A stretch of DNA of 64,000 nucleotides, from contig NZ_CP047135.1 of NCBI RefSeq assembly GCF_009832905.1, positions 4,665,001 to 4,729,000 of the forward strand, in the 5' to 3' direction. Under the pieces are notes generated by a model. It made no database searches. It had not been told where the DNA came from and saw only the letters and a list, made by a program, of their open reading frames with translations. Of this stretch, positions 1 to 64,000 are shown one piece after another (position 1 is the first letter of the stretch; every line of letters begins with the position of its first letter). This DNA is from Stenotrophomonas sp. 364. Its GTDB lineage: Bacteria > Pseudomonadota > Gammaproteobacteria > Xanthomonadales > Xanthomonadaceae. Both the position numbers and the translations under genes were made by a program.

Positions 1-86
1 CTCGCGCCGACAACGCGCTGTACCAGGCCAAGCGCCTGGGCGGCAACCGGCTGCACTGGTCGCGTGCCGCGACCGCCTCACCCTGA
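1..86 (+). CDS. C-terminal end of a GGDEF (diguanylate cyclase) protein, truncated by the window edge
   Basis: The frame starting at base 3 reads RADNALYQAKRLGGNRLHW and ends with TGA at 84-86. The pattern A-D-x-A-L-Y-x-A-K-x-x-G-x-N is the usual closing signature of GGDEF domains, which make cyclic di-GMP. Only the last 27 codons are present, so the sensory part and catalytic motif cannot be judged. The next gene starts 16 bases downstream on the same strand and could share the transcript. Confidence 0.8.
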   Translation, partial: RADNALYQAKRLGGNRLHWSRAATASP

Positions 87-102
87 TCGGGGGAAGATCG
101 GC

Positions 103-2613
103 ATGAACGGCGACAACGGAGCGTCGACCCAGGCCCCCCAGATGCGGGCGCTGTTGTTCACCGATCTGTGCGACTCGATGGTTCTGGTGGAGCGCATCGG
201 TGACGCGGCGGCCGCTGAGCTTTTCCAGCATCACGACCGATTGGTGTTGGGGTTGCAGCAACTGTGGAACGGGCACCAGATTGACCGTTCTGACGGCCTG
301 TTTCTGTTGTTTGATCGTGCGATCGACGCATTGGGGTTCGCGCTGGACTACCAGCGGGGCCTGCAGGCGATCGGCGAGCAGCGGGGGATCGTTCTGCGTG
401 CCCGCGCCGGATTGCATGTTGGCGAGGTATTGACTTGGGAAAACAGCCCCGAGGCGATCAAGGCAGGCGCCAAGTCCGTGGAGGTGGAAGGCTTGGCCAA
501 GCCCATGGCCGCGCGCCTGATGACCCTGGCCAGGCCCGGGCAGCTCCTGCTGTCGGCCGGCGCCGAGTCGTTGACCCACCGGGCCGCGGGCGAGCTGGGC
601 GAACGGGGCACGCGCCTGGTGTGGAAATCGCATGGTCGCTGGCGATTCAAGGGCATACCGACCCGGCAGGAAGTGTTCGAGGTGGGCGAAATCGGATCGG
701 CCCCGCTGCGAATGCCACGCGGAAACGCCAAGGCCCGCCGCGACATACCGCTCTGGCGCCAGCCGACGGCCCTTGCCGCGGAAGCAGCATTGGTGCTGGT
801 GGTAGGCATCTGTGCCTGGATGCTGCTGCGCCCCGAACCGGCCATCGCCTTCGCCGAGCGGGACTGGGTCGTGGTGGGCAAGCTTGAGAATCTGAGCAAC
901 AACGTGATGCTCGATGACGCGCTCGACCAGGCGTTCCGCATCAGCCTGGAGCAGTCGCGCTACGTCAACGTCGTCAGTGACGACCGCATCTCCCGCATTC
1001 TGGAGATGATGCGCAAGTCGCCTGAAACCGACCCATTGGACAGAAGCAATGCCACCACCGTCGCGGTGCGATCCGGTGCGCGGCTGGTGTTGCTGCCCGT
1101 GGTGGCGACCGTCGGGGGGCGCACCCGGTTCTCCGTGGAGGTGGTGGATCCACAGACACGACAGACGCTGGCCGTCCGGTCATCGCTGGCCAGGAAAGGC
1201 GCCGTCCTCAATGCGATCGATGACGTGTCGCGCCAGCTGCGTGATGATCTGGGCGAGGAAGCGGCCGTCATCGAACGCAACAGCCAACCCCTGCCCGAGG
1301 TCACCACCAGCAGCCTCGACGCGCTGCGCGCGTATGCACTGGGACAGCGCCGCTATGCGCGGGGCGACTACAAGGGCGCGCTGGCGTTTTACCAGCAGGC
1401 AACGCAGATCGACGATGCCTTCGCCCTGGCGTGGCTGGGACAGACCCGGGCGCATTTCTCCAGCGCCGACTTCGCCAGTGCGGCCAATGCCCTGGTGCAG
1501 GCGCAGCAGCGTTCCAGCCATCTTGCCAGCCGCGAGGAAATCTACGTCCGCAACTGGACGCTGCAGATCACCGACCCGGGCCGTGCCACCGACGGCTGGG
1601 TGCGCATGGCCGAGCTCTACCCGGACTACCTGCCGGCCACCTACAACGCCGCACTCAATCTGTTCGTGGAGAACCGGTTCAACGAAGCGCTTCCGCTGGC
1701 ACATCGCGTCAGTGAGAGTCACGTCGACCTGCCTGCCGTGGCCCTGGATCAGTACGGACGCATCCTGCTGGCATTGGGGCAATACGATGCAGCCGACGTT
1801 GCGGCAGGCAAGGCGGCCGCTACGGGCTGGGAGGGCGCACTTATGCGGCAGGCGACGGTGGCAGCCGCCAGGCGGGACTATCCGCGTGCGGCCGTTCTGC
1901 TGGACCGCGTCACCGCAGGCAACTTCCACGCCGATGTGTTCCGCACCTCCGTCGCATTGGACCAGGGCGACGCGGACTCGGCGATACGCCTGGCCCAGCG
2001 GGGAATGACGCGAAGCGGCACAAAAACCGGTGTAGACCGTTACAACTTCTACGTGCCGCTTGCCGTGGCGCAGATGCAGGCCGGCCGGCGCGCGTCCGCG
2101 CTGGCGCTGTTGCGTGAAGCGTCACGGGTGCCCTTGGACGACATCGCCAACATACCGCCGGTGGATCTCATCGATCGCATCGTCACCACCCAGGCGGCCG
2201 CGCTGGTCGCCTTGAGACTCGGCGATCGCCAGCTCGCCAAAGCGGTCCCCGAGCGCATCGCGCTGTTGAAAGGGGTGCCACCCAGCCGGTTGATCGATGA
2301 AATGAACGCGGTGTTGGCCGCCGAGCGCCTGCGCCTGGACGGGCGACCAAAGGACGCCTTGCATCACCTTGCGCCTTACATCGGTGAGCAGTCGCGTCTG
2401 CAGGTACGGGTATCGGCGCTGCAGGCCGCCCGGGATGCCGGCGATACCCTCGGCGTCGCTCAGCACGCCGGCTGGCTGCGCGACAAGGCCGGACTCGCCT
2501 ATGCCGAGGTGGAATGCAGCTACTGCCTGCAGGCACTCAACGTGCTGGACGTGCGCAGGATAGCGGGCGATCCCGCAACGCTGCCGCCAGCGGCAGCGCG
2601 CGGAAGACCGTGA
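103..2613 (+). CDS. Membrane adenylate/guanylate-cyclase-like protein with TPR region (putative peptide modification system cyclase)
   Basis: A protein of 836 aa from ATG 103, chosen because GGGGAAG lies about 8 bases upstream; a GTG at 64 would overlap the previous gene. Residues ~14-190 look like a class III nucleotide cyclase: FTDLCDS with Asp21, RSDGLFLLF with Asp64 as candidate metal ligands, and HVGEV in the usual GIHxGEV position. One transmembrane helix lies at ~222-242. It is followed by a domain like those in winged-helix/TPR regulators (DWVVVGKLENLSN onward) and TPR-like helical repeats to the C-terminus. Known family: this arrangement beside a small NHLP-like peptide and a SagB-like dehydrogenase matches the Xanthomonadaceae 'putative peptide modification system cyclase' family. 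Whether it makes cAMP or cGMP, or uses the fold for peptide chemistry, cannot be read from sequence. Confidence 0.8.
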   Translation: MNGDNGASTQAPQMRALLFTDLCDSMVLVERIGDAAAAELFQHHDRLVLGLQQLWNGHQIDRSDGLFLLFDRAIDALGFALDYQRGLQAIGEQRGIVLRARAGLHVGEVLTWENSPEAIKAGAKSVEVEGLAKPMAARLMTLARPGQLLLSAGAESLTHRAAGELGERGTRLVWKSHGRWRFKGIPTRQEVFEVGEIGSAPLRMPRGNAKARRDIPLWRQPTALAAEAALVLVVGICAWMLLRPEPAIAFAERDWVVVGKLENLSNNVMLDDALDQAFRISLEQSRYVNVVSDDRISRILEMMRKSPETDPLDRSNATTVAVRSGARLVLLPVVATVGGRTRFSVEVVDPQTRQTLAVRSSLARKGAVLNAIDDVSRQLRDDLGEEAAVIERNSQPLPEVTTSSLDALRAYALGQRRYARGDYKGALAFYQQATQIDDAFALAWLGQTRAHFSSADFASAANALVQAQQRSSHLASREEIYVRNWTLQITDPGRATDGWVRMAELYPDYLPATYNAALNLFVENRFNEALPLAHRVSESHVDLPAVALDQYGRILLALGQYDAADVAAGKAAATGWEGALMRQATVAAARRDYPRAAVLLDRVTAGNFHADVFRTSVALDQGDADSAIRLAQRGMTRSGTKTGVDRYNFYVPLAVAQMQAGRRASALALLREASRVPLDDIANIPPVDLIDRIVTTQAAALVALRLGDRQLAKAVPERIALLKGVPPSRLIDEMNAVLAAERLRLDGRPKDALHHLAPYIGEQSRLQVRVSALQAARDAGDTLGVAQHAGWLRDKAGLAYAEVECSYCLQALNVLDVRRIAGDPATLPPAAARGRP

Positions 2614-2625
2614 TCGACACGACCA

Positions 2626-2931
2626 TCAGCGCAGTGTGCGCGGACCGCCATGGCCGTGTTCGAGCATCGGAACCGTGTACGCGGTGCCACAGGTGAGCAT
2701 GGCCACGATCTGCTCCTCGGCGGCCGCGATGGCTTCCTTGTCGGCCAACTGCACGTTGGCGCAGCAGAGCGTGACGAATTCTGCCAGCGACGTTTGATCT
2801 TCCGGGACATGGCCCGCAGCGATCAGGGCCGCTTCGGTCGCGGTGGCAAACTGCTGGCGGAATGCATCATCGGTGGCCAACAGGTGAACCAGGTGCCGGG
2901 CGACGGAGGGTTCGAGCTTCAACGAGGGCAT
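2626..2931 (-). CDS. NHLP-like precursor peptide (putative modified peptide)
   Basis: A protein of 101 aa. ATG 2931 is chosen over a longer frame because AAGGA sits about 8 bases upstream and the family-like sequence begins MPSLKLEPSVARHLVHLL. Residues 10-36 (ARHLVHLLATDDAFRQQF, then ATATEAAL) resemble the helical nitrile-hydratase-alpha-like leader of NHLP peptides, with 'D-x-x-F-R' in the usual place. It has three cysteines, Cys56-Cys57 and Cys81, and a short tail, CGTAYTVPMLEHGHGGPRTL. The gene converges on the cyclase (12-base gap) and diverges from the SagB-like dehydrogenase, so peptide and enzymes are on separate transcripts. It is probably ribosomally made and post-translationally modified; the modification and final product are unknown. 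Confidence 0.75.
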   Translation of the reverse strand: MPSLKLEPSVARHLVHLLATDDAFRQQFATATEAALIAAGHVPEDQTSLAEFVTLCCANVQLADKEAIAAAEEQIVAMLTCGTAYTVPMLEHGHGGPRTLR

Positions 2932-3075
2932 GGCGGATCCTTGGATGGTCGGGACGATGTGCTGGTTTCGGCCCAGCCCGGCACATCTTGAGGCATCGGG
3001 AGCAGTCGCCATCAAGTTGTGGGCGGATGGATCGATATGGTGGAACAAGAACGGGTTGCCGAAGGGGAACAGCAG

Positions 3076-4248
3076 ATGCAGGTCAGGCGGTGTGCGGTAC
3101 TGGTGCTGGAACCACGGGAAACCATCGAGTTCCGTTTTGAAAGCCTTCTACAGGGAGGTGACGGGCTGGTACGTGACCTGGCCTGGTACGCCCTGGCACC
3201 CCACCTGGACGCGCCGGTCAGGGTCGACGGCCGCGCCCAGGCGTGGTTGGGCAGCCTGAGTCCCAGCCGCTGGCACGCACTGGAGGAAGGAAGTGCCGAG
3301 GCCATGCTGGCTGCCCCACTGCTGGCGGCTGGTCTGGTGATCGCACAGGACCCGGCTGACCCGGTGCACGCCGCGCGTGACGCACGCCTCCGTCAGGCCC
3401 ATTGGCATCCTCTTGCTGCGGTGCTGCATGCATTCTCGCGCTGGGACGGCGTGGACGCGGTGCGGAACATGAAGGAGTCCGAGACCGAAACGGCGGTCCA
3501 GATGCGTCGCACGCTGGGTGCTCCACCCGCTGAGTGCGCCCGCATCGAGGGGAGCGGCCCACCCCAGCAGCTGCCCCGGTCACCCAGCGGCTGCTTCGAC
3601 GACCTGTTGGCGCGGCGTGTCACCTGCCGGAACTTCGACACCTGGCAGCCGTTGCCGCTGGCGCTGTTTGCCCAGGTTCTGCAGCGGACCTTTGGCAGCA
3701 CCGCGCAGCAGCGCGTGGGCGAGGATCTCGTCTTCCTCAAGAAGAACGTACCCTCGGGGGGCGGACTGCATCCGATCGAGGCCTATCTGCTGGTGCAGCA
3801 TGTCGAAGGTGTCGCACCCGGGATCTACCACTACCAGAGTGACAGCCACCAGATCGCGCCGGTCGGTACGGACGCCGTGCTGGACCGCGGCTTTGTCATG
3901 GAGGCCGTGGGGCAGCAGCATTGGTTCGCCGATGCGCACGTGCTGGTGGTGTTGGCGCCCCGGTTCAATCGCACTTTCTGGAAGTATCGCCAACATGCCA
4001 AGAGCTACCGCGTAGTGGCCATGGAAGCCGGCCACCTTTCCCAGACGCTTTACCTGGCGGCGACCGATGCCGGGTTGGGCGCTTTCATTACCGGCGCCAT
4101 CAACGAAAAGCACCTCGAACGCGCGCTGGGGCTCGATACCATCGCCGAAGGTGTGCTCGCTGTGTGCGGCTTCGGCTGGCGCGCCGCACAGATGACCACC
4201 ACCGAACTCGACCCGGCGGGGGTCATCTGGCAAGCGGCGGCAACCTGA
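3076..4248 (+). CDS. SagB-like nitroreductase-fold peptide maturation dehydrogenase
   Basis: A protein of 390 aa from ATG 3076, preceded by GAAGGGGA at the right distance; in-frame starts at 3019 and 3037 lack such a site. Residues ~175-385 are a SagB/nitroreductase-type FMN domain: RRVTCRNF, VPSGGGLHPIEAYLLV, GIYHY, the MEAGHLSQTLYLAATDAGLG helix and the terminal VCGFGW. SagB proteins oxidise azolines to azoles in modified peptides. The N-terminal ~150 residues are diverged and may bind the peptide. It lies between the peptide gene and the liu cluster, with the cyclase upstream, matching the 'putative peptide maturation dehydrogenase' family. No YcaO cyclodehydratase is in view, so the substrate bond is unclear. 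Confidence 0.8.
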   Translation: MQVRRCAVLVLEPRETIEFRFESLLQGGDGLVRDLAWYALAPHLDAPVRVDGRAQAWLGSLSPSRWHALEEGSAEAMLAAPLLAAGLVIAQDPADPVHAARDARLRQAHWHPLAAVLHAFSRWDGVDAVRNMKESETETAVQMRRTLGAPPAECARIEGSGPPQQLPRSPSGCFDDLLARRVTCRNFDTWQPLPLALFAQVLQRTFGSTAQQRVGEDLVFLKKNVPSGGGLHPIEAYLLVQHVEGVAPGIYHYQSDSHQIAPVGTDAVLDRGFVMEAVGQQHWFADAHVLVVLAPRFNRTFWKYRQHAKSYRVVAMEAGHLSQTLYLAATDAGLGAFITGAINEKHLERALGLDTIAEGVLAVCGFGWRAAQMTTTELDPAGVIWQAAAT

Positions 4249-4279
4249 TCGCCGCCCTTGCGAAGTCGGCAGGCGGGGC

Positions 4280-6268
4280 TCAGGCCCCGTCCGCCTCAAA
4301 ATCCACCAGCACCGCCCCATCCCCCACCTGGTCACCGGCCTTGACCCGGTAGCCCTGCACCACGCCATCGGCGGGTGCCTGCAGGGTGTGTTCCATCTTC
4401 ATCGCCTCCAGCACCAGCAGCGGTGCACCGCGCTTGACCTTCGTGCCGGGCGTCACCACCGTGGCAACGATGCGGCCGGGCATCGGTGCCACCAGGCTGC
4501 CGGCATCGGCCACGGCCTGGTCGGCTTCGCTGACCGGGTCATGCAGGATGAAGCGCTGGGCGCCCTCCGTGCCGAACAGGTATATCTCGTTGCCATCGCG
4601 GACCACGCGGGCACGGTGCAGGGCATCGCCGACCTGCACGCGCAGCATGTCGCCGTCGAGCGCGCCGTGGACGAGCAGCCGCGCATCACCAACGGTCACC
4701 GACCACGTGCCGTTGTGTTCCAGCGCGGTCACCGCCTGCGCGCCACCACGGTATTCAAGGCTGAGCGCATGCGGGGCGCGTGCGCCCAGACGCCAGCCAT
4801 CCTGCCGCTGCCACGGCGAATGCGGGTCGCGTGTGTCCACGCTGGCGGCGGCCTGGCTGCCGACCGCGGCAATGGCGGCCAGCGCCCACATCGTCGGGCT
4901 GCCGCTATCGGCGCTGGGTGCCAGCGCAGCTTGCTCGCGCTCGATCAGCGCCGTGTCCAGGTCCGCGTGGGCGAACGAATCGGTCATCACCAGCCGGCGT
5001 AGGAACGCCGCATTGGTGGTCACGCCGACCACTTCGCACTCGGCCAGTGCCTGCTGCATGCGGCGCAGCGCCGCGTCGCGGTCCACGTCCCACACGATCA
5101 GCTTGGCAATCATCGGGTCGTAGAACGGGGTGATCGCATCGCCGTGTTCGACACCGGCGTCCACGCGCACGTGCGCGGTGTTGGCCGGCAGGCGCAGGTG
5201 GCGCAGGCTGCCGGTGGACGGCAGGAAGCCGCGGTCGGCGTCTTCGGCATACAGCCGCGCTTCCAGCGCATGGCCGCGGATCTGCAGCTGATCCTGCTGC
5301 AACGGCAGCGGTTCCCCGCTGGCCACGCGCAGCTGCCATTCCACCAGGTCGGTGCCGGTGATGCACTCGGTCACCGGGTGCTCCACCTGCAGGCGGGTGT
5401 TCATTTCCATGAAGAAGAAATCGCCGTTGGGGGCGGCAATGAATTCCACCGTGCCGGCGCCCACGTAGTTCACCGCGCGCGCAGCGTCCACCGCGGCCTT
5501 GCCCATCGCCGCACGGCGCTCGGCGGTCATGCCGGGCGCGGGCGCTTCTTCCAGCACCTTCTGATGGCGGCGCTGCACCGAGCAGTCGCGCTCGAACAGG
5601 TACACCACGTTGCCGTGGCTGTCGCCGAACACCTGGATTTCGATATGACGCGGGCGCTCGACGTACTTCTCCACCAGCACGTGCGCGTTGCCGAACGCGG
5701 CCTGCGCTTCGCGCTGGCAGCTGGCCAGGGCCTCGATGAAATCGGCGCTGTCGTCCACGCGGCGCATGCCCTTGCCACCGCCACCGGCGCTGGCCTTGAT
5801 CAACACCGGGTAGGTGATCGCATCGGCCTGGGCGCGCAGGAACGGCGGATCCTGGTCATCGCCGTGGTAACCCGGGGTCAGCGGCACGCCGGCCTGTTGC
5901 ATCAGCGCCTTCGCCGCGCTCTTGTCGCCCATCGCGCGGATCGCATCGGCCGACGGACCGATGAAGACGATGCCCGCCTCGGCACAGGCCTGGGCGAAGC
6001 CGGCGTTTTCGGACAGGAAGCCGTAGCCGGGGTGGATCGCCTGCGCGCCGGTGCGGCGGGCGGCGTCCAGGATCGCGTCGCCGCGCAGGTAGCTCTCGCG
6101 GGCCGGCGCCGGGCCGATCGCGATGGCCTCGTCGGCCAGGCGCACGTGGCGCGCGTTGCGGTCGGCATCCGAATACACCGCCACGGTGGCGATGCCCAGG
6201 CGCTGGCAGGTAGCGATGACGCGGCAGGCGATTTCGCCGCGGTTGGCAATCAGGATCTTGGTGAACAT
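4280..6268 (-). CDS. liuD: Methylcrotonyl-CoA carboxylase biotin-carrying alpha subunit
   Basis: A protein of 662 aa, typical of MccA/LiuD. The N-terminus MFTKILIANRGEIACRV is the biotin carboxylase start. The glycine-rich ATP-grasp loop SAGGGGKGMRRV and MEMNTRLQVEHPVTE follow, and the C-terminal biotinyl domain carries EAMKMEH with the biotin lysine at about residue 624. It carboxylates biotin for conversion of 3-methylcrotonyl-CoA to 3-methylglutaconyl-CoA in leucine breakdown. It lies 63 bases downstream of liuB in the same orientation. Acetyl- or propionyl-CoA carboxylase alpha subunits look alike; the liuA and liuB neighbours decide the call. Confidence 0.93.
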   Translation of the reverse strand: MFTKILIANRGEIACRVIATCQRLGIATVAVYSDADRNARHVRLADEAIAIGPAPARESYLRGDAILDAARRTGAQAIHPGYGFLSENAGFAQACAEAGIVFIGPSADAIRAMGDKSAAKALMQQAGVPLTPGYHGDDQDPPFLRAQADAITYPVLIKASAGGGGKGMRRVDDSADFIEALASCQREAQAAFGNAHVLVEKYVERPRHIEIQVFGDSHGNVVYLFERDCSVQRRHQKVLEEAPAPGMTAERRAAMGKAAVDAARAVNYVGAGTVEFIAAPNGDFFFMEMNTRLQVEHPVTECITGTDLVEWQLRVASGEPLPLQQDQLQIRGHALEARLYAEDADRGFLPSTGSLRHLRLPANTAHVRVDAGVEHGDAITPFYDPMIAKLIVWDVDRDAALRRMQQALAECEVVGVTTNAAFLRRLVMTDSFAHADLDTALIEREQAALAPSADSGSPTMWALAAIAAVGSQAAASVDTRDPHSPWQRQDGWRLGARAPHALSLEYRGGAQAVTALEHNGTWSVTVGDARLLVHGALDGDMLRVQVGDALHRARVVRDGNEIYLFGTEGAQRFILHDPVSEADQAVADAGSLVAPMPGRIVATVVTPGTKVKRGAPLLVLEAMKMEHTLQAPADGVVQGYRVKAGDQVGDGAVLVDFEADGA

Positions 6269-6331
6269 GGGAGTCTCGTTGCGCGGGCCAATGGCGAAGA
6301 AGGGGCGGCACCCAGCGGTGCCGCACGTGCC

Positions 6332-7942
6332 TTACATGCGGAACACGCCGAAGTCGGTTTTCCGTGCCGGTGCGTTGAGGCTGGCCGACAACGCCAGGCC
6401 CAGCACGCGGCGGGTATCGGCCGGATCGATCACGCCGTCGTCCCACAACCGGGCGCTGGCGTAGTAGGGATGGCCCTGCTGTTCGAACTGGTCGCGGATC
6501 GGCGCCTTGAAGCCGTCCTCTTCCTCGGCCGACCATTGCCCGCCCTTGGCCTCGATGCCGTCGCGCTTGACCGTGGCCAGCACGCTGGCAGCCTGCTCGC
6601 CGCCCATCACGCCGATGCGCGCGTTCGGCCACATCCACAGGAAGTTGGGCGAATACGCGCGGCCGCACATGCCGTAGTTGCCGGCGCCGAACGAACCGCC
6701 GATGACCACGGTGAACTTGGGCACCTTGGCGCAGGCCACCGCCATCACCAGCTTGGCCCCGTCCTTGGCGATGCCGCCGTGTTCGTACTTGCGGCCCACC
6801 ATGAACCCGGTGATGTTCTGCAGGAACACCAGCGGAATGCCGCGCTGGGTGCACAGTTCGATGAAGTGCGCGCCCTTCAGCGCGGACTCGGAGAACAGGA
6901 TGCCGTTGTTGGCGATGATGCCCACCGGGTAGCCGTGCAGGTGCGCGAAGCCGGTGACCAGGGTGTTGCCGTAGCGCGGCTTGAATTCGTCGAACCGCGA
7001 GTCGTCGACGATGCGCATGATTACCTCGCGCACGTCGTACGGCTTGCGCGTGTCGGCGGGGATCACGCCATACAGCTCGTTGGCCGGGTAGCGCGGTTCC
7101 ATCGCGGCCTGCACGGCCAGGGCCGGCTCGGGCTTGCGCCAGTTGAGCTGGGCGATGATCGCGCGGACCCGGGCCAGCGCCTGCAGGTCGTTGTCGGCCA
7201 TGTGGTCGGCCACGCCGGAAATGCGCGTGTGCACGTCGGCACCACCCAGTTCTTCGGCGGTCACCACTTCGCCGGTGGCGGCCTTCACCAGCGGCGGGCC
7301 ACCGAGGAAGATGGTGCCCTGCTCGCGCACGATCACCGTTTCATCGCTCATCGCCGGCACATACGCGCCGCCGGCGGTGCAGCTGCCCATCACGCAGGCG
7401 ATCTGCGGGATGCCCTGCGCGGACAGGTTGGCCTGGTTGTAGAAGATCCGGCCGAAATGGTCGCGGTCGGGGAACACCTCGTCCTGCAGCGGCAGGAACG
7501 CACCGCCCGAATCCACCAGGTAGATGCACGGCAGGCGGTTCTGTTCGGCCACTTCCTGCGCGCGCAGGTGCTTCTTGACCGTCATCGGGTAGTAGGTGCC
7601 ACCCTTGACGGTGGCGTCGTTGGCCACGATCACGCATTCCACGCCTGACACCCGGCCGATGCCGGCCACCACCCCTGCGCTGGGGATGGGGTCGCCGTAC
7701 ATGCCGTGCGCGGCCAGCGGCGCGATCTCCAGGAACGCACTGCCCGCATCGAGCAGCGCATCGATGCGATCGCGCACCAGCAGCTTGCCGCGCGCGGTGT
7801 GCTTGGCACGGGCCGCCTCGCTGCCGCCCAGCGCGGTCTGCGCCAGGGTGGCGCGCAGGTCATCGACCACCGCCTGCAGGGCAGTGCGGTTGGCCTCGAA
7901 AACATCACTGCCCGGTTGCAGCTGGCTGCTCAATACGCTCAT
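6332..7942 (-). CDS. liuB: Methylcrotonyl-CoA carboxylase carboxyltransferase beta subunit
   Basis: A protein of 536 aa, the usual length for MccB. Features include [19 protein letters not shown] near the N-terminus, the [20 protein letters not shown] oxyanion-loop region, and the C-terminal [16 protein letters not shown] and [18 protein letters not shown] motifs of the acyl-CoA carboxyltransferase fold. It transfers the carboxyl group from biotin on LiuD to 3-methylcrotonyl-CoA. It starts 9 bases after liuA stops, so the two are cotranscribed. Many Pseudomonas clusters place a methylglutaconyl-CoA hydratase between liuB and liuD; here there is none. Confidence 0.94.
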
Positions 7943-7951
7943 GACCTTCCC

Positions 7952-9115
7952 TTACTTGGTGCGCTGGAACAGTTCGCGACCGATCAGCATGCGGCGGATT
8001 TCCGAGGTGCCTGCGCCGATTTCATACAGCTTGGCATCGCGCCACAGCCGCCCGGTCGGGTACTCGTTGATGTAGCCGTTGCCGCCCAGTACCTGGATCG
8101 CCTGGCCGGTCAGCCAGGTGGCCTTCTCGGCCGAATACAGGATCGCACCGGCGGCGTCCTGGCGGGTGGTGCGGCCCTGGTCGCAGGCGCGTGCCACCGC
8201 ATACACATACGCGCGGCAGGCGTTGAGGCCCACGTACATGTCGGCCAGCTTGGCCTGCATCAGCTGGAAGGTGCCGATGGCCTGGCCGAACTGCTTGCGC
8301 TCGTGCACGTAGGGCATCACCACGTCCATGGCCGCGGCCATCAGGCCCAGCGGGCCACCGGACAGCACCACGCGCTCGAAATCCAGGCCGGACATCAGCA
8401 CGTTGACGCCGCCGCCGACCGCGCCCAGCACGTTTTCTTCCGGCACTTCGCAGTCCTCGAACACCAGTTCGCAGGTGTTGGAGCCGCGCATGCCCAGCTT
8501 GTCCAGCTTCTGCGCGGTGGAGAAGCCCTTCATGCCCTTCTCGACCAGGAACGCGGTAATGCCCTTGGCGCCGGCCTCCACGTCGGTCTTGGCGTAGACC
8601 ACCAGCACGTCGGCATCGGGGCCGTTGGTGATCCACATCTTGTTGCCGTTGAGCACGTAGTGGTCGCCGCGCTTGTCGGCGCGCAGCTTCATCGACACCA
8701 CGTCCGAGCCGGCGCCAGGTTCGCTCATGGCCAGTGCGCCGACCTTCTCGCCGCTGCACAGGCCGGGCAGGAAACGCTGCTTCTGCGCTTCGTTGCCGTT
8801 CTTGCGCAGCTGGTTCACGCACAGGTTGGAGTGCGCGCCGTAGGACAGGCCGATGCCGCCGGAGGCGCGCGAAATCTCTTCCATCGCCACCACGTGGGCC
8901 AGGTAGCCGATGCCGCTGCCGCCGTACTCCTCTTCCACGGTCAGCCCGAGCAGGCCCTGCTCGCCGAGCTTGCGCCACAGCGCATGCGGGAACAGATTCT
9001 CTTCATCGGCCTGGGCGGCCAACGGTGCGATCTCGACCGAGGCAAAATGGGCCACGCTCTGGCGCAGCAGGTCGATCTCTTCGCCGAGATCGAAATTCAT
9101 GGTGGGGACGTGCAT
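7952..9115 (-). CDS. liuA: Isovaleryl-CoA dehydrogenase
   Basis: A protein of 387 aa. ATG 9115 ([18 protein letters not shown]) is preferred because GGAG lies upstream; ATG 9100 is five codons in. It is an FAD acyl-CoA dehydrogenase with the isovaleryl-type features [20 protein letters not shown] and [13 protein letters not shown]. Glu in [13 protein letters not shown] corresponds to the catalytic Glu254 of the human enzyme, and the C-terminus is [20 protein letters not shown]. It oxidises isovaleryl-CoA to 3-methylcrotonyl-CoA, the first committed step feeding LiuB/LiuD. It is first gene of the liu operon and divergent from a TetR regulator. Confidence 0.95.
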
Positions 9116-9216
9116 GGGGCGACTCCGCAACTGCTGGATGGGCGCGCCGGTTGGGGTGGACGGCACCAGCCGTCCCGCGGGCGATATGGCCCAGCGTAGC
9201 GGGGTTCGTGGAAGAA

Positions 9217-9254
9217 GTGAACACAAATTCAAAAATTGAACATAGAATCAACAA
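9217..9254. promoter_or_regulatory. Candidate operator between liuA and the TetR gene
   Basis: The short AT-rich stretch between the divergent genes contains the perfect inverted repeat TTCAA-AAA-TTGAA (9228-9240) and a direct repeat TGAACA (9218-9223 and 9237-9242). It sits immediately before the TetR start codon, so bound protein would block its own gene and could also affect liuA. No binding data are available; the assignment is from position and symmetry. Confidence 0.5.
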
Positions 9255-9860
9255 ATGGCCTACAAACGCTCAGCACTGATGGAAGAACGCCTGGCAGGCG
9301 CCCGTGAACGGATCCTGCTGGCGACCCGTGCGCTGGTGGCCGCCGGCGGCTACCGCAATGCGCCGGTGACCGCCGTGGCTGCCGAGGCCGGGGTGTCCAC
9401 CGGGCTGATCTACCGCCACTTCCCGTCCAAGGCCGAGCTGTTCGTGGAGGTGCTCACCGCCGCGGTCGAGCACGAGCTGCGCATCTTCGAGGCGATTGCC
9501 GCCGAGCCGCTGCCGGCGCCCGAGCGCTTGCGTCGGGCCATCACCGCCTTCGTACGGCGCGCGCTGGCCGGCCCCGGGCTGGCCTATGCGTTCATCGCCG
9601 AGCCGGTGGACCCGGAGGTGGAGGCCGAGCGCATCCGCTGCCGCCGGTTATTCGGCGAGGTGTTCCGTCGCATCGTCGCCGAGGGCATCGAAGCGGGGAC
9701 GTTCCCGCCGCAGGACACCCACGTGGCGGCGGCCTGCATCGTCGGTGCGTTCACCGAGGCGCTGGTCGGGCCGACCGCGCCCAGCCGCGACGCGCACGGC
9801 GACGAAGACCTGCTGGTGGAGTCGATCTGCATTTTCTGCCTGCGTGCCGCCGGCGCCTGA
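9255..9860 (+). CDS. TetR/AcrR-family regulator, probably of the liu operon
   Basis: A protein of 201 aa. Residues ~15-62 form the TetR helix-turn-helix: ILLATRALVAAGGYRNAPVT, AAEAGVSTGLIYRHFPSKAE. The C-terminal half is a typical ligand-binding helical domain. It is divergent from liuA with a palindrome between them. TetR-family regulators of branched-chain amino acid catabolism (LiuQ type) are known in proteobacteria, so an acyl-CoA-responsive repressor of liuABD is likely; identity with LiuQ is not shown here. Confidence 0.88.
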   Translation: MAYKRSALMEERLAGARERILLATRALVAAGGYRNAPVTAVAAEAGVSTGLIYRHFPSKAELFVEVLTAAVEHELRIFEAIAAEPLPAPERLRRAITAFVRRALAGPGLAYAFIAEPVDPEVEAERIRCRRLFGEVFRRIVAEGIEAGTFPPQDTHVAAACIVGAFTEALVGPTAPSRDAHGDEDLLVESICIFCLRAAGA

Positions 9861-9974
9861 GCCGTGCCCATGCTGCATTGCGATAGAACGCGGCGGCTTG
9901 CAGAGCGCCGCTGACGCTGGTCATACTCGGCCGACAAGCCGTGGTCCAACGACTACCAGCCAGGGGTAAAGAGA

Positions 9975-10493
9975 GTGCGGAATTACGACCTCGAGTTCCT
10001 GAAACGCTTTTCCATGGTCATTGCCTTACTGGTGGCCATCACGCTCGGCCTGATCGTCTTCGCCGCATACCTGCATACCAGCATTCCCGCTGAGGTCTCG
10101 CCCATGGCCGCCAAGCGCACCGAACAGCGCATCGCCCCGGCCGGCGCGGTCTATGCCGGCAGCACCGGCGTGGCGGCGCAGGCCGCCGCCAAGGCTGCGG
10201 CGCTGGCCAAGTCGGCCTCCCAGGTCGCCTACGGCGGCACCACCGACGGCAAGGTGATCTTCGACAACCTCTGCACCGCCTGCCACACCAACGGCGTGGG
10301 CAATGCCCCCACCCTGGACCACAGCCACTGGGATGCGCGCATCGCCCAAGGCAAGGACACCCTCTACAAGCACGCGCTGGAGGGCTACACCGGTCCGGAC
10401 GGCGGCATCATGCCGCCCAAGGGCGGCAACCCGGCGCTCACCGAAGAGCAGATCCACGCCACCGTCGACTGGATGCTCGCCAACCTCCGGTAG
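9975..10493 (+). CDS. Membrane-anchored cytochrome c5-family protein
   Basis: A protein of 172 aa from GTG 9975, with AAAGAGAG just upstream. A single membrane anchor spans residues ~12-33 (SMVIALLVAITLGLIVFAAY). An Ala-rich linker leads to a class I cytochrome c domain with heme-binding Cys100-x-x-Cys103-His104. Met146 in GGIMPPKGG is the likely sixth heme ligand. It acts in periplasmic electron transfer, probably to terminal oxidases. Its stop codon TAG is the TAG inside a GTAG-type palindrome, so the repeat abuts and closes the gene. Confidence 0.9.
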   Translation: MRNYDLEFLKRFSMVIALLVAITLGLIVFAAYLHTSIPAEVSPMAAKRTEQRIAPAGAVYAGSTGVAAQAAAKAAALAKSASQVAYGGTTDGKVIFDNLCTACHTNGVGNAPTLDHSHWDARIAQGKDTLYKHALEGYTGPDGGIMPPKGGNPALTEEQIHATVDWMLANLR

Positions 10494-10620
10494 AGCCGAC
10501 CGTTGGTCGGCTGCCAGAACGCCCGGTAGAGCCGACCGTTGGTCGGCTGCCCGTAACGCCCCGTGGACCCCATCGTTGGCCGGCCACCCGGAGCAGCCGA
10601 CCAACGGTCGGCTCTACCGG
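10489..10620. repeat. Cluster of GTAG-type palindromes after the cytochrome gene
   Basis: There are two direct copies of GGTAGAGCCGACCGTTGGTC plus GGCTGC (10489-10514 and 10525-10550), a degenerate copy at ~10563-10588 and one in reverse orientation at 10593-10618. Each copy folds into a hairpin (GCCGACC-GTT-GGTCGGC), and the direct and reversed copies can also pair with each other. They match the short interspersed GTAG palindromes abundant in Stenotrophomonas. They fill most of the 283-base gap before the nuclease gene and may end transcription or stabilise mRNA. Confidence 0.85.
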
Positions 10621-10776
10621 CGTCCACCAATCCCCGGCATCCGCCAACCCACGCATCCACCCACCACACCGCCCCCAGGCGGTGGCGGCGTTGCATTGCT
10701 ACCATCGTCGCCGGTCGCTGGCGGGTCATCTTTGGCCGCCACACTTGTATCGCCCCTTTCCGGAGTCGCCCCACCG

Positions 10777-12222
10777 ATGCGTCGTTCCCCGCTTGTGTTC
10801 GCCCTTGCGCTGGCCTTATCCGGCGTAGTCCACGCCGCCCAGCCGCAGCCCGCTACCGCGCCGCAGGCGCGCCCGGCCGCAGCCACCGCGTCGGCCAGCA
10901 TCACCCTGACCGCGCCGCCCACCGACTGGCGCACCCTGGACGGCCAGAAGGTGCGCATCGCCGCGCCGCTGACGCTGGCCGGTACCGACGGCCTGGCCCG
11001 CTTCGGCGAACTCAGCGTGGCCTTCGATGGCCGCCTCTGGCAGCCCAGCGAAGTGGCCGCGCCGCGCAGCGCCGGCCATGCCCAGATCACGGCCGACAAC
11101 GCGCACCGCCTCCTGCTGCTCGATGACGGCAGCGACGCACGCGATCCCGGCGCGGTGGCCTACCTGCCGGCCAATGCCGACCTGCGCACCGGCATGGTCC
11201 TGCGCAACGTGGAAGGCATCGTGCGCATCGATGCCAAGGGCACCCCGCGCCTGCAGGTGACCGCGCCGCTGCAGGTGCCGGCGGTGGAGCGCCCGACCGT
11301 GCCGAAGGTGGCCGGGTCGCTGCATATCGCCGCCTTCAACCTGGAAAACTACTTCAACGGCGATGGCCAGGGGGGTGGGTACCCCACGTTGCGCGGCGCG
11401 CGCACGCTGGCCGAACACCAGGCGCAGACCGCCAAGCTGGTGGCCACCATCAACGGGCTGGATGCGCATATCGCCGCGCTGATGGAACTGGAGAACGACG
11501 GCTATGGGCCGCACTCGGCCATCGCCGAACTGGTGGACGCCCTCAACGCCCCGCTCGACCCCAAGGATGCCTGGGCCTTCGTGGATGCCGGCCAGGGCCC
11601 CGGTACCAACCCGATCCGGGTGGGCATCATCTATCGCAAGGGCGGGTTCAAGCCGCTGGGCCGGCCGGTGACCAAGCTCGACGGCCCGTTCGCCGAACAC
11701 AGCCGCGCGCCGCTGGCGCAGGCCTTCCAGGGCATGGGCCAGCCGTTCATGGTGGTGGCCAACCACTTCAAGTCCAAAGGCTGCCGCGACACCACCGGTG
11801 CCGACGCCGATCAGAACGATGGCCAGGGCTGCTGGAATGCCACCCGGGTCGAATCGGCCCGGCAGTTGAACGCCTGGGTGCAGGGCGAAGCGGCCCGCCT
11901 GAAGGTAAAGGACGTGGTGCTGCTCGGCGACTTCAACGCCTACGCGATGGAAGACCCGATCCGCACGCTGCACGACGCCGGCTGGCGCGACGCCTTCGCC
12001 GCAGCCAAGGTCGAGCGCCCCTACAGCTATGTCTACAACGGGCTGAGTGGCCGCCTCGACCATGCGTTGCTCAGCCCGTCCATGGCCCAGCGCCTGCAGG
12101 GCGCCGCCGAATGGCACATCAATGCCGACGAGGCCGAGGACGTGGGCTACCAGGGCCGCAACGAACCGGGCCCATGGCGCAGTTCGGACCACGACCCGCT
12201 GCTGCTGGGCTTCGATCGCTGA
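10777..12222 (+). CDS. Secreted endonuclease/exonuclease/phosphatase-family nuclease (ExeM/NucH-like)
   Basis: A protein of 481 aa from ATG 10777; the frame extends upstream but this start gives a clean signal peptide (MRRSPLVFALALALSGVVHA). The N-terminal half resembles the OB-like region of ExeM/NucH nucleases. From ~residue 180 the endonuclease/exonuclease/phosphatase fold shows its motifs in order: IAAFNLENYF, ALMELENDGYG, VVANHFKSKGC, LLGDFNAYAMEDP, RLDHALL and SSDHDPLLL. It probably degrades extracellular or periplasmic nucleic acid. It stands alone, with palindromic repeats on both sides. Confidence 0.88.
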   Translation: MRRSPLVFALALALSGVVHAAQPQPATAPQARPAAATASASITLTAPPTDWRTLDGQKVRIAAPLTLAGTDGLARFGELSVAFDGRLWQPSEVAAPRSAGHAQITADNAHRLLLLDDGSDARDPGAVAYLPANADLRTGMVLRNVEGIVRIDAKGTPRLQVTAPLQVPAVERPTVPKVAGSLHIAAFNLENYFNGDGQGGGYPTLRGARTLAEHQAQTAKLVATINGLDAHIAALMELENDGYGPHSAIAELVDALNAPLDPKDAWAFVDAGQGPGTNPIRVGIIYRKGGFKPLGRPVTKLDGPFAEHSRAPLAQAFQGMGQPFMVVANHFKSKGCRDTTGADADQNDGQGCWNATRVESARQLNAWVQGEAARLKVKDVVLLGDFNAYAMEDPIRTLHDAGWRDAFAAAKVERPYSYVYNGLSGRLDHALLSPSMAQRLQGAAEWHINADEAEDVGYQGRNEPGPWRSSDHDPLLLGFDR

Positions 12223-12242
12223 TCAACGGGGCCGGTTGCCGA

Positions 12243-12265
12243 GGTATCGACCAACGGTCGATACC
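12243..12265. repeat. GTAG-type palindrome between convergent genes
   Basis: GGTATCGACC-AAC-GGTCGATACC is a perfect inverted repeat. It lies between the convergent nuclease and EamA transporter genes and abuts the transporter stop codon, a position suited to a bidirectional terminator. Confidence 0.7.
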
Positions 12266-13134
12266 TACCCGGCGGTGCCCCACGCGATCAACCCGATCGC
12301 CACCACCGCCAGCCCAAGGCCAACGCGGTTCCACACACTGGTGCGTTCGCCGAACGCGAGCACGCCCACCAGGGCGCCCACCACCACCACGCCGATGTTC
12401 ATGCCGGCAAACACCACCGCCGGGCTGTCCGGCAGGTGCTGGTGCGCGCGCACGTAGAACAGGATGTTGCCGAAGTTGAGCAGCCCGAGCAGCGCGCCGG
12501 CCCCCGCGTTGCGCCACTGCAGCGGAGACGCACCGCTGGCATGCCGCCACAGCTGCAGCGCCAGCATCAGCACGAAGGCCAGGCCGAAGCTGGCCGTCAG
12601 TGCGGCCATCGACGGCGTGCCCGACAGCGCCACCTGCTTGAGCATGATGTCCACCAGCGCGTAGCCCACCCACACCGCCAGCAGCCACGGCCAGGCACGC
12701 TCGCCGCCGGGCGCGGCGGCGGTGGCGCGTGGGCGCGCGCTGATGCCCACGATCGCCAGCAGGCCCAGCGCCAGCCCGGCCAGCTTCCAGCCGTTGGCGG
12801 TCTCGCCGAACACCAGGAAGGCCGCCAGCAGCGACAGCAGCAGCGACAACCGCTGGGCCACGTCGCTGCGCACGATGCCGGCGCGGGTGACCGCACGGGC
12901 CATCACCAGGAAGATGGTGGGCAGCGTCACTGCGAGGCCCAACAGGGCCAGCCACGGCGCATGCGCGGTCTGCAACGACGCCAGCGACGGCCGCAGCAGC
13001 ACCAGGCTGAGCACGCTGGCCAGCAGGTAATTCCAGGTCACCACCTGCGCCATGTCCAGGCGCTGGCGCGGCGCCAGCTTCAGCAGCACCGACACCAGCA
13101 CACTGCAGCACACACTGAAAACCAGATAGAGCAT
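12265..13134 (-). CDS. EamA/DMT-family transporter
   Basis: A protein of 289 aa, almost entirely hydrophobic, with about ten predicted membrane helices in two halves, the usual layout of drug/metabolite transporters. It begins MLYLVFSVCCSVLVSVLLKL; conserved-looking charged spots follow helices (ARPRATAA, FGERTSVWNR). Its substrate cannot be told from sequence. It is divergent from the alpha/beta hydrolase gene, with only ~55 bases between start codons. Confidence 0.85.
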   Translation of the reverse strand: MLYLVFSVCCSVLVSVLLKLAPRQRLDMAQVVTWNYLLASVLSLVLLRPSLASLQTAHAPWLALLGLAVTLPTIFLVMARAVTRAGIVRSDVAQRLSLLLSLLAAFLVFGETANGWKLAGLALGLLAIVGISARPRATAAAPGGERAWPWLLAVWVGYALVDIMLKQVALSGTPSMAALTASFGLAFVLMLALQLWRHASGASPLQWRNAGAGALLGLLNFGNILFYVRAHQHLPDSPAVVFAGMNIGVVVVGALVGVLAFGERTSVWNRVGLGLAVVAIGLIAWGTAG

Positions 13135-13189
13135 GACGCACCCGGCAAGCGCGGCCGTGCAGGCCGCGGAGGAGCGGTATTATGACGCC

Positions 13190-13864
13190 ATGCACAATCC
13201 CCCTTTCCCCCCCACCAGTGCCGCCCTGGTGCTGGACGGCCCGGTCGGGCCGCTGGACGTTGCCGTCGACCTGCCCACCGGTGACGCGCCGGCCCAGCCG
13301 ATCGTCGCGGTGATCTGCCACCCGCTGTCCACCGAGGGTGGCACCATGCACAACAAGGTGGTGACCATGGTCGCCACCAGCCTGCGCGCGCTGGGCATCA
13401 CCACGGTGCGCTTCAACTTCCGCAGCGTCGGCACCTCGGCCGGCAGCTTCGACCACGGCAACGGCGAGCAGGACGACCTGGCGGCCGTGGTGGCCTGGGT
13501 CCGTGCGCAGCGCCCGGGCGAGCGCCTGTGGCTGGCCGGCTTCAGCTTCGGTGCCTTTGTGTCGCTCAAGGCGGCTGCCGCCCTGCAGCCGGACGCGCAG
13601 ATCTCGATCGCGCCGCCCGCCGGCCGCTGGGACTTCGACGGCATCCAGCCGCCGACGCAGTGGTTGGTGATCCAGGGCGAAGAAGACGAAATCGTCGACC
13701 CGCAGGCGGTCTACGACTGGCTCGGCAGCCTGCAGGCGCCGCACGAACTGGTGCGCATGCCCGATACCAGCCACTTCTTTCACCGCAAGCTGATCGACCT
13801 GCGCGGGGCCATCACCCACGGCGTCAAGCATTGGCTGCCTGACGCAGGCGCCACGGGCGCATGA
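13190..13864 (+). CDS. Alpha/beta hydrolase
   Basis: A protein of 224 aa from ATG 13190. GGAGGAG lies about 13 bases upstream, and an upstream in-frame ATG at 13133 would overlap the divergent transporter. The nucleophile elbow G-F-S-F-G (in AGFSFGAFVSLKA) carries the catalytic Ser; the Asp is likely in QGEEDEIVDP and the His in DTSHFFHRKL. The early ICHPLSTEGGTMHNKVV motif is typical of the small YcjY/COG2945-type hydrolases. The gene overlaps zapE by four bases (ATGA), so the two are translationally coupled. Substrate unknown. Confidence 0.88.
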   Translation: MHNPPFPPTSAALVLDGPVGPLDVAVDLPTGDAPAQPIVAVICHPLSTEGGTMHNKVVTMVATSLRALGITTVRFNFRSVGTSAGSFDHGNGEQDDLAAVVAWVRAQRPGERLWLAGFSFGAFVSLKAAAALQPDAQISIAPPAGRWDFDGIQPPTQWLVIQGEEDEIVDPQAVYDWLGSLQAPHELVRMPDTSHFFHRKLIDLRGAITHGVKHWLPDAGATGA

Positions 13865-14961
13865 GTGACGGTGCACTGACCCCGTCGCAGCGCTACGCCG
13901 AGGGCGTGGCCCGGGGCGAATGGCAGAACGACCCGGCCCAGCATGCCGCGCTGGCCGAGCTGGATCGCATCCATGTGGCGCTGGTGGACAGCGCCCAGGA
14001 CGGCTGGCTGGACCGCCTGTCGGCATTCTGGAAGAAGCCCGAGCCGGTCAAGGGCCTGTATTTCTGGGGCGGGGTGGGGCGCGGCAAGACCTTCCTGGTG
14101 GACCTGTTCTATGACGGGCTGCCGATCGAGCAGAAGTACCGCACCCACTTCCACCGCTTCATGCGCGGCATCCACGAGCGCCTGCGCGAGCACCAGGGCC
14201 AGAGCGACCCGCTGGCGCGCATCGCCCAGGAATGGCGGGCCAAGCTGCGGGTGCTGGTGCTGGACGAGTTCTTCGTCACCGACATCGGCGATGCCATGCT
14301 GCTGGCGCGGCTGCTGGAGCGGCTGTTCGCCGAGGGCGTGACCCTGGTGACCACCTCCAACACCGCGGTGGAGAACCTCTACCTCAACGGCCTGCAGCGC
14401 GACAGCTTCCTGCCGGCCATCAGCCTGCTGCAGACCTACTGCGTGGAGCTGTACGCCGAAGGCACCGAAGACTACCGGATGCGCGCGCTGACCCGCTCGC
14501 CGGTGTACCAGTCCCCGCGCGACCCCGGCAGCGATGCCTGGCTGGGCACGCGCTGGGCCGAGCTGAGCGGTGGCCAGCCTGCCAAGCCGGGCAACATCGA
14601 GATCGAGGGCCGCAAGATCCCGGTGCGGGCGCGCGGCAAGAGCATCGCCTGGTTCGATTTCAAGGCGCTGTGCGAAGGCCCACGCGGCCCGTCGGACTAC
14701 ATCGAGATCGCGCACGAGTTCAACACGGTGCTGCTGGGCGACATCCCGCACTTCGACACCCTCAACGAAGATGCCGCGCGCCGCTTCGTCAACCTGATCG
14801 ACGAGCTGTACGACCGCCACGTCAACCTGGTCTGCACCGCCACCGATACCCCGGTGGCGCTGTACTCGGGCGTGCGTCTGCAGGGCGCGTTCGAGCGAAC
14901 CGCCTCGCGCCTGATCGAAATGCAGAGCGCCGAGTACCTGGGCACCCCGCACAAGGCGTGA
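13861..14961 (+). CDS. zapE: Cell division protein ZapE (AFG1-like ATPase)
   Basis: A protein of 366 aa, typical of ZapE. The Walker A loop GGVGRGKTFLVDLF lies at about residues 69-82 and Walker B LRVLVLDEFFVTDI at ~131-144. The arginine-finger region and the family signature TTSNTAVENLYLNGLQRDSF follow, and the protein ends with a helical C-terminal domain containing DELYDRHVNLVCTA. Family knowledge: ZapE associates with the Z-ring and affects FtsZ polymers during constriction. It is coupled to the upstream hydrolase. Confidence 0.93.
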   Translation: MSDGALTPSQRYAEGVARGEWQNDPAQHAALAELDRIHVALVDSAQDGWLDRLSAFWKKPEPVKGLYFWGGVGRGKTFLVDLFYDGLPIEQKYRTHFHRFMRGIHERLREHQGQSDPLARIAQEWRAKLRVLVLDEFFVTDIGDAMLLARLLERLFAEGVTLVTTSNTAVENLYLNGLQRDSFLPAISLLQTYCVELYAEGTEDYRMRALTRSPVYQSPRDPGSDAWLGTRWAELSGGQPAKPGNIEIEGRKIPVRARGKSIAWFDFKALCEGPRGPSDYIEIAHEFNTVLLGDIPHFDTLNEDAARRFVNLIDELYDRHVNLVCTATDTPVALYSGVRLQGAFERTASRLIEMQSAEYLGTPHKA

Positions 14962-14992
14962 GGGTGCCGGGGGCGCCGGGGCCTGCCCGCCG

Positions 14993-15811
14993 CTACGGGG
15001 TGGGCAGGGCGATCGCCCTGGTGCGCGGCTGTTCGCGCGGGGGCGGGGCGTCGTCGTCGCGGTCCACCACCAGCATTCCCAGCGGCTTGCCCTGGTAGCG
15101 CACCTCCAGCGCCTGCTGCAGCTGGTCCAGCGCCAGCACCTGGGTGCACAGCGACTGCGCATGGGCCTCCAGTGCCTGGGCGCGGGTTTCCATGGTCCGC
15201 TCCAGCTGCGCCTCCACCTTGTCCGCACGCGCCTCCATGCGCTGCGCACCGCCGGTGAACATCGACCACATCACGCCCCGGGCCAGGGAATCGGCCATGG
15301 ATTCGGCCGCCTGCTCCACGCGCTGCTCGAAGCCGTCGCCGAAATCGGCCTGCTCCCAGATCCCGCGGCCGAGGGTGCGGTCCACGTACTGGTGGGCGTC
15401 GTCGCGCAGCCGGGCCACTTGGCGCGCCTTGCCCTTGCTGCCACTGAGGATCTCCACCGTGGCACCGAATGCATCGAAGGTGATGTCCACCACCTCGCTG
15501 GCCAGTCCGGCCACGGCAGGCACCAGCTGCCGGGTGCCCCATTCCAGCTGGCGCAGGCGCTGGGCGTCGGCGGCGCTCACCGGCACCGGGGTGCGGTCGA
15601 TGTTGAGCTCGCCGTCGTGGAAGAAGATCTCCGCCGGCACCTGATCGGGGTGGCGCAGCCAGATCCCGCCGCTGTCCACCAGCACGTTGTAGGGCGTGCT
15701 TACCCCGCATTGGCGCGACGACAGCGCCGGCACCGCGTCCTTTTCGTCGGCGTGGGCGGGCGCGGCCACGGCCAGGCCCAGCAGCAGACATCCGGTCAGG
15801 GGCAGGCGCAT
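14993..15811 (-). CDS. DUF2884 (YggN-like) periplasmic protein
   Basis: A protein of 272 aa from ATG 15811, which begins the signal peptide MRLPLTGCLLLGLAVAAPAHA; longer in-frame starts add a non-secretory leader. The mature part contains YNVLVDSGGIWLRHPDQ and FFHDGELNIDRTPV, characteristic of DUF2884/YggN proteins. A long helical, probably coiled stretch (ARADKVEAQLERTMETRAQA) and a charged proline-rich tail follow. Function unknown; periplasmic location is inferred from the signal. It is convergent with zapE. Confidence 0.8.
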   Translation of the reverse strand: MRLPLTGCLLLGLAVAAPAHADEKDAVPALSSRQCGVSTPYNVLVDSGGIWLRHPDQVPAEIFFHDGELNIDRTPVPVSAADAQRLRQLEWGTRQLVPAVAGLASEVVDITFDAFGATVEILSGSKGKARQVARLRDDAHQYVDRTLGRGIWEQADFGDGFEQRVEQAAESMADSLARGVMWSMFTGGAQRMEARADKVEAQLERTMETRAQALEAHAQSLCTQVLALDQLQQALEVRYQGKPLGMLVVDRDDDAPPPREQPRTRAIALPTP

Positions 15812-16084
15812 GGGGCGGGCTCGGCAAAGGGGACCCCTGCAGGCTCGCACCCCCCGCCCGTGCCGGCGCGGGTCGGAAGTCACCCCGACCAGCGGCGATG
15901 CGCCGAGTTTGTTACGTTGGTGTGAGAGTCGCTGTTCTGTTTTCGGGTTCCTGTTTCTCACCCGATGCGGCTGTTCCGGCCTTGACTGCGCACTCGGTTT
16001 CGACGGGTCCGGACCGTTCGTCGGACGGCCTTCCAGGCGGATCGTTGCGCCGCAAGGGATTGCTCATTTTCCCCAGATTTGGCG

Positions 16085-16113
16085 TTGACGATCCCCGGTA
16101 CCCCCACTATCTT
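16085..16113 (+). promoter_or_regulatory. Promoter for nrdA with overlapping NrdR-like box
   Basis: TTGACG (16085-16090), 17 bases, then TATCTT (16108-16113) form a good sigma-70 promoter. The -10 lies inside CCCACTATCTTGTGG, which resembles an NrdR box, and a second CACAAG element follows at 16134. NrdR represses ribonucleotide reductase genes in many bacteria, so overlap with the -10 fits repression. The 270-base distance to the nrdA start implies a long leader. The gap 15812-16084 shows nothing else recognisable. Confidence 0.55.
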
Positions 16114-16225
16114 GTGGCCGTCGGCCCCGCCGACCACAAGTCGACGGGTGAATCGCCTTCACGCCGATGGCCTGAAAACCTACTGACAACCGCACGACAC
16201 GTACAGCGTTGAGGTATCGGTCGCA

Positions 16226-16337
16226 CCACTCTGAGGGGAGAGGACCGGTGACGCAGGGGAACCGCCCGCAGGCCAGCCTGCGCAGTCGCGGCCCATGCGA
16301 CGCCCCAGGTCCACTCTGAGAGTCCGAGCGCCGGTCC
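16226..16337 (+). ncRNA. Candidate structured leader RNA upstream of nrdA
   Basis: A closing stem GGACCGGTG/CGCCGGTCC (16242-16250 with 16329-16337, one G-U) encloses a hairpin CGCAGG-CCAG-CCTGCG (16267-16282), a hairpin GTCGC-(7)-GCGAC (16285-16301), a possible GGGG/CCCC pairing (16256-16259 with 16303-16306) and ACTC-TGA-GAGT (16313-16323). The ten-base repeat CCACTCTGAG occurs at 16226 and 16311, so an alternative fold is possible. This layout suggests a cis-regulatory RNA, but I could not match it to a named class; cobalamin-riboswitch landmarks are absent. Confidence 0.45.
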
Positions 16338-16395
16338 AGCACCTGCCCAGCAGGCAACGTTGTGCCACCCCAAATCACGCCAAGAGGAAAACGCC

Positions 16396-18807
16396 GTGAG
16401 CACCGAAACCAGCGCAGCCACCGAGCAGGAAAGCGAGTTCCTTCTGACCTCGCCGCCCACGGCCAACGCCATGAGTGTCACCAAGCGCAACGGCACTACC
16501 GAACTGGTGGATCTGAACAAGATCGTGCGCGCGGTGCAGCGTTGCTGCGAGGGCCTGCACGCGGTGGACCCGATGCGCGTGGCCACCCGCACCATCTCCG
16601 GCCTGTACAACGGCGCCACCACGCAGGAGCTGGACGAGCTGTCCATCCGCACCGCCGCCCTGCTGATCGGTGAAGAGCCCGAGTACGGCCGCCTGGCCGC
16701 GCGCCTGCTGGCCAACTTCATCGCCAAGGAAGTGTCCGGCCAGGAAATCCACGCGTTCTCGCAGTCGGTGGGCCGTGGCCACGAAGTGGGCCTGATCAAC
16801 GCGCGCCTGCTGGACTTCGTGCAGATCAACGCACGCAAGCTCAACGACGCCATCGATCCGTCGCTGGACCTGCATTTCGATTACTTCGGCCTGCGCACCC
16901 TGTACGACCGCTACCTGCTGCGCCATCCGCACACCCGCAAGGTGATCGAGACCCCGCAGCAGTTCTTCCTGCGCATCGCCAGCGCCCTGAGTGAAGACGT
17001 GCCGGAAACCCTGGCGCTGTACAAGCGCATGGGCAACCTGGACTACCTGCCGTCCAGCCCGACCCTGTTCAACTCCGGCACCACCCACGAGCAGCTGTCC
17101 TCGTGCTTCCTGCTGGACTCCCCGCAGGATTCGCTGGAGTCGATCTACGCCAAGTACGGCGACATCGCCCAGCTGTCCAAGTTCAGCGGCGGCATCGGCG
17201 TCAGCTACAGCCGCGTGCGTTCGCGTGGCTCGCTGATCAAGTCGACCAACGGCCATTCCAACGGCATCGTGCCGTGGCTGAAGACCATGGATTCGTCGGT
17301 GGCTGCGGTCAACCAGGGGGGCAAGCGCAAGGGCGCGGCCTGCGTGTACCTGGAAACCTGGCACGCCGACATCGAGGATTTCCTCGAACTGCGTGACAAC
17401 ACCGGTGACGAGTCGCGCCGTGCGCACAACCTGAACCTGGCCAACTGGATCCCCGACCTGTTCATGCAGCGCGTGGAGACCGACCAGGAATGGTCGCTGT
17501 TCGATCCCAGCGTGGTGCCCGAGTTCACCGACCTGTTCGGTGAAGCCTTCGAGCAGGCCTACCTGCAGGCCGAAGCCCAGGGCAAGGCCCAGCGCACCAT
17601 CCCCGCGCGCAAGCTGTACTCGCGGATGATGCGCACCCTGGCCGAGACCGGCAACGGCTGGATGACCTTCAAGGACAAGTGCAACCGCGCCAGCAACCAG
17701 ACCCTGCGTCCGGGCAACGTGATCCACCTGTCCAACCTGTGCACCGAAATCCTGGAAATCACCTCGGCCGAAGAGACCGCGGTGTGCAACCTGGGCTCGA
17801 TCAACCTGGGCAACCATTTCGACGCCCACGGCGAGTTCGATTTCGACAAGCTGGCCAACACCGTGCGCCTGGCCGTGCGCCAGCTCGACCGCGTGATCGA
17901 CCTGAACTTCTACCCGATCGAAACCGCCCGCCGCGGCAACCTGCGCTGGCGTCCGGTCGGCCTGGGCTGCATGGGCCTGCAGGACGTGTTCTTCCGCAAG
18001 CGCCTGGCCTTCGACAGTGCCGAAGCCCGCGCGCTGTCGAAGAAGATCGCCGAAGCGATCTACTTCCACGCCCTGGAAACCTCGTGCGAACTGGCCCAGG
18101 AACGCGGCAAGCACCCGTCCTTCGCCGACACCCGTGCGGCCAGCGGCGAGCTGCAGTTCGACGCCTGGAACGTGGTGCCCGAAGACACCGCCCGTTGGGA
18201 TGCCCTGCGTGAGCGCATCAAGGAACATGGCCTGCGCAACTCGCTGCTGATCGCCATCGCCCCGACCGCGACCATCGCCTCGATCGCCGGTTGCTACGAG
18301 TGCGTCGAGCCGCAGGTGTCCAACCTGTTCAAGCGCGAAACCCTGTCCGGCGACTTCCTGCAGGTCAACCGCTACCTGGTGAACGAGCTGAAGAAGCTGG
18401 GCCACTGGACGCCGGAAATGCGCGACGCGATCAAGATGGCCGAAGGCTCCATCCAGGGCATCGCCCAGATCCCGGAAACCCTGCGTCACATCTACCGCAC
18501 CGCGTGGGAACTGCCGATGCGTTCGCTGATCGACATGGCCGCCGACCGCGGCGCGTTCATCGACCAGTCCGCCTCGCTCAACCTGTTCATGGAAAGCCCG
18601 AGCATCGGCGCGATGTCCTCCATGTACATGTACGCCTGGAAGCAGGGCATCAAGACCACCTACTACCTGCGTTCGCGTCCGGCCACCAAGATCGCCAAGA
18701 CCACGATCAGCCAGGGCTCGCATGCCGCGCCGGAAAAGGTGTTCACGCCGGACGAAGCCGTGGCGTGCTCGCTGGAGAACCCGGAAAGCTGCGAAGCCTG
18801 CCAGTAA
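16396..18807 (+). CDS. nrdA: Class Ia ribonucleoside-diphosphate reductase, alpha subunit
   Basis: A protein of 803 aa from GTG 16396, with AGAGGA upstream; ATG 16471 (MSVTKRNGTTELVDLNK) is an alternative. Residues ~36-120 form an ATP-cone allosteric domain. The catalytic barrel shows SSCFLLD (active-site Cys), the NLCTEI(L) loop with the thiyl-radical Cys, FSGGIGVSYSRVRSRGS, and ASIAGCYECVEPQ. The tail SLENPESCEACQ holds the redox pair Cys-x-x-Cys for re-reduction. With NrdB it reduces ribonucleotides to deoxyribonucleotides. nrdB follows after 236 bases, which hold one GTAG-type palindrome. Confidence 0.95.
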   Translation: MSTETSAATEQESEFLLTSPPTANAMSVTKRNGTTELVDLNKIVRAVQRCCEGLHAVDPMRVATRTISGLYNGATTQELDELSIRTAALLIGEEPEYGRLAARLLANFIAKEVSGQEIHAFSQSVGRGHEVGLINARLLDFVQINARKLNDAIDPSLDLHFDYFGLRTLYDRYLLRHPHTRKVIETPQQFFLRIASALSEDVPETLALYKRMGNLDYLPSSPTLFNSGTTHEQLSSCFLLDSPQDSLESIYAKYGDIAQLSKFSGGIGVSYSRVRSRGSLIKSTNGHSNGIVPWLKTMDSSVAAVNQGGKRKGAACVYLETWHADIEDFLELRDNTGDESRRAHNLNLANWIPDLFMQRVETDQEWSLFDPSVVPEFTDLFGEAFEQAYLQAEAQGKAQRTIPARKLYSRMMRTLAETGNGWMTFKDKCNRASNQTLRPGNVIHLSNLCTEILEITSAEETAVCNLGSINLGNHFDAHGEFDFDKLANTVRLAVRQLDRVIDLNFYPIETARRGNLRWRPVGLGCMGLQDVFFRKRLAFDSAEARALSKKIAEAIYFHALETSCELAQERGKHPSFADTRAASGELQFDAWNVVPEDTARWDALRERIKEHGLRNSLLIAIAPTATIASIAGCYECVEPQVSNLFKRETLSGDFLQVNRYLVNELKKLGHWTPEMRDAIKMAEGSIQGIAQIPETLRHIYRTAWELPMRSLIDMAADRGAFIDQSASLNLFMESPSIGAMSSMYMYAWKQGIKTTYYLRSRPATKIAKTTISQGSHAAPEKVFTPDEAVACSLENPESCEACQ

Positions 18808-18842
18808 AAGGCGTGCCGGCCCGATGGGCCGGCGCCCCGGTC

Positions 18843-18865
18843 GGTACCCACCGTTGGTGGGTACG
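18843..18865. repeat. GTAG-type palindrome between nrdA and nrdB
   Basis: GGTACCCACC-GTT-GGTGGGTACG forms a hairpin with a 3-base loop. It lies 36 bases after the nrdA stop in the 236-base nrdA-nrdB gap and may attenuate or stabilise the transcript between the two subunits. The rest of the gap holds nothing else recognisable. Confidence 0.65.
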
Positions 18866-19043
18866 GAAAATGATCGACACCGCTTGAACGCCGGGCCCAG
18901 CCCGGCGGCTTCACCGCTCCACCCCAAACACGCTGACACCGGCGGGCACAGACTGCCCGCGGTGCCGGAAGCCCGCCGCGCACACGCGCGGGTCTTTCGA
19001 CGCTTCCCCCCCGGAAGCCGCCAACTGAACCAAGGAACCCCCC

Positions 19044-20063
19044 ATGGCAGACACGCCGCGCCAGATGTTGCTCGATCCAGGTTTTGAACTGACCCTGCGC
19101 CCGATGCGCTACCCGCAGTTCTATGACATGTATCGCAACGCGATCAAAAACACCTGGACTGTCGAGGAAATCAATTTCCAGATCGACATCAGCGACCTGC
19201 ACAGCAAGATGTCGCCGGGCGAACGCCACTTGATCCACCGTCTGGTCGCGTTCTTCGCCACCGGCGATTCGATCGTGTCCAACAACCTGGTGCTGAACCT
19301 GTACCAGCACTTGAACGCGCCCGAAGCCCGCATGTACCTGTCGCGCCAGTTGTATGAAGAAGCGCTGCACGTGCAGTTCTACCTGACCCTGCTCGACAAC
19401 TACCTGCCCGATCCGGATGAGCGCGTCAAAGCGTTCGCCGCGGTGGAGAACATCGACTCGATCAAGAAGAAGGCCGATTTCTGCTTCAAGTGGATCGACT
19501 CGATCCAGGACCTGCGCCGCATCGAAACCCGCGAGGAGCGCCGGCAGTTCCTGCTCAACCAGATCTGCTTTGCCGCGTGCATCGAAGGCCTGTTCTTCTT
19601 CGCGGCCTTCGCTTACGTGTACTACTTCCGTTCGCGCGGCCTGCTCAACGGCCTGGCCTCGGGCACCAACTGGGTGTTCCGCGACGAAAGCGCGCACATG
19701 GAGTTCGCCTTCGAGTGCGTGGACGTGATCCGCGAGGAAGAGCCGGACCTGTTCGACGATGCGATGAAGCAGCAGGTCTATGACATGCTGGCCGAAGCCA
19801 TCGAATGCGAAGTGCAGTTCGCCGAAGACGTGCTGTCCGGCGGCGTGGCGGGCATTTCCACCCGCGACATGCGCCAGTACCTGCAGCACTGCGCCGACAA
19901 CCATTTCCACCGCCTGGGCATGGAGCGCAAGTACAACGTGCGCAACCCGCTGAGCTTCATGGAACTGCAGGACGTGCAGGAACTGACCAACTTCTTCGAA
20001 CGCCGCTCCTCGGCCTACCAGGTAGGCGTGAAGGGCGAAGTCTCGTTCGACATGTCGTTCTGA
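19044..20063 (+). CDS. nrdB: Class I ribonucleoside-diphosphate reductase, beta subunit
   Basis: A protein of 339 aa starting at ATG 19044 after CCAAGGAACC. The ferritin-like radical subunit shows the metal/tyrosine motif E106-x-x-H109-x-x-x-Y113 (YEEALHVQFY); Tyr113 is the candidate radical tyrosine. Further metal ligands lie in CIEGLFFFAAFAYVYYF and FRDESAHMEFAF. The C-terminus (KGEVSFDMSF) is the peptide that docks to the alpha subunit. It supplies the radical to NrdA. A strong terminator follows. Confidence 0.95.
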   Translation: MADTPRQMLLDPGFELTLRPMRYPQFYDMYRNAIKNTWTVEEINFQIDISDLHSKMSPGERHLIHRLVAFFATGDSIVSNNLVLNLYQHLNAPEARMYLSRQLYEEALHVQFYLTLLDNYLPDPDERVKAFAAVENIDSIKKKADFCFKWIDSIQDLRRIETREERRQFLLNQICFAACIEGLFFFAAFAYVYYFRSRGLLNGLASGTNWVFRDESAHMEFAFECVDVIREEEPDLFDDAMKQQVYDMLAEAIECEVQFAEDVLSGGVAGISTRDMRQYLQHCADNHFHRLGMERKYNVRNPLSFMELQDVQELTNFFERRSSAYQVGVKGEVSFDMSF

Positions 20064-20086
20064 TTCCCGCGCCACACGCATCAACG

Positions 20087-20115
20087 AAAACCCCGGCCCC
20101 GCGCCGGGGTTTTTC
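20087..20115 (+). terminator. Rho-independent terminator after nrdB
   Basis: The stem CCCCGGC/GCCGGGG (20091-20097 and 20103-20109) with a 5-base loop is flanked by AAAA and followed by TTTTTT. It lies 24 bases after the nrdB stop. Confidence 0.9.
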
Positions 20116-20128
20116 GTTCCCGCGCGAC

Positions 20129-20200
20129 GGTAGAGCCACCCCATGGGTGGCTGCGCGCGGTGCCGGTGCCAGGCGCAGCCACCCATGGGGTGGCTCTACC
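20129..20200. repeat. Inverted pair of GTAG-type palindromes
   Basis: GGTAGAGCCACCCCATGGGT (20129 onward, to 20154) and its reverse complement (20175-20200) face each other across 20 bases. Each is itself palindromic and together they can form one long hairpin. The core here is CCACCCC-ATG-GGTGG, unlike the CGACC core elsewhere in the window, so it is a different subfamily. It follows the nrdB terminator. Confidence 0.75.
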
Positions 20201-20275
20201 CGGATAACGCGACACCACCACACCACCCCCTGCCGTATCATCCGCGCCGACCCCACACCCCAACCGGCCACCCCC

Positions 20276-20689
20276 ATGTCCACCACCCCAGACCCCATCC
20301 CGCCCACTGAAATCAGCATGGCCGAGATCGTCTTCCCCAACCACACCAACCACCTGGGCACCCTGTTCGGTGGCCAGGCGCTGGCCTGGATGGACAAGGC
20401 GGCCTTCCTCGCCGCGGCCCGCTACTCGCGCCGCACCGTGGTCACCGCGCGCTCGGACCAGGTCGATTTCAAGCTGCCGATCCGCATCGGCCAGATGGTG
20501 GAAACCATCGGTCGCATCGTCGAAGTGGGTCGCAGCTCGATGAAGGTGGAAGTGGAACTGATCGCCGAAGACCTGCACAGCGGCGAGCGCAAGCTCTGCA
20601 CCCGCGGGCACTTCGTGATGATCGCGCTGGACGCCGATGGCCATCCCATTGCCGTGCCGCCGCTGCCCGACGCCATTCCCGGCCCGTAA
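20276..20689 (+). CDS. Acyl-CoA thioesterase (hotdog fold, YciA-like)
   Basis: A protein of 137 aa from ATG 20276. The hotdog-fold signature is NHLGTLFGGQALAWMDKAA followed by DQVDFKLPIRIGQMVE, where the Asp of ARSDQ and the central helix form the active site in the family. It probably hydrolyses medium or short acyl-CoA in the cytoplasm. No ribosome site is obvious, but the conserved part begins shortly after this start (PPTEISMAEIVFPN). The sirtuin gene follows after 41 bases. Confidence 0.88.
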   Translation: MSTTPDPIPPTEISMAEIVFPNHTNHLGTLFGGQALAWMDKAAFLAAARYSRRTVVTARSDQVDFKLPIRIGQMVETIGRIVEVGRSSMKVEVELIAEDLHSGERKLCTRGHFVMIALDADGHPIAVPPLPDAIPGP

Positions 20690-20730
20690 CCGCGATTGCG
20701 TTGCCCGCCGCGCGCCCCCACCTGTAGACC

Positions 20731-21552
20731 ATGACCCGCCCGCTCGCCGACTTCATCGACCGCGCCCAGCGCCTGTTCGTGCTCACCGGCGCCGGCTGCA
20801 GCACCGACTCGGGCATCCCGGACTACCGTGATGCCGACGGCCAGTGGAAGCGCACCCCGCCGGTGACCTACCAGGCCTTCATGGGCGAGCTGGCGACCCG
20901 CCAGCGCTACTGGGCGCGCAGCCTGCTGGGCTGGCCGCGCTTCGGCCATGCCCGCCCGAACGGCACCCACGCCGCGCTGGCGGCGCTGGAAGCCCGCGGT
21001 CGGCTGGAAGTGCTGCTCACCCAGAACGTGGACCGGCTACACCAGCGCGCCGGCAGCCGTGACGTCATCGACCTGCACGGACGGCTCGACCAGGTGCGCT
21101 GCATGGGCTGCGAAGCCCGCACCCCGCGTGAAGATTTCCAGCACGTGCTGCTGGCCCACAACCCCGGCTGGGACCAGCTCGACGCGGCCCTGGCCCCGGA
21201 CGGCGACGCCGACCTGGACGGGGTGGACTTCAGCCCGTTCCAGGTGCCGTCATGCCCGCACTGCGGCGGCATCCTCAAGCCGGATGTGGTCTTCTTCGGC
21301 GAAAACGTTCCCCGCGAGCGGGTGGCTGCCGTCCACGCGCACCTTGCCCGGGCCGACGCCGTGCTGGTGGTGGGCTCCTCGCTGATGGTCTATTCGGGCT
21401 TCCGCTTCGTCCAGGCCGCGGCCAACGCCGGGATCCCGGTGGCCGCGCTCAACCTCGGCCGCACGCGCGCCGACGACCTGCTCAGCCTGAAGATCGAGCA
21501 GCCGTGCGCGGCCGCACTGGCCTTCCTGCTGCCGTCGGCCAGCACCGCCTGA
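20731..21552 (+). CDS. Sir2-family NAD-dependent protein deacylase
   Basis: A protein of 273 aa. NAD-binding GAGCSTDSGIPDYRD, TQNVDRLHQRAG with the catalytic His in DLHGRLDQVRC, and two zinc Cys pairs (CMGC and CPHC) are all present, followed by GGILKPDVVFFGENVP. The acidic insertion between the Cys pairs (DGDADLDGVDF) is longer than in short bacterial sirtuins. It removes acyl groups from lysines, consuming NAD, and may link to the NAD salvage genes 11 kb away. Its target proteins are not shown. Confidence 0.9.
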   Translation: MTRPLADFIDRAQRLFVLTGAGCSTDSGIPDYRDADGQWKRTPPVTYQAFMGELATRQRYWARSLLGWPRFGHARPNGTHAALAALEARGRLEVLLTQNVDRLHQRAGSRDVIDLHGRLDQVRCMGCEARTPREDFQHVLLAHNPGWDQLDAALAPDGDADLDGVDFSPFQVPSCPHCGGILKPDVVFFGENVPRERVAAVHAHLARADAVLVVGSSLMVYSGFRFVQAAANAGIPVAALNLGRTRADDLLSLKIEQPCAAALAFLLPSASTA

Positions 21553-21651
21553 GCGTCGTCGCGAAACACTGATCCACCGATGCGGTTGCCTTGCGCGCGC
21601 AGCAGGAGTGCAATAACGCCCGGTTTTCCCGTTTCTGCCAGAGTCCCCCAC

Positions 21652-22761
21652 TTGAGCCAGCTCTTTTCTTCCGTTTCCTTTGGCCCGCTGTCGCTGGCCA
21701 ACCGCATCGTCATCGCCCCGATGTGCCAGTACTCCTCCACCGATGGCCTGGCCAACGACTGGCACCAGATCCACCTGGGCCAGCTGTCGCAGTCCGGCGC
21801 CGGCCTGCTGATCCTGGAAGCCACCGCCGTGCTGCCCGAAGGCCGCATCAGCTGGGCCGACCTGGGCTTGTGGAACGATGACACCGAAGCGGCGCTCAAG
21901 AAGGTGATCGACGCGGTGAAGCGCTGGTCGCCCATGCCGATCGGCATCCAGCTGGGCCATGCCGGGCGCAAGGCATCCTCGGCCCGGCCGTGGGACGGCG
22001 GCGGCGCACTGCCGGCCACCGACCCGCGCGCCTGGACCACGCTGGCGCCGTCGGCGATTCCGTTCCACCCCACCGACCCGACCCCGCAGGCGCTGGACGC
22101 GGCCGGCATCGATGCGATCGTGGACGCCTTCGTGGCGGCCGCCCAGCGCGCCGAACGCATCGGCCTGGACCTGATCGAACTGCACGCCGCGCATGGCTAC
22201 CTGCTGCACCAGTTCCTGTCGCCGCTGAGCAACAAGCGCGATGACGAATACGGCGGCTCGCTGCAGAACCGCATGCGCCTGCTGGTGCGCGTGTTTGACG
22301 CAGTACGCGAAGCGGTCAGCGACGGTATCGCGGTGGGCGTACGGATCTCGGCCAGCGACTGGGTGGCCGGCGGCTGGGATATTGAACAGACCACCACCCT
22401 GGCGCACGTGCTCGATGGCCGTGGCTGCCAGTTCCTGCACGTGTCCAGCGGCGGCAACGACCCGCGCCAGCAGATTCCGCTGTCGCCGGGCTACCAGGTG
22501 CCGTTCGCCGAGGCGATCAAGGCGCAGAAGCTGCGCATGCCGGTGATTGCGGTGGGCCTGATCACCGACCCGGCCCAGGCCGAGTCGATCCTGCGCCACA
22601 GCCATGCCGATGCCATCGCGCTGGCCCGCGGCATCCTCTACGACCCGCGCTGGCCGTGGCACGCCGCCGCCGCCCTGGGCGATTCGCTGGAACCGGCACC
22701 GCAGTACCTGCGCTGCGAACCGCGCGAAGCACGCGGCGTGTTCATCGCACCGCCGCGCTGA
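21652..22761 (+). CDS. NADH:flavin oxidoreductase, old yellow enzyme (YqjM/NamA class)
   Basis: A protein of 369 aa if it starts at TTG 21652 (reading M-S-QLFSSVSFGPLSLANR); an ATG at 21580 adds 24 unlike-family residues. It is an FMN TIM barrel with the thermophilic-like motif IAPMCQYSS (regulatory Cys), GIQLGHAGRKAS with the substrate-binding His, and LHAAHGYLLHQFLSPLSNKR followed by DDEYGGSLQNR. It reduces activated C=C bonds using NAD(P)H. The LysR gene converges on it after 43 bases. Confidence 0.88.
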   Translation: MSQLFSSVSFGPLSLANRIVIAPMCQYSSTDGLANDWHQIHLGQLSQSGAGLLILEATAVLPEGRISWADLGLWNDDTEAALKKVIDAVKRWSPMPIGIQLGHAGRKASSARPWDGGGALPATDPRAWTTLAPSAIPFHPTDPTPQALDAAGIDAIVDAFVAAAQRAERIGLDLIELHAAHGYLLHQFLSPLSNKRDDEYGGSLQNRMRLLVRVFDAVREAVSDGIAVGVRISASDWVAGGWDIEQTTTLAHVLDGRGCQFLHVSSGGNDPRQQIPLSPGYQVPFAEAIKAQKLRMPVIAVGLITDPAQAESILRHSHADAIALARGILYDPRWPWHAAAALGDSLEPAPQYLRCEPREARGVFIAPPR

Positions 22762-22804
22762 CCCCAACCGCAGGCGGTGGCCCCGTGCCATCGCCTGCGT
22801 GCGG

Positions 22805-23737
22805 TCAGGCCACGTCCACCCGCCACTCGGCCGGCAGCCCCTCGACGATGTGCGTCATCAACGCGCGCACCTTCGGGGTCAGGTCGCGGCGGTCGCTGAC
22901 ACACAAAAACAGCCGCATCGGCTCGGGCAACGCCTGTGCATCGCCGGCTTCATTGCCTTCGAACAGGGCCTGCAGTTCACCGCGCGCCAAATAGGGCGCG
23001 GCCACGAACGCCGCCAGGCGGGTGATGCCGCCGCCGGCCAGCGCCATCGCGGCCAGCGCATCGATATCGTCGCTGACCAGCGCCGGACTCACCTCGGCAT
23101 CGAAGCGCAGCCCGTCGCGCACGAACCCCCAGCGAAGGTGCCGACCGTCCTTGGGGTGCCGGAACAACAGGCAGCGGTGCTCACGCAACGCCTCGGGCGT
23201 GCGCGGCACGCCGGTGCGCGCCAGGTACGACGGCGCCGCACAGAACACGAACGGCACCTGCGCGATCGGCCGCGCCACGAGCCCTTCTTCCAGCTGCGGT
23301 TCGATGCGGATGCTCACGTCCACGTCTTCGCGCGCATGGTCCACCGCCCGGTCGGCCAGCAGCAGTTCGATCGCCAGCCGAGGGTAGCGTGCCTTCAGCG
23401 ACGGCAGCAGCGGGGCCAGCTTGTGCCGCCCGAACGAGGTGCTGCAGGCGATCCGCAGCCGGCCCTCGGGGGTGGCGTCCAGGTCGGTCACCGCTGCCTG
23501 CGCGCGTTGCAGGTCGCGTTCGATGTAGCGCACCTGGGCCAAGTACAGCGCGCCGCGCTCGGTCAGCGCCAGCTGGCGGGTGGTGCGGTTGAACAGGCGC
23601 ACGCCCAGGTGCGCCTCCAGCCGGGCGATGTTCTGCCCGACCGCCGCCGCGCTGATGCCCAGCGTGCGCGCCGCCGCGGCCAGGCTGCCGGCGTCGGCGG
23701 TGCGGATGAAGCTGCGGATTGACTGGAGAATATTCAT
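22805..23737 (-). CDS. LysR-family transcriptional regulator
   Basis: A protein of 310 aa from ATG 23737, preceded by GGCGG; ATG 23749 is possible. The N-terminal winged helix contains ARTLGISAAAVGQNIARLEA and VRLFNRTTRQLALTERG, the standard LysR DNA-binding region. The C-terminal part is a periplasmic-binding-like effector domain. It is divergent from the pyruvate dehydrogenase-like gene, separated by ~180 bases, and is therefore likely its regulator. Effector unknown. Confidence 0.9.
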   Translation of the reverse strand: MNILQSIRSFIRTADAGSLAAAARTLGISAAAVGQNIARLEAHLGVRLFNRTTRQLALTERGALYLAQVRYIERDLQRAQAAVTDLDATPEGRLRIACSTSFGRHKLAPLLPSLKARYPRLAIELLLADRAVDHAREDVDVSIRIEPQLEEGLVARPIAQVPFVFCAAPSYLARTGVPRTPEALREHRCLLFRHPKDGRHLRWGFVRDGLRFDAEVSPALVSDDIDALAAMALAGGGITRLAAFVAAPYLARGELQALFEGNEAGDAQALPEPMRLFLCVSDRRDLTPKVRALMTHIVEGLPAEWRVDVA

Positions 23738-23917
23738 GGTGACCGCCATTCTCGCCTGTGATTGCAAAGTTTGTCTTTCTAAAGAGCCAACAGGGCCCGA
23801 TCTACCGGCAGCCCCGGCCCGCTCCTAAGGTGTTTGTCCCCGCCAGCCCCGGGGCAGCGCCGCCCCCTCCGGCGTGCGCAGCGCCCCGGGCCTGGCCGCC
23901 TTTGCCGGAGATGGACC

Positions 23918-26590
23918 ATGAACCCTGCGCTCGCCCCCCTCGACACCGACCCCCAGGAAACGCAGGAATGGCGTGAAGCGCTGCAGGCGGTCACCCAGGT
24001 GGCCGGGCGGCCGCGTGCGCACTACCTGCTGGACCAGCTCAGCGACCAGGACGTGGCCCACCACGGCGACCTGCATGCGCGCGCCTGGACCGCCTACGTC
24101 AACAGCATCCCGGTGGAGCGCCAGCCGGCCTACCCGGGTGACCTGGCGATCGAGCGCCGCCTCAACGCGATGATCCGCTGGAACGCGATGGTGATGGTGC
24201 TGCGCGCCGGCAAGCACTCCAACGTGGGCGGCCACATCGCCACCTACCAGTCGGCCGCCGTGCTGTACGACGTGGGCTTCGACCACTTCTTCCGTGGCCG
24301 CACCGACACCTTCGACGGCGACATGATCTACATCCAGGGCCATTCGGCGCCGGGGATCTACGGCCGTGCCTTCGTCGAAGGCCGCATCGCGCCCGAGCGC
24401 ATGGACAACTTCCGCCGCGAATCCGATCGCGACGGCCTGTCGTCCTACCCGCACCCACGGCTGATGCCCGATTTCTGGCAGTTCCCTACGGTGTCGATGG
24501 GCCTGGGCCCGCTGACCGCCGCCTACCAGGCGCGCTACATGCGCTACCTGGAATACCGCGGCCTGAAGGAACATCAGGGCCGCAAGGTGTGGGCGTTCCT
24601 GGGCGATGGCGAAATGGACCAGCCCGAATCGCTGGCCGCCATTTCCGTGGCCGGGCGCGAGCGCCTGGACAACCTGGTGTTCGTGGTGAACTGCAACCTG
24701 CAGCGCCTGGACGGCCCCGTGCGCGGCAATGCCAAGGTCATCCAGGAACTGGAAGGCACCTTCCGTGCCGCCGGCTGGAACGTCATCAAGGTGATCTGGG
24801 GCGGCGGCTGGGACGCACTGCTGGCCAGGGACCACAGCGGCCTGCTGCGCCAGCGCATGATGGAATGCGTGGACGGCGACTACCAGACCTTCAAGTCGCA
24901 GAGCGGCGCGTACGTGCGCGAGCACTTCTTCGGCACCTCGCCGGAACTGCTCGCCCTGGTCGCAGACATGAGCGATGACGACATCTGGGCGCTGGCCCGC
25001 GGCGGCCACGACCCGCAGAAGGTGTATGCCGCCTACGCGCAGGCGGTGGCCGGCAATGGCCGCCCGAGCGTGATCCTGGCCAAGACGGTCAAGGGCTTCG
25101 GCATGGGCGAGGCCGGCGAGGGGCAGAACATCAACCACCAGCTCAAGAAGATGAGCCTGGATGCGGTGCGCGCCTTCCGCGACCGCTTCGACCTGCCGGT
25201 AAGCGACGCAGAGCTGGAGGACATGCCCTACCTGCGCCCCGCACCGGGTAGCGCGGAAGAGCGTTACTTCGCCCAGCGTCGCCAGGCCCAGGGCGGCCAG
25301 CTGCCGGCGCGCGTCACCCACGTCGCGCCACTGCCGGTGCCGCCGCTGTCGGCCTTTGCCACCCAGCTGCAGGGCAGTGGCGAGCGCGGCCAGTCCACCA
25401 CGATGGGCTTCGTACGCATCCTCGGCACGCTGCTCAAGGACCCGGCACTGGGCAAGCGGGTCATTCCGATCGTGCCCGACGAGTCGCGCACGTTCGGCAT
25501 GGAAGGCCTGTTCCGCCAGATCGGCATCCACTCCTACCTGGGCCAGCTCTACACCCCGCAGGATGCCGGCCAGCTGAGCTACTACAAGGAAGCCAAGGAC
25601 GGCCAGATCCTGCAGGAAGGCATCAACGAATCCGGCGCGATCTGTTCTTGGATCGCCGCCGGCACCGCCTACAGCAACCACGGCCTGGCCACGATTCCGT
25701 TCTACATCTTCTATTCGATGTTCGGCCTGCAGCGCGTGGGCGACCTGGCCTGGGCGGCGGCCGATGCCCGCACCCGCGGCTTCCTGCTGGGCGCCACCTC
25801 CGGCCGCACCACGCTGATGGGCGAGGGCCTGCAGCACGACGATGGCCACAGCCACGTGCTGTCCTCGGTGATTCCCAGCTGCATCTCCTATGACCCCACC
25901 TACAACTTCGAACTGGCGGTGATCATCCATGACGGCCTGCGCCGCATGTATGTGGACCAGGAAGACATCTACTACTACATCACCGTACTCAACGAGAACT
26001 ACCCGCACCCGGCCATGCCGGAGGGCGCCGAGGAGGGCATCCTCAAGGGCATGTACCTGCTGCACCCGGCCGCGACCGACAGCGACCCCGGCTTGCGGGT
26101 GCAGCTGATGGGCAGCGGCGCGATCCTGCGCGAAGTGGAAGCGGCCGCCACGCTGCTGCAGCAGGATTTCGGCATCGCCAGCGACGTCTGGAGCGCCACC
26201 AGCCTGACCGAACTGCGCCGCGACGGCCTGGCCGCCGAGCGCTGGAACCTGCTGCACCCGGCCGCCGAACCGCGCGTGCCCTACGTGCAGCAGCGCCTGG
26301 CCGCACACGCCGGGCCGCTGGTGGTAGCCACCGACTACATGAAGATCGTGGCCGACCAGATCCGCCCGTTCGTCGACGGCCGCCGCTTCACCGCACTGGG
26401 TACCGACGGCTTCGGTCGCTCGGACACGCGCGAGTCACTGCGTACGTTCTTTGAAGTGGACCGCCACTTCATCGTGCTGGCCGCGTTGAAGGCACTGGCC
26501 GATGACGGGCGCATCGCGCGCAGCCAGCTGCAGGTGGCGATCGAACAATACGGCATCCACGTGGACAAGGTGGATCCGGCGGCGGTGTAA
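23918..26590 (+). CDS. Homodimeric pyruvate dehydrogenase E1-type 2-oxoacid dehydrogenase, stand-alone copy
   Basis: A protein of 890 aa from ATG 23918, with GGAG 8 bases upstream. It matches the AceE family end to end: PQETQEWREALQAV at the start, the thiamine-diphosphate motif GDGEMDQPES ending in NCNLQRLDG, and the transketolase-like middle (QILQEGINESGAICSWIAAG, LGATSGRTTLMGEGLQHDDG). Typical AceE gene neighbours (E2 aceF, E3 lpd) are missing, and a LysR gene is divergent, so this may be a paralog for another 2-oxoacid such as 2-oxobutyrate, as in the MdeB-type proteins of pseudomonads. The substrate cannot be fixed from sequence. Confidence 0.85.
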   Translation: MNPALAPLDTDPQETQEWREALQAVTQVAGRPRAHYLLDQLSDQDVAHHGDLHARAWTAYVNSIPVERQPAYPGDLAIERRLNAMIRWNAMVMVLRAGKHSNVGGHIATYQSAAVLYDVGFDHFFRGRTDTFDGDMIYIQGHSAPGIYGRAFVEGRIAPERMDNFRRESDRDGLSSYPHPRLMPDFWQFPTVSMGLGPLTAAYQARYMRYLEYRGLKEHQGRKVWAFLGDGEMDQPESLAAISVAGRERLDNLVFVVNCNLQRLDGPVRGNAKVIQELEGTFRAAGWNVIKVIWGGGWDALLARDHSGLLRQRMMECVDGDYQTFKSQSGAYVREHFFGTSPELLALVADMSDDDIWALARGGHDPQKVYAAYAQAVAGNGRPSVILAKTVKGFGMGEAGEGQNINHQLKKMSLDAVRAFRDRFDLPVSDAELEDMPYLRPAPGSAEERYFAQRRQAQGGQLPARVTHVAPLPVPPLSAFATQLQGSGERGQSTTMGFVRILGTLLKDPALGKRVIPIVPDESRTFGMEGLFRQIGIHSYLGQLYTPQDAGQLSYYKEAKDGQILQEGINESGAICSWIAAGTAYSNHGLATIPFYIFYSMFGLQRVGDLAWAAADARTRGFLLGATSGRTTLMGEGLQHDDGHSHVLSSVIPSCISYDPTYNFELAVIIHDGLRRMYVDQEDIYYYITVLNENYPHPAMPEGAEEGILKGMYLLHPAATDSDPGLRVQLMGSGAILREVEAAATLLQQDFGIASDVWSATSLTELRRDGLAAERWNLLHPAAEPRVPYVQQRLAAHAGPLVVATDYMKIVADQIRPFVDGRRFTALGTDGFGRSDTRESLRTFFEVDRHFIVLAALKALADDGRIARSQLQVAIEQYGIHVDKVDPAAV

Positions 26591-26670
26591 CGGGAGAGGG
26601 ACTTCGCGCCGGCTTGGTTGCATCTGAGAGCATCGTCCCCGCACGGGCGGTGCTCGCTTAAACTGGCTGG

Positions 26671-27522
26671 ATGCGCCCTGATTCCATTCTTACCCTGTCA
26701 TGCCCGGACCGTACCGGGATTGTCTACCGCGTGTCCGGCCTGCTGTTCGAGCTGGGCTGCAACATCCTGGACGCCCAGCAGTTCGGCGACGAAGAGAGCG
26801 GCCGGTTCTTCCTGCGCGTGCACTTCGATCGCGCCGCCAGCCAGGCGCTGGCCGATATCGAAGCGCGCATGGGCACGCTGGCGGCCGAGTTCCAGATGGA
26901 CTGGCAACTGCACGATGCGCGCCGCCGCGCGCGGCTGCTGGTGCTGGTGAGCAAGCAGGGGCATTGCCTGAACGACCTGCTGTTCCGTGCACACAGCCGG
27001 CAGCTGCAGGTGGATATCGCCGCGGTCGCCTCCAACCACGAGGACTTCGCCGCGCTGGCGGGTTCGTACGGGGTGCCGTTCCACCACCTGCCGGTCAACG
27101 CCGACAACCGCGCCGTGCAGGAGCAGCAGATCATCGACCTGGTCGAGCGCGAACAGATCGACCTGGTGGTGCTGGCGCGCTACATGCAGATCCTGTCGCC
27201 GCGCCTGTGCAAGGCATTGGCGGGGCGGGCGATCAACATCCACCACAGCTTCCTGCCCAGCTTCAAGGGCGCGCAGCCTTACCACCAGGCGCACGCGCGC
27301 GGGGTCAAGATCATCGGCGCCACCGCGCACTACGTCACCGAAGACCTGGACGAAGGCCCGATCATCGAACAGGACGTGGCCCGCGTGGACCATGCCATGA
27401 CCCCGCGCGACCTGGTGCGGCTGGGCAGTGACACCGAATCTCAGGTGCTGGCGCGCGCCGTGCGCCGGCATGTGGAGCACCGCATCCTGCGCAACGGGCA
27501 TCGCACGGTGGTATTCCGCTGA
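26671..27522 (+). CDS. purU: Formyltetrahydrofolate deformylase
   Basis: A protein of 283 aa. An N-terminal ACT domain (residues ~5-80, LTLSCPDRTGIVYRVSGLLF) is followed by a formyltransferase-fold catalytic domain. NIHHSFLPSFKGAQPYHQA supplies the Asn-x-His catalytic pair, and TAHYVTEDLDEGPII supplies the Asp. It hydrolyses 10-formyl-tetrahydrofolate to tetrahydrofolate and formate, balancing one-carbon pools. No obvious ribosome site precedes the ATG. A GTAG-type palindrome follows the stop. Confidence 0.95.
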   Translation: MRPDSILTLSCPDRTGIVYRVSGLLFELGCNILDAQQFGDEESGRFFLRVHFDRAASQALADIEARMGTLAAEFQMDWQLHDARRRARLLVLVSKQGHCLNDLLFRAHSRQLQVDIAAVASNHEDFAALAGSYGVPFHHLPVNADNRAVQEQQIIDLVEREQIDLVVLARYMQILSPRLCKALAGRAINIHHSFLPSFKGAQPYHQAHARGVKIIGATAHYVTEDLDEGPIIEQDVARVDHAMTPRDLVRLGSDTESQVLARAVRRHVEHRILRNGHRTVVFR

Positions 27523-27524
27523 GC

Positions 27525-27551
27525 GGTAGGTACCCACCGTTGGTCGGTACG
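27525..27551. repeat. GTAG-type palindrome between convergent purU and pncA
   Basis: GGTAGGTACC-CACCGTTGGT-CGGTACG is an imperfect hairpin 3 bases after the purU stop and before the convergent pncA end, suited to a shared terminator. Confidence 0.65.
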
Positions 27552-27570
27552 TCTTTCCGGCCGACGCCCG

Positions 27571-28200
27571 TCAGACAACCGCGATCTTCGCCTTCGCCAA
27601 CGCCTCGCGCACCATGCCGTCATTGGCTTCGGTCACCGGCCGGGTCAGGTCCCACAGGAACTTCACCCGGAACCCGGATTTGACCGCGTCCTGTGCGCTC
27701 CACAGCACGCAGTAGTCGCGTGCCAGCCCGCATACGTGCACTTCGCGGATGCCGCGCTCGTGCAGCCAACCGGCCAGGCCGGTGGCCGGGCGGGTGCCAT
27801 CGGGGCCGTGGTTCTCGCGGAAGGCGCTGTAGGAGTCCACCTGCTGCCGGGTGCCCTTGCGCAGGATCAGGTCGGCCACGGCCCAGTCCACGCCCGGGTG
27901 CAGCGCTGCGCCGTCACTGCCCTGCACGCAGTGGTCCGGCCACAGCGTCTGCGGCTGCGCATGCAGCAGGATCGCCTCGAACGGCAGGTGCCCCGGGTGC
28001 TGGCTGGCGAAGGAGGCATGGTCGGCCGGGTGCCAGTCCTGGGTGGCCACCACCGTGGGGTAGCGGCGCTGCGCGAGCAGGGCGGCCATCGGGGCCACCA
28101 GCGCATCGCCCTGTTCGCAGGCCAGCGCGCCACCGGGCATGAAGTCCGGCTGCAGGTCGATCACCAGCAGGGCCACATCGGCGGATAGGGCGGTGGTCAT
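27571..28200 (-). CDS. pncA: Nicotinamidase
   Basis: A protein of 209 aa from ATG 28200 with GGAT upstream. The catalytic Asp lies in VALLVIDLQPDFMPGG, the metal-binding Asp/His set in ATQDWHPADHASFASQHPG, and the catalytic Cys in the ARDYCVLWSAQDA region (cysteine hydrolase family). It converts nicotinamide to nicotinate for the Preiss-Handler pathway. Together with nadV it gives this organism two routes for nicotinamide. A queH gene lies 57 bases upstream on the same strand. Confidence 0.93.
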   Translation of the reverse strand: MTTALSADVALLVIDLQPDFMPGGALACEQGDALVAPMAALLAQRRYPTVVATQDWHPADHASFASQHPGHLPFEAILLHAQPQTLWPDHCVQGSDGAALHPGVDWAVADLILRKGTRQQVDSYSAFRENHGPDGTRPATGLAGWLHERGIREVHVCGLARDYCVLWSAQDAVKSGFRVKFLWDLTRPVTEANDGMVREALAKAKIAVV

Positions 28201-28257
28201 GGCAGATCCAACACAACGGAAGCGGGGCAACCAGCGTGGCGGCCCCGCGTGCGAACG

Positions 28258-28944
28258 TCAATCGCCCTTGGGCGCGTCGTTGTCCTGGCCGTAATACAAC
28301 AGGCCGATCTTGATGCGCTCGCGGCCGGTCTCGCGGCGGTGGCGGTTGGCATCGCGCAGCGAGTACACGCAGCCGCAGTACTCCTGCTGGTAGAACTGCT
28401 CGCGCTTGCTGATCTCCACCATGCGCGCGGCACCGCCGCCCTTGCGCCAGTTGTAATCCCAGTAGTGGATGCCGGGGTAATGCGCGGCGGCGCGGTGGCC
28501 GCAGTCGTTGATCTGGTTCATGTCCTTCCAGCGCGAGATGCCCAGCGAGCTGCTGATCACCGGAAAGCCATGTTCGTGTGCATACAGCGCGGTGCGCACA
28601 AAGCGCATGTCAAAACACATCGTGCAGCGGATACCACGCTCGGGCTCGGCTTCCATGCCGCGGGCGCGTGCGAACCAGTTGTCGGTGTCGTAGTCGGCGT
28701 CGACGAACGGCACGCCGTGCTTCTCGGCGAAACGGATGTTCTCCTGCTTGCGCAGTTCGTATTCCCTGGCCGGGTGGATGTTGGGGTTGTAGAAGAAGAT
28801 CGTGTAGTCGATGCCGGAGGCGGTGATGGCCTCCATCACTTCGCCCGAGCACGGCGCGCAGCACGAATGCAGCAGCAGCCGGGTGTGGCCGTCGGGCAGG
28901 GACAGGGTGGGGCGGTCGATCGGGGTAACGGTGGGCGGGGTCAT
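28258..28944 (-). CDS. queH: Epoxyqueuosine reductase QueH
   Basis: A protein of 228 aa. It has the QueH/DUF208 signature: [14 protein letters not shown] (Cys-Cys-x-x-Cys), [34 protein letters not shown] and the C-terminal [11 protein letters not shown] with paired cysteines for the iron-sulphur and metal site. It catalyses the last step of queuosine formation in tRNA and is not homologous to QueG. It lies between metE and pncA on the minus strand. Confidence 0.93.
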
Positions 28945-29013
28945 GTACGTCTCGTCGACCGCACCGCCGGCAACGGCGGCGGTGCGGTCCTTGGGTCATC
29001 TTTACAGGGGGGA

Positions 29014-31311
29014 TCAGGCGGCGTTGGCGTCGGCGGTTTCCTCGCGCAGCTGGCGCGCGGCGGCCACCAGCGCTTCCAGCGCGGCGCGGGTTTCCTTCCA
29101 GCCGCGGGTCTTCAGGCCGCAGTCGGGGTTGACCCAGATCTGCTCGGGCCGGAGGACTTCGGCGGCCTTGCGCAGCAGCGCGAGCATCTCTTCCTTGTCG
29201 GGCACGCGCGGGGAGTGGATGTCATACACGCCCGGGCCGATCTCGTTGGGATACTGGAAACGCACGAACGCGTCCAGCAGCTCCATGCGCGAGCGCGAGG
29301 TCTCGATCGAGATCACGTCGGCGTCCATGGCCGCCACGGAGTGGATGATGTCGTTGAACTCGGAATAGCACATGTGGGTGTGGATCTGGGTGGCATCGCG
29401 CACCCCGCTGGCACTGATCCGGAATGCTTCCACCGCCCAGTCCAGGTACTCCCGCCACTGCGCGCGACGCAGCGGCAGGCCTTCGCGGATGGCCGGCTCG
29501 TCGATCTGGATCACGCCGATGCCGGCCGCTTCCAGGTCCAGCACCTCGTCGCGCAGGGCCAGCGCGATCTGCCGGCAGGTGTCCGCGCGCGACTGGTCAT
29601 CGCGCACGAACGACCACTGCAGCACCGTCACCGGGCCGGTCAGCATGCCCTTCATCGGGCGGTCGGTCAGCGACTGCGCGTACTGCGACCAGCGCACCGT
29701 CATCGGCCGTGGGCGGGTCACGTCGCCGAAGATCACCGGCGGCTTCACGCAGCGCGAGCCATAACTCTGCACCCAGCCGTTCTTGGTGAACGCGAAGCCG
29801 TCGAGCTGCTCGCCGAAGTACTCCACCATGTCGTTGCGCTCGAACTCGCCGTGCACCAGCACGTCCAGCCCGATCTGCTCCTGCACGCGCACGCAGTGCT
29901 CGGTCTGGGTGGCCAGGAACGCATCGTAGTCGGCGTCGGACAGCTTGCCGGACTTGTTGCTGGCACGTGCCTCGCGCACTTCCAGGGTCTGCGGGAAGGA
30001 ACCGATCGTGGTAGTGGGGAAACGTGGCAGCTGCAGCGCGCCGGCCTGGGCCAGGTGCCGCTGCGGGTAGGGGCTGTGACGCTGCGCGTCGGCAGCAGTC
30101 AGGGCGGCCAGGCGCGCGGCCACCTCGGCCTTGTGCACGCGCGGCGAGCGCCGGCGCGATTCGATGCACGCGCGGGAGTGCGCCAGTGCATCCTCGGCGC
30201 GGGCCGGGGCGTCAATTGCATCGGCCAGCACGCGCAGCTCCTGCAGCTTCTGCTTGGAGAACGCCAGCCAGCTGTGCAGTTCCTCATCCAGCTTCTTTTC
30301 CAGGTCCAGGTCGACCGGGCTGTGCAGCAGTGAACACGACGGGGCCAGCCACAGCAGGCCGCCGCCCACGTGGCCGTGCGTGTAGCGGGCCAGCACCAGT
30401 GCGTTGTCCAGGTGGGTGCGCCAGATGTTGCGACCGTTGACCAGACCGGCCGACAGCACGCGGCCCGGTGGCAGCGCCTTGATCACCGCGTCCAGCTGCT
30501 CGGGCGCGCGCACCAGGTCCACGTGCAGCCCATCCACCGGCAGCGCGGCGGCCAGCGGCAGGTTGTCGTCCAGCGCGCCGAAGTAGGTGGCCACCAGCAC
30601 CTTCGGCCGCGCCGCTGCGGCCAGCACCGCGTAGGCGTGGGTGAACGCGGCGCGGGTGGCCTCGTCCAGGTCCTGCACCAGTGCCGGCTCATCCAGCTGC
30701 ACCCACTGCGCGCCGGCCTCCTTCAGCTGGCCCAGCAGCTGCACGTACACCGGCAGCAGGGCGTCGAGCAGGTCCAGCGCACGGCTGCCGTCGGTGGTCT
30801 TGGACAGCAGCAGGAACGTCACCGGGCCGAGGAGCACCGGGCGGGTCTCGATGCCCAGTGCCTTGGCCTGGCGGTATTCGGCCAGCGGCTTGTCGCCGCG
30901 CAGCGCGAAGCCCTGGCCGGCCTGCAGTTCGGGCACCAGGTAGTGGTAGTTGGTATCGAACCACTTGGTCATTTCCAGCGCATGCAGGTCATAGCCGTCG
31001 CGCTGCACGCCCCGGGCCATGGCGAAATAGCCGGCCAGCGGCTCGGCGTCGGCCAGGGCGCGGTAGCGCGCGGGGATCGCGTCGAACAGGAAAGCCGCAT
31101 CGAGCACCTGATCGTAAAAGCTGAAGTCGTTGCTCGGCGGCACATCGACGCCGGCCTCGCGCTGCAGCTGCCAATGGCGCTCGCGCAGGCCGCTGGCGGT
31201 GTGCTGCAGCGACGCAGCGCTGCTTTGGCCGGACCAGAACGCTTCCAGCGCACGCTTGAGTTCGCGCTTGGCGCCGATGCGGGGAAACCCCAGGTTGGTA
31301 ACAGTGGTCAT
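29014..31311 (-). CDS. metE: Cobalamin-independent methionine synthase
   Basis: A protein of 765 aa from ATG 31311 ([20 protein letters not shown]), the standard MetE start; the reading frame runs on upstream through the leader but that part is not family-like. It has two barrel domains. The C-terminal one contains [25 protein letters not shown], and the zinc His-x-Cys of HTHMCYSEF, with a further Cys in [13 protein letters not shown]. It transfers a methyl group from 5-methyltetrahydropteroyl-glutamate to homocysteine. It is controlled by the upstream cobalamin riboswitch, which would shut it off when vitamin B12 allows MetH to be used. Confidence 0.96.
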
Positions 31312-31540
31312 GGAACGTGTCCTCATTGCAGTAGCGGCATTGAGGAACGAAGGAACCGCGCGCCGTGCACGACATGGCTGCCGTGTCCGCCCCGCCAGCG
31401 ACCTTCGCCCCCGCGGGCGAACCGGATGTCGTGGAGCGGACGCACGGGGGCAGCGCCACGCGGACGGCATGGCGGCAGGCCCCGGCAACCTCCCCGCGGA
31501 CGTTCCAGGTCGAATCAGGGGACGGTCGTGTCCCCCGGCC

Positions 31541-31720
31541 GGGGCCGGTATTCGGGCTGATGGACACGGGCGCGAACGCCCACCTAGTACCTGCCGCTTC
31601 CCAGGCCGGGGCCCAGTGCTGTTGGCAGGATTCGTTTCCATTCACCGCTGCGGGGCAGCTCCGGAATGGGCGCACGAGGCGCCTTCACCGGATTCCCGTT
31701 TAAACCCATCCCTTCATCTG
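31541..31720 (-). promoter_or_regulatory. Cobalamin riboswitch in the metE leader
   Basis: Read on the minus strand, the order is GGGAATCCGGTGAA (about 31705-31685), CCGGAGCTGCCCCGCAGCGG (about 31664-31645), a GAATGGAAACGAATCCTGCC-containing stretch, GCACTGGG (B12-box-like), GGGAAGCGGCAGGTA and GCCCGAATACCGGCC. These are the conserved blocks of the adenosylcobalamin riboswitch in the right order. The GC-rich palindrome CCCCGGCCGGGG just after it (31533-31544) may form the expression platform. It ends ~230 bases before the metE start. Confidence 0.9.
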
Positions 31721-31902
31721 CATAAAGAGATGGATACCTTCGGCGAGCACAAAGTAGGCCGAAGCCGGGCGATGGTCAAGGGGGCGTCAAACCGCAGCCG
31801 CCCGTGGGACCCATTGGAGTTGTGCCGCCCCGGCACCGGTGCAACCGACATAGGGACCCCGGCGCGGGTTGCATGAAGGATGGCGACGGTGAGGTCGGCC
31901 GA
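31721..31902. other. Gap between metE leader and nadV end
   Basis: I see no gene here. The region should contain the metE promoter on the minus strand and the end of the nadV transcript. One hairpin, TGCAACC-(20)-GGTTGCA at 31840-31873, lies ~30 bases beyond the nadV stop. It lacks a run of T and is only a weak terminator candidate. Confidence 0.4.
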
Positions 31903-33327
31903 TTACGGCCGTGCAGTGTCCGCCCGGCTGCGGATCTCAGCCAACGTATCGTCCCGCAGCAACCGGCCGTTCTCCCAGACCGTGAGCATCGCATCCACGT
32001 AGCCCGGCGGCAGCGTGGCGGATGTCAGCGATTCGGCGTCGGCCGGCACCGACACCGTCCGGAACTGGCCGTACTCGCGATGGCGCAGCAGGCGCATGCG
32101 GCCGCGCTTGCTCTGCTTGCCGCTGTCGGTCACCGGGTCTTTGTAGACGTCGATCCACTTCCCGTCCACGCGCGCGGCCGAGCACTTCAGCGCGAACTTC
32201 TGGGTGTCGCGGTCCAGCCGCTGCAGCAATGCACCCCCCATGCCGAAGGCGACGTTGTCGGCGGCGTAGCCGGCGGTGGTGATGCTGGCCAGGATCTGGC
32301 CGATGCTGGTCGGGTTGACGCCGTCACCCTGGATCACGCGCACGTGGTTGAGCACCTTGTAGCCCTTGCCGTTGACCACGTGGCCGAAGGCCTCATCGAG
32401 TAGCTGCAGGCACTGCAGCACCACCGCCACCGGGTCGCCCGAATCCGGGCGGATCACCACGGTGGCGCCCGAGTCGATCACCTGCTGGCGCAGGGTGGTG
32501 CCCCAGTGCCGGGTGATCGCGTGGAAGATGTCGTAGCTGTCCGACACCACCGCCACCAGTGCACCCGGGGTGGCGAAGCGGGCGAGCATGTTGCGGTAGG
32601 CCTCCACTTCGTTGTCGCGGCCCCAGCTGGTGATGGTGCTATGTTCGGCGGCCGGGATCGAACAACCGGCCATGGCCTCGTGGTAGAAGGCACGGGCGTA
32701 CAGCAGGGCCGAGACGGTATCGGTGCCGAGGAAGTTGACCAGGTGCGCCGCGCCACCAATGGCGGCCGATTCCAGGCTCGACACGCCACGGCTGCCGAAG
32801 TCGTGCAGCTTGAACGGCAACTGGCCTTCCGGGTCATCGCTGGTGCGTTCCAGGTACTGGCGGATCGTCTGCTTGGCGTGCCAGCTGGTGGTGGCCACCG
32901 TGACCGGGTACCACACGCGCAGCAGCATCGTTTCCAGATACGACGGCACCCAGAACGCCTGCGGGTCGGTCGATTCGATCGTCATCAGCGCATTGTGCAC
33001 CGGCACCACGGTGCCCTCGGGCACGGCGCGGATAAGGATCGGCAGCAGGCCGCCGTGCGTATCGACGATGTAGCGCCAGCCGGCCTCGTTGAAGGGCTCG
33101 CCGTGGGCGGCGAAGAGATCGCGCGCCACGTCGATGTCGGCGTGGGTGATCGGCTTGGCCAGGTAGTCCTTCAGCAACGCCTGCAGGCCGAAAAACAGCG
33201 TGCGGTCGTAGTGGCCACCACGCGACTCCACGTAAAAGAAGGTGGCGTCGGTGCCCGGCGGATACTGCAGCCAGTGGCTGGCCTTGTAGCTGTCGGTGTT
33301 GAGGAGAAGATTGTCGAGGTAATGCAT
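31903..33327 (-). CDS. nadV: Nicotinamide phosphoribosyltransferase
   Basis: A protein of 474 aa from ATG 33327, chosen for AAGGAG 9 bases upstream. Typical NAMPT/NadV features are LLNTDSYKASHWLQYPPGTD at the start, FFYVESRGG, HDFGSRGVSSLESAAIGG, PAAEHSTITSWGRDNE, VIRPDSGDPVAVV and FGMGGALLQRLDRDTQKFA. It makes nicotinamide mononucleotide directly from nicotinamide and PRPP. It is the last gene of the nadR/nadM/nadV series, 63 bases after nadM. Confidence 0.94.
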   Translation of the reverse strand: MHYLDNLLLNTDSYKASHWLQYPPGTDATFFYVESRGGHYDRTLFFGLQALLKDYLAKPITHADIDVARDLFAAHGEPFNEAGWRYIVDTHGGLLPILIRAVPEGTVVPVHNALMTIESTDPQAFWVPSYLETMLLRVWYPVTVATTSWHAKQTIRQYLERTSDDPEGQLPFKLHDFGSRGVSSLESAAIGGAAHLVNFLGTDTVSALLYARAFYHEAMAGCSIPAAEHSTITSWGRDNEVEAYRNMLARFATPGALVAVVSDSYDIFHAITRHWGTTLRQQVIDSGATVVIRPDSGDPVAVVLQCLQLLDEAFGHVVNGKGYKVLNHVRVIQGDGVNPTSIGQILASITTAGYAADNVAFGMGGALLQRLDRDTQKFALKCSAARVDGKWIDVYKDPVTDSGKQSKRGRMRLLRHREYGQFRTVSVPADAESLTSATLPPGYVDAMLTVWENGRLLRDDTLAEIRSRADTARP

Positions 33328-33390
33328 GACGGGAAGCTCCTTCGCGTCGGGTGACACCGGCGGTCTATCCGCCGGCGGGAAAAGCCGGGA

Positions 33391-34440
33391 TCAGCCCCGG
33401 CCCAGGAAGAACTCCAGGATGTGCAGGTGGTCTTCGTACAGCTTGGGGCCCATGTCCAGCGCTTCGCTGACCGGGATCCAGCGCGCCTTGTCGGCATCGT
33501 CGCCGCCGCGCACGGCCGGCAGTTCGCCGGCGGGAAAATCGAAGTGGAAGGCGTGGGTGATGGTGCGGCCGCGCTGGCTGCGTTCGGGGTGGTCGAACAC
33601 ATGCTGGCCCTTGAGCGAGCCCTTGAGGACCGGCGCCGGGATCTTCAACCGGGTTTCCTCGCGCAGTTCGCGCAGGCAGCTGTCGAGCAGGCCCTGCTGC
33701 TGGCCGACGAAGCCACCGGGCAACGCCCACAGGCCCTTGCCGGGTTCGGCACGGCGACGCACCAGCAGCACGTGCCCCGAATGCACCACCACCGCGTCGG
33801 TGGTGACGAACGTGGGCGCATACGGTGCGTCTTTCCAGGCGGCCTTGTACTGCTCGATGAACTGGTACTCGGCCACCAGCTGGGCGTAGGCCGGGCCGCT
33901 CTTGCGGAACGCCTCGAGCATGGCATACACCGGCGCCGGCACGTTCCCGCGCAGCATCAGCAGCGCACCGTGGAAATCCACGCTGCCGGCTTCAAACAGA
34001 TAGCGGCGCAGCTCGGTGGCCGACAACGTCTCGGTGTGCTGCACATCCACCAGCGGCCACTGCGGGAATTCGCGGAGGTAGTAGCTCGAATCGTCCTTGT
34101 CCATCCCGACCAGGCCGATCTTCGCTTCGCCCGCATGCCCATCGGCGCGTATTGCCTCGGCCACCGTGCGTTGCACGCCGGCGATCCACTGCGCTTCGTT
34201 GTACAGGTGGTCCTTGAGCGGACGGATCAGCAGGCGCTCGCCCGCACCCTCAAGCGCGGCCTGGATCATCACGGCGCGTTCGGCCACGGTCCAGGGGTTG
34301 CGGAGGCTGCGGGGGGTATCGGCAGAGCCGACCAGGAAGATCAGCTTCTTGGCCCGGCTCAGTGCGAGGCGGGCAACGGCGGCATGGCCGTTATGGAAGG
34401 GCTCGAAACGCCCGATGAACACCAGATAGTCATATTCCAT
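33391..34440 (-). CDS. Bifunctional NMN adenylyltransferase / Nudix hydrolase
   Basis: A protein of 349 aa. Residues 1-~185 form a nucleotidyltransferase domain with FIGRFEPFHNGHAAVARLAL (the HxGH-like site) and SSYYLREFPQWP. Residues ~205-349 form a Nudix domain, ALPGGFVGQQQGLLDSCLRE then LREETRL. The core RELREE is intact, but the first Glu of the GX5E pattern is a Gln here. Such NadM-Nudix fusions make NAD from NMN and hydrolyse ADP-ribose or related pyrophosphates. The gene lies between nadR and nadV. Confidence 0.92.
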   Translation of the reverse strand: MEYDYLVFIGRFEPFHNGHAAVARLALSRAKKLIFLVGSADTPRSLRNPWTVAERAVMIQAALEGAGERLLIRPLKDHLYNEAQWIAGVQRTVAEAIRADGHAGEAKIGLVGMDKDDSSYYLREFPQWPLVDVQHTETLSATELRRYLFEAGSVDFHGALLMLRGNVPAPVYAMLEAFRKSGPAYAQLVAEYQFIEQYKAAWKDAPYAPTFVTTDAVVVHSGHVLLVRRRAEPGKGLWALPGGFVGQQQGLLDSCLRELREETRLKIPAPVLKGSLKGQHVFDHPERSQRGRTITHAFHFDFPAGELPAVRGGDDADKARWIPVSEALDMGPKLYEDHLHILEFFLGRG

Positions 34441-34518
34441 GAGAATCCCCCATGTCGTTGCAGGTGCCGTGGGTCTATCCCTTGGCTGGTGCCAATGCTA
34501 CTCCTCTGTCCTGCGCCG

Positions 34519-35583
34519 TCAACATCGGTCGCGCGTGCCGTCGAGCACGGCCACCACCTGCGCCACGCGCTGCTGCAGCGGGCCGACCAGCACGGTGAAC
34601 GGCATCCCGTGAGCGTCCAGCGCCTGCAGATACGCGCGGTGCTGCGCGTGCCGGAACGCGTCATCGCGCCGGGTGCCGTCCTGTACGAACGGGAAATCCG
34701 GCGCGCACAGGAACAGGTGGGTGTAGCGCCGTTGCGCCAATGCATGCAGTGCCGGTTCGGCGCGACCGAACATGGACAGGCAGTACAGCAGCGTGGTCAG
34801 TGGCGTGGTATCGCAGACCAGCCAGCGATGGGCCTGTTCGGCCAGTGTCTCTTCGCGCGCTACCTGCACTTGTGCGATGTGCAGCAGGTCGTCGTAGTCG
34901 AGCGCGCCGCCACGTGCCACCCAATGTTCGCGTCCGAACTCGGCCGCCCACGCGGTCTGCAGCTGAGCGGCCAGCGCGGCGGCGAGCGTGGTCTTGCCGC
35001 TGGACTCGCCGCCGAGCAGGCCAATGCGGCCGACGAAACCTGCGTACACGCGCGGATCGAGGAAGCCGCGCAGTGCGTGCGGGTCACGCCGCACCGCCGT
35101 GCCCGACACCGCCACCGTGCTGCGGGCCGGGTCCAGGCACACATGCGCCACCGGCCAGTGCGTGCCGGCCTGCGCACTGAAATGGCGCTGCAGTGCGGCC
35201 GCGAATCCATCGCCGTAGGCCTCGCTGGTGAATACCGCGTCCACCCGGCGCTGCCACAGCGTGCTGCACACCCAGGCCACGAACGCACGCTGCGTGGCAT
35301 CATCATCGCTGTTGTCCGGCAGCGGCCGCATCGGCACGCCCAGTTCCGCGCAGCAGGCCGCCAGCCGTGCTTCGTCGAGCACCAGCCGGGTGACCTGCGG
35401 GTACAGCGCCTGCAGCCACGCCTCACGCCGGTCGGCCTCACAGCCGGGCAGTTCCGGCTGGCTCCAGCTGAGCAGCAGCACGCTGTCGCAGCGGCGCAGC
35501 GCGTGGTCGATCAGGGCCTGGTGGCCCCGGTGCAGCGGGCTGAACTTGCCCACCACCAGGCCGGTGGCGAAACGTTCAACCAT
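34519..35583 (-). CDS. nadR: NadR-type NMN adenylyltransferase / nicotinamide riboside kinase
   Basis: A protein of 354 aa from ATG 35583; GTG 35592 is the alternative. The N-terminal nucleotidyltransferase shows GLVVGKFSPLHRGHQALI. The middle SGTAVRRDPHA is the ISGT-like motif, and the C-terminal kinase has a P-loop GLLGGESSGKTTLAAAL at ~residues 194-210. It phosphorylates nicotinamide riboside and adenylates NMN. There is no helix-turn-helix N-terminus, so it is not the repressor form found in enterics. Its start overlaps the pnuC stop by 8 bases, so the two are coupled. Confidence 0.92.
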   Translation of the reverse strand: MVERFATGLVVGKFSPLHRGHQALIDHALRRCDSVLLLSWSQPELPGCEADRREAWLQALYPQVTRLVLDEARLAACCAELGVPMRPLPDNSDDDATQRAFVAWVCSTLWQRRVDAVFTSEAYGDGFAAALQRHFSAQAGTHWPVAHVCLDPARSTVAVSGTAVRRDPHALRGFLDPRVYAGFVGRIGLLGGESSGKTTLAAALAAQLQTAWAAEFGREHWVARGGALDYDDLLHIAQVQVAREETLAEQAHRWLVCDTTPLTTLLYCLSMFGRAEPALHALAQRRYTHLFLCAPDFPFVQDGTRRDDAFRHAQHRAYLQALDAHGMPFTVLVGPLQQRVAQVVAVLDGTRDRC

Positions 35584-36154
35584 GCGCGGCACCGGTCTGG
35601 TCGCGCATCAAGTGCCGCCAATGCCGCAGCGAAACCAGCGCGTTGATCCAGAACACCCCGTAGAGCACCGCAGTGAGGTGCAACCCGCGGCTGGCGTACA
35701 GCGGAATGGCGATGCTGTTGACCAGCAGCCAGAACCACCAGGAATCCAGCTTGCGGCGCATCATCAGCAGCTGCGCCACCACGCTCAGCACCAGCACCGC
35801 CGAATCCAGGAACGGCGCGTAGGCGTCGGTCCAGGTGTGCAGCAGCAGGCCGTAGCCAATGCTGGCCAGCACCGCCGACGGCAGCATCCAGCCCAGCGTG
35901 CGCAGCTGTACCCGGCTGATCGGCAATGCATGCCCGTGGTCGCCGCGTAGCCACTGCCACCAGCCGATCACGCTGGTGAGCACGAACACGCCCTGCAGCA
36001 CCACATCGGCATAGAGCCGGGCCTCGTAGAACACCAGGCCGAACAAGGTGCAGCCGATGATGCCGGTCCACCAGGTATGCACGCTGTTGCGCCCGGCCAG
36101 CAGGATCGAGGCGGCCACGGTGAGGTTGGCGGCAATTTCCAAAGCGCTGGTCAT
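35576..36154 (-). CDS. pnuC: Nicotinamide riboside transporter PnuC
   Basis: A protein of 192 aa with about seven membrane helices. PnuC features include the early helix with NLTVAASILLAGRNSVHTWW, WTGIIGCTLFGLVFYEARLY and ADVVLQGVFVLTSVIGWWQW, plus WFWLLVNSIAIPLYASRGLH near the end. It imports nicotinamide riboside, trapped inside by the NadR kinase encoded next. It is first gene of the NAD salvage operon pnuC-nadR-nadM-nadV and divergent from the sigma-factor operon (155 bases between). Confidence 0.93.
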   Translation of the reverse strand: MTSALEIAANLTVAASILLAGRNSVHTWWTGIIGCTLFGLVFYEARLYADVVLQGVFVLTSVIGWWQWLRGDHGHALPISRVQLRTLGWMLPSAVLASIGYGLLLHTWTDAYAPFLDSAVLVLSVVAQLLMMRRKLDSWWFWLLVNSIAIPLYASRGLHLTAVLYGVFWINALVSLRHWRHLMRDQTGAAHG

Positions 36155-36252
36155 GCGGCTGCGCCGGCGGGCGGGGAACGCAGGGTGGGCGTCGGCATCG
36201 GGTTCTTCAGCGGCAGCGGTGACAAGCCGCCCAGTTTACCCGCCGCCCGCAG

Positions 36253-36282
36253 TGCATCCGCCGCGGCGCTGGCTGCGTATCT
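36253..36282 (+). promoter_or_regulatory. Probable ECF sigma promoter for the sigma/anti-sigma operon
   Basis: TGCATCC (36253-36259), 16 bases, CGTATCT (36276-36282), ending 27 bases before the ATG at 36310. The same two heptamers with the same 16-base spacer occur upstream of the desaturase gene at 38944-38973, and the spacer sequences differ. Such paired identity at two genes flanking an ECF sigma factor strongly suggests that this sigma factor reads both and autoregulates. Confidence 0.75.
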
Positions 36283-36309
36283 GCTGGTGACCCCCACGTG
36301 GAGCCGGGC

Positions 36310-37086
36310 ATGCGCCGATCCCTCTTACTGTCCTTGGTGCTGCTGCTGTGCCCGGTGCTGCCGGCCGCGGCCCAGCAGGTGCTGCGCCAGGAAGGCCGCG
36401 CCTATGCGCCGGCCGATGGCCGCCTGCTGTACCGCGAAACCCACTGGCTGCAGGGCCCGCCCACGGCGCGTTCCCGGCTGGTGCTGTACCGCTGTGCCGA
36501 CGGCCGCGCGTTCGCGCGCAAGTGGATGACCCCGCAGGGCAGCCCGCAGACCCCCGATTTCGCCTTCGAAGATGCCCGCAACGGCTACCAGGAAGGCCTC
36601 CAGGCCAGCGCCACGGGGCGGACCGTGTACGTGCGTGAAGACGCGCGCGCCGACCGGGTCAGCCGTGCCATCGCGATCCCGCCCGATGCAGTGGTCGATG
36701 CCGGCTTCGATGCCGCCGTGCTGGGCCACTGGGACGCCCTGCAGGCCGGCCGCCCGGTGGCGTTCCAGTTCCTGCTGCCCAGCCGTCAGCGGCTGGTGCC
36801 GTTGAAACTTCAACGCAACGCGTCGGTCACCTGGCAGGGCCAACCGGCCGAACAACTGCAGATGCGGCTGGATGCCTGGTTCGGCTTCGCGGTCCCGGCG
36901 GTGACCCTGGTGTATGCGCGCAACCGCCCGCGCCTGCTGCAGTTCAGCGGCACCGGCAACGTGCGTGATGCGCAGGGACGCTACCCGCAGGTGCGCGTCG
37001 AATTCCCGGCCGAGCCGGTCACGGCGAGCGCCGCCGAACTGGCCGCGGCACGGCAGCAGCCGCTGGTGGCCACATGCGCCGGATGA
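36310..37086 (+). CDS. Periplasmic protein of unknown function, first gene of the sigma operon
   Basis: A protein of 258 aa from ATG 36310 (GGAG upstream; GTG 36298 is possible). It has a clear signal peptide, MRRSLLLSLVLLLCPVLPAAA, and the mature part contains ETHWLQGPPTARSRLVLYRC, ARKWMTP and a central RLVPLKLQRNAS. I recognise no catalytic motif. It starts 27 bases after the ECF-type promoter and is followed by the sigma factor after 70 bases. It is probably part of the same stress response, perhaps acting on the envelope; this is inference. Confidence 0.8.
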   Translation: MRRSLLLSLVLLLCPVLPAAAQQVLRQEGRAYAPADGRLLYRETHWLQGPPTARSRLVLYRCADGRAFARKWMTPQGSPQTPDFAFEDARNGYQEGLQASATGRTVYVREDARADRVSRAIAIPPDAVVDAGFDAAVLGHWDALQAGRPVAFQFLLPSRQRLVPLKLQRNASVTWQGQPAEQLQMRLDAWFGFAVPAVTLVYARNRPRLLQFSGTGNVRDAQGRYPQVRVEFPAEPVTASAAELAAARQQPLVATCAG

Positions 37087-37156
37087 CGCCCCCCTTGCGC
37101 CCTGCGCGCGCAGCGACGACGATGCGGGCTGTCTTCCTGCCGATGTTGAGTCTGCG

Positions 37157-37726
37157 ATGCCTGAGCTGGAGCTTGCCGATACGGGTGCCGCACGGCGCCT
37201 CGACGACCTGCTGGTCCGGGTTGCCAGCGGCGATCGCCAGGCCTTCGAGTCGGTGTATCAGCTGGCGTCCGGACGCCTGTTTGCGATCTGCCTGCATGTC
37301 CTGCGCGACCGCAGCGACGCCGAAGAGGTGCTGCAGGATGTCTTCACCAGCGTCTGGCACAAGGCGGCGCAGTTCGACCGCGCCAAGGCGGCGGCCATGA
37401 CCTGGCTGTCGATGATGGCGCGCAACCGCGCGATCGACCGTCTGCGCGCGTCGCCGCCGCGCCCGCTGGAGGACGTGTCGGTGGCCGATGAAATCCCCGA
37501 TTTCGCCCCGCAACCGGCCCAGGTGGCCGAACAGGCCAACGACAGGCAGCGCTTGGACGACTGCCTGGACACCCTGGAACCGCGCCGCCGTTCGCTGATC
37601 CGGTTGGCGTTCCTGGACGGGGCCAGCTATGAGGAACTGGCGCGCCGGATCGGCTCGCCCCTGGGTTCGGTGAAAAGCTGGATCCGGCGCGGCCTGGGCC
37701 AACTACGGGTGTGCCTGGAACGATGA
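37157..37726 (+). CDS. ECF-type RNA polymerase sigma factor
   Basis: A protein of 189 aa from ATG 37157. Sigma region 2 (~residues 20-90) contains FESVYQLASGRLFAICLHVL and DAEEVLQDVFTSVWHKAAQF then MTWLSMMARNRAIDRLR. Region 4 (~125-185) contains RRSLIRLAFLDGASYEELAR and GSVKSWIRRGLGQLRVCLE. It overlaps the anti-sigma gene by four bases (ATGA). The shared promoter motif upstream of its own operon and the lipid operon suggests it directs both. It resembles the RpoE/SigK group that drives singlet-oxygen or envelope responses in other proteobacteria. Confidence 0.92.
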   Translation: MPELELADTGAARRLDDLLVRVASGDRQAFESVYQLASGRLFAICLHVLRDRSDAEEVLQDVFTSVWHKAAQFDRAKAAAMTWLSMMARNRAIDRLRASPPRPLEDVSVADEIPDFAPQPAQVAEQANDRQRLDDCLDTLEPRRRSLIRLAFLDGASYEELARRIGSPLGSVKSWIRRGLGQLRVCLER

Positions 37727-38508
37727 ACATCCGCGACCTCCATGACCTGCATGACGACGGCCAACCGCCGAGCGCTGACATCCTGGCCGGCGAATACGTG
37801 CTGGGCGTGCTCGATGCCGCCCAACGCAGCGAGGCCGAGCAGCGCATCGCCAAGGACCCCGGCTTCGCCCGGCTGGTGAGCCAGTGGGAAAACCGCCTGG
37901 CGCCCATGCTGGACACGCTGGGCAGTGAAGCGGTGCCTGCGCACGTGTGGCCGCGCATCCGTACCGCGCTGGGCTGGCCGGCGGTCGGTGCCGGTGCGCC
38001 CCGCGCGTGGCAGCGCACCGGGTTCTGGCAGGGCATGACCGCCCTGGCTGCCGTGGTCGCACTGGTGGCGGTGTTCAGCCGAGGCCAGCTGGAACCGGTG
38101 GCCCCGGTTGCCCCCCCGGTGGCGGTCACCCCGACACCGCCGCCCACCCCGTCCGAACCGGAGCAGGCGACCAAGCCGGTCACCCCGCTGGTGCACGACG
38201 ACGGCACGCCAGGCTGGTTGGCCTCGGTGGACAAGGCCCAGGGCAAGGTGCTGATGGTGCCGGTGCCGGCTGCTGCCGATGCGGCCGGGCGCGCCCCGGA
38301 ACTGTGGTTGATCCCGGCCGGCGGCACGCCGCGTTCGCTGGGCCTTGTGTCCATCAACCGCGCCCATACGGTGACCGTGCCGGACGCACTGCGTGATGCG
38401 CTGGTGAACGGCTCCGTGCTGGCCATCACGCTGGAACCGTCCAGTGGCGCGCCGCAGGGCATCCCGACCGGGCCGATCATCGCCAAGGGCGACATCGCCA
38501 CCCTGTAA
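37723..38508 (+). CDS. Membrane anti-sigma factor (RskA-like)
   Basis: A protein of 261 aa, ATG 37723 overlapping the sigma stop. The N-terminal ~90 residues (DILAGEYVLGVLDAAQRSEA, SQWENRLAPM) look like the anti-sigma domain that clamps an ECF factor. A single membrane helix at ~97-119 (FWQGMTALAAVVALVAVF) is followed by a Pro-rich linker (VAPPVAVTPTPPPTPSEPEQ) and a periplasmic RskA-type domain with ELWLIPAGGTPRSLG. It should hold the sigma factor inactive until a periplasmic or membrane signal is sensed. Confidence 0.9.
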   Translation: MNIRDLHDLHDDGQPPSADILAGEYVLGVLDAAQRSEAEQRIAKDPGFARLVSQWENRLAPMLDTLGSEAVPAHVWPRIRTALGWPAVGAGAPRAWQRTGFWQGMTALAAVVALVAVFSRGQLEPVAPVAPPVAVTPTPPPTPSEPEQATKPVTPLVHDDGTPGWLASVDKAQGKVLMVPVPAAADAAGRAPELWLIPAGGTPRSLGLVSINRAHTVTVPDALRDALVNGSVLAITLEPSSGAPQGIPTGPIIAKGDIATL

Positions 38509-38596
38509 CGCGCTTTTTTTGGTTCTTCTCCCATCTGAGAGAAGGCGCAGATTGGATCGGCTGGCGTCCCCGATCGGGGCGGTCGCGCGCGTGAGG

Positions 38597-38695
38597 GCCC
38601 CGTAGCAGCCGGTAGGCCCCTGGCGCAAATGTCCCCCGGCCGCGGGGCGGCCTCCTCCTTTATTTTGCCCAGGAGCCTACCGGCTGCTACGGGGC
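38597..38695. repeat. Long hairpin element 1 before the desaturase
   Basis: A perfect 21-base inverted repeat GCCCCGTAGCAGCCGGTAGG + C (38597-38617) pairs with 38675-38695. The stem continues inward through CCTGG/CCAGG and GCAAA/TTTGC. The loop holds a GC-rich block and a CTCCTCCTTTATTTT stretch related in reverse to the loop of element 2. The region 38509-38943 has no gene. Confidence 0.8.
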
Positions 38696-38736
38696 TCGGC
38701 TTGCGGTAAGCAGGGGAGAAGCCTGGCTTTTCGGGC

Positions 38737-38870
38737 GCTGTCGGTGGGTCGGGCGCTGGGTCCCCATGCCCTTGGAGGCGAAATAAAGGGGGAGGGGGCG
38801 GCCGCAGGCCGACGCCGGAGGACATTCGCCGGAAAGGGCATGGGGGCCCAGCGCCCGGCCCGCCGACGGC
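38737..38870. repeat. Long hairpin element 2 before the desaturase
   Basis: Arms 38737-38773 and 38834-38870 (37 bases each, e.g. GGGTCCCCATGCCCTT against AAGGGCATGGGGGCCC) differ at four places. All four are T opposite G, so in RNA read from the plus strand the stem is fully paired with four G-U pairs. The 60-base loop contains AAATAAAGGGGGAGG, related to the reverse of element 1's loop. It lies 73 bases before the ECF-type promoter of the lipid operon. Confidence 0.75.
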
Positions 38871-38943
38871 TGCGCCTGAAAAGCGTCAAGGCACGTTTCT
38901 GCCTGCCCCTCAGCTAGGCGAAGAACCTTTTTTTCCGGATCCG

Positions 38944-38973
38944 TGCATCCGGATGGGCCTGGTTCCCGTATCT
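38944..38973 (+). promoter_or_regulatory. Probable ECF sigma promoter for the lipid operon
   Basis: TGCATCC (38944-38950), 16 bases, CGTATCT (38967-38973), ending 29 bases before the desaturase ATG at 39003. Sequence and spacing are identical to the element before the sigma operon (36253-36282). A good ribosome site, CAGGAG, follows. Confidence 0.75.
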
Positions 38974-39002
38974 CCTGACAAGCACGCCAGGAGATTCGCG
39001 AT

Positions 39003-39962
39003 ATGTCGGCCGGACCCGCCACTGCAGCACCCCGCACGGCCCGCCGTGGCCTGATGGCCACCGTGCGGCGCTGGTTCGATACCAGCGCCGAGGCGGCGGT
39101 GGCCGACGACGCGGCGCAGCGCGTGGACTGGCTGCGCGCGATTCCGTTCGCGGCGATGCACCTGGCCTGCCTGGCGGTGATCTGGGTGGGGGTTTCCTGG
39201 GTGGCAGTGGGCGTTGCGGTGGCGTTGTATGCCGTGCGGATGTTCGCCATCACCGCCTTCTACCACCGCTACTTCTCGCACCGCACCTTCCGCACCTCGC
39301 GCGCGGTGCAGTTCGTGTTCGCGGTGATCGGCGCGGCCAGCGTACAGCGCGGCCCGCTGTGGTGGGCCGCCCACCACCGCACCCACCACCGCCACACCGA
39401 CACCCCCGCCGATCCGCACTCGCCCGGCGTGCATGGCTTCTGGTGGAGCCACATGGGCTGGTTCCTCACCACCCACGGCTTCCGCACCCAGTGGGACCGC
39501 ATCCCCGACCTGGCCAAGTACCCGGAACTGCGCTGGCTGGACCGCTTCGACACGCTGGTGCCGATCGCGCTGGCCGCCGCCCTGTTCGGTTTGGGCGTAT
39601 TGCTCGAACACGTGGCGCCGTCCTGGGGCACCACCGGCGGACAGATGCTGGTGTGGGGCTTCTTCATCTCCACCGTGGTGCTGTTCCACGCCACGGTCAC
39701 CATCAACTCACTGGCGCACCGTTTCGGCCGCCAGCGGTTCGCCACCGGTGACGACAGCCGCAACAACCTGTGGCTGGCGCTGCTCACCTTCGGCGAGGGC
39801 TGGCACAACAACCACCACTTCTTCCCGGGCGCCGCGCGCCAGGGCTTCTACTGGTGGGAGATCGATGTGACCTGGTACGGCCTGCGGCTGATGGCGGCGC
39901 TGGGCCTGGTGCGCGACCTCAAACCCGTGCCGGCCTGGGTGCTGGCCAAGGCGGAGCACTGA
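39003..39962 (+). CDS. Membrane acyl-CoA/fatty acid desaturase
   Basis: A protein of 319 aa after CAGGAG. Several membrane helices carry the three histidine boxes of delta-9-type desaturases: HRYFSH, HRTHH and HNNHH. A YRHxxH-like start, FYHRYFSHRTFRTSRAVQF, and the GAASVQRGPLWWAAHHRTHH block are typical. It introduces a double bond into acyl chains. It is the first gene of an eight-gene operon with an ECF-type promoter upstream; unsaturated chains made here could feed the two methyltransferases encoded downstream. Confidence 0.92.
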   Translation: MSAGPATAAPRTARRGLMATVRRWFDTSAEAAVADDAAQRVDWLRAIPFAAMHLACLAVIWVGVSWVAVGVAVALYAVRMFAITAFYHRYFSHRTFRTSRAVQFVFAVIGAASVQRGPLWWAAHHRTHHRHTDTPADPHSPGVHGFWWSHMGWFLTTHGFRTQWDRIPDLAKYPELRWLDRFDTLVPIALAAALFGLGVLLEHVAPSWGTTGGQMLVWGFFISTVVLFHATVTINSLAHRFGRQRFATGDDSRNNLWLALLTFGEGWHNNHHFFPGAARQGFYWWEIDVTWYGLRLMAALGLVRDLKPVPAWVLAKAEH

Positions 39963-39963
39963 C

Positions 39964-41244
39964 ATGCGTATCGCCGTGATCGGATCGGGCATCGCCGGCC
40001 TGGCCAGCGCCTGGTGGCTGGGCCAGCAGCACGAGGTGACGCTGTTTGAGGCCAACGACTACCTGGGCGGCCACACCCACACCCACCAGGTGCAGGTGGA
40101 CGGCGCCAGCCATGCGGTGGACACCGGCTTCATCGTGTTCAACCCGCTGCACTACCCGCTGCTCACCGCGCTGTTCGACGAACTCAACGTGGCCTCCCAG
40201 CCCACCACCATGAGCTTTTCGGTGCACAGCGAGCGCAGCGGGCTGGAGTACAACGCCACTTCGCTGGACGGGCTGTTCTGCCAGCGTCGCAACCTCGTTT
40301 CCCCGCGCTTCTGGGGCATGCTCGGCGACCTGCGTCGCTTCTACCGCGAGGCGCCGGCGTTGCTGCACGGCGACGATGCGGGGCCTTCACTGGGGGACTA
40401 CCTGCGCGCCGGCCACTATGGGCGCACCTTCATCGACGAGCACCTTCTGCCCATGGCCTCGGCGTTGTGGTCCTCGCCTACCGCCAGCCTCGAAGCCTTC
40501 CCGGCGCGCTACCTGGTGCAGTTCATGGCCAACCACCAGATGCTGCAGGTGAGTGGTCGCGCACCGTGGCGGGTGGTGCAGGGCGGCTCGGCGCGCTACA
40601 TCGACGCGATGCGACGGCGTTGGCACGTTCGCGAACGGCTGGATTGCCGCGTGTTCGGCGTGGAGCGCCACGAGCATGGGGTGCGCGTCCACAGCGCAGC
40701 CGGGCTGGAGGGCTTTGACCAGCTGGTGCTGGCCTGCCACAGCGACCAGGCCCTGGCGCTGCTGTCCGATGCCGACCGGAGCGAGCGCAGCGTGCTCGGC
40801 GCGATCCGCTACCAGCCCAACGAGGTGGTGCTGCATACCGACGCGCGCCTGCTGCCGCGCAACCGCAAGGCCTGGGCCGCCTGGAACGCACACGTACCGG
40901 CCAGCCCGCTGGCGCCGTGCACGGTCAGCTACCTGATGAACCAACTGCAGGGCATCGACACGCCCACGCCGCTGGTGGTCACCTTGAACCGCACAGCCGC
41001 CATCGATCCGGCCAAGGTGCTGCGCACGCTGCACTACGCGCACCCGGTGCATGACCACGCGATGGTGGCGGCGCAGCAGCGCTGGGCCGAGATCCAGGGC
41101 CAGCGCCGCACCTGGTTTGCCGGCGCGTACTGGGGCTGGGGCTTCCACGAAGACGGTATCCGCAGTGCACGGCGCGTGGTCGATGCGCTGCAGGCGCTGG
41201 ACGCCGAGTCGTACTGGCCGCTGGCCGAGGCGCAACCGGCATGA
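39964..41244 (+). CDS. FAD-dependent amine-oxidase-like oxidoreductase
   Basis: A protein of 426 aa. The Rossmann FAD-binding start is MRIAVIGSGIAGLASAWWLG with the acidic VTLFEANDYLGGHTHTHQV; this is the COG2907-type 'predicted NAD/FAD-binding protein'. AYWGWGFHEDGIRSA near the C-terminus is the family ending. It lies one base after the desaturase stop and overlaps the next gene (ATGA). Homologs sit beside cyclopropane-synthase-like genes in sigma-controlled clusters of other proteobacteria, and one such gene set makes furan fatty acids in Rhodobacter. An acyl-chain oxidation role is inferred. Confidence 0.88.
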   Translation: MRIAVIGSGIAGLASAWWLGQQHEVTLFEANDYLGGHTHTHQVQVDGASHAVDTGFIVFNPLHYPLLTALFDELNVASQPTTMSFSVHSERSGLEYNATSLDGLFCQRRNLVSPRFWGMLGDLRRFYREAPALLHGDDAGPSLGDYLRAGHYGRTFIDEHLLPMASALWSSPTASLEAFPARYLVQFMANHQMLQVSGRAPWRVVQGGSARYIDAMRRRWHVRERLDCRVFGVERHEHGVRVHSAAGLEGFDQLVLACHSDQALALLSDADRSERSVLGAIRYQPNEVVLHTDARLLPRNRKAWAAWNAHVPASPLAPCTVSYLMNQLQGIDTPTPLVVTLNRTAAIDPAKVLRTLHYAHPVHDHAMVAAQQRWAEIQGQRRTWFAGAYWGWGFHEDGIRSARRVVDALQALDAESYWPLAEAQPA

Positions 41245-42008
41245 GTGCCAGCGCCCTTTACCGTGGCCGCATGCGCCACCGCCGCCACGCCCCGCACCCG
41301 CATGCGTTCGGTTACCCGGTGGCGCAGCTGCTGCTGGACCTGGATGAGATCGACACGCTGTTCGCGCGGCGCTGGCTGTGGTCGGTGGGACGCCGCAACC
41401 TGGCCGAATTCCGCCGCAGCGACTACCTCGGCGACCCGGAGCAACCGCTGGCCGACGCGGTACGCGCGCGCATCACGGCGGCATTGGGCCGCGCACCCCA
41501 CGGACCGATCCGCCTGCTCACCCACCTGCGTTATGCCGGCCACGTGTTCAACCCGGTCAGCTTCTACTACTGCTACGCCGACGATGGCCGCACGCTGGAC
41601 TGCATCGTGGCCGAGATCACCAACACCCCTTGGAAGGAGCGGCACGCCTACGTGCTGCCGGTAGCCGCCGCCGATGCCAGCGGCCGCGCGCTGGCCTGGG
41701 AATTCGACAAGCAGTTCCATGTATCGCCCTTCATGGCCATGGACTGCCACTACCGCTGGCGTTTCACCGCGCCCGGTGACGACCTGCATGTGCACATGCA
41801 GGTGTGGCGCGCCGGCGTACGCCAGTTCGATGCCGATTTGATACTGCAACGCCACCCGATCACCGCGCGCAGCCTGGCCGGCGTGCTGCTGCGCTTCCCG
41901 CTGATGACCGTCCAGGTGGTGGCCGCCATCCATTGGCAGGCACTGCGCCTGTGGCTCAAGCGCACTCCCGTCCACGACCATCCATCGCTTGCAGGAAAAC
42001 GCCCATGA
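41241..42008 (+). CDS. DUF1365 family protein
   Basis: A protein of 255 aa, start overlapping the oxidoreductase stop (ATGA). The DUF1365 signature includes YRGRMRHRRHAPHPHAFGYP, LLTHLRYAGHVFNPVSFYYC, VAEITNTPWKERHAYVLP, and FHVSPFMAMDCHYRWRFTAP. No reaction is established for the family; it almost always travels with the COG2907 oxidoreductase and a Cfa-like methyltransferase, as here. It also overlaps the next gene by four bases. Confidence 0.9.
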   Translation: MSASALYRGRMRHRRHAPHPHAFGYPVAQLLLDLDEIDTLFARRWLWSVGRRNLAEFRRSDYLGDPEQPLADAVRARITAALGRAPHGPIRLLTHLRYAGHVFNPVSFYYCYADDGRTLDCIVAEITNTPWKERHAYVLPVAAADASGRALAWEFDKQFHVSPFMAMDCHYRWRFTAPGDDLHVHMQVWRAGVRQFDADLILQRHPITARSLAGVLLRFPLMTVQVVAAIHWQALRLWLKRTPVHDHPSLAGKRP

Positions 42009-43261
42009 ACGACATGACCCGCCCGGTTGCGCTGCTGACGCCCACGGCGCTGGAGCGCTTCCTGCGCGATCGCCTGCTGGCCCAGCTGGCGCCCCTGAGC
42101 GGCGGCTGCCTGCAGCTGCGCGATGCTGCCGGCGATGTGCTGCTGGGCGATCCGGCGGCCACCCTGCGCGTCAGCGTGTGGGTGGATGACCCCGCCTTCT
42201 ACCGGGCGGTGGCGGCGCAGGGCAGCGTGGGCGCGGGCGAATCCTACATCCGTGGCGACTGGCACTGCAGCGACCTGGTGGCGCTGGTGCAGCTGCTGGT
42301 GCGCAACCGCGACCTGCTTGACGGCATGGAGCGTGGCGTGGCGCGCGTCGGCGGCTGGCTGCTGAAGGGCTGGAACCGGCTGCGCCGCAATACCCGCGAA
42401 GGCAGCCGCCGCAACATCGCCGCGCATTACGACCTGGGCAATCCGTTTTTCTCGCTGTTCCTGTCGCCGGACCTGATGTACTCCTCGGCGCTGTATGCCA
42501 GCCCGGCCGACTCGCTGGAAGACGCCTCGCGGCGCAAGCTGGCACGCATCTGCGCGCAGCTGCAGCTGCAGCCGGGCGACCACGTGGTGGAGATCGGCAC
42601 CGGTTGGGGTGGGTTCGCGTTGTACGCAGCCGGCGAGATCGGCTGCCACGTCACCACCACCACCATCTCGGTGGAACAGTACACCCTGGCCAAGGCGCGC
42701 GTGGAAGCGGCCGGCCTGCAGGACAAGGTCACGCTGCTGCTGAAGGACTACCGCGACCTGGACGGCCAGTACGACAAGCTGGTCTCCATCGAGATGATCG
42801 AGGCCATCGGTGCGCAGTACCTGGACACCTATTTCGACACGCTCACCCGCCTGCTCAAGCCCGAGGGCCTGGCGCTGCTGCAGGCCATTACCATCGAAGA
42901 CCAGCGCTACGAACAGGCGCGGCGCAGCGTGGACTACATCAAGCGCTTCGTGTTTCCCGGCAGCTTCATTCCCTCGATCAACGCGATCATGGCGGCCAAG
43001 ACCCGCAGCAGCGACCTGCAGCTGATCGGCCAGCAGGATTTCGGTACGTCCTACGCGCTCACCCTGCGGGCCTGGCGGCAGCGCTTCCTGGCGCAGCTGC
43101 CGGCGGTGCGCGCGCAGGGCTTCGACGAACGTTTCATCCGCCTGTGGGAGTTCTACCTGGCCTACTGCGAAGGCGGTTTCCTGGAACGCTCCATCGGCGT
43201 GTCGCACCTGCTGATGGCGCGCCCGGGCTACCGGCCTGCCGCGCCTGGCGAAGGCGGCTGA
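42005..43261 (+). CDS. Cyclopropane-fatty-acyl-phospholipid synthase family methyltransferase 1
   Basis: A protein of 418 aa from ATG 42005. The SAM-binding motif is VVEIGTGWGGFALYAAGEIG, with TTTTISVEQYTLAKARVEAA, SIEMIEAIGAQYL and SVDYIKRFVFPGSFIPS following, as in Cfa. The N-terminal ~110 residues (ESYIRGDWHCSDL) belong to the same family. It adds a methylene or methyl group across an unsaturated acyl chain in the membrane. It may make cyclopropane, methylated or furan-precursor lipids; the operon suggests it acts on chains from the desaturase. Confidence 0.92.
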   Translation: MNDMTRPVALLTPTALERFLRDRLLAQLAPLSGGCLQLRDAAGDVLLGDPAATLRVSVWVDDPAFYRAVAAQGSVGAGESYIRGDWHCSDLVALVQLLVRNRDLLDGMERGVARVGGWLLKGWNRLRRNTREGSRRNIAAHYDLGNPFFSLFLSPDLMYSSALYASPADSLEDASRRKLARICAQLQLQPGDHVVEIGTGWGGFALYAAGEIGCHVTTTTISVEQYTLAKARVEAAGLQDKVTLLLKDYRDLDGQYDKLVSIEMIEAIGAQYLDTYFDTLTRLLKPEGLALLQAITIEDQRYEQARRSVDYIKRFVFPGSFIPSINAIMAAKTRSSDLQLIGQQDFGTSYALTLRAWRQRFLAQLPAVRAQGFDERFIRLWEFYLAYCEGGFLERSIGVSHLLMARPGYRPAAPGEGG

Positions 43262-43262
43262 G

Positions 43263-43817
43263 ATGGTGCGCTTCTGGGCCAACGTGATCGGCAACCAGCT
43301 GGTGTGGCTGTGCGCGGTGGTCGGCGCCGGGCACGGCCTGCGCTGGCCCGCGTTGCTGGCCGCCGGTGTGTACGTGGCCAGCCAGCTTGCGCTGTCGCCG
43401 CACCCCGGTGTTGAACTGCGCCTGCTGGGCGTGGCGCTGCTGTGCGGTCTGCTGGTGGATGGCGTGGCCGGTGGCTCGGGCTGGGTGCACTATGCGGCCG
43501 GCAATGGGCCGGCGTGGGTGGCCCCGGTGTGGATTCTGGCCTTGTGGGCGGCGTTCGCCATGACCTTGCCGGTCTCGTTTGCGGTGCTGCAGAAGCACCT
43601 GCGCATCGCCGCCCTGGTCGGGCTGCTGCTGGCACCGCTGGCCTATCTGTCGGCGGCACGTGGCTGGTCAGCGGTGGTTTTCGCTGCGCCGCGCTGGCAG
43701 GGCGTGCTGTTGCTGGGCCTGGGTTGGTCATTGGCGCTGCCGGTGCTGGCCGCGTGCGCGCGCCACTGGCAGCGCACGTCGCCCCCCCTTTCTGATACGG
43801 CGGGAGAACACGCATGA
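43263..43817 (+). CDS. DUF2878 family membrane protein
   Basis: A protein of 184 aa with about five membrane helices (for example NVIGNQLVWLCAVVGAGHGL and GLLLAPLAYLSAA). It matches DUF2878, small inner-membrane proteins found in Cfa-type lipid clusters. It starts one base after the methyltransferase stop and overlaps the next gene by four bases, so it is coupled. Function unknown; a structural or trafficking role in lipid remodelling is inferred from context only. Confidence 0.85.
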   Translation: MVRFWANVIGNQLVWLCAVVGAGHGLRWPALLAAGVYVASQLALSPHPGVELRLLGVALLCGLLVDGVAGGSGWVHYAAGNGPAWVAPVWILALWAAFAMTLPVSFAVLQKHLRIAALVGLLLAPLAYLSAARGWSAVVFAAPRWQGVLLLGLGWSLALPVLAACARHWQRTSPPLSDTAGEHA

Positions 43818-44611
43818 AGCTGCTGTGGTGGGTATGGCTGTATGCCGCGTTGATCATGAGCTGGGGCTGGTGGTGGCAGCGCCGTCACCAGAATATCGGC
43901 GTGGTCGATGTGCTGTGGGCCAAGGGCGTGGGCGCGTCGGCCCTCCTGCTGGCGGTGCTGGGCAGCGGCGCACCGGCACCGCGCATCGCCCTGGCGGTGC
44001 TCGGCGGGCTGTGGGGATCGCGGCTGGCGCTGCATCTGTGGCACCGCGTGCGCAGCGAACCGGAGGATGGCCGCTACCAGCACCTGCGTGCCCACTGGAA
44101 CGGGCACCAGGGCAAGATCTTCGGCTTCTTCCAGTTCCAGGCGGGGCTGATCGTGCTGTTCGCGTTGCCGTTCGTTGCGGTCGCGCACAACCCCCAGCCC
44201 GATGACCTGCGCTGGATCCTGGCCGCCATCGCGGTCTGGCTGCTCAGCGTGGGCGGCGAAGCGCTGGCCGACCGCCAGCTGGCACGTTTTCGCGCCGACC
44301 CCAGCAACAAGGGCAAAACCTGCCGCGACGGGCTGTGGCGTTACTCGCGGCACCCCAACTACTTCTTTGAATGGCTGCACTGGTTCACCTACGTGCTGCT
44401 CGCCGTGCATTCGCCGCTGTGGTGGCTGGCCTGGTCCGGCCCGGTGGTGATGTACGTGTTCCTACGCTGGGTCAGCGGCATTCCCTTCACCGAGGCCCAG
44501 GCACTGCGCAGCCGTGGCGAGGACTACCGCGACTACCAGCGCACCACGCCGATGCTGTTCCCGTGGTTTCCCTCCCGCTCATCGAATACCCGCAAGGAGC
44601 CGTCCCCGTGA
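43814..44611 (+). CDS. DUF1295 / steroid 5-alpha-reductase-like membrane protein
   Basis: A protein of 265 aa with about six membrane helices. The C-terminal motif KTCRDGLWRYSRHPNYFFEW and the later SRGEDYRDYQRTTPMLFPWF are diagnostic of DUF1295 and the related isoprenylcysteine-methyltransferase/steroid-reductase fold, where Arg-His-Pro-Asn binds the cofactor. It could be an NADPH-dependent C=C reductase acting on acyl chains. Start ATG 43814 overlaps the previous stop, and its own stop overlaps the GTG of the next gene. Confidence 0.9.
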   Translation: MKLLWWVWLYAALIMSWGWWWQRRHQNIGVVDVLWAKGVGASALLLAVLGSGAPAPRIALAVLGGLWGSRLALHLWHRVRSEPEDGRYQHLRAHWNGHQGKIFGFFQFQAGLIVLFALPFVAVAHNPQPDDLRWILAAIAVWLLSVGGEALADRQLARFRADPSNKGKTCRDGLWRYSRHPNYFFEWLHWFTYVLLAVHSPLWWLAWSGPVVMYVFLRWVSGIPFTEAQALRSRGEDYRDYQRTTPMLFPWFPSRSSNTRKEPSP

Positions 44612-45681
44612 ATGTCGCCAGTGACTACCTGCCCGCGCCCGACCACGCCCCGGGCCTGACCGGCCTGGCCGAGCGCGGCCTGCTGCCCGACGCGTTGCTG
44701 CGCCTGGGCATCCGTCGTCAATGCGAGGCGCGGCTGCGCGAGGAACTGGCGGGTGGCCAGCAGGCGCAGTCGCAGCGCTTTGCCGCGCGCATCGCCGAGC
44801 TCTCGCACAGCGCCGTGGCGCTGCACGTGGATGCGGCCAACCGCCAGCACTACGAAGTGCCGGCCGGCTTCTTTGAGCTGTGTCTGGGCAAGCGCCTGAA
44901 ATACAGCAGCTGCTACTACCCCACCGGCACCGAAACACTGGACCAGGCCGAAGAGGCCATGCTGGCCCTGTACGGCCAGCGCGCCCAGCTGGCCGATGGC
45001 CAGGACATCCTGGAACTGGGCTGCGGCTGGGGCTCGCTGACCTTGTGGATGGCCGAGCATTATCCGAATGCGCGCATCACCGCCGTGTCCAACTCCAACA
45101 GCCAGCGCGAACACATCCAGGCGCAGTGCCGCCTGCGCGGGCTGAACAACGTTACCGTGCTGACCCGCGATGCCAATACGCTGGTGCTGGATGCGGCCGC
45201 GTTCGACCGTTGCGTGTCCATCGAGATGTTCGAGCACATGCGCAACTACCAGCAGCTGCTGCAGCGCATCCACGGCTGGCTGCGCCCGCAGGGCAAGTTG
45301 TTCGTGCACATCTTCGTGCACCGCACGCTGATGTACCCGTTCGAGACCGAGGGGGACGACAACTGGATGGGCCGGCACTTCTTCACCGGTGGCCTGATGC
45401 CCGCCGCCGACACGCTGCTGTGCTTCCAGCAGCACCTGCACCTGCAGCAGCGTTGGCTGCTCGACGGCACCCATTACCAGCGCACCGCCAACCATTGGCT
45501 GGCCAACCAGGACCAGCACCGCGACGCGGTGCTGGAGATCATGCGCCAGTGCTACGGCGCGCCCTCGGCAGCGTTGTGGGCGCAGCGCTGGCGCATGTTC
45601 TGGATGGCCTGCGCCGAGCTGTTCGGCTACCAGGACGGCCAGCAATGGCAGGTGGCCCACTACCTGTTCGACCGCCCGTGA
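44608..45681 (+). CDS. Cyclopropane-synthase-like SAM methyltransferase 2
   Basis: A protein of 357 aa from GTG 44608, overlapping the DUF1295 stop (GTGA) with AAGGAG upstream. The SAM motif is ILELGCGWGSLTLWMAEHYP, with AVSNSNSQREHIQ, FDRCVSIEMFEHMRNYQQLL and LFVHIFVHRTLMYPFE following. It is a separate branch from the 418-aa Cfa-like protein three genes upstream, with no long N-terminal Cfa domain. It probably methylates a lipid product of this operon; an exact substrate is not evident. Confidence 0.9.
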   Translation: MNVASDYLPAPDHAPGLTGLAERGLLPDALLRLGIRRQCEARLREELAGGQQAQSQRFAARIAELSHSAVALHVDAANRQHYEVPAGFFELCLGKRLKYSSCYYPTGTETLDQAEEAMLALYGQRAQLADGQDILELGCGWGSLTLWMAEHYPNARITAVSNSNSQREHIQAQCRLRGLNNVTVLTRDANTLVLDAAAFDRCVSIEMFEHMRNYQQLLQRIHGWLRPQGKLFVHIFVHRTLMYPFETEGDDNWMGRHFFTGGLMPAADTLLCFQQHLHLQQRWLLDGTHYQRTANHWLANQDQHRDAVLEIMRQCYGAPSAALWAQRWRMFWMACAELFGYQDGQQWQVAHYLFDRP

Positions 45682-45706
45682 CCCCGCCTGCCATGAGGAT
45701 CCTGCC

Positions 45707-46243
45707 ATGTCTTACCGCGCCCTCGCTCCCCTGTTGCTGGCCAGTCTGATGCTGGGCTGCAGCGGCAATACCCGTCCCATCCCGCCCGTGGCACACGTGG
45801 ATGTGCCGCGCTTCATGGGCGACTGGTATGTGATCGCCCATATCCCCAGCCGCCCCGAGCGCGAGGCGTTCGATGCGGTGGAGTCCTACGCGCTGCGCCC
45901 GGATGGACGCATCCAGACCACCTTCCGCTACCGCAAGGGCAGCTTCGATGCGCCGGTGAAGACCATGCACCCGATCGGCAAGGTCAAGCCCGGCACCAAC
46001 GGTGCTGAGTGGGGCATGCAGTTCATCTGGCCGATCCAGGCCGAGTACGTGATCGTGTACCTGGATGCGGAGTACCAGCAGACCATCGTGGGGCGCAGCA
46101 AGCGTGACTACATGTGGCTGATGGCGCGTACCCCCACCATTCCGGAGGCGGACTACAAGGCCGCGATGACCCGGCTGGCCGCGCTGGGCTACGACCTGTC
46201 GAAGGTGCGTCGCGTGCCGCAGTCGGGTACCAAACCCGAGTAA
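45707..46243 (+). CDS. Outer-membrane lipocalin (Blc-like) lipoprotein
   Basis: A protein of 178 aa. The lipoprotein signal ends LMLGCSGN, with Cys as the lipidation site at residue 18. The lipocalin start motif GDWYVIAHIPS (G-x-W) lies at ~38-48, followed by an eight-stranded barrel pattern and ARTPTIPEADYKAAMTRLAA at the C-terminus. It is the last gene of the sigma-linked lipid operon, 25 bases after the second methyltransferase. Blc-type lipocalins bind lysophospholipid or fatty acids, fitting membrane repair. Confidence 0.92.
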   Translation: MSYRALAPLLLASLMLGCSGNTRPIPPVAHVDVPRFMGDWYVIAHIPSRPEREAFDAVESYALRPDGRIQTTFRYRKGSFDAPVKTMHPIGKVKPGTNGAEWGMQFIWPIQAEYVIVYLDAEYQQTIVGRSKRDYMWLMARTPTIPEADYKAAMTRLAALGYDLSKVRRVPQSGTKPE

Positions 46244-46391
46244 GGCGTTCCGTGCCGTGCTTCTCAGGCCGTGAGAAGGCCCCGGGCGATACTGTCGTTA
46301 TCAGCCCGTTTGGTGCCGGCCCCTGGCCGGGATGCCTGCGGGGCCTGCGCGGATCGGCCGCGCATGGGCAGGCGGACGGGAGGAGTCGGGC

Positions 46392-48287
46392 GTGGCGGAC
46401 AAGTACTGCGATCTGGTCATGAAGGGCGGCATCACCAGCGGCATCGTGTATCCCAACGCGGTGCTGTCGCTGGCACGCGAGTACCGCTTCAAGAACATCG
46501 GCGGCACCTCGGCCGGAGCGATTGCCGCTGCGGTGGCCGCCGCAGCGGCATTGGGGGATCGCCGCCGCCACGCCGGTGAGGCGGTGGAGGCACAGGTGGG
46601 GTTCCCCGGCCTGTCGGCGGTGTCGGCGCAACTGTCCACGCGCGGCTTCATCTACGGCCTCTTCCAGCCCGCGCATGGTGCGCGCACCGCTTACCGCCTG
46701 CTGGTCATGCTCACCGGCAAATCCAGCCTGCCGCGCAAGATCGCCTGCCTGCTGGCCGCCGTATTCGCCATCGCGCCGCTGGAGCTGCTGGCCGCGTTGA
46801 TCGGCCTGCTCGGCATCGGCTGGCTGGCCGGCGGCGTGGCCGGGGTCTGGGCGACGCTGCTGCCGTCGCTGCTGTGTGCCTATGGCGCGGGCGTGCTGGC
46901 GTCGGCGCTGCGGGTGGCGCGGGTGGGGCGGCGCAACCTGCTCGGGCTGTGCAACGGCAGCACCCAGGCCGATGCCGCCACCCCGGCCCTGACCGACTGG
47001 CTGCATGACCGCCTGCAGGCGCTGTCGGGCAAGCCGCCGGGCCAGCCGCTTACCTTCGGCGACCTGCACCAGGCCCCCCGCTACGCCGGCGAGCCGGCCG
47101 ACGCGCAGGCCATCAGCCTGCAGATGATCACCACCTGCGTGTCGCATACCGAGCCGCGCACGTTGCCGTTCAGCGGGGCGCATTTCTGGTTCCTGCGCGA
47201 AGAATTCGCGCAGTTGTTCCCGGCCAGCGTGGTGGAGTGGCTGGTGGCCCAGGCCGGCGCGCCCGAGCAGGTCGATGGCCGCGCGTATTACCGCCTGGTC
47301 GACGGCGAGCAGTTGCCGGTGCTTGTGGCCACGCGCATGAGCCTGAGTTTCCCGCTGTTGATCAGCGCGGTGCCGCTGCACGAGCCGGCGCGTCGCGAGC
47401 GTCGCTGTGAACCGCAGCCTGATGCGCCAGGCCCGCACGACACCTGCCACGTCGCCGACAGCATGGAAGGCCTGACCAGCGGCGGCCAGAGTTGTGGTCC
47501 GGTGATCACCGCCTTCCGCGTGTGCTGGTTTTCCGATGGCGGCATCAGCAGCAACTTCCCCATCCACCTGTTCGACGCCGCGTTGCCGCGCTGGCCCACC
47601 TTCGGCATCAATCTGGTGTATCCGCGCCACGCCGATGCCGTGAGCGTGCTGGACGCCGGCAGGCATGGCGCACAGGCCCAGCTTGAACAGGCGGTGTTCC
47701 TGCCCACCGAGAACCGTCAGGGCTGGCAGCGCAGCTACCACGCCATTGCGCGGCCGCTGGCGGCCGCGGAGATGTCCGGCTTCCTGTTCTCGATCGTATC
47801 GACCATGCAGAACTGGCGCGACGTGCTGCAGGCGCGTGCGCCAGGCTACCGCGACCGCATCGTGCACGTGTCGCTGCAGGGCGACGAAGGTGGCATGAAC
47901 CTGGACATGCCGCAGGACGTGCTGAGCCGCATCGCCGCCAAGGGCAGCGTGGCCGGCGAGCGCTTCTGCGGGTTCTCCTTCCAGAACCACTACTGGATCC
48001 GCTGGCGCAACCTGGCTTCGGCCTACCAGCGCTACACGCTGGAGATCGCACGCACCGACGATCCCGCGCAGCGCGTGGCCGCCTGGCATGACGCGTACCA
48101 GAGCGTGGCCACCGGCGACCCGCCACCGCCGTCCTACCGGCTGGGTTCGGAAGACAAGCGGCGCGCCTCCCGGCAGCTATGGCGGCGGATGGTGGAACAG
48201 GGCCAAGCCTGGGAAGACCTCGGCCCCGACCTCACCGACGGCGCACCGCGCCCGCTGCCGCAGATGAAGGTCACGCCGATTTACTGA
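46392..48287 (+). CDS. Patatin-like phospholipase family protein
   Basis: A protein of 631 aa from GTG 46392, with GGGAGGAG upstream. The N-terminus reads KYCDLVMKGGITSGIVYPNA. The nucleophile elbow is GGTSAGAIAA (G-T-S-A-G) and the catalytic Asp lies in SDGGISSNFPIHLFDAALPR (D-G-G). Two hydrophobic helices (residues ~135-185) split the patatin domain, suggesting membrane anchoring. It probably hydrolyses phospholipids or other acyl esters. A tandem palindrome array follows directly after its stop. Confidence 0.88.
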   Translation: MADKYCDLVMKGGITSGIVYPNAVLSLAREYRFKNIGGTSAGAIAAAVAAAAALGDRRRHAGEAVEAQVGFPGLSAVSAQLSTRGFIYGLFQPAHGARTAYRLLVMLTGKSSLPRKIACLLAAVFAIAPLELLAALIGLLGIGWLAGGVAGVWATLLPSLLCAYGAGVLASALRVARVGRRNLLGLCNGSTQADAATPALTDWLHDRLQALSGKPPGQPLTFGDLHQAPRYAGEPADAQAISLQMITTCVSHTEPRTLPFSGAHFWFLREEFAQLFPASVVEWLVAQAGAPEQVDGRAYYRLVDGEQLPVLVATRMSLSFPLLISAVPLHEPARRERRCEPQPDAPGPHDTCHVADSMEGLTSGGQSCGPVITAFRVCWFSDGGISSNFPIHLFDAALPRWPTFGINLVYPRHADAVSVLDAGRHGAQAQLEQAVFLPTENRQGWQRSYHAIARPLAAAEMSGFLFSIVSTMQNWRDVLQARAPGYRDRIVHVSLQGDEGGMNLDMPQDVLSRIAAKGSVAGERFCGFSFQNHYWIRWRNLASAYQRYTLEIARTDDPAQRVAAWHDAYQSVATGDPPPPSYRLGSEDKRRASRQLWRRMVEQGQAWEDLGPDLTDGAPRPLPQMKVTPIY

Positions 48288-48365
48288 GCCGGTAGGGGCG
48301 CGCGACGGCAACGCATGGAACGTCGCCTTCCGGTATTACCGACCGCTGATGAAACGTGAGCCACC

Positions 48366-48820
48366 GGTAGAACCGACCGTGGGTCGGCTGCCCTTCGCAT
48401 CGGAGTCGAACATTCCCGGCACCGGAGGTAGAGCCGACCGTTGGTCGGCTGCCCTTCGCATCGGAGTCGAACATTCCCGGCACCGGAGGTAGAGCCGACC
48501 GTTGGTCGGCTGCCCTTTGCATCGGAGTCGAACATTCCCGGCACCGGAGGTAGAACCGACCGTTGGTCGGCTGCCCTTCGCATCGGAGTCGAACATTCCC
48601 GGCACCGGAGGTAGAGCCGACCGTTGGTCGGCTGCCCTTCGCGTCGGAGTCGAACATTCCCGGCGTCGGACGGAAGTCGACCAACGGTCGACTCTACCTC
48701 CGTGGGGTCGAACATTCCTGGCGTCGGACGGAAGTCGACGAACGGTCGACTCTACCTCCGTGGGGTCGAACATTCCTGGCGCCGGATGCACGTCGACCAA
48801 CGGTCGACTCTACCCGCGGC
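48366..48820. repeat. Tandem array of GTAG-type palindromes with conserved spacers
   Basis: Five direct copies of GTAGAGCCGACCGTTGGTCG-type hairpin start at 48367, 48428, 48489, 48550 and 48611, an exact 61-base period. Three reversed variants (GTCGACCAACGGTCGAC core) start at 48676, 48734 and 48792 with a 58-base period. The spacers carry TCGAACATTCC followed by C/T and GGCG/GGCA in the same direction throughout, even where the hairpin is reversed. It separates the patatin-like gene from the XRE regulator end. No gene is supported in 48288-48809. Confidence 0.92.
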
Positions 48821-50207
48821 CTGGCAGCTGCGCGAATGCGCGTTGCATGCAGTCTTCGCGCGGGCATACGCGGCAGCCCGGGCCGATGGAGACCGAGTTG
48901 CCCGGGCTCTGGATGTCCAGCCCGCGCGTGTAGATCAGCCGTTCGGCATGCTGCAGGTCGCAGCCCAGCGCCACCGCGAAGGTCTTGCGCGGTTGCCCAT
49001 GCCCGATCGGGCCGCTGCTCACCTGCCGCGCCAGCCAGAAGTGGCGGCGTCCGTCGGGCATGCGCGCGGTCTGGGTGAGCACGCGTCCGGGCTGGTTGAA
49101 CGCCTCGTACACGATCCACAGCGGGCACGACCCGCCCACCTGCGAGAAGTGGAAGTCGGTGGCCGAGTGCCGCTTGGACACATTGCCGGCCCGGTCCACG
49201 CGGATGAAGAAGAACGGCAGGCCCGGCGCACTGCGCCGCGCCAGCGTACTCAGCCGATGGCACACCGCTTCGAAGCCCACCCCGAAGCGGTGCGCCAGCG
49301 CATCGATGTCATAGCTGCTGTGCTCGGCCGCCCGCAGGAACTGCGCATACGGCATCACCAGCGCGCCGGCAAAATAGTTGGACATGCCGATCCGCGCCTG
49401 CGCGACCTGCTCCGGCTCGCGGAAACCGGCACGTGCGATCACCGCATCGATCTGCGCCGCATAGCCCAGCAGCGCCAGCTCGGCCGCCATCTGGAATGCC
49501 TGCTGGCCCGGCTCCAGGTAATCGGGCAGCCACAGCGTGCGGCTGCCACCGTCGTAGACCCGCTTCTCGCGCCCGGCCTGCAGCGGCGCCACCTCCACCA
49601 GCACCCCGTGGCGGTCGGCCAGCAGCTGGCGCAGCCGGGGCGCCACGTGACCGGCCACCAGCCCCCACTCGCCGAACAGCTGCTCGGCCAGATCGTCCAG
49701 CTCGGGAATGTGGTTGTGCATGCGGTTGAAGAAATCGCGCACCTGGTCGCCGGCGGGGAGCGCCTGCCCGGCATGCACGTCGCCCAGCTGGAACTCCAGC
49801 GCGGCGGCATGTTCGCGCAGCGCCAGGTGGCGGCGGTGCAGGTCCAGCAGGGCCTGGCTCACCTGCGGCAGGTTGCCGGCCATGGCGCGCAGCTCGGTGC
49901 TGCTCACATCGTCCAGCCCCAGGTCGCGCAGGGTCTCGCTCAACGCTTCCTGCAACGCGCCGGGCTCATCCACGTCGAACAGCCCGGAAACGTCGCCCAA
50001 CACCTCGCGCAGCTTCTGCTGCACTGCCGGCGTCAGCGGGCGCTTGTTGCGCTCCATCTGGTTCAAGTAGCTGGCCGACAGCCCCAGCGCCCGGGCCAGC
50101 TCCACCTGGCTGTAGCCGCGCTGCTCGCGCAGCTTGAGCAGGCGCAGGCCGATCTGGCGGTGGATGGGCTGGCTATTCACAGAATTCACAAGAATCGTAG
50201 CGGGCAT
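48810..50207 (-). CDS. XRE-family short-chain-acyl-type regulator with ImmA/IrrE-like and DUF2083 regions
   Basis: A protein of 465 aa from ATG 50207; GTG codons at 50189 and 50180 are alternatives. The helix-turn-helix (~residues 18-72) reads LLKLREQRGYSQVELARALG, SASYLNQMERNKRPLT. The middle resembles an ImmA/IrrE-like domain without a clear HExxH. The C-terminus (DFHFSQVGGSCPLWIVYEAF, SIGPGCRVCPREDCMQRA) is the DUF2083-type acyl regulator ending. It is divergent from mmsA, so it probably controls valine catabolism in response to an acyl-CoA. Confidence 0.85.
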   Translation of the reverse strand: MPATILVNSVNSQPIHRQIGLRLLKLREQRGYSQVELARALGLSASYLNQMERNKRPLTPAVQQKLREVLGDVSGLFDVDEPGALQEALSETLRDLGLDDVSSTELRAMAGNLPQVSQALLDLHRRHLALREHAAALEFQLGDVHAGQALPAGDQVRDFFNRMHNHIPELDDLAEQLFGEWGLVAGHVAPRLRQLLADRHGVLVEVAPLQAGREKRVYDGGSRTLWLPDYLEPGQQAFQMAAELALLGYAAQIDAVIARAGFREPEQVAQARIGMSNYFAGALVMPYAQFLRAAEHSSYDIDALAHRFGVGFEAVCHRLSTLARRSAPGLPFFFIRVDRAGNVSKRHSATDFHFSQVGGSCPLWIVYEAFNQPGRVLTQTARMPDGRRHFWLARQVSSGPIGHGQPRKTFAVALGCDLQHAERLIYTRGLDIQSPGNSVSIGPGCRVCPREDCMQRAFAQLPGRG

Positions 50208-50257
50208 TGGCCAGATTAAGCGTATACAGCCCGGAAATCGAGCAGGGCCTTGTGAAT
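50175..50257. promoter_or_regulatory. Candidate operator sites between the XRE regulator and mmsA
   Basis: ATTCACA occurs at 50175-50181 and ATTCACAAG at 50184-50192; the inverted CTTGTGAAT lies at 50249-50257, just before mmsA. The two perfect nine-base arms are ~56 bases apart, so a looped or two-site operator is possible. If the regulator really starts at ATG 50207, one arm lies inside its first codons. Confidence 0.45.
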
Positions 50258-50291
50258 AATGCCAACAACTTTCGAGCCCCCGGGATTGTCC

Positions 50292-51797
50292 ATGACTGTT
50301 GCAGCGCCCCGTATCCGCATGTTGATCGATGGCCAGTTCATCGAATCGGCCAGCTCGCACTGGCAGAACGTGGTCAATCCGGCCACCCAGGACGTCCTGG
50401 CCCAGGTTCCGTTCGCCACCCCCAGCGAAGTCGACGCCGCCGTCGCCTCGGCCAAGGAAGCGTTCAAGACCTGGCGCAAGACCCCGATCGGCACCCGTGC
50501 GCGCATCTTCCTGAAATACCAGCAGCTGATCCGCGAGCACATGAGCGAGCTGGCCCACATCCTCAGCGCCGAGCAGGGCAAGACCGTGCCCGACGCTGAA
50601 GGCGATGTGTTCCGCGGCCTGGAAGTGGTCGAGCACGCGGCCGCCATCGGCAACCTGCAGCTGGGCGAGCTGGCCAACAACGTGGCCAACGGCGTGGACA
50701 CCTACACCCTGCTGCAGCCGCTGGGCGTGTGCGCGGGCATCACCCCGTTCAACTTCCCGGCGATGATTCCGCTGTGGATGTTCCCGATGGCCATCGCCAC
50801 CGGCAACACCTTCATCCTCAAGCCGTCCGAGCAGGACCCGATGGTCACCATGCGCCTGGTCGAACTGGCGCTGGAAGCCGGCATTCCCAAGGGCGTACTG
50901 AATGTCGTGCACGGCGGCGAAGAGGTGGTCAACGCGATCTGCGACCACCCCGATATCAAGGCCGTGTCCTTCGTCGGCTCCACCCGTGTCGGCACCCACG
51001 TGTACAACCGCGCCTCGCTGGCCGGCAAGCGCGTGCAGTGCATGATGGGTGCCAAGAACCATGCCGTGGTGCTGCCGGACGCCAACAAGGAACAGACCCT
51101 CAACGCGATGGTCGGTGCCGCCTTCGGCGCGGCCGGTCAGCGCTGCATGGCCGCCTCCACCCTGGTGCTGGTCGGCGAAGCACGCGAGTGGGTGCCGGAC
51201 CTGGTGGCCAAGGCCAAGACGCTGAAGGTGAGCGGTGGCAGCGTTGCCGGCACCGACGTCGGCCCGGTGATCTCCTGCGCCGCGCGCGAGCGTGTCGAAG
51301 CGCTGATCGCCTCGGGCGTGGAGCAGGGCGCCAAGCTGGTGCTGGATGGTCGCAACCCGCAGGTGGACGGCTTCGAGAAGGGCAACTTCGTGGGCCCGAC
51401 CATCTTCGACGGCGTCACCCCGGGCATGCGCATCTACGACGAGGAAATCTTCGGGCCGGTGCTGGTGATCCTGGAAGCGGACACGCTGGAAGACGCCATC
51501 GCACTCATCAACGCCAACCCGAACGGCAACGGCACCGCACTGTTCACCCAGTCCGGCGCGGCGGCCCGCAAGTTCCAGGAAGACATCGACGTGGGCCAGG
51601 TGGGCATCAACGTGCCGATCCCGGTGCCGGTGCCGCTGTTCTCCTTCACCGGTTCGCGCGCTTCCAAGCTCGGCGACCTGGGCCCGTACGGCAAGCAGGT
51701 GGTGATGTTCTACACCCAGACCAAGACCATCACCTCGCGTTGGTTCGACGACGAGACCCTGGGTCATGGCGTCAACACCACCATCAGCCTGAAGTAA
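50292..51797 (+). CDS. mmsA: CoA-acylating methylmalonate-semialdehyde dehydrogenase
   Basis: A protein of 501 aa from ATG 50292. It is an aldehyde dehydrogenase of the MmsA type: GICAG-like [60 protein letters not shown] and the catalytic Cys in [17 protein letters not shown]. It converts methylmalonate semialdehyde (and malonate semialdehyde) to propionyl-CoA (acetyl-CoA) in valine breakdown. First of five tightly packed genes ending at mmsB. Confidence 0.95.
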
Positions 51798-51816
51798 GCA
51801 CCAACGGAGTTCGACC

Positions 51817-52983
51817 ATGAGCCACTCGATGACGACGGAACTCGACGAAGCGCAGCAGGCCTATAGAGAGGCTGCGCGTGACTTCGCCCAGGCCGAACTG
51901 GCGCCGCACGCCGCGCGATGGGATGCGGAGGGCATCTTTCCGCGCGAGGCGATCGCCAAGGCAGGGGAACTCGGGTTCTGTGGCCTGTACATGGACCCCG
52001 AGGTCGGTGGCAGCGGCCTGAGCCGTCTGGACGCCGCCGTCGTCATCGAGGAGCTCGCCAACGTGGATCCGTCCACGGCGGCCTATGTCAGCATCCACAA
52101 TATGGCCTCGTGGATGGTGGCCAAGTGGGGCCAGGAGAGCCTGCGTGCCGCATGGGGCGCAGATCTCTCCTCCGGCACCAAGCTGGCCTCGTACTGCCTG
52201 ACCGAACCGGGCGCCGGTTCGGACGCGGCCTCGCTGAAGACCAGCGCGGTGCGTGACGGCGACGATTACGTACTCAACGGCTCCAAGGCCTTCATCTCCG
52301 GCGCCGGTGCCACCGAGCTGCTGGTGGTGATGGCGCGCACTGGCGGTCCCGGTGCCGGTGGCATCAGTGCGATCGCGGTGCCGGCCGACCTGCCGGGCAT
52401 CAGCTACGGCCGCAAAGAAGAGAAGATGGGCTGGAACAGCCAGCCCACGCGCGGTATCACCTTCGAGAACGTGCGGGTGCCGGTCAGCCACCTGCTGGGC
52501 GAGGAAGGCAGCGGCTTCAAGCTGGCCATGAAGGGCCTGGACGGCGGCCGCATCAACATCGCCGCGTGCTCGCTGGGCGCGGCCCAGGGCGCGCTGGACG
52601 CCGCGCGCCGCTACATGGGCGAGCGCCGCCAGTTCGGCAAGGCGCTGTCCGAATTCCAGGCGCTGCAGTTCAAGCTGGCCGACATGGCCACCCAGCTGGT
52701 CGCCGCCCGGCAGATGGTGCACGGCGCCGCGCGCAAGCTCGATGCCGGTGCCAGCGATGCCACGGTGTGGTGCGCAATGGCCAAGCGCTTCGCCACCGAC
52801 GCCGGTTTCAACATCTGCAACGACGCGCTGCAGATCCACGGCGGCTACGGCTATATCCGCGAATACCCCATTGAACGGTTGCTGCGCGATTCGCGCGTGC
52901 ACCAGATCCTGGAGGGCACCAACGAGATCATGCGTGTGATCGTGGCCCGCCACCTGCTCAATACCGACGAGGAACTGCGATGA
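51817..52983 (+). CDS. Acyl-CoA dehydrogenase, probably isobutyryl-CoA dehydrogenase
   Basis: A protein of 388 aa after AACGGAG. FAD acyl-CoA dehydrogenase features are CLTEPGAGSDAASLKTSAV, ITFENVRVPVSHLLGEEGSG, the QIHGGYGYIREYPIERLLRD block and the catalytic Glu in ILEGTNEIMRVIVARHLL. Position between mmsA and the crotonase genes points to isobutyryl-CoA to methacrylyl-CoA oxidation. It overlaps the next gene by four bases (ATGA). A broader short-branched-chain specificity is possible. Confidence 0.92.
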   Translation: MSHSMTTELDEAQQAYREAARDFAQAELAPHAARWDAEGIFPREAIAKAGELGFCGLYMDPEVGGSGLSRLDAAVVIEELANVDPSTAAYVSIHNMASWMVAKWGQESLRAAWGADLSSGTKLASYCLTEPGAGSDAASLKTSAVRDGDDYVLNGSKAFISGAGATELLVVMARTGGPGAGGISAIAVPADLPGISYGRKEEKMGWNSQPTRGITFENVRVPVSHLLGEEGSGFKLAMKGLDGGRINIAACSLGAAQGALDAARRYMGERRQFGKALSEFQALQFKLADMATQLVAARQMVHGAARKLDAGASDATVWCAMAKRFATDAGFNICNDALQIHGGYGYIREYPIERLLRDSRVHQILEGTNEIMRVIVARHLLNTDEELR

Positions 52984-53777
52984 TCGACTGGCGCACGCAT
53001 GATCACACCGGCCTGAAGGTCGAGGCCGACGGCCATGTTGCCGTGGTCACGCTGGACAACCCGCCGGCCCACACCTGGACCGTGCACAGCCTGTCGGCGT
53101 TGCGCGACCTGGTGGGCGCGCTCAATGCGGACAACGGCATCTATGCGCTGGTGATCACCGGCGGCGGCGAGAAGTTCTTCTCGGCCGGTGCCGACCTCAA
53201 GCAATTCGCCTCCGGCGACAAGGCCGCCGCCCGCGAAGCGGCGCGCCGGTTCGGTGAAGCGTTCGAAGCGCTGTCCGGCTTCCGTGGCGTGTCCATCGCC
53301 GCGATCAACGGTTATGCGATGGGAGGTGGCCTGGAATGCGCGCTGGCCTGCGACCTGCGCATCATCGAAGAACACGCCCAGGTGGCGCTGCCGGAGGCCA
53401 CCGTGGGCCTGCTGCCGTGCGCCGGTGGCACCCAGAACCTGCCGCGCCTGGTGGGCGAGGGCTGGGCCAAGCGGATGATCCTGCTGGGCGAACGCATCGA
53501 TGCCGACACGGCCGTGCGCATCGGCCTGGCCGAAGAAAAGGTGGGCAAGGGCGAAGCCAAGGCCCTGGCGCTGGAATGGGCGCACAAGGCCGGCAAGCAG
53601 AGCCCGTCCAGCATTTCCGCCTGCAAGACCCTGGTGCAGGCCACCCGCAGCGGCACCCACGCCTCGGCGCTGGTGGCCGAGCGCGAGGCCTTCGTGGACC
53701 TGTTCGACCGTGCCGACCAGGCCGAGGGCGTCAACGCCTTCCTGGAAAAGCGCGCCCCACAGTGGAAGAACGCATGA
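52980..53777 (+). CDS. Enoyl-CoA hydratase
   Basis: A protein of 265 aa, crotonase fold. The oxyanion-hole motifs are FSAGADLKQF and NGYAMGGGLECALACDLRII; the two acidic catalytic residues fall in the ECALACDLR and LPEATVGLLP regions. In this operon it should hydrate methacrylyl-CoA to 3-hydroxyisobutyryl-CoA. Start and stop both overlap neighbouring genes, so the block is translationally coupled. Confidence 0.93.
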   Translation: MIDWRTHDHTGLKVEADGHVAVVTLDNPPAHTWTVHSLSALRDLVGALNADNGIYALVITGGGEKFFSAGADLKQFASGDKAAAREAARRFGEAFEALSGFRGVSIAAINGYAMGGGLECALACDLRIIEEHAQVALPEATVGLLPCAGGTQNLPRLVGEGWAKRMILLGERIDADTAVRIGLAEEKVGKGEAKALALEWAHKAGKQSPSSISACKTLVQATRSGTHASALVAEREAFVDLFDRADQAEGVNAFLEKRAPQWKNA

Positions 53778-54949
53778 GCACGCCGACCGCCAGCGACGAG
53801 GCCCCGGTGCTGTTTGAAGAGCGCGCGGCCGCCAACGGCACGCGCATCGGTATCGCCACGCTCAACGCACCGCGCACCCTCAATGGGTTCTCGCTGCCGA
53901 TGGCCCACCTGCTGCGCGAGCGTCTGGATGCGTGGGCCAACGATGACGGCATGGCGCTGGTGGTGCTGCAGGGCGCAGGCGAAAAGGCGTTCTGCGCCGG
54001 CGGCGACCTGCACAGCCTGTATCGCAGCATGGTCGACTATCGCGAGGCCGGAAAGACCGACATCCGCGACAACGCCTACGCGGCTGAATTCTTCGACGTC
54101 GAATACCGCGTCGACTACGCCATCCATACCTATCCCAAGCCGATCCTGTGCTGGGGCCACGGCATCGTGATGGGCGGCGGCATCGGGCTGATGTCCGGCG
54201 CCAGCCACCGCGTGGTCAGCGAGCGCTCCAAGCTGGCGTTCCCGGAAATCACCGTGGGCCTGTTTCCCGACGTAGGCGGCAGCTGGTTGCTGCCGCGCGT
54301 ACCGGGCAAGGGCGGCCTGTTCCTGGCGTTGACCGGTGCGCCGCTCAACGCAGGCGATGCGATCTATGCCGGCCTGGCCGACATCCACATCGCCGAGACG
54401 CAGCGCGAGACCGTGTTCAACGCGCTGGCGGACGTGCACTGGAGCCGCGAGGCCAAGCGCAATCACGAACAACTGACCGCGCTGCTGCAGCAGCACGCCA
54501 GCGATGCGGCCACCGGCCCGCTGCTGCGCAATGCCGCCGCCGTGGATGCGCTGTGCGCCGGTGACGACGTTGGTGCGATCGTCGAGGCGATTCGTGCCTT
54601 GGAGACCGAGGACGCCTGGTTGAAGACCGCGCAGGCCACGCTGGCCGCCGGTGCACCCGGCTCGGCGCGGCTGGCGTTCGAACTGCAGCGACTGGCCGCC
54701 GGCGCAACGCTGGCCGAGGTCTACCGCATCGAATACATCGCTGCGCTGCACGCGGCCGCCCATGGCGATTTCGCCGAGGGCATCCGCGCGCTGCTGATCG
54801 ACAAGGACCGCACGCCGCGGTGGCAGCCACGGACGCTGGCGGACGCCACGGCCGAATGGGCCCACACCTTCTTCGTTTCGCCGTGGTCGGATGCCGCGCA
54901 TCCGCTGGCCGACCTCGGCACCCCCGTCCCTGAAAGGAGCCACGCATGA
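53774..54949 (+). CDS. 3-hydroxyisobutyryl-CoA hydrolase
   Basis: A protein of 391 aa from ATG 53774. It is a crotonase-family member longer than the hydratase. KAFCAGGDLHSLYRSMVDYR and the later ILCWGHGIVMGGGIGLMSGA then FPEITVGLFPDVGGSWLLPR are characteristic of HIBCH-type hydrolases, which have Glu/Asp in these loops. It releases 3-hydroxyisobutyrate from its CoA ester, the step before MmsB. It overlaps both neighbours by four bases. Confidence 0.92.
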   Translation: MSTPTASDEAPVLFEERAAANGTRIGIATLNAPRTLNGFSLPMAHLLRERLDAWANDDGMALVVLQGAGEKAFCAGGDLHSLYRSMVDYREAGKTDIRDNAYAAEFFDVEYRVDYAIHTYPKPILCWGHGIVMGGGIGLMSGASHRVVSERSKLAFPEITVGLFPDVGGSWLLPRVPGKGGLFLALTGAPLNAGDAIYAGLADIHIAETQRETVFNALADVHWSREAKRNHEQLTALLQQHASDAATGPLLRNAAAVDALCAGDDVGAIVEAIRALETEDAWLKTAQATLAAGAPGSARLAFELQRLAAGATLAEVYRIEYIAALHAAAHGDFAEGIRALLIDKDRTPRWQPRTLADATAEWAHTFFVSPWSDAAHPLADLGTPVPERSHA

Positions 54950-55836
54950 GCCGTATTGCATTCATCGGGTTGGGCAACATGGGTGGCCCGATGGCCGCCA
55001 ACCTGGCCAAGGCCGGCCACGCCGTGCGCGTGTTCGACCTGGTGCCTGCCGCCGTGCAGGCCGCCGTGGATGCCGGTGCCACCGCCGCACATTCGGCGCT
55101 GGACACCCTGGCCGACGCCGAAATCGTGATCTCGATGCTGCCGGCCAGCCGCCACGTCGAAGGCGTGTACCTGGGCGATGACGGCCTGCTCGGCGACATC
55201 CCGGGCGGCGCGCTGGTCATCGACTGCAGCACGATCGCCCCGGCCACCGCGCGCAAGGTGGCCGAAGCGGCCGCAGCGCGTGGCCTGCAGATGCTCGACG
55301 CACCGGTGTCCGGTGGCACTGCCGGTGCGCAGGCCGGCACGCTGACCTTCATCGTTGGCGGCGAGGAAGACGCGCTCGAACGTGCGCGCCCGATCCTGCA
55401 GGCGATGGGCAAGAACATTTTCCACGTGGGCGCCAGCGGTGCAGGCCAGGTGGCCAAGCTGTGCAACAACATGGCGCTGGGCGTGATTATGGCCGTCACC
55501 GGCGAATCGATCGCCCTGGGTGTCGCGCACGGGCTGGACCCCAAGGTGCTGTCGCAGATGATGGCGGTCAGCACCGGCCGCAGTTGGGCTACCGAGGTAT
55601 GCAACCCGTGGCCGGGCGTGCTGGACAATGCCCCCGCCTCGCGCGGCTACAGCGGCGGCTTCGGCAGCGACCTGATGCTCAAGGACATGGGCCTGGCGGT
55701 GGAAGCGGCGATGAGCGTCGGCGCCTCGATCCCGCTCGGCGAACTGGCGCGCAACCTGTATTCGATGAACCACCAGGCCGGCCGCGGCAAACTGGATTTC
55801 TCCAGCGTTGTCCAGCTGATCGCCAACGAAAAGTAA
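54946..55836 (+). CDS. mmsB: 3-hydroxyisobutyrate dehydrogenase
   Basis: A protein of 296 aa. The NAD-binding start is MSRIAFIGLGNMGGPMAANL, then DAPVSGGTAGAQAGTLTFIV, and the catalytic Lys is in GQVAKLCNNMALGV (G-x-x-x-K-x-x-N-N). It oxidises 3-hydroxyisobutyrate to methylmalonate semialdehyde, the substrate of MmsA at the head of the operon. The ATG overlaps the hydrolase stop. A GTAG-type palindrome follows 50 bases after the stop. Confidence 0.95.
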   Translation: MSRIAFIGLGNMGGPMAANLAKAGHAVRVFDLVPAAVQAAVDAGATAAHSALDTLADAEIVISMLPASRHVEGVYLGDDGLLGDIPGGALVIDCSTIAPATARKVAEAAAARGLQMLDAPVSGGTAGAQAGTLTFIVGGEEDALERARPILQAMGKNIFHVGASGAGQVAKLCNNMALGVIMAVTGESIALGVAHGLDPKVLSQMMAVSTGRSWATEVCNPWPGVLDNAPASRGYSGGFGSDLMLKDMGLAVEAAMSVGASIPLGELARNLYSMNHQAGRGKLDFSSVVQLIANEK

Positions 55837-55886
55837 CGCGTAGTGCCGGGCTCTGCCCGGCAACCTCATGAATCCAGACACGACCG

Positions 55887-55916
55887 GGTAGGCAACGACC
55901 GTTGGTCGTGGCTGCC
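55887..55916. repeat. GTAG-type palindrome after mmsB
   Basis: GGTAGGCAACGACCGTTGGT then CGTGGCTGCC forms an imperfect hairpin around ACGACC-GTT-GGTCGT. It lies between the mmsB stop and the convergent ohr end and may act as a terminator. The rest of 55837-56057 contains no gene. Confidence 0.7.
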
Positions 55917-56057
55917 AGACCAGACGCATCCCGCGGGCACACCCACGGGAGCCACCGCGGTGGGATGGGCGGTTGCCAGGCTATCGAGCCAGGCAGCCGC
56001 CCATTTTTTTACCCGTGCGTCAGGTGCCGCCCGTAGGCCGGTACGGCACCTGCGGCA

Positions 56058-56483
56058 TCAGGCAACGGTCAGCGTCACGTCGATGTTGCCGCGGGTCGCG
56101 TTGGAGTACGGGCACACGATGTGCGCCTTCTGCACCAGCTCTTCCACCTGCTCGCGCGGCAGGCCCGGGACCGAGATCTCCAGCGCCACCTCGATGCCGA
56201 AGCCGGTCGGGATCTGGCCGATGCCCACCTTGCCGGTGATCGCGGTATCGGCCGGCAGCGCAACCTTGGCCTGGCCGGCCACGAACTTCAGCGCGCCCAG
56301 GAAGCAGGCCGAGTAGCCGGCGGCGAACAGCTGTTCCGGGTTGGTGCCGGGGCCGCCCGCGCCGCCCAGCTCGCGCGGGGTCGACAGCTGCACGTCCAGC
56401 ACGTTGTCGGACGAGGTGGCGTGGCCTTCACGGCCGCCGGTAGCGGTGGCGGTGGCGGTGTACAGAACCTTTTCGATGGACAT
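56058..56483 (-). CDS. ohr: Organic hydroperoxide resistance protein (Ohr/OsmC family)
   Basis: A protein of 141 aa. The two redox cysteines lie in [12 protein letters not shown] and [15 protein letters not shown], the Ohr-type spacing, and the N-terminus [19 protein letters not shown] is typical. It reduces organic hydroperoxides using lipoamide or thiols. ohr is usually next to a MarR-type ohrR; here the divergent neighbour is an AraC-type gene, with ~110 bases between. Confidence 0.95.
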
Positions 56484-56593
56484 GGGAATCTCCTGCGGCG
56501 TGAATGGGGTGGGCCAGATGGCAGGTGTACTTTGACCGGTCCAGGGGTACGTTGGGTTACATTTCGTCTGTCAAACTTGACCAGGAGTCCAGA

Positions 56594-57427
56594 ATGGTCG
56601 ATCGCCTGCAGTCCCTGCTGAGCCGTTTTGCGGTCAGCGCCGAAGTTTTCCACGCCGGTCCGCTGTGCGGTATCAACGACCTGCCCGCCGATGGCGAACG
56701 CGGCCAGCTGCACCTCATCCGCGAGGGCCAGGTGCGCGTGGAGCACGCCGACGGCAGCGTGCTGCAGATCGACCAGCCCAGCGTGCTGCTGTACCCACGT
56801 CCGCTGGCGCATCGCTTCGTTACCGATGCGGGGCGCGGCGCCGACTTCGCCTGCGCCCACCTGCAGTTCGAGGGGGCCGGCAACAACCCGGTGGCCAGCG
56901 CGCTGCCGCCGATCATCTGCCTGCCGTTGGACCAGCTCTACGGCGGCCAGCCCATCCTGTCGCTGTTGTTCGAAGAAGCCTTCGCCCAGCGCTGCGGCCG
57001 CCAGGCGCTGCTCGACCGTCTGTTTGAAGTGGTGCTGATCCAGATCCTGCGCGCGCTGATGGAAAGCGGCCAGTTGCGCGTGGGCCTGCTCGCCGGCATG
57101 GCCCATCCGCGCCTGCGCCACGCGCTGGTGGCCATGCACGAGGCACCGGCCGACGAATGGACGCTGGAGTCGCTGGCCCAGCGTGCCGGCATGTCACGCA
57201 GCGCGTTCGCCGACAGCTTCCGCGACACCATCGGCAGCACCCCCGGCCACTATCTGCAGGGCTGGCGCACGCGGCTGGTGCAGCAGGCCTTGCGCAAGGG
57301 GCAGCCGCTCAAGCGCATCGCCATCGATGTGGGGTATGGCAGCGAAGCGGCACTGTCGCGCGCCTTCAAGGCGCAGACCGGGCTGTCGCCGCGGCAGTGG
57401 AAACAGGGGGTTGCACCTGGCGCGTGA
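56594..57427 (+). CDS. AraC-family transcriptional regulator with N-terminal cupin
   Basis: A protein of 277 aa from ATG 56594 after CAGGAG. The N-terminal half is a cupin-like sensor (DGERGQLHLIREGQVRVEHA, PSVLLYPRPLAHRFV). The C-terminal ~100 residues are the AraC double helix-turn-helix: LAQRAGMSRSAFADSFRDTI and IAIDVGYGSEAALSRAFKAQ. It is divergent from ohr. AraC regulators of this cupin type often control neighbouring oxidoreductase genes. Whether it senses peroxide or another ligand is unknown. Confidence 0.9.
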   Translation: MVDRLQSLLSRFAVSAEVFHAGPLCGINDLPADGERGQLHLIREGQVRVEHADGSVLQIDQPSVLLYPRPLAHRFVTDAGRGADFACAHLQFEGAGNNPVASALPPIICLPLDQLYGGQPILSLLFEEAFAQRCGRQALLDRLFEVVLIQILRALMESGQLRVGLLAGMAHPRLRHALVAMHEAPADEWTLESLAQRAGMSRSAFADSFRDTIGSTPGHYLQGWRTRLVQQALRKGQPLKRIAIDVGYGSEAALSRAFKAQTGLSPRQWKQGVAPGA

Positions 57428-57504
57428 TGCCGCGTTATCGCATCGTGGGGCACCTCAGAGCTCGGTTGTCTCCAGCCACCCCACGCTTCAGTCAACCCGC
57501 AGGT

Positions 57505-57960
57505 CTACTGGATATTGACGGGATCGTTTCCCTTTCGAAACGAATAGCCCACCAAGTCCCAGCCTCCCCCATGGCCGGTTGACGGTTCTACCCAGCGATA
57601 GCTCCAAGTTTGTGCGGTTCCGTCAGGAAGGTTGTTTTCGACGTTGTATTCTTCGCCCGGATATCCTTTGTCCGGCAAGCCGCCCGGTGGCGTGGGGGAA
57701 TCGGAGGACCTCGCGGATCGTCCCCGGAAGTGCTGCATTCTCTCCACACTGACTACACCATTGCGCGCCAGCGGTCGTCTGTCCGGCGACCGCGCTGCGA
57801 TCCAGTCCAGAATGCTCCCAGCTGCAGGATCGCCAGATGCATACGTATGACGGGTGACGACGGTGGTGTGCGGGGTGGCATCGACTTTCAATGGCATCGC
57901 AAATCCTCCTGCGACGGCTAGGCACAGGGCAAGCACGCTACCCGTTCCATGGTTCAGCAT
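57505..57960 (-). CDS. Small secreted protein of unknown function
   Basis: A protein of 151 aa from ATG 57960, with GAGGAGAAG upstream, a good ribosome site. A likely signal peptide spans residues ~1-28 (GTGSVLALCLAVAGGFAM...KVDA). The rest (LDWIAARSPDRRPLARN, DKGYPGEEYNVENNLPDGTA, GGGWDLVGYSFRKGND) shows no motif I recognise. Its base composition is lower in GC than the surrounding core genes, which may mean recent acquisition. It is convergent with the AraC gene. The 197 bases after its start (57961-58157) contain no gene. Confidence 0.65.
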   Translation of the reverse strand: MLNHGTGSVLALCLAVAGGFAMPLKVDATPHTTVVTRHTYASGDPAAGSILDWIAARSPDRRPLARNGVVSVERMQHFRGRSARSSDSPTPPGGLPDKGYPGEEYNVENNLPDGTAQTWSYRWVEPSTGHGGGWDLVGYSFRKGNDPVNIQ

Positions 57961-58157
57961 ATTGTTCTTCTCCTCGTGTGTTGCGCGACTCCATCGCGCG
58001 TTTCAACCGTCCGACGTGAACGGTATCGAGGAGCCTAGTGAGCGCTTGCCAGGCCTGCCAATCCAATGTCTGGATGGGAACGGGCAGTCAGTACGTCCGC
58101 GACTATGCCTCGACATGAAGTGGCCTCTCTCCGCATCCGCGTGCAAGGTGGGCCACG

Positions 58158-59114
58158 TCAGATCGCCCACTCCCGATCCGTGGTGAACATGATCGTCAGC
58201 CACCGGTCGGTGGATTCCTCGCCCAGCGCTTCGCCGATCTCATCGCGAAGCCGGTCCCACTCCACCAGCGCACGCGGCGGATCGTCGGCGCGCACCACGA
58301 AGAACAACTCGATCTGCTCGCCACGCCCGACCTTGGCCACGTAGCTGCGGTATTCCAGGAAACCGTGCCGGGCCACGATGTCGCGCGCCACGGCATCCAC
58401 GTGCGCCTGCAGGTCCACCGGGGTGATCAGCAGAATGTCCGACAGCGCCTGGCGCACCGTGCCCAGCGGCGCAACCATCACGAACAGGCACACCACCAGC
58501 AGGATCGCCGGATCGATGTAGGGCACCAGCCAGGCCCAGTGCGTGCCGCCCAGCAACCCGCCGCCGATGAAGGCGACCAGGTAGGCCGCCGACATGCTGG
58601 CCGACACCACCCAGTTCTTGCCGTCCAGCGCGATGAATTCCGAGCCGATGCTGCGGTTGACCCGCCGGATGAACACCGCCAGCCCGATCTCGGCAATGAT
58701 CGACAGCACCGCGAACAGGATGGCCGGCCCCAGTGCGATCTCGCGCCCGCCCGACATCAACGCGTCCACCGCATTGACTGCCGCATACAACGCCGCGCCG
58801 ATCATCAGCGTGCCGCTCACCCCCAGCACGATCGGTTCCAGGTGCCAGAAGCCCATGGTGAAGCGCTGGTTCAAGCGCGACTGCAGGGTATCCACGTGGG
58901 TCGACATGCTGATCAGCCGCACCACCAGCAGCGACAGCCAGGTCATCACCACGTCGATCAACCCGTAGATGCCGTCGAAGATGATCAGCGAGGAGTTGGC
59001 CAGGAAGCCGAACACCACGGCGGCCGCCGCCATCGCCAGCGAGGCGGCGATGGAGAGGCGCAGCACGCCTTGCTCGGTGGTGGGGTCGAACAGGCGGGGG
59101 CGGGCAGAGGTCAT
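58158..59114 (-). CDS. Cation diffusion facilitator (CDF) metal transporter
   Basis: A protein of 318 aa from ATG 59114 (MTSARPRLFDPTTEQGVLRL); upstream ATG 59171 adds 19 unlikely residues. It has about six membrane helices. SSLIIFDGIYGLIDVVMTWL carries the D-x-x-x-D metal site of helix 2, and FIALDGKNWVVSASMSAAYL the second site of helix 5, with a cytoplasmic C-terminal domain. It exports zinc or a similar divalent metal. The usual HxxxD in helix 5 is replaced by D-G-K-N, so metal preference is uncertain. Confidence 0.88.
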   Translation of the reverse strand: MTSARPRLFDPTTEQGVLRLSIAASLAMAAAAVVFGFLANSSLIIFDGIYGLIDVVMTWLSLLVVRLISMSTHVDTLQSRLNQRFTMGFWHLEPIVLGVSGTLMIGAALYAAVNAVDALMSGGREIALGPAILFAVLSIIAEIGLAVFIRRVNRSIGSEFIALDGKNWVVSASMSAAYLVAFIGGGLLGGTHWAWLVPYIDPAILLVVCLFVMVAPLGTVRQALSDILLITPVDLQAHVDAVARDIVARHGFLEYRSYVAKVGRGEQIELFFVVRADDPPRALVEWDRLRDEIGEALGEESTDRWLTIMFTTDREWAI

Positions 59115-59160
59115 CGGAGCGTTAGTGGAGTGCGACGCTGCATTACATACGCTCCTTCGG

Positions 59161-59886
59161 TCACCGTCCATGTATGCCTGACGTCGCCGGCACCCCGGCG
59201 GCGGCGCCCGTTCCGATGTCCGTCATCAGGTCGTCCAGGCCCGGGCGGGTATCGATATCCAGGGGCGGCAGGCCGTACTTCTGCCTGTCCCGTTCAATGT
59301 TCGCAATGACCTGGTGGGCAATCAGCGTGGCGTACATCTCCTTCTGAGGCGTCAGCTGTGACCGGCCATTGGCCAGTCCTGCAGGCCAACTGCCACGCAT
59401 CTCGTCAGCCTTCCGATAGGCCGATGCCCGGACGGGATCAGCGACGCCATTCACGCCCTCGCCGTGAGTCCGCGCGATGGTCTCAAGTGCGTAGATGAAG
59501 CCAGACTGGGCAGAAGCAGCGAGGAACTCCATCGCATCCCTGCGCCGGGCAGAGTCGAGAAGTGCCAGTTGCTCCGCATCCAGGATGGCTGCCGCGTCCA
59601 GCAGCTCGTTTCGGTCGAACGGGCCTCTCGCGCCCCGGCGAAGCAACGCATCGCCAGCCGCTTCCGTGGAGGGATATCCGTTACGCACCAACCACGCTAC
59701 ATCGGCGTCTGTCTTGGCGCCGGAGAGCGCGTCGCCAATGCGTGGAGATGCACGTGATACAGGGCTTGACGAGCGGCGTTCGACGGGCGCGGCTGCAGCC
59801 GGACCTCCATCCACTTCAACAGCAATGGACGCCTTTTTCAGTGCCGTGGGCAGTGGCAGGGGAGTGTTCCTCACCGGGCAATCCAC
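59161..59886 (-). CDS. Unknown protein with Sel1-like segment; 5' end probably frameshifted
   Basis: The main frame codes 241 aa from GTG 59886. A segment around residues 125-170 (AQSGFIYALETIARTHGEGV, VADPVRASAYRKADEMRG) resembles one Sel1-type repeat. I recognise no enzymatic motif. A different frame immediately upstream reads MSTKLFALAVGALVIAP, a signal-peptide-like start (ATG 59957). Adding one C to the CCCC run at 59908-59911 (minus strand) would join it to the main frame, so either a frameshift or a read error is likely. It may be cotranscribed with the CDF gene. Confidence 0.5.
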   Translation of the reverse strand: MDCPVRNTPLPLPTALKKASIAVEVDGGPAAAAPVERRSSSPVSRASPRIGDALSGAKTDADVAWLVRNGYPSTEAAGDALLRRGARGPFDRNELLDAAAILDAEQLALLDSARRRDAMEFLAASAQSGFIYALETIARTHGEGVNGVADPVRASAYRKADEMRGSWPAGLANGRSQLTPQKEMYATLIAHQVIANIERDRQKYGLPPLDIDTRPGLDDLMTDIGTGAAAGVPATSGIHGR

Positions 59887-60308
59887 ATGTGGCGATCCAG
59901 GCGGCCAGGGGCAATTACCAGCGCCCCCACAGCAAGTGCAAATAACTTTGTGGACATTATGTCTGTGTCCACGGCGACCTCATGTCGCGTTCCCTGAGTG
60001 TTCCCAACCGTTGGCGCGTGTCAACACGTGCCCGACCGGTGGATCCTGGGGCAGCGTTCATTCCAAGCTGCGATCAAATCGTGGGTTTGCGGCCTACTTA
60101 CCGGGGCGTCAGAAACAACGGACGCAGGCGGTCATCAGAGCAGTTGGCTCAATTAAGAGACCACGACCAGAAGTCGCGACACGCATTGGAGAAACCTGCG
60201 GGATAGAAGCACGGCGAATCTCTACGGGCCATCGGCTTCCCACACAATCCTCACATAAGTTAAGCTCCGCGTGCCTATCTAGGGCATAAGGACTACCAGG
60301 GGGGAAGA
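59887..60308. other. Intergenic stretch before the NdpA-like gene
   Basis: No complete gene is supported, apart from the possible signal-peptide codons of the previous gene. GTGGACA-(9)-TGTCCAC at 59950-59972 is a perfect seven-base inverted repeat that could be an operator or hairpin. Composition shifts toward lower GC from about 60.2 kb, the likely edge of acquired DNA. A strong ribosome site, GGGGGGAAG, directly precedes the next gene. Confidence 0.6.
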
Positions 60309-61349
60309 ATGGAAATCAAAGCGGCAATTATTCATCATTTGAAAAAGCTGCAGCACACATCCGGAGAGGGCAGTGTGTCAGTTCATTGGCGTGACGATCT
60401 GTTGCCAGCCAACGATACGTTAACGGCAGTGTGCGCTCAGACGCTTCACCTCTTTAGCAAGAAGGGTAACAGTACTGGCACATTTGGCGAGGATGAGGAT
60501 CTTCATAGATTCCCTGTCCGAGTGAAAGAACATCGGGCCGGAGAGGTTGATTTCCTCGCATTCTCGAAACTTGCCGTCAACATCATCATGGGCGAGATGG
60601 AAGGTGCGCCACTCGCAACTGGGGGGCATGCCTTCATCGTCAGCTATGAGGTCGGCGGTGAGGAATTTCTACTCGTAACCATGCTCAAGCTTAGAGAGGG
60701 AGCTGGGATCGACGACGACAACCTTGACCTAACCCCAACGCTGGTCATCGATACGGACAAGCTGCACGAAGCGGCCAAGGTGAATCTCAGCAGGTGGGAC
60801 GCAGGGACAGTACCCTATCTCACGTTCATAAAGGGCCGCGGTGCGGATGAAGTGACAGCTTATTTCCGTAAGGCTCTGGCGTGCGATGACTACACCAGCG
60901 GGCGTCATCATACGAAGCAAGTCATTCAGGCAGCGAAAACTTACGTACTGCAGCTCGAAAGCCTGTCTGATGAAGAAAAGCAGGAGCGCTGGAAGGAAGT
61001 CAGAGGTAGGTTGCACGAGTGTTTTTCAAAGAGCAAAGAGGAAGTGGTTCTCACCGCGATCGCAGTGGCAGTGGAAAATCTGGAGCCTGAAAAATTCATC
61101 GAGTTCGTCACGACTGGTGAGGATGCGCACAAGTTCCAGTTCAGCCACGGATTCAAGCCCGACCAATCGGTATACAAGGAACTGCGCAGGGTTCACGGAA
61201 AGATGGGTACGATCGCGGTATCATTTGACATTCAAGATGTTGCCGAAAAGCGCGTTACTTATGATGAGAATCAAGACGCTCTGCTAATTCACAATCCTAG
61301 CGAATCGCTAAAGGCAGAAGTAAAGGCAAATGCAACCCCGGGATCTTAA
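60309..61349 (+). CDS. Nucleoid-associated protein, NdpA/YejK (37-kDa) family
   Basis: A protein of 346 aa. It matches the nucleoid-associated family by its N-terminal layout (MEIKAAIIHHLKKLQ), AFSKLAVNIIMGEMEGAPLA, and the middle GGHAFIVSYEVGGEEFLLVT then LVIDTDKLHEAAKVNLSRW with YLTFIKGRGADEVTAYF. In E. coli YejK binds the nucleoid; relatives are found in prophages and defence islands. Its codon use is more AT-rich than the core genes. The last 20 bases overlap the start of the next gene. Confidence 0.8.
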   Translation: MEIKAAIIHHLKKLQHTSGEGSVSVHWRDDLLPANDTLTAVCAQTLHLFSKKGNSTGTFGEDEDLHRFPVRVKEHRAGEVDFLAFSKLAVNIIMGEMEGAPLATGGHAFIVSYEVGGEEFLLVTMLKLREGAGIDDDNLDLTPTLVIDTDKLHEAAKVNLSRWDAGTVPYLTFIKGRGADEVTAYFRKALACDDYTSGRHHTKQVIQAAKTYVLQLESLSDEEKQERWKEVRGRLHECFSKSKEEVVLTAIAVAVENLEPEKFIEFVTTGEDAHKFQFSHGFKPDQSVYKELRRVHGKMGTIAVSFDIQDVAEKRVTYDENQDALLIHNPSESLKAEVKANATPGS

Positions 61350-62541
61350 AACTACGCACGATGCCGTCCTCTGGCTCGATAGAGAGCTTGAGGGTGTCGA
61401 GCAGCAGCTTCTGGATAAGCAGGTGTACTCGGGTCGACTGCCGGACAGCTACAACTTCTCTGCGACGCTTCGCATCCTCCGTGCGATTGGCGGAAACTTT
61501 CTTGGGGATCCTGATGAGCCTACGAGGCTGATTAGTTTTATCCCAGAGCGAGGGGCTGTTTATAGCGACCTGAAGCGGATGCTGGTTTCGCAAAAGGCGA
61601 ACCTGACCGGCGTACCAGCGGGGTTTACGCTCACCAATATTGCATACAGTTACCGCGGGCAAGATGCTGATGCTCCAGACTCGGTACTTGCTTACTTCCA
61701 CGCGGTTAAGCTCTGTCGTTTGCTAGCCGAGTTGGCTGACTACGCAACTCATGGTGATCTATGTCTGCACTTCCTCGTGCGTCCAGATGCTCGGTTCAAG
61801 ATATCGCTTGAGTACGGCTCCGAGGATCTGCGGATTCTTCCGGAGTTGGATTCTTTTCGGGCAGAGTACATGGATGAAGATTTTCATCGTGCGGAGAAGC
61901 ACGCAATTGCTCGGGACGCATTAGCAGAACTGGCCTCGGGCTCTGGCGAGCTGACGATAAGGCAGCTCGCGCAGGGTTTTTCAAACTACGTGCGTAACGT
62001 CCGCGCATCGTATGCGCTTTTGCTGTCGAAGTTCACGGCCGCTAGTGTTGCGAAGGAAATCGCAAAGCAGAATTTGGATGATTCATTGAGGCTCAATAAG
62101 TCATTTTCCGATATCCAGAATCAGCTGCTGGCGCTGCCTGCTGCGCTTCTGGTGGCGGGTGCGTCGATCGCCTATGACGCGCCCTTCAAGAACATATCGG
62201 TGCTGATAGGAATCTCCATTTTTGTCGCGCTCATGTGGATGTTGGTAGCCAATCAAAGAAATTCTGTGCGCGCTATCGGCCGCGAGATAGAAATTCGGAG
62301 AACCGAGCTTGCTGCGCAGCCAGACGTTGTATCTGAGCCTCACCGTCAAGCGTTTCGCGATCTGCACGTTCGTGTTGATCATCAGCTGAACGTACTCGTT
62401 GCTGTACGAATCGCAGTGGCCATTGTTTTTCTCAGCGTGGTGTACATGGCGGTGGATGGGCTATCCTCCGGTGCGGTCACATCCTCAGTTCTTACTTTTG
62501 CTCGTGCAACCCAATCCTTTCTATGGCCCACCGGATTGTGA
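61330..62541 (+). CDS. Unknown protein with two C-terminal membrane helices, coupled to the NdpA-like gene
   Basis: A protein of 403 aa, start overlapping the previous gene by 20 bases. The N-terminal ~270 residues look soluble and helical with no motif I recognise (TTHDAVLWLDRELEGVEQQL, ISLEYGSEDLRILPEL). Two membrane helices lie at ~265-300 (LLALPAALLVAGASIAYDAP, VLIGISIFVALMWMLV) and a third hydrophobic segment lies near 350-375 (LVAVRIAVAIVFLSVVYMAV). The overlap, AT-rich codons and adjacent prophage scar suggest a transferred two-gene cassette; a defence role is only a hypothesis. Confidence 0.7.
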   Translation: MQPRDLKTTHDAVLWLDRELEGVEQQLLDKQVYSGRLPDSYNFSATLRILRAIGGNFLGDPDEPTRLISFIPERGAVYSDLKRMLVSQKANLTGVPAGFTLTNIAYSYRGQDADAPDSVLAYFHAVKLCRLLAELADYATHGDLCLHFLVRPDARFKISLEYGSEDLRILPELDSFRAEYMDEDFHRAEKHAIARDALAELASGSGELTIRQLAQGFSNYVRNVRASYALLLSKFTAASVAKEIAKQNLDDSLRLNKSFSDIQNQLLALPAALLVAGASIAYDAPFKNISVLIGISIFVALMWMLVANQRNSVRAIGREIEIRRTELAAQPDVVSEPHRQAFRDLHVRVDHQLNVLVAVRIAVAIVFLSVVYMAVDGLSSGAVTSSVLTFARATQSFLWPTGL

Positions 62542-62907
62542 TGATCTCTCCAGCACCAGCGAAGTGGTGAGGCCGGTGCTGCCCGTGATGCTGTGGGTTG
62601 CCTCGGCGATCAACCAGGTGCGGTCATCGATGTCGGGCTTGAATCCGGACACATCGATGCGCTGCTCGAGGTAGAGTGTTGCCCGGCCCAGCGCCAGCGA
62701 GTACTCCAGCTTGGCCGCGTCGCGCTGCACGCGCTTCCATTCGGCGTCTGCATGCTCGCGTGCGGTTCGCTTGCTGTTGAAGGTCTCGGGCAGCGATTTG
62801 GAGTTCGTGGCCGTCCTCACCAACACCGACTTGCGTCGGGCGCCTTTTTTGTCGTTGCAGTACGCGCGCACGCCGCTGTAGGTATCTCGCTGACTGGCGC
62901 TGAACCT
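62521..62907 (-). pseudogene. 5'-truncated P2-like late control/tail gene D fragment
   Basis: The minus strand encodes YSGVRAYCNDKKGARRKSVL and then EYSLALGRATLYLEQRIDVS, GFKPDIDDRTWLIAEATHSI and TGLTTSLVLE, which match the C-terminal ~120 residues of P2 gpD. Full gpD is ~350 aa. The N-terminal two-thirds are missing, and the only start is a TTG at 62919 inside unrelated sequence. The 3' end is intact but cannot make the tail protein. It abuts a portal fragment head-to-head. Confidence 0.85.
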
Positions 62908-62914
62908 GTGGCTG

Positions 62915-63253
62915 GGCAATTTACGCAGCCTTTTCCTTCATTCGCCCAACGGTAAGAAGGACCGTCCGCAGCTGATTCCAGTCAGCGAGGTAGCGGCCAA
63001 GGATGAGTTCATGAGCATCAAGAGCGTCATGCGCGACGACCTACTGGCATCGCTGCGGATCCCCCGCAGCCGCTGGGAGTGGGTGCCGCAGAATGCTGGC
63101 GGCTTCCGGTCCATACGCGATGCGTACGCCGCTCAGGGCGAGACCGAGTTGGCCGCGCTGCAGGCCCGGATGCTGCCCGTGAACGACTGTGTCGGCGACG
63201 ACGTGATCCAGCTTGCTCCGTTCGACCCGAAGACACTGGGCGGGATTGCATGA
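62915..63253 (+). pseudogene. 5'-truncated P2-like portal gene Q fragment
   Basis: The plus strand, open from 62894 with recognisable portal sequence from ~62915, reads LFLHSPNGKKDRPQLIPVSE, VAAKDEFMSIKSVMRDDLLA and later NAGGFRSIRDAY and ARMLPVNDCVGDDVIQLAPF, the C-terminal part of PBSX/P2-type portal proteins. A start at ATG 63011 would give only 80 aa. The first ~two-thirds of the gene are gone. Together with the D fragment it marks a large deletion inside a prophage. Confidence 0.85.
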
Positions 63254-63282
63254 TGCTTCCCCTGCCGTGCTTGGCTTAATGC

Positions 63283-63329
63283 GCAAGCCCCATGCCCAGC
63301 TCTCGCAGGAGAGGCATGGCTTTTGCTTT
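63283..63329 (+). terminator. Terminator after the portal fragment
   Basis: CCATGCC (63290-63296) pairs with GGCATGG (63313-63319), extended by AAGC/GCTT-like flanks, and is followed by CTTTTGCTTT. It lies ~35 bases after the portal stop and before the convergent gene end, so it may stop both. Confidence 0.65.
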
Positions 63330-63336
63330 GGGTCGA

Positions 63337-64000
63337 TCAAGTGCGAATGCTCGTGATCGGTCGGCCGTTCTTCTCTTGCAATGCCTTGCGTGCATCATCC
63401 CATTGAAGCATGAGGATGGTGCGCTCAACATCTTCACCGCCGTCACTTCGTGAGCAAAGCCAGAGCGCATAGACCTTCTGAGTGGCATCAACTTTCCTCG
63501 CCATATCAGCGTGAGCTTGCTCAATCGCTTGTCTGGCTTGATTGCACTGCGATTGCACCATCTGTCGGAGCTTGACGTGGGCCGTGCTTATGCGCTCGAT
63601 CGCTCTCTTACAGGTGATGCGTATATCGATCTGCTCATCGATTTCCGCCAGGACCGTCGGTTTGAACTTTTTGTTCTGGGCCAGAACTGTCTTCAACGAA
63701 TAGAAGATCAGAGATTCAGCCCAGCAGGCCTTTCGAGCGCCCTTTACGCCGTGTATAGGCGCGGCGCTGTGCTGTGCATGATTTCGGAGGGCGCAGATAG
63801 CACGATACTCATTGCTTGCGTCATAGATATTCCTCAGCTGACCCTCGGCTAGCTGTTTGAACGTCACCGGCGCTGCGATCCCGGCAACCAACAAAGGCTC
63901 GCCTAGGTCAAGATGCTTGAAGTCTTGAACCACTTGGTCGACGTACGATTGGTGAGCAGTCAGGAAGTTCATGAACATACGGTTGGCTTCAGCTAGCACG
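63337..64000 (-). CDS. Unknown protein with HEPN-like RX4H motif, truncated by the window edge
   Basis: An open frame of 220 codons runs to the window end (GTG at 63999, true start unknown). It is mostly helical. ICALRNHAQHSAAPIHGV contains R-x4-H (Arg72, His77 in this frame), the catalytic spacing of HEPN ribonucleases, and RN-x-x-QH resembles HEPN-like proteins often seen in accessory genes. It lies directly downstream of and convergent with the portal fragment, the place where P2 carries its old/tin exclusion genes. An abortive-infection role is possible but not shown. Confidence 0.5.
   Translation of the reverse strand, partial: VLAEANRMFMNFLTAHQSYVDQVVQDFKHLDLGEPLLVAGIAAPVTFKQLAEGQLRNIYDASNEYRAICALRNHAQHSAAPIHGVKGARKACWAESLIFYSLKTVLAQNKKFKPTVLAEIDEQIDIRITCKRAIERISTAHVKLRQMVQSQCNQARQAIEQAHADMARKVDATQKVYALWLCSRSDGGEDVERTILMLQWDDARKALQEKNGRPITSIRT

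What the first reader, a model, noticed from the sequence alone, without database searches (positions are those of the whole stretch)
103..4248. Cyclase, NHLP-like peptide and SagB-like dehydrogenase: a little-described peptide modification system
Seen: a membrane class-III cyclase/TPR protein, a 101-aa peptide with a nitrile-hydratase-like leader, and a SagB-type oxidoreductase lie contiguously. Known: this three-gene set corresponds to families annotated only as 'putative modified peptide', its 'cyclase' and its 'maturation dehydrogenase' in Xanthomonads; no product is described to my knowledge. Inference: the cyclase may sense or signal rather than modify. No YcaO or transporter is in view, so the chemistry would be unusual for a SagB enzyme.
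Basis: partly seen in the sequence, partly recalled or inferred. Interest (0 to 1): 0.85.

Follow-up and report, generated by a model that had tools for sequence, protein, structure and literature searches.

The report
Swappable peptide–receptor cGMP signalling locus
Beside a known cyclic-GMP switch of plant-associated bacteria sit a small peptide gene and an enzyme gene, and the tail of the peptide changes in step with the outer, sensor-like part of the switch protein, which suggests that a modified peptide is the signal that the switch reads.

Summary
The three genes are real: TIGR04510 cyclase, TIGR04509 peptide (minus strand), TIGR04511 SagB-type dehydrogenase; 89 of 149 family genomes carry all three. 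(1) The cyclase matches XC_0250, the guanylate cyclase of Xanthomonas campestris, residue for residue at the tested sites, and the gene at the window's left edge matches its cGMP-activated diguanylate cyclase XC_0249. So the 'cyclase' most likely makes a second messenger. (2) In 99 nonredundant loci the peptide core follows neither species, catalytic domain nor XC_0249-type gene, but the TPR half of the cyclase, with a step near residue 400 where the TPRs begin. In close pairs a TPR-peptide-dehydrogenase block is replaced between well-conserved flanks. Best reading: a polymorphic ('pherotype') modified-peptide signal sensed by a receptor guanylate cyclase feeding cGMP to c-di-GMP, organised like ComQXPA from other parts. 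YcaO passes cut-off in only 10 of 91 dehydrogenase-bearing genomes, so ordinary azole chemistry is unlikely. Binding, export and modification are not shown; structure prediction never ran.

The parts
1..86 (+). 3' end of the upstream gene: cNMP-binding + GGDEF protein, XC_0249 counterpart (364 aa, L096:13993-15084)
   Evidence: cNMP_binding 76.2 bits and GGDEF 138.4 bits; best PDB match 5h5o, a cNMP-domain chain deposited as 'Diguanylate cyclase', E=1.6e-45; frame and stop inside the window; 5 of 5 cGMP-contact residues of XC_0249 at one offset, NE dyad in 93 of 99 and GGDEF in 99 of 99 loci
103..2613 (+). Receptor-like guanylate cyclase, 836 aa, TIGR04510, XC_0250 counterpart
   Evidence: 1132.6 bits; six XC_0250 residues tested by An et al. 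match at one offset, 0 of 2000 shuffles of a homologue reach six
103..702 (+). Class III cyclase domain (residues 1-200), cytoplasmic by predicted topology
   Evidence: Matches Ma1120 and LipJ cyclases; D21, D64 and R138 in 99 of 99, P134 in 98 of 99
769..828 (+). Single predicted transmembrane helix (about residues 223-242), N-terminus inside
   Evidence: Best 19-aa hydropathy window >=1.6, starting at 211-242, in 99 of 99; more K+R before than after in 99 of 99; placement in this protein by eye
859..1095 (+). Juxtamembrane extracytoplasmic domain, LpoB/FlgO-like (weak)
   Evidence: LpoB E=0.0023, below cut-off; LpoB in 9 and FlgO in 5 of 40 homologues at E<=0.01
1291..2502 (+). TPR domain (about residues 397-800), proposed peptide sensor; highly variable
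   Evidence: TPR_19 33.2 bits, best stretch from residue 419; step in co-variation with the peptide core at about residue 397
2515..2526 (+). CxxC motif at the C-terminal end of the cyclase (residues 805-808)
   Evidence: Over 99 loci present with 40 of 47 P-x-L-D/N-type cores, 0 of 37 x-F-E-type, 1 of 7 P-x-E-L-type, 1 of 8 others (regex classes)
2626..2931 (-). NHLP-related precursor peptide, 101 aa, TIGR04509
   Evidence: 92.6 bits; translation; family over cut-off in 93 of 149 family genomes
2629..2694 (-). Variable C-terminal core (residues 80-101), encoded next to the 3' end of the cyclase gene
   Evidence: Alignment of 107 peptides; core region used; its processing site is not known
3076..4248 (+). 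SagB-type dehydrogenase, 390 aa, TIGR04511 (longer frame from 3019)
   Evidence: 560.5 bits; nitroreductase family 80.3 bits; W-K-Y aligned with CyaGox in 99 of 99

Best explanation
The locus is a peptide-signalling unit with exchangeable specificity. The SagB-type dehydrogenase oxidises the NHLP-type precursor. The processed core leaves the cytoplasm by an unknown route and is recognised by the extracytoplasmic TPR domain of a one-pass membrane guanylate cyclase. Binding changes cGMP synthesis inside; cGMP activates the neighbouring cNMP-binding/GGDEF protein, which makes c-di-GMP (biofilm). The peptide core and the TPR sensor are exchanged and diversify together, like pherotypes, while the output half is conserved. 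Shown here: the gene set, residue-level match to XC_0249/XC_0250, topology signal, co-variation and cassette replacement. Shown by others in Xanthomonas campestris: cGMP synthesis and cGMP-stimulated c-di-GMP synthesis. Inferred: modification of the peptide, its export, its binding to the TPR domain and the sign of the response.
For: Set: 89 of 149 family genomes have all three genes; the XC_0249-type gene was found in 74 of 80 fetched loci, as a rule directly upstream of the cyclase. Match: six of six tested XC_0250 residues at one offset in the window protein (5-6 of 6 in four homologues), five of five XC_0249 cGMP contacts. Topology: one TM helix with positive-inside signal in 99 of 99. Coupling: partial rank correlation of core distance with 50-residue cyclase windows is -0.05 to 0.11 over residues 201-400 and 0.33-0.55 from 401 on; core~TPR 0.593 given isocitrate lyase, XC_0249-type gene, catalytic and juxtamembrane domains, 0.366 with the dehydrogenase also held (0 of 999 permutations each). 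Unedited core clusters (k=6) change 24 times on the backbone tree, 6 on the TPR tree, 7 on the dehydrogenase tree, shuffled mean 46; in 48-residue windows the count falls from 27-31 (residues 1-264) to 6-10 (397-804). Of 119 pairs with catalytic domains less than 10% apart, all 88 with diverged cores have diverged TPRs (>0.4), but only 63 have diverged dehydrogenases. Paralogous peptides in one locus: 12 of 12 testable pairs (of 17) have a core distance below the leader-matched median.
Against: No binding, export or modification was measured. No exporter is recognisable by eye among the neighbour clusters, and of the 20 genomes printed without a C39 peptidase 12 carry the system (38 more not listed). 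The precursor has no obvious signal peptide or constant cleavage site (by eye). TPR, core and dehydrogenase stretches are contiguous, so block exchange alone yields part of the co-variation. L153 has a TPR close to L154/L155 (0.29/0.27) but a different core (0.94). In one of seven close groups the TPR forms 4 clusters but the core only 1. Within-locus paralogs with close leaders (5 of 17 pairs) do not have closer cores than other pairs. G054 keeps the cyclase and the XC_0249-type gene without peptide and dehydrogenase. The catalytic domain alone restores biofilm formation (PMC3770947), so the TPRs are not needed for activity as such. The XC_0250 sequence itself was not compared, only its published residue numbers.
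Confidence: 0.55

Rival explanations
1. Block exchange without a ligand-receptor relation: the 3' half of the cyclase gene, the peptide and the dehydrogenase lie in a recombination hot spot and travel together, perhaps because exposed parts are under outside pressure; the peptide acts elsewhere.
For: The three stretches are contiguous; in three close pairs the replaced block runs from inside the cyclase gene to about 4.3 kb, beyond the dehydrogenase, and ends sharply. Core and leader, being one gene, also go together in close pairs (phi 0.92 against 0.96 for the TPR).
Against: The dehydrogenase, also adjacent, stays conserved in 25 of 88 core-diverged close pairs in which the TPR is always diverged. 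Coupling peaks at residues 476-525, not at the end of the cyclase nearest the core, and trees of the peptide's own leader need more core changes (10-11) than TPR windows (6-10). Paralogous peptides of one locus have matched cores in 12 of 12 testable pairs.
Confidence: 0.22
2. The peptide is an antimicrobial or kin-discrimination toxin, and the TPR cyclase is a self-recognition or cue-sensing partner that protects producers or triggers biofilm when foreign peptide is met.
For: SagB enzymes are typical of bacteriocin clusters (TIGR03605 hit 125 bits); polymorphism with matched partners is common in such systems (general knowledge).
Against: No immunity-type or exporter gene is recognisable by eye among the neighbour clusters listed (crude gene calls; products not searched); the fixed place beside isocitrate lyase in 67 of 80 loci and retention as a complete set look like a regulatory circuit; the known mutants affect cGMP, biofilm and plant virulence (PMC3770947).
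Confidence: 0.12
3. The peptide stays in the cell or membrane and regulates the cyclase or the dehydrogenase from inside, with no intercellular signal.
For: No exporter was found as a conserved partner, and the leader is the more constant part of the peptide. The leader, unlike the core, also co-varies with residues 251-400 of the cyclase (0.25-0.33).
Against: The part that co-varies with the core is the TPR half beyond the TM helix, not the cytoplasmic domain.
Confidence: 0.09
4. It is an ordinary thiazole/oxazole-modified peptide cluster with its YcaO cyclodehydratase encoded elsewhere.
For: The dehydrogenase belongs to the SagB superfamily with the W-K-Y motif; the own genome has a YcaO; all 10 YcaO-bearing genomes also have the dehydrogenase (p=0.007).
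Against: 81 of 91 dehydrogenase-bearing genomes have no YcaO over cut-off; the own YcaO lies in a separate cluster with its own nitroreductase-family enzyme; 15 of 99 peptides have no Cys at all, though most cores hold some C, S or T (7 of 99 core 16-mers scored without).
Confidence: 0.02

Closest known systems
XC_0250/XC_0249 cGMP to c-di-GMP pathway of Xanthomonas campestris (An et al. 2013, PMC3770947; parts 1-3 of 4 read)
   Same: The window cyclase and its upstream neighbour match them at the published key residues and in gene adjacency
   Different: The main text does not mention 'peptide', XC_0251 or XC_0252 and leaves the TPR domain uncharacterised; a 2019 review still does (passages). 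The input side proposed here is new.
ComQXPA pherotype system of Bacillus subtilis (PMC4408185, passages read)
   Same: comQ, comX and comP are highly polymorphic as a group in close relatives
   Different: No shared protein family (recalled): dehydrogenase instead of the prenylating enzyme ComQ, NHLP precursor instead of ComX, guanylate cyclase with TPRs instead of a histidine kinase, second messengers instead of ComA
TIGR04509/TIGR04510/TIGR04511 annotation families (NCBIfam)
   Same: Full members by curated cut-offs
   Different: The family name assumes a cyclase of a peptide modification system; the evidence points to cGMP signalling
SagB/McbC/CyaGox-type azoline oxidases
   Same: Nitroreductase family, conserved W-K-Y and, mostly, P-S-G/A-G motifs
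   Different: No YcaO over cut-off in 81 of 91 genomes; the N-terminal 155 or so profile positions match no solved chain at E<=5
RRNPP peptide receptors (recalled)
   Same: TPR domain proposed to bind a short processed peptide
   Different: RRNPP receptors are cytoplasmic; here the TPRs lie beyond a predicted TM helix and are fused to a class III cyclase

Membership tests
TIGR04510 / TIGR04509 / TIGR04511 | Score above curated cut-off | tested here: met
   1132.6/400, 92.6/34, 560.5/240 bits
XC_0250-type guanylate cyclase | Residues tested by substitution in XC_0250 (D41, D71, L73, A150, L157, A161) conserved in register | tested here: met
   6 of 6 at offset 7 in the window protein; P0132 and P0146 6 of 6, P0140 and P0142 5 of 6
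XC_0250-type guanylate cyclase | cGMP synthesis | not testable with these tools
   Shown for XC_0250 in PMC3770947, not for this protein
XC_0249-type cGMP-responsive diguanylate cyclase | cNMP domain with N-E dyad plus intact GGDEF, next to the cyclase | tested here: met
Thiazole/oxazole-modified peptides (TOMM) | YcaO cyclodehydratase | tested here: not met
   None in the locus; 10 of 149 genomes over cut-off, 81 of 91 dehydrogenase genomes without
NHLP-type RiPP with C39 exporter | Dedicated peptidase-containing ABC exporter | tested here: not met
   Not recognised among conserved neighbours; C39 in 91 of 149 genomes, but 12 of the 20 printed genomes without it carry the system, some of them incomplete assemblies
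Polymorphic modified-peptide signalling (ComQXPA-like) | Enzyme, peptide and membrane protein encoded together | tested here: met
Polymorphic modified-peptide signalling (ComQXPA-like) | Peptide and sensor domain co-vary against a conserved output domain in close relatives | tested here: met
Polymorphic modified-peptide signalling (ComQXPA-like) | Extracellular peptide that activates only its cognate receptor | not testable with these tools
   Needs bench work
ComQXPA proper | ComP-type histidine kinase receptor | tested here: not met
   Receptor candidate is a class III cyclase with TPRs
Pycsar / anti-phage nucleotide signalling | PADLOC models for the cyclase | tested here: not met
   No hit for cyclase, peptide or dehydrogenase at E<=0.01; only the cNMP domain of the neighbour hits Pycsar-type models

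The most novel reading that the evidence does not exclude
A bacterial counterpart of animal peptide-hormone receptor guanylate cyclases: a ribosomal peptide, oxidised by a YcaO-free SagB-type enzyme, is the ligand of a TPR receptor guanylate cyclase in an order of Gram-negative bacteria. Closely related species carry different, horizontally exchanged ligand-receptor alleles (pherotypes) that set who can trigger the shared cGMP to c-di-GMP biofilm circuit. Gene order helps: the convergent layout puts the core-coding end of the peptide gene next to the sensor-coding end of the cyclase gene, so one recombination tract can swap both.
Probability: 0.48. Interest if true: 0.94.

Novelty: new variant of a known kind. 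Interest (0 to 1): 0.84.

Why it matters
What the XC_0250 guanylate cyclase senses was left open in 2013, and its TPR part is still called uncharacterised in a 2019 review. This locus names a candidate ligand, its maturing enzyme and the sensor region, and the allele structure supplies ready-made cognate and non-cognate pairs. If true, it is a polymorphic peptide-communication system in Gram-negative bacteria read out by cGMP, and it gives a function to three annotation families that carry only placeholder names.

Tried and rejected
Rejected: (1) the cyclase as a peptide-modifying enzyme: match to XC_0250 and the cGMP effector next door. (2) TOMM chemistry with a remote YcaO. (3) A C39 exporter as conserved partner. 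(4) A known anti-phage system. (5) An Rfam element near the locus: none at gathering score in window 1-6000. (6) A degenerate, dead cyclase: my first reading of altered active-site residues; PMC3770947 reports activity for XC_0250. By the alignment to Ma1120 (residues 16-110) D21 and D64 sit at the metal-aspartate positions (roles recalled), so the paper's D41 corresponds to another invariant aspartate (window D34). That P134 and R138 stand at the transition-state positions, and L157/A161 do not, is by eye against a recalled motif. None of this changes the paper's assay result.

The first genome-contig scan with one protein found no relative; the second, with an alignment, gave 283, of which the best 80 were kept. 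Ryu et al. 2015 on bacterial guanylate cyclases is not held. The peptide search of the large protein set gave only 4 hits.

Results against or weakening the reading: block linkage explains part of the co-variation; L153 is a clear exception; one of seven close groups has 4 TPR clusters and 1 core cluster; L144 has a P-x-L-N core but only one of the two tail cysteines; L112, a two-peptide locus outside the 99, has P-x-L-D cores and no CxxC; with k=2-5 core clusters the contrast is smaller (k=3: 9 vs 3 changes); the core also correlates weakly with the XC_0249-type gene (0.103, 9 of 999 permutations) and the leader with the TPR (0.419; 0.274 given the core); 5 of 17 within-locus paralog pairs, those with close leaders, show no closer cores; pairs and loci are not independent and Mantel permutations do not remove that; no formal topology test (AU) was run; the species proxy is imperfect (isocitrate lyase and XC_0249-type distances correlate at only 0.28, though their clusters agree at ARI 0.32-0.71). 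In one search I edited core classes of eight loci by hand after seeing the CxxC state (42/1/56 table; 22, 1 and 4 changes on backbone, TPR and dehydrogenase trees); that is partly circular, so I rest on the unedited regex and the unedited clusters. Several of the seven P-x-L-D/N loci without CxxC look misfiled by the regex; I left them counted as exceptions.

I chose the 80 unnamed loci from the cyclase hits, leaving out several contig-end or fragmented ones.

Full report
WHAT IS THERE. The finding's three genes are real. The cyclase (103-2613, +) matches TIGR04510 with 1132.6 bits, the peptide TIGR04509 with 92.6 and the dehydrogenase (to 4248, +) TIGR04511 with 560.5, all far above cut-off. 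The peptide is on the minus strand (2626-2931), so it runs head-on into the cyclase gene and away from the dehydrogenase gene. In relatives 88 of 95 clustered peptide genes lie opposite to the cyclase, and 72 of 84 clustered dehydrogenase genes lie in the same direction as it; a minority of loci have the dehydrogenase turned round. The closest dehydrogenases that carry a source's name are from Stenotrophomonas.

CONSERVATION. In 149 genomes of the family the three families pass cut-off in 93 (cyclase), 93 (peptide) and 91 (dehydrogenase); 89 have all three and 54 have none. Six are incomplete. G007, G024 and G126 have only a dehydrogenase fragment, near or at a contig end (G126 also lacks the peptide); G011 and G120 have cyclases split into pieces below cut-off; G054 keeps the cyclase and the upstream gene without the other two. 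Over the order 57 of 250 sampled genomes pass the dehydrogenase cut-off; over the phylum 8 of 398, all eight within the order.

THE MISSED FOURTH GENE. DNA to the left of the window holds malate synthase, isocitrate lyase, then a 364-aa gene that overlaps the window's first 86 bases and ends just before the cyclase. It has a cNMP-binding domain (76.2 bits) and a GGDEF domain (138.4 bits); its best PDB match is 5h5o, a cNMP-domain chain deposited as 'Diguanylate cyclase', E=1.6e-45 (organism not shown). The gene clustered in 68 of 80 fetched loci and a direct search recovered six more, 74 of 80 in all; isocitrate lyase and malate synthase lie upstream in 67 each. In most loci this is therefore a fixed chromosomal site, not a mobile island.

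WHAT THE CYCLASE IS. An et al. 2013 (PMC3770947; parts 1-3 of 4 of the text read) found that XC_0250 of Xanthomonas campestris, a class III cyclase with TPRs, makes cGMP in vivo and in vitro, and that the adjacent XC_0249, cNMP-binding plus GGDEF, binds cGMP (0.293 uM) and makes more c-di-GMP with it; both mutants form less biofilm. They note adjacent homologues in xanthomonads including Stenotrophomonas maltophilia. I had no XC_0250 sequence to compare, only the published residue numbers. The six XC_0250 residues that they substituted all match the window protein at one offset; four homologues give 5 or 6 of 6; 0 of 2000 shuffles of a homologue reach six. The five cGMP contacts of XC_0249 all match the neighbour at one offset; its N-E dyad is present in 93 of 99 loci and GGDEF in 99 of 99. 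D21, D64 and R138 of the cyclase are invariant in 99 loci and P134 in 98. Thus the 'peptide modification system cyclase' is most likely a second-messenger enzyme. The paper's main text contains no mention of 'peptide', XC_0251 or XC_0252, and a 2019 review still calls the TPR part a domain of uncharacterised function (passages).

TOPOLOGY. Each of 99 cyclases has one strong hydrophobic 19-residue window starting at 211-242, with more Lys+Arg before it than after (99 of 99). The catalytic domain is therefore predicted inside; an LpoB/FlgO-like stretch (weak) and the TPRs (from about residue 411) outside.

THE DEHYDROGENASE. Profile positions from about 163 on match CyaGox, BmdC and McbC. The W-K-Y aligned with CyaGox is present in 99 of 99; that Lys-Tyr is the catalytic pair in those enzymes is recalled. 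YcaO passes cut-off in 10 of 149 genomes, and 81 of 91 dehydrogenase-bearing genomes have none. All 10 YcaO genomes do carry the dehydrogenase (p=0.007), but in the window's genome the YcaO sits in its own cluster with another nitroreductase-family enzyme. 15 of 99 peptides have no cysteine. Ordinary azole formation is therefore unlikely to be the shared chemistry. I cannot say which bond is oxidised, or show that the peptide is modified at all.

THE MAIN RESULT. The C-terminal core of the peptide is highly variable and falls into types such as ..TVPMLEH....TTPQLDA....QPIRLNV....VVHCFEAG....CPAELL.. and ..WIVFCR. In 99 nonredundant loci I asked which parts of the locus vary with it. With distances of isocitrate lyase, the XC_0249-type gene and the cyclase catalytic domain held constant, the rank correlation of core distance with 50-residue windows of the cyclase lies between -0.05 and 0.11 over residues 201-400, is 0.28 at 376-425, and 0.33-0.55 from 401 on, with the peak at 476-525. 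For the whole TPR region it is 0.593 (juxtamembrane part also held); with the dehydrogenase held too it is 0.366 (0 of 999 permutations each). Controls in the same call: core against juxtamembrane part 0.067, catalytic domain -0.026, XC_0249-type gene 0.103 (9 of 999). Labels from clustering the core alone (k=6, no editing) change 24 times on the backbone tree, 23 on the catalytic-domain tree, 14 on the juxtamembrane tree, but 6 on the TPR tree and 7 on the dehydrogenase tree; five is the minimum and shuffled labels give 46. In 48-residue windows the count is 29-36 in isocitrate lyase, 23-29 in the XC_0249-type gene, 27-31 in cyclase residues 1-264, 16-21 in 253-408 and 6-10 in 397-804; it is 6-18 in the dehydrogenase and 10-11 in the peptide's own leader. 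The step lies where the TPRs begin.

CLOSE PAIRS. L097 and L125 have identical isocitrate lyase and catalytic domains differing at 2% of sites, but TPR regions differing at 70% and cores at 72%. Nucleotide profiles of three close pairs (L236/L244 and L192/L226, named Xanthomonas; L097/L125, one unnamed genus) show mostly 90-99% identity on both sides, with local dips, and about 30-70% in a block from 0.7-0.9 kb inside the cyclase gene to about 4.3 kb; the like-allele control L236/L237 shows no such block. In the window the dehydrogenase ends 4.1 kb after the cyclase start. In L100/L203 (L203 is Lysobacter arvi) the TPR part, the core end of the peptide gene and a stretch before the dehydrogenase differ, while the leader protein is identical and the dehydrogenase differs at 8%; L118/L119 is a second such case. 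Among 119 pairs with catalytic domains less than 10% apart, all 88 with diverged cores have diverged TPRs (>0.4), 2 of 31 with similar cores do, and 63 of the 88 have diverged dehydrogenases; the leader goes with the core about as well as the TPR does (phi 0.92 and 0.96). In seven groups of species with nearly equal isocitrate lyase the catalytic domain forms one cluster each while the TPR forms 4-8 and the core 1-6; in the one group with a single core cluster the TPR still forms four. Pairs are not independent, so these counts describe rather than test.

TWO FURTHER SIGNS. A CxxC at the end of the cyclase accompanies P-x-L-D/N cores: 40 of 47, against 0 of 37 for x-F-E cores, 1 of 7 for P-x-E-L and 1 of 8 for the rest (regex). 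Where a locus has two or three peptides, 12 of the 17 within-locus pairs had enough leader-matched controls, and in all 12 the core distance was below the matched median (median percentile 0.06); the five pairs with the closest leaders show no such excess by binned means, and two loci with more than three peptides were left out.

MECHANISM. The economical reading is a ligand and its receptor. The core is the variable part of a secreted or surface-exposed signal, the TPR domain reads it, and the conserved catalytic domain and the GGDEF neighbour turn it into cGMP and c-di-GMP. The convergent layout places core-coding and sensor-coding ends side by side, which makes joint exchange easy. The organisation parallels ComQXPA, in which comQ, comX and comP are polymorphic together (PMC4408185, passages), but no part is homologous as far as I recall. 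The weak points are export (no exporter recognised as a conserved partner), the unknown modification, and the fact that contiguous stretches can be exchanged together without binding each other. Against pure hitch-hiking stand the higher fidelity of the TPR than of the dehydrogenase, the peak far from the core, and the paralog result.

NOVELTY. In the held open-access library, searches for the family names and accessions, SagB/NHLP with Xanthomonas or Lysobacter, XC_0250/XC_0249, pherotype with guanylate cyclase, Stenotrophomonas cGMP and TPR-cyclase with RiPP returned no paper, judging by listings (some capped) and the passages read, that links the peptide or dehydrogenase to the cGMP pathway. 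The 2010 NHLP paper (PMC2887384, term search) has no mention of Xanthomonas, Stenotrophomonas or SagB. Most subscription papers are not in that library. I file it as a new variant of a known kind, polymorphic modified-peptide signalling, with parts for which I found no precedent.

Noticed in passing
L273:6212-9840 (own genome, about C1:439211-442839): A separate TOMM-like cluster in the same genome: nitroreductase-family enzyme and YcaO, a small membrane protein and a protein that looks like a cyclodehydratase partner (last two by eye).
   Followed up: partly
window 60000-64000: G+C falls from about 65% to 53-57%; the stretch holds a 37-kDa nucleoid-associated protein (NA37, 181.5 bits) and three other reading frames without Pfam match, so possibly an acquired island.
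   Followed up: partly
L170 and L168 (G022 and G067): Expanded loci with 10 and 5 peptide genes and 4 and 3 dehydrogenase genes, and no XC_0249-type neighbour found.
   Followed up: no
L269 (G040): Rearranged locus: five near-identical peptide genes between isocitrate lyase and the dehydrogenase, upstream of the cyclase.
   Followed up: no
L211: A record titled Bacillus subtilis subsp. subtilis carries the cyclase locus, presumably contamination with a xanthomonad.
   Followed up: no
P0125: A peptide homologue is attributed to a Streptomyces record (E=3.8e-9); contamination or transfer not examined.
   Followed up: no
PMC3770947 residue numbering versus window 103-2613: D41, called metal-binding in that paper, corresponds to window D34, not to D21, which aligns with the Ma1120 aspartate; activity data are unaffected.
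   Followed up: partly
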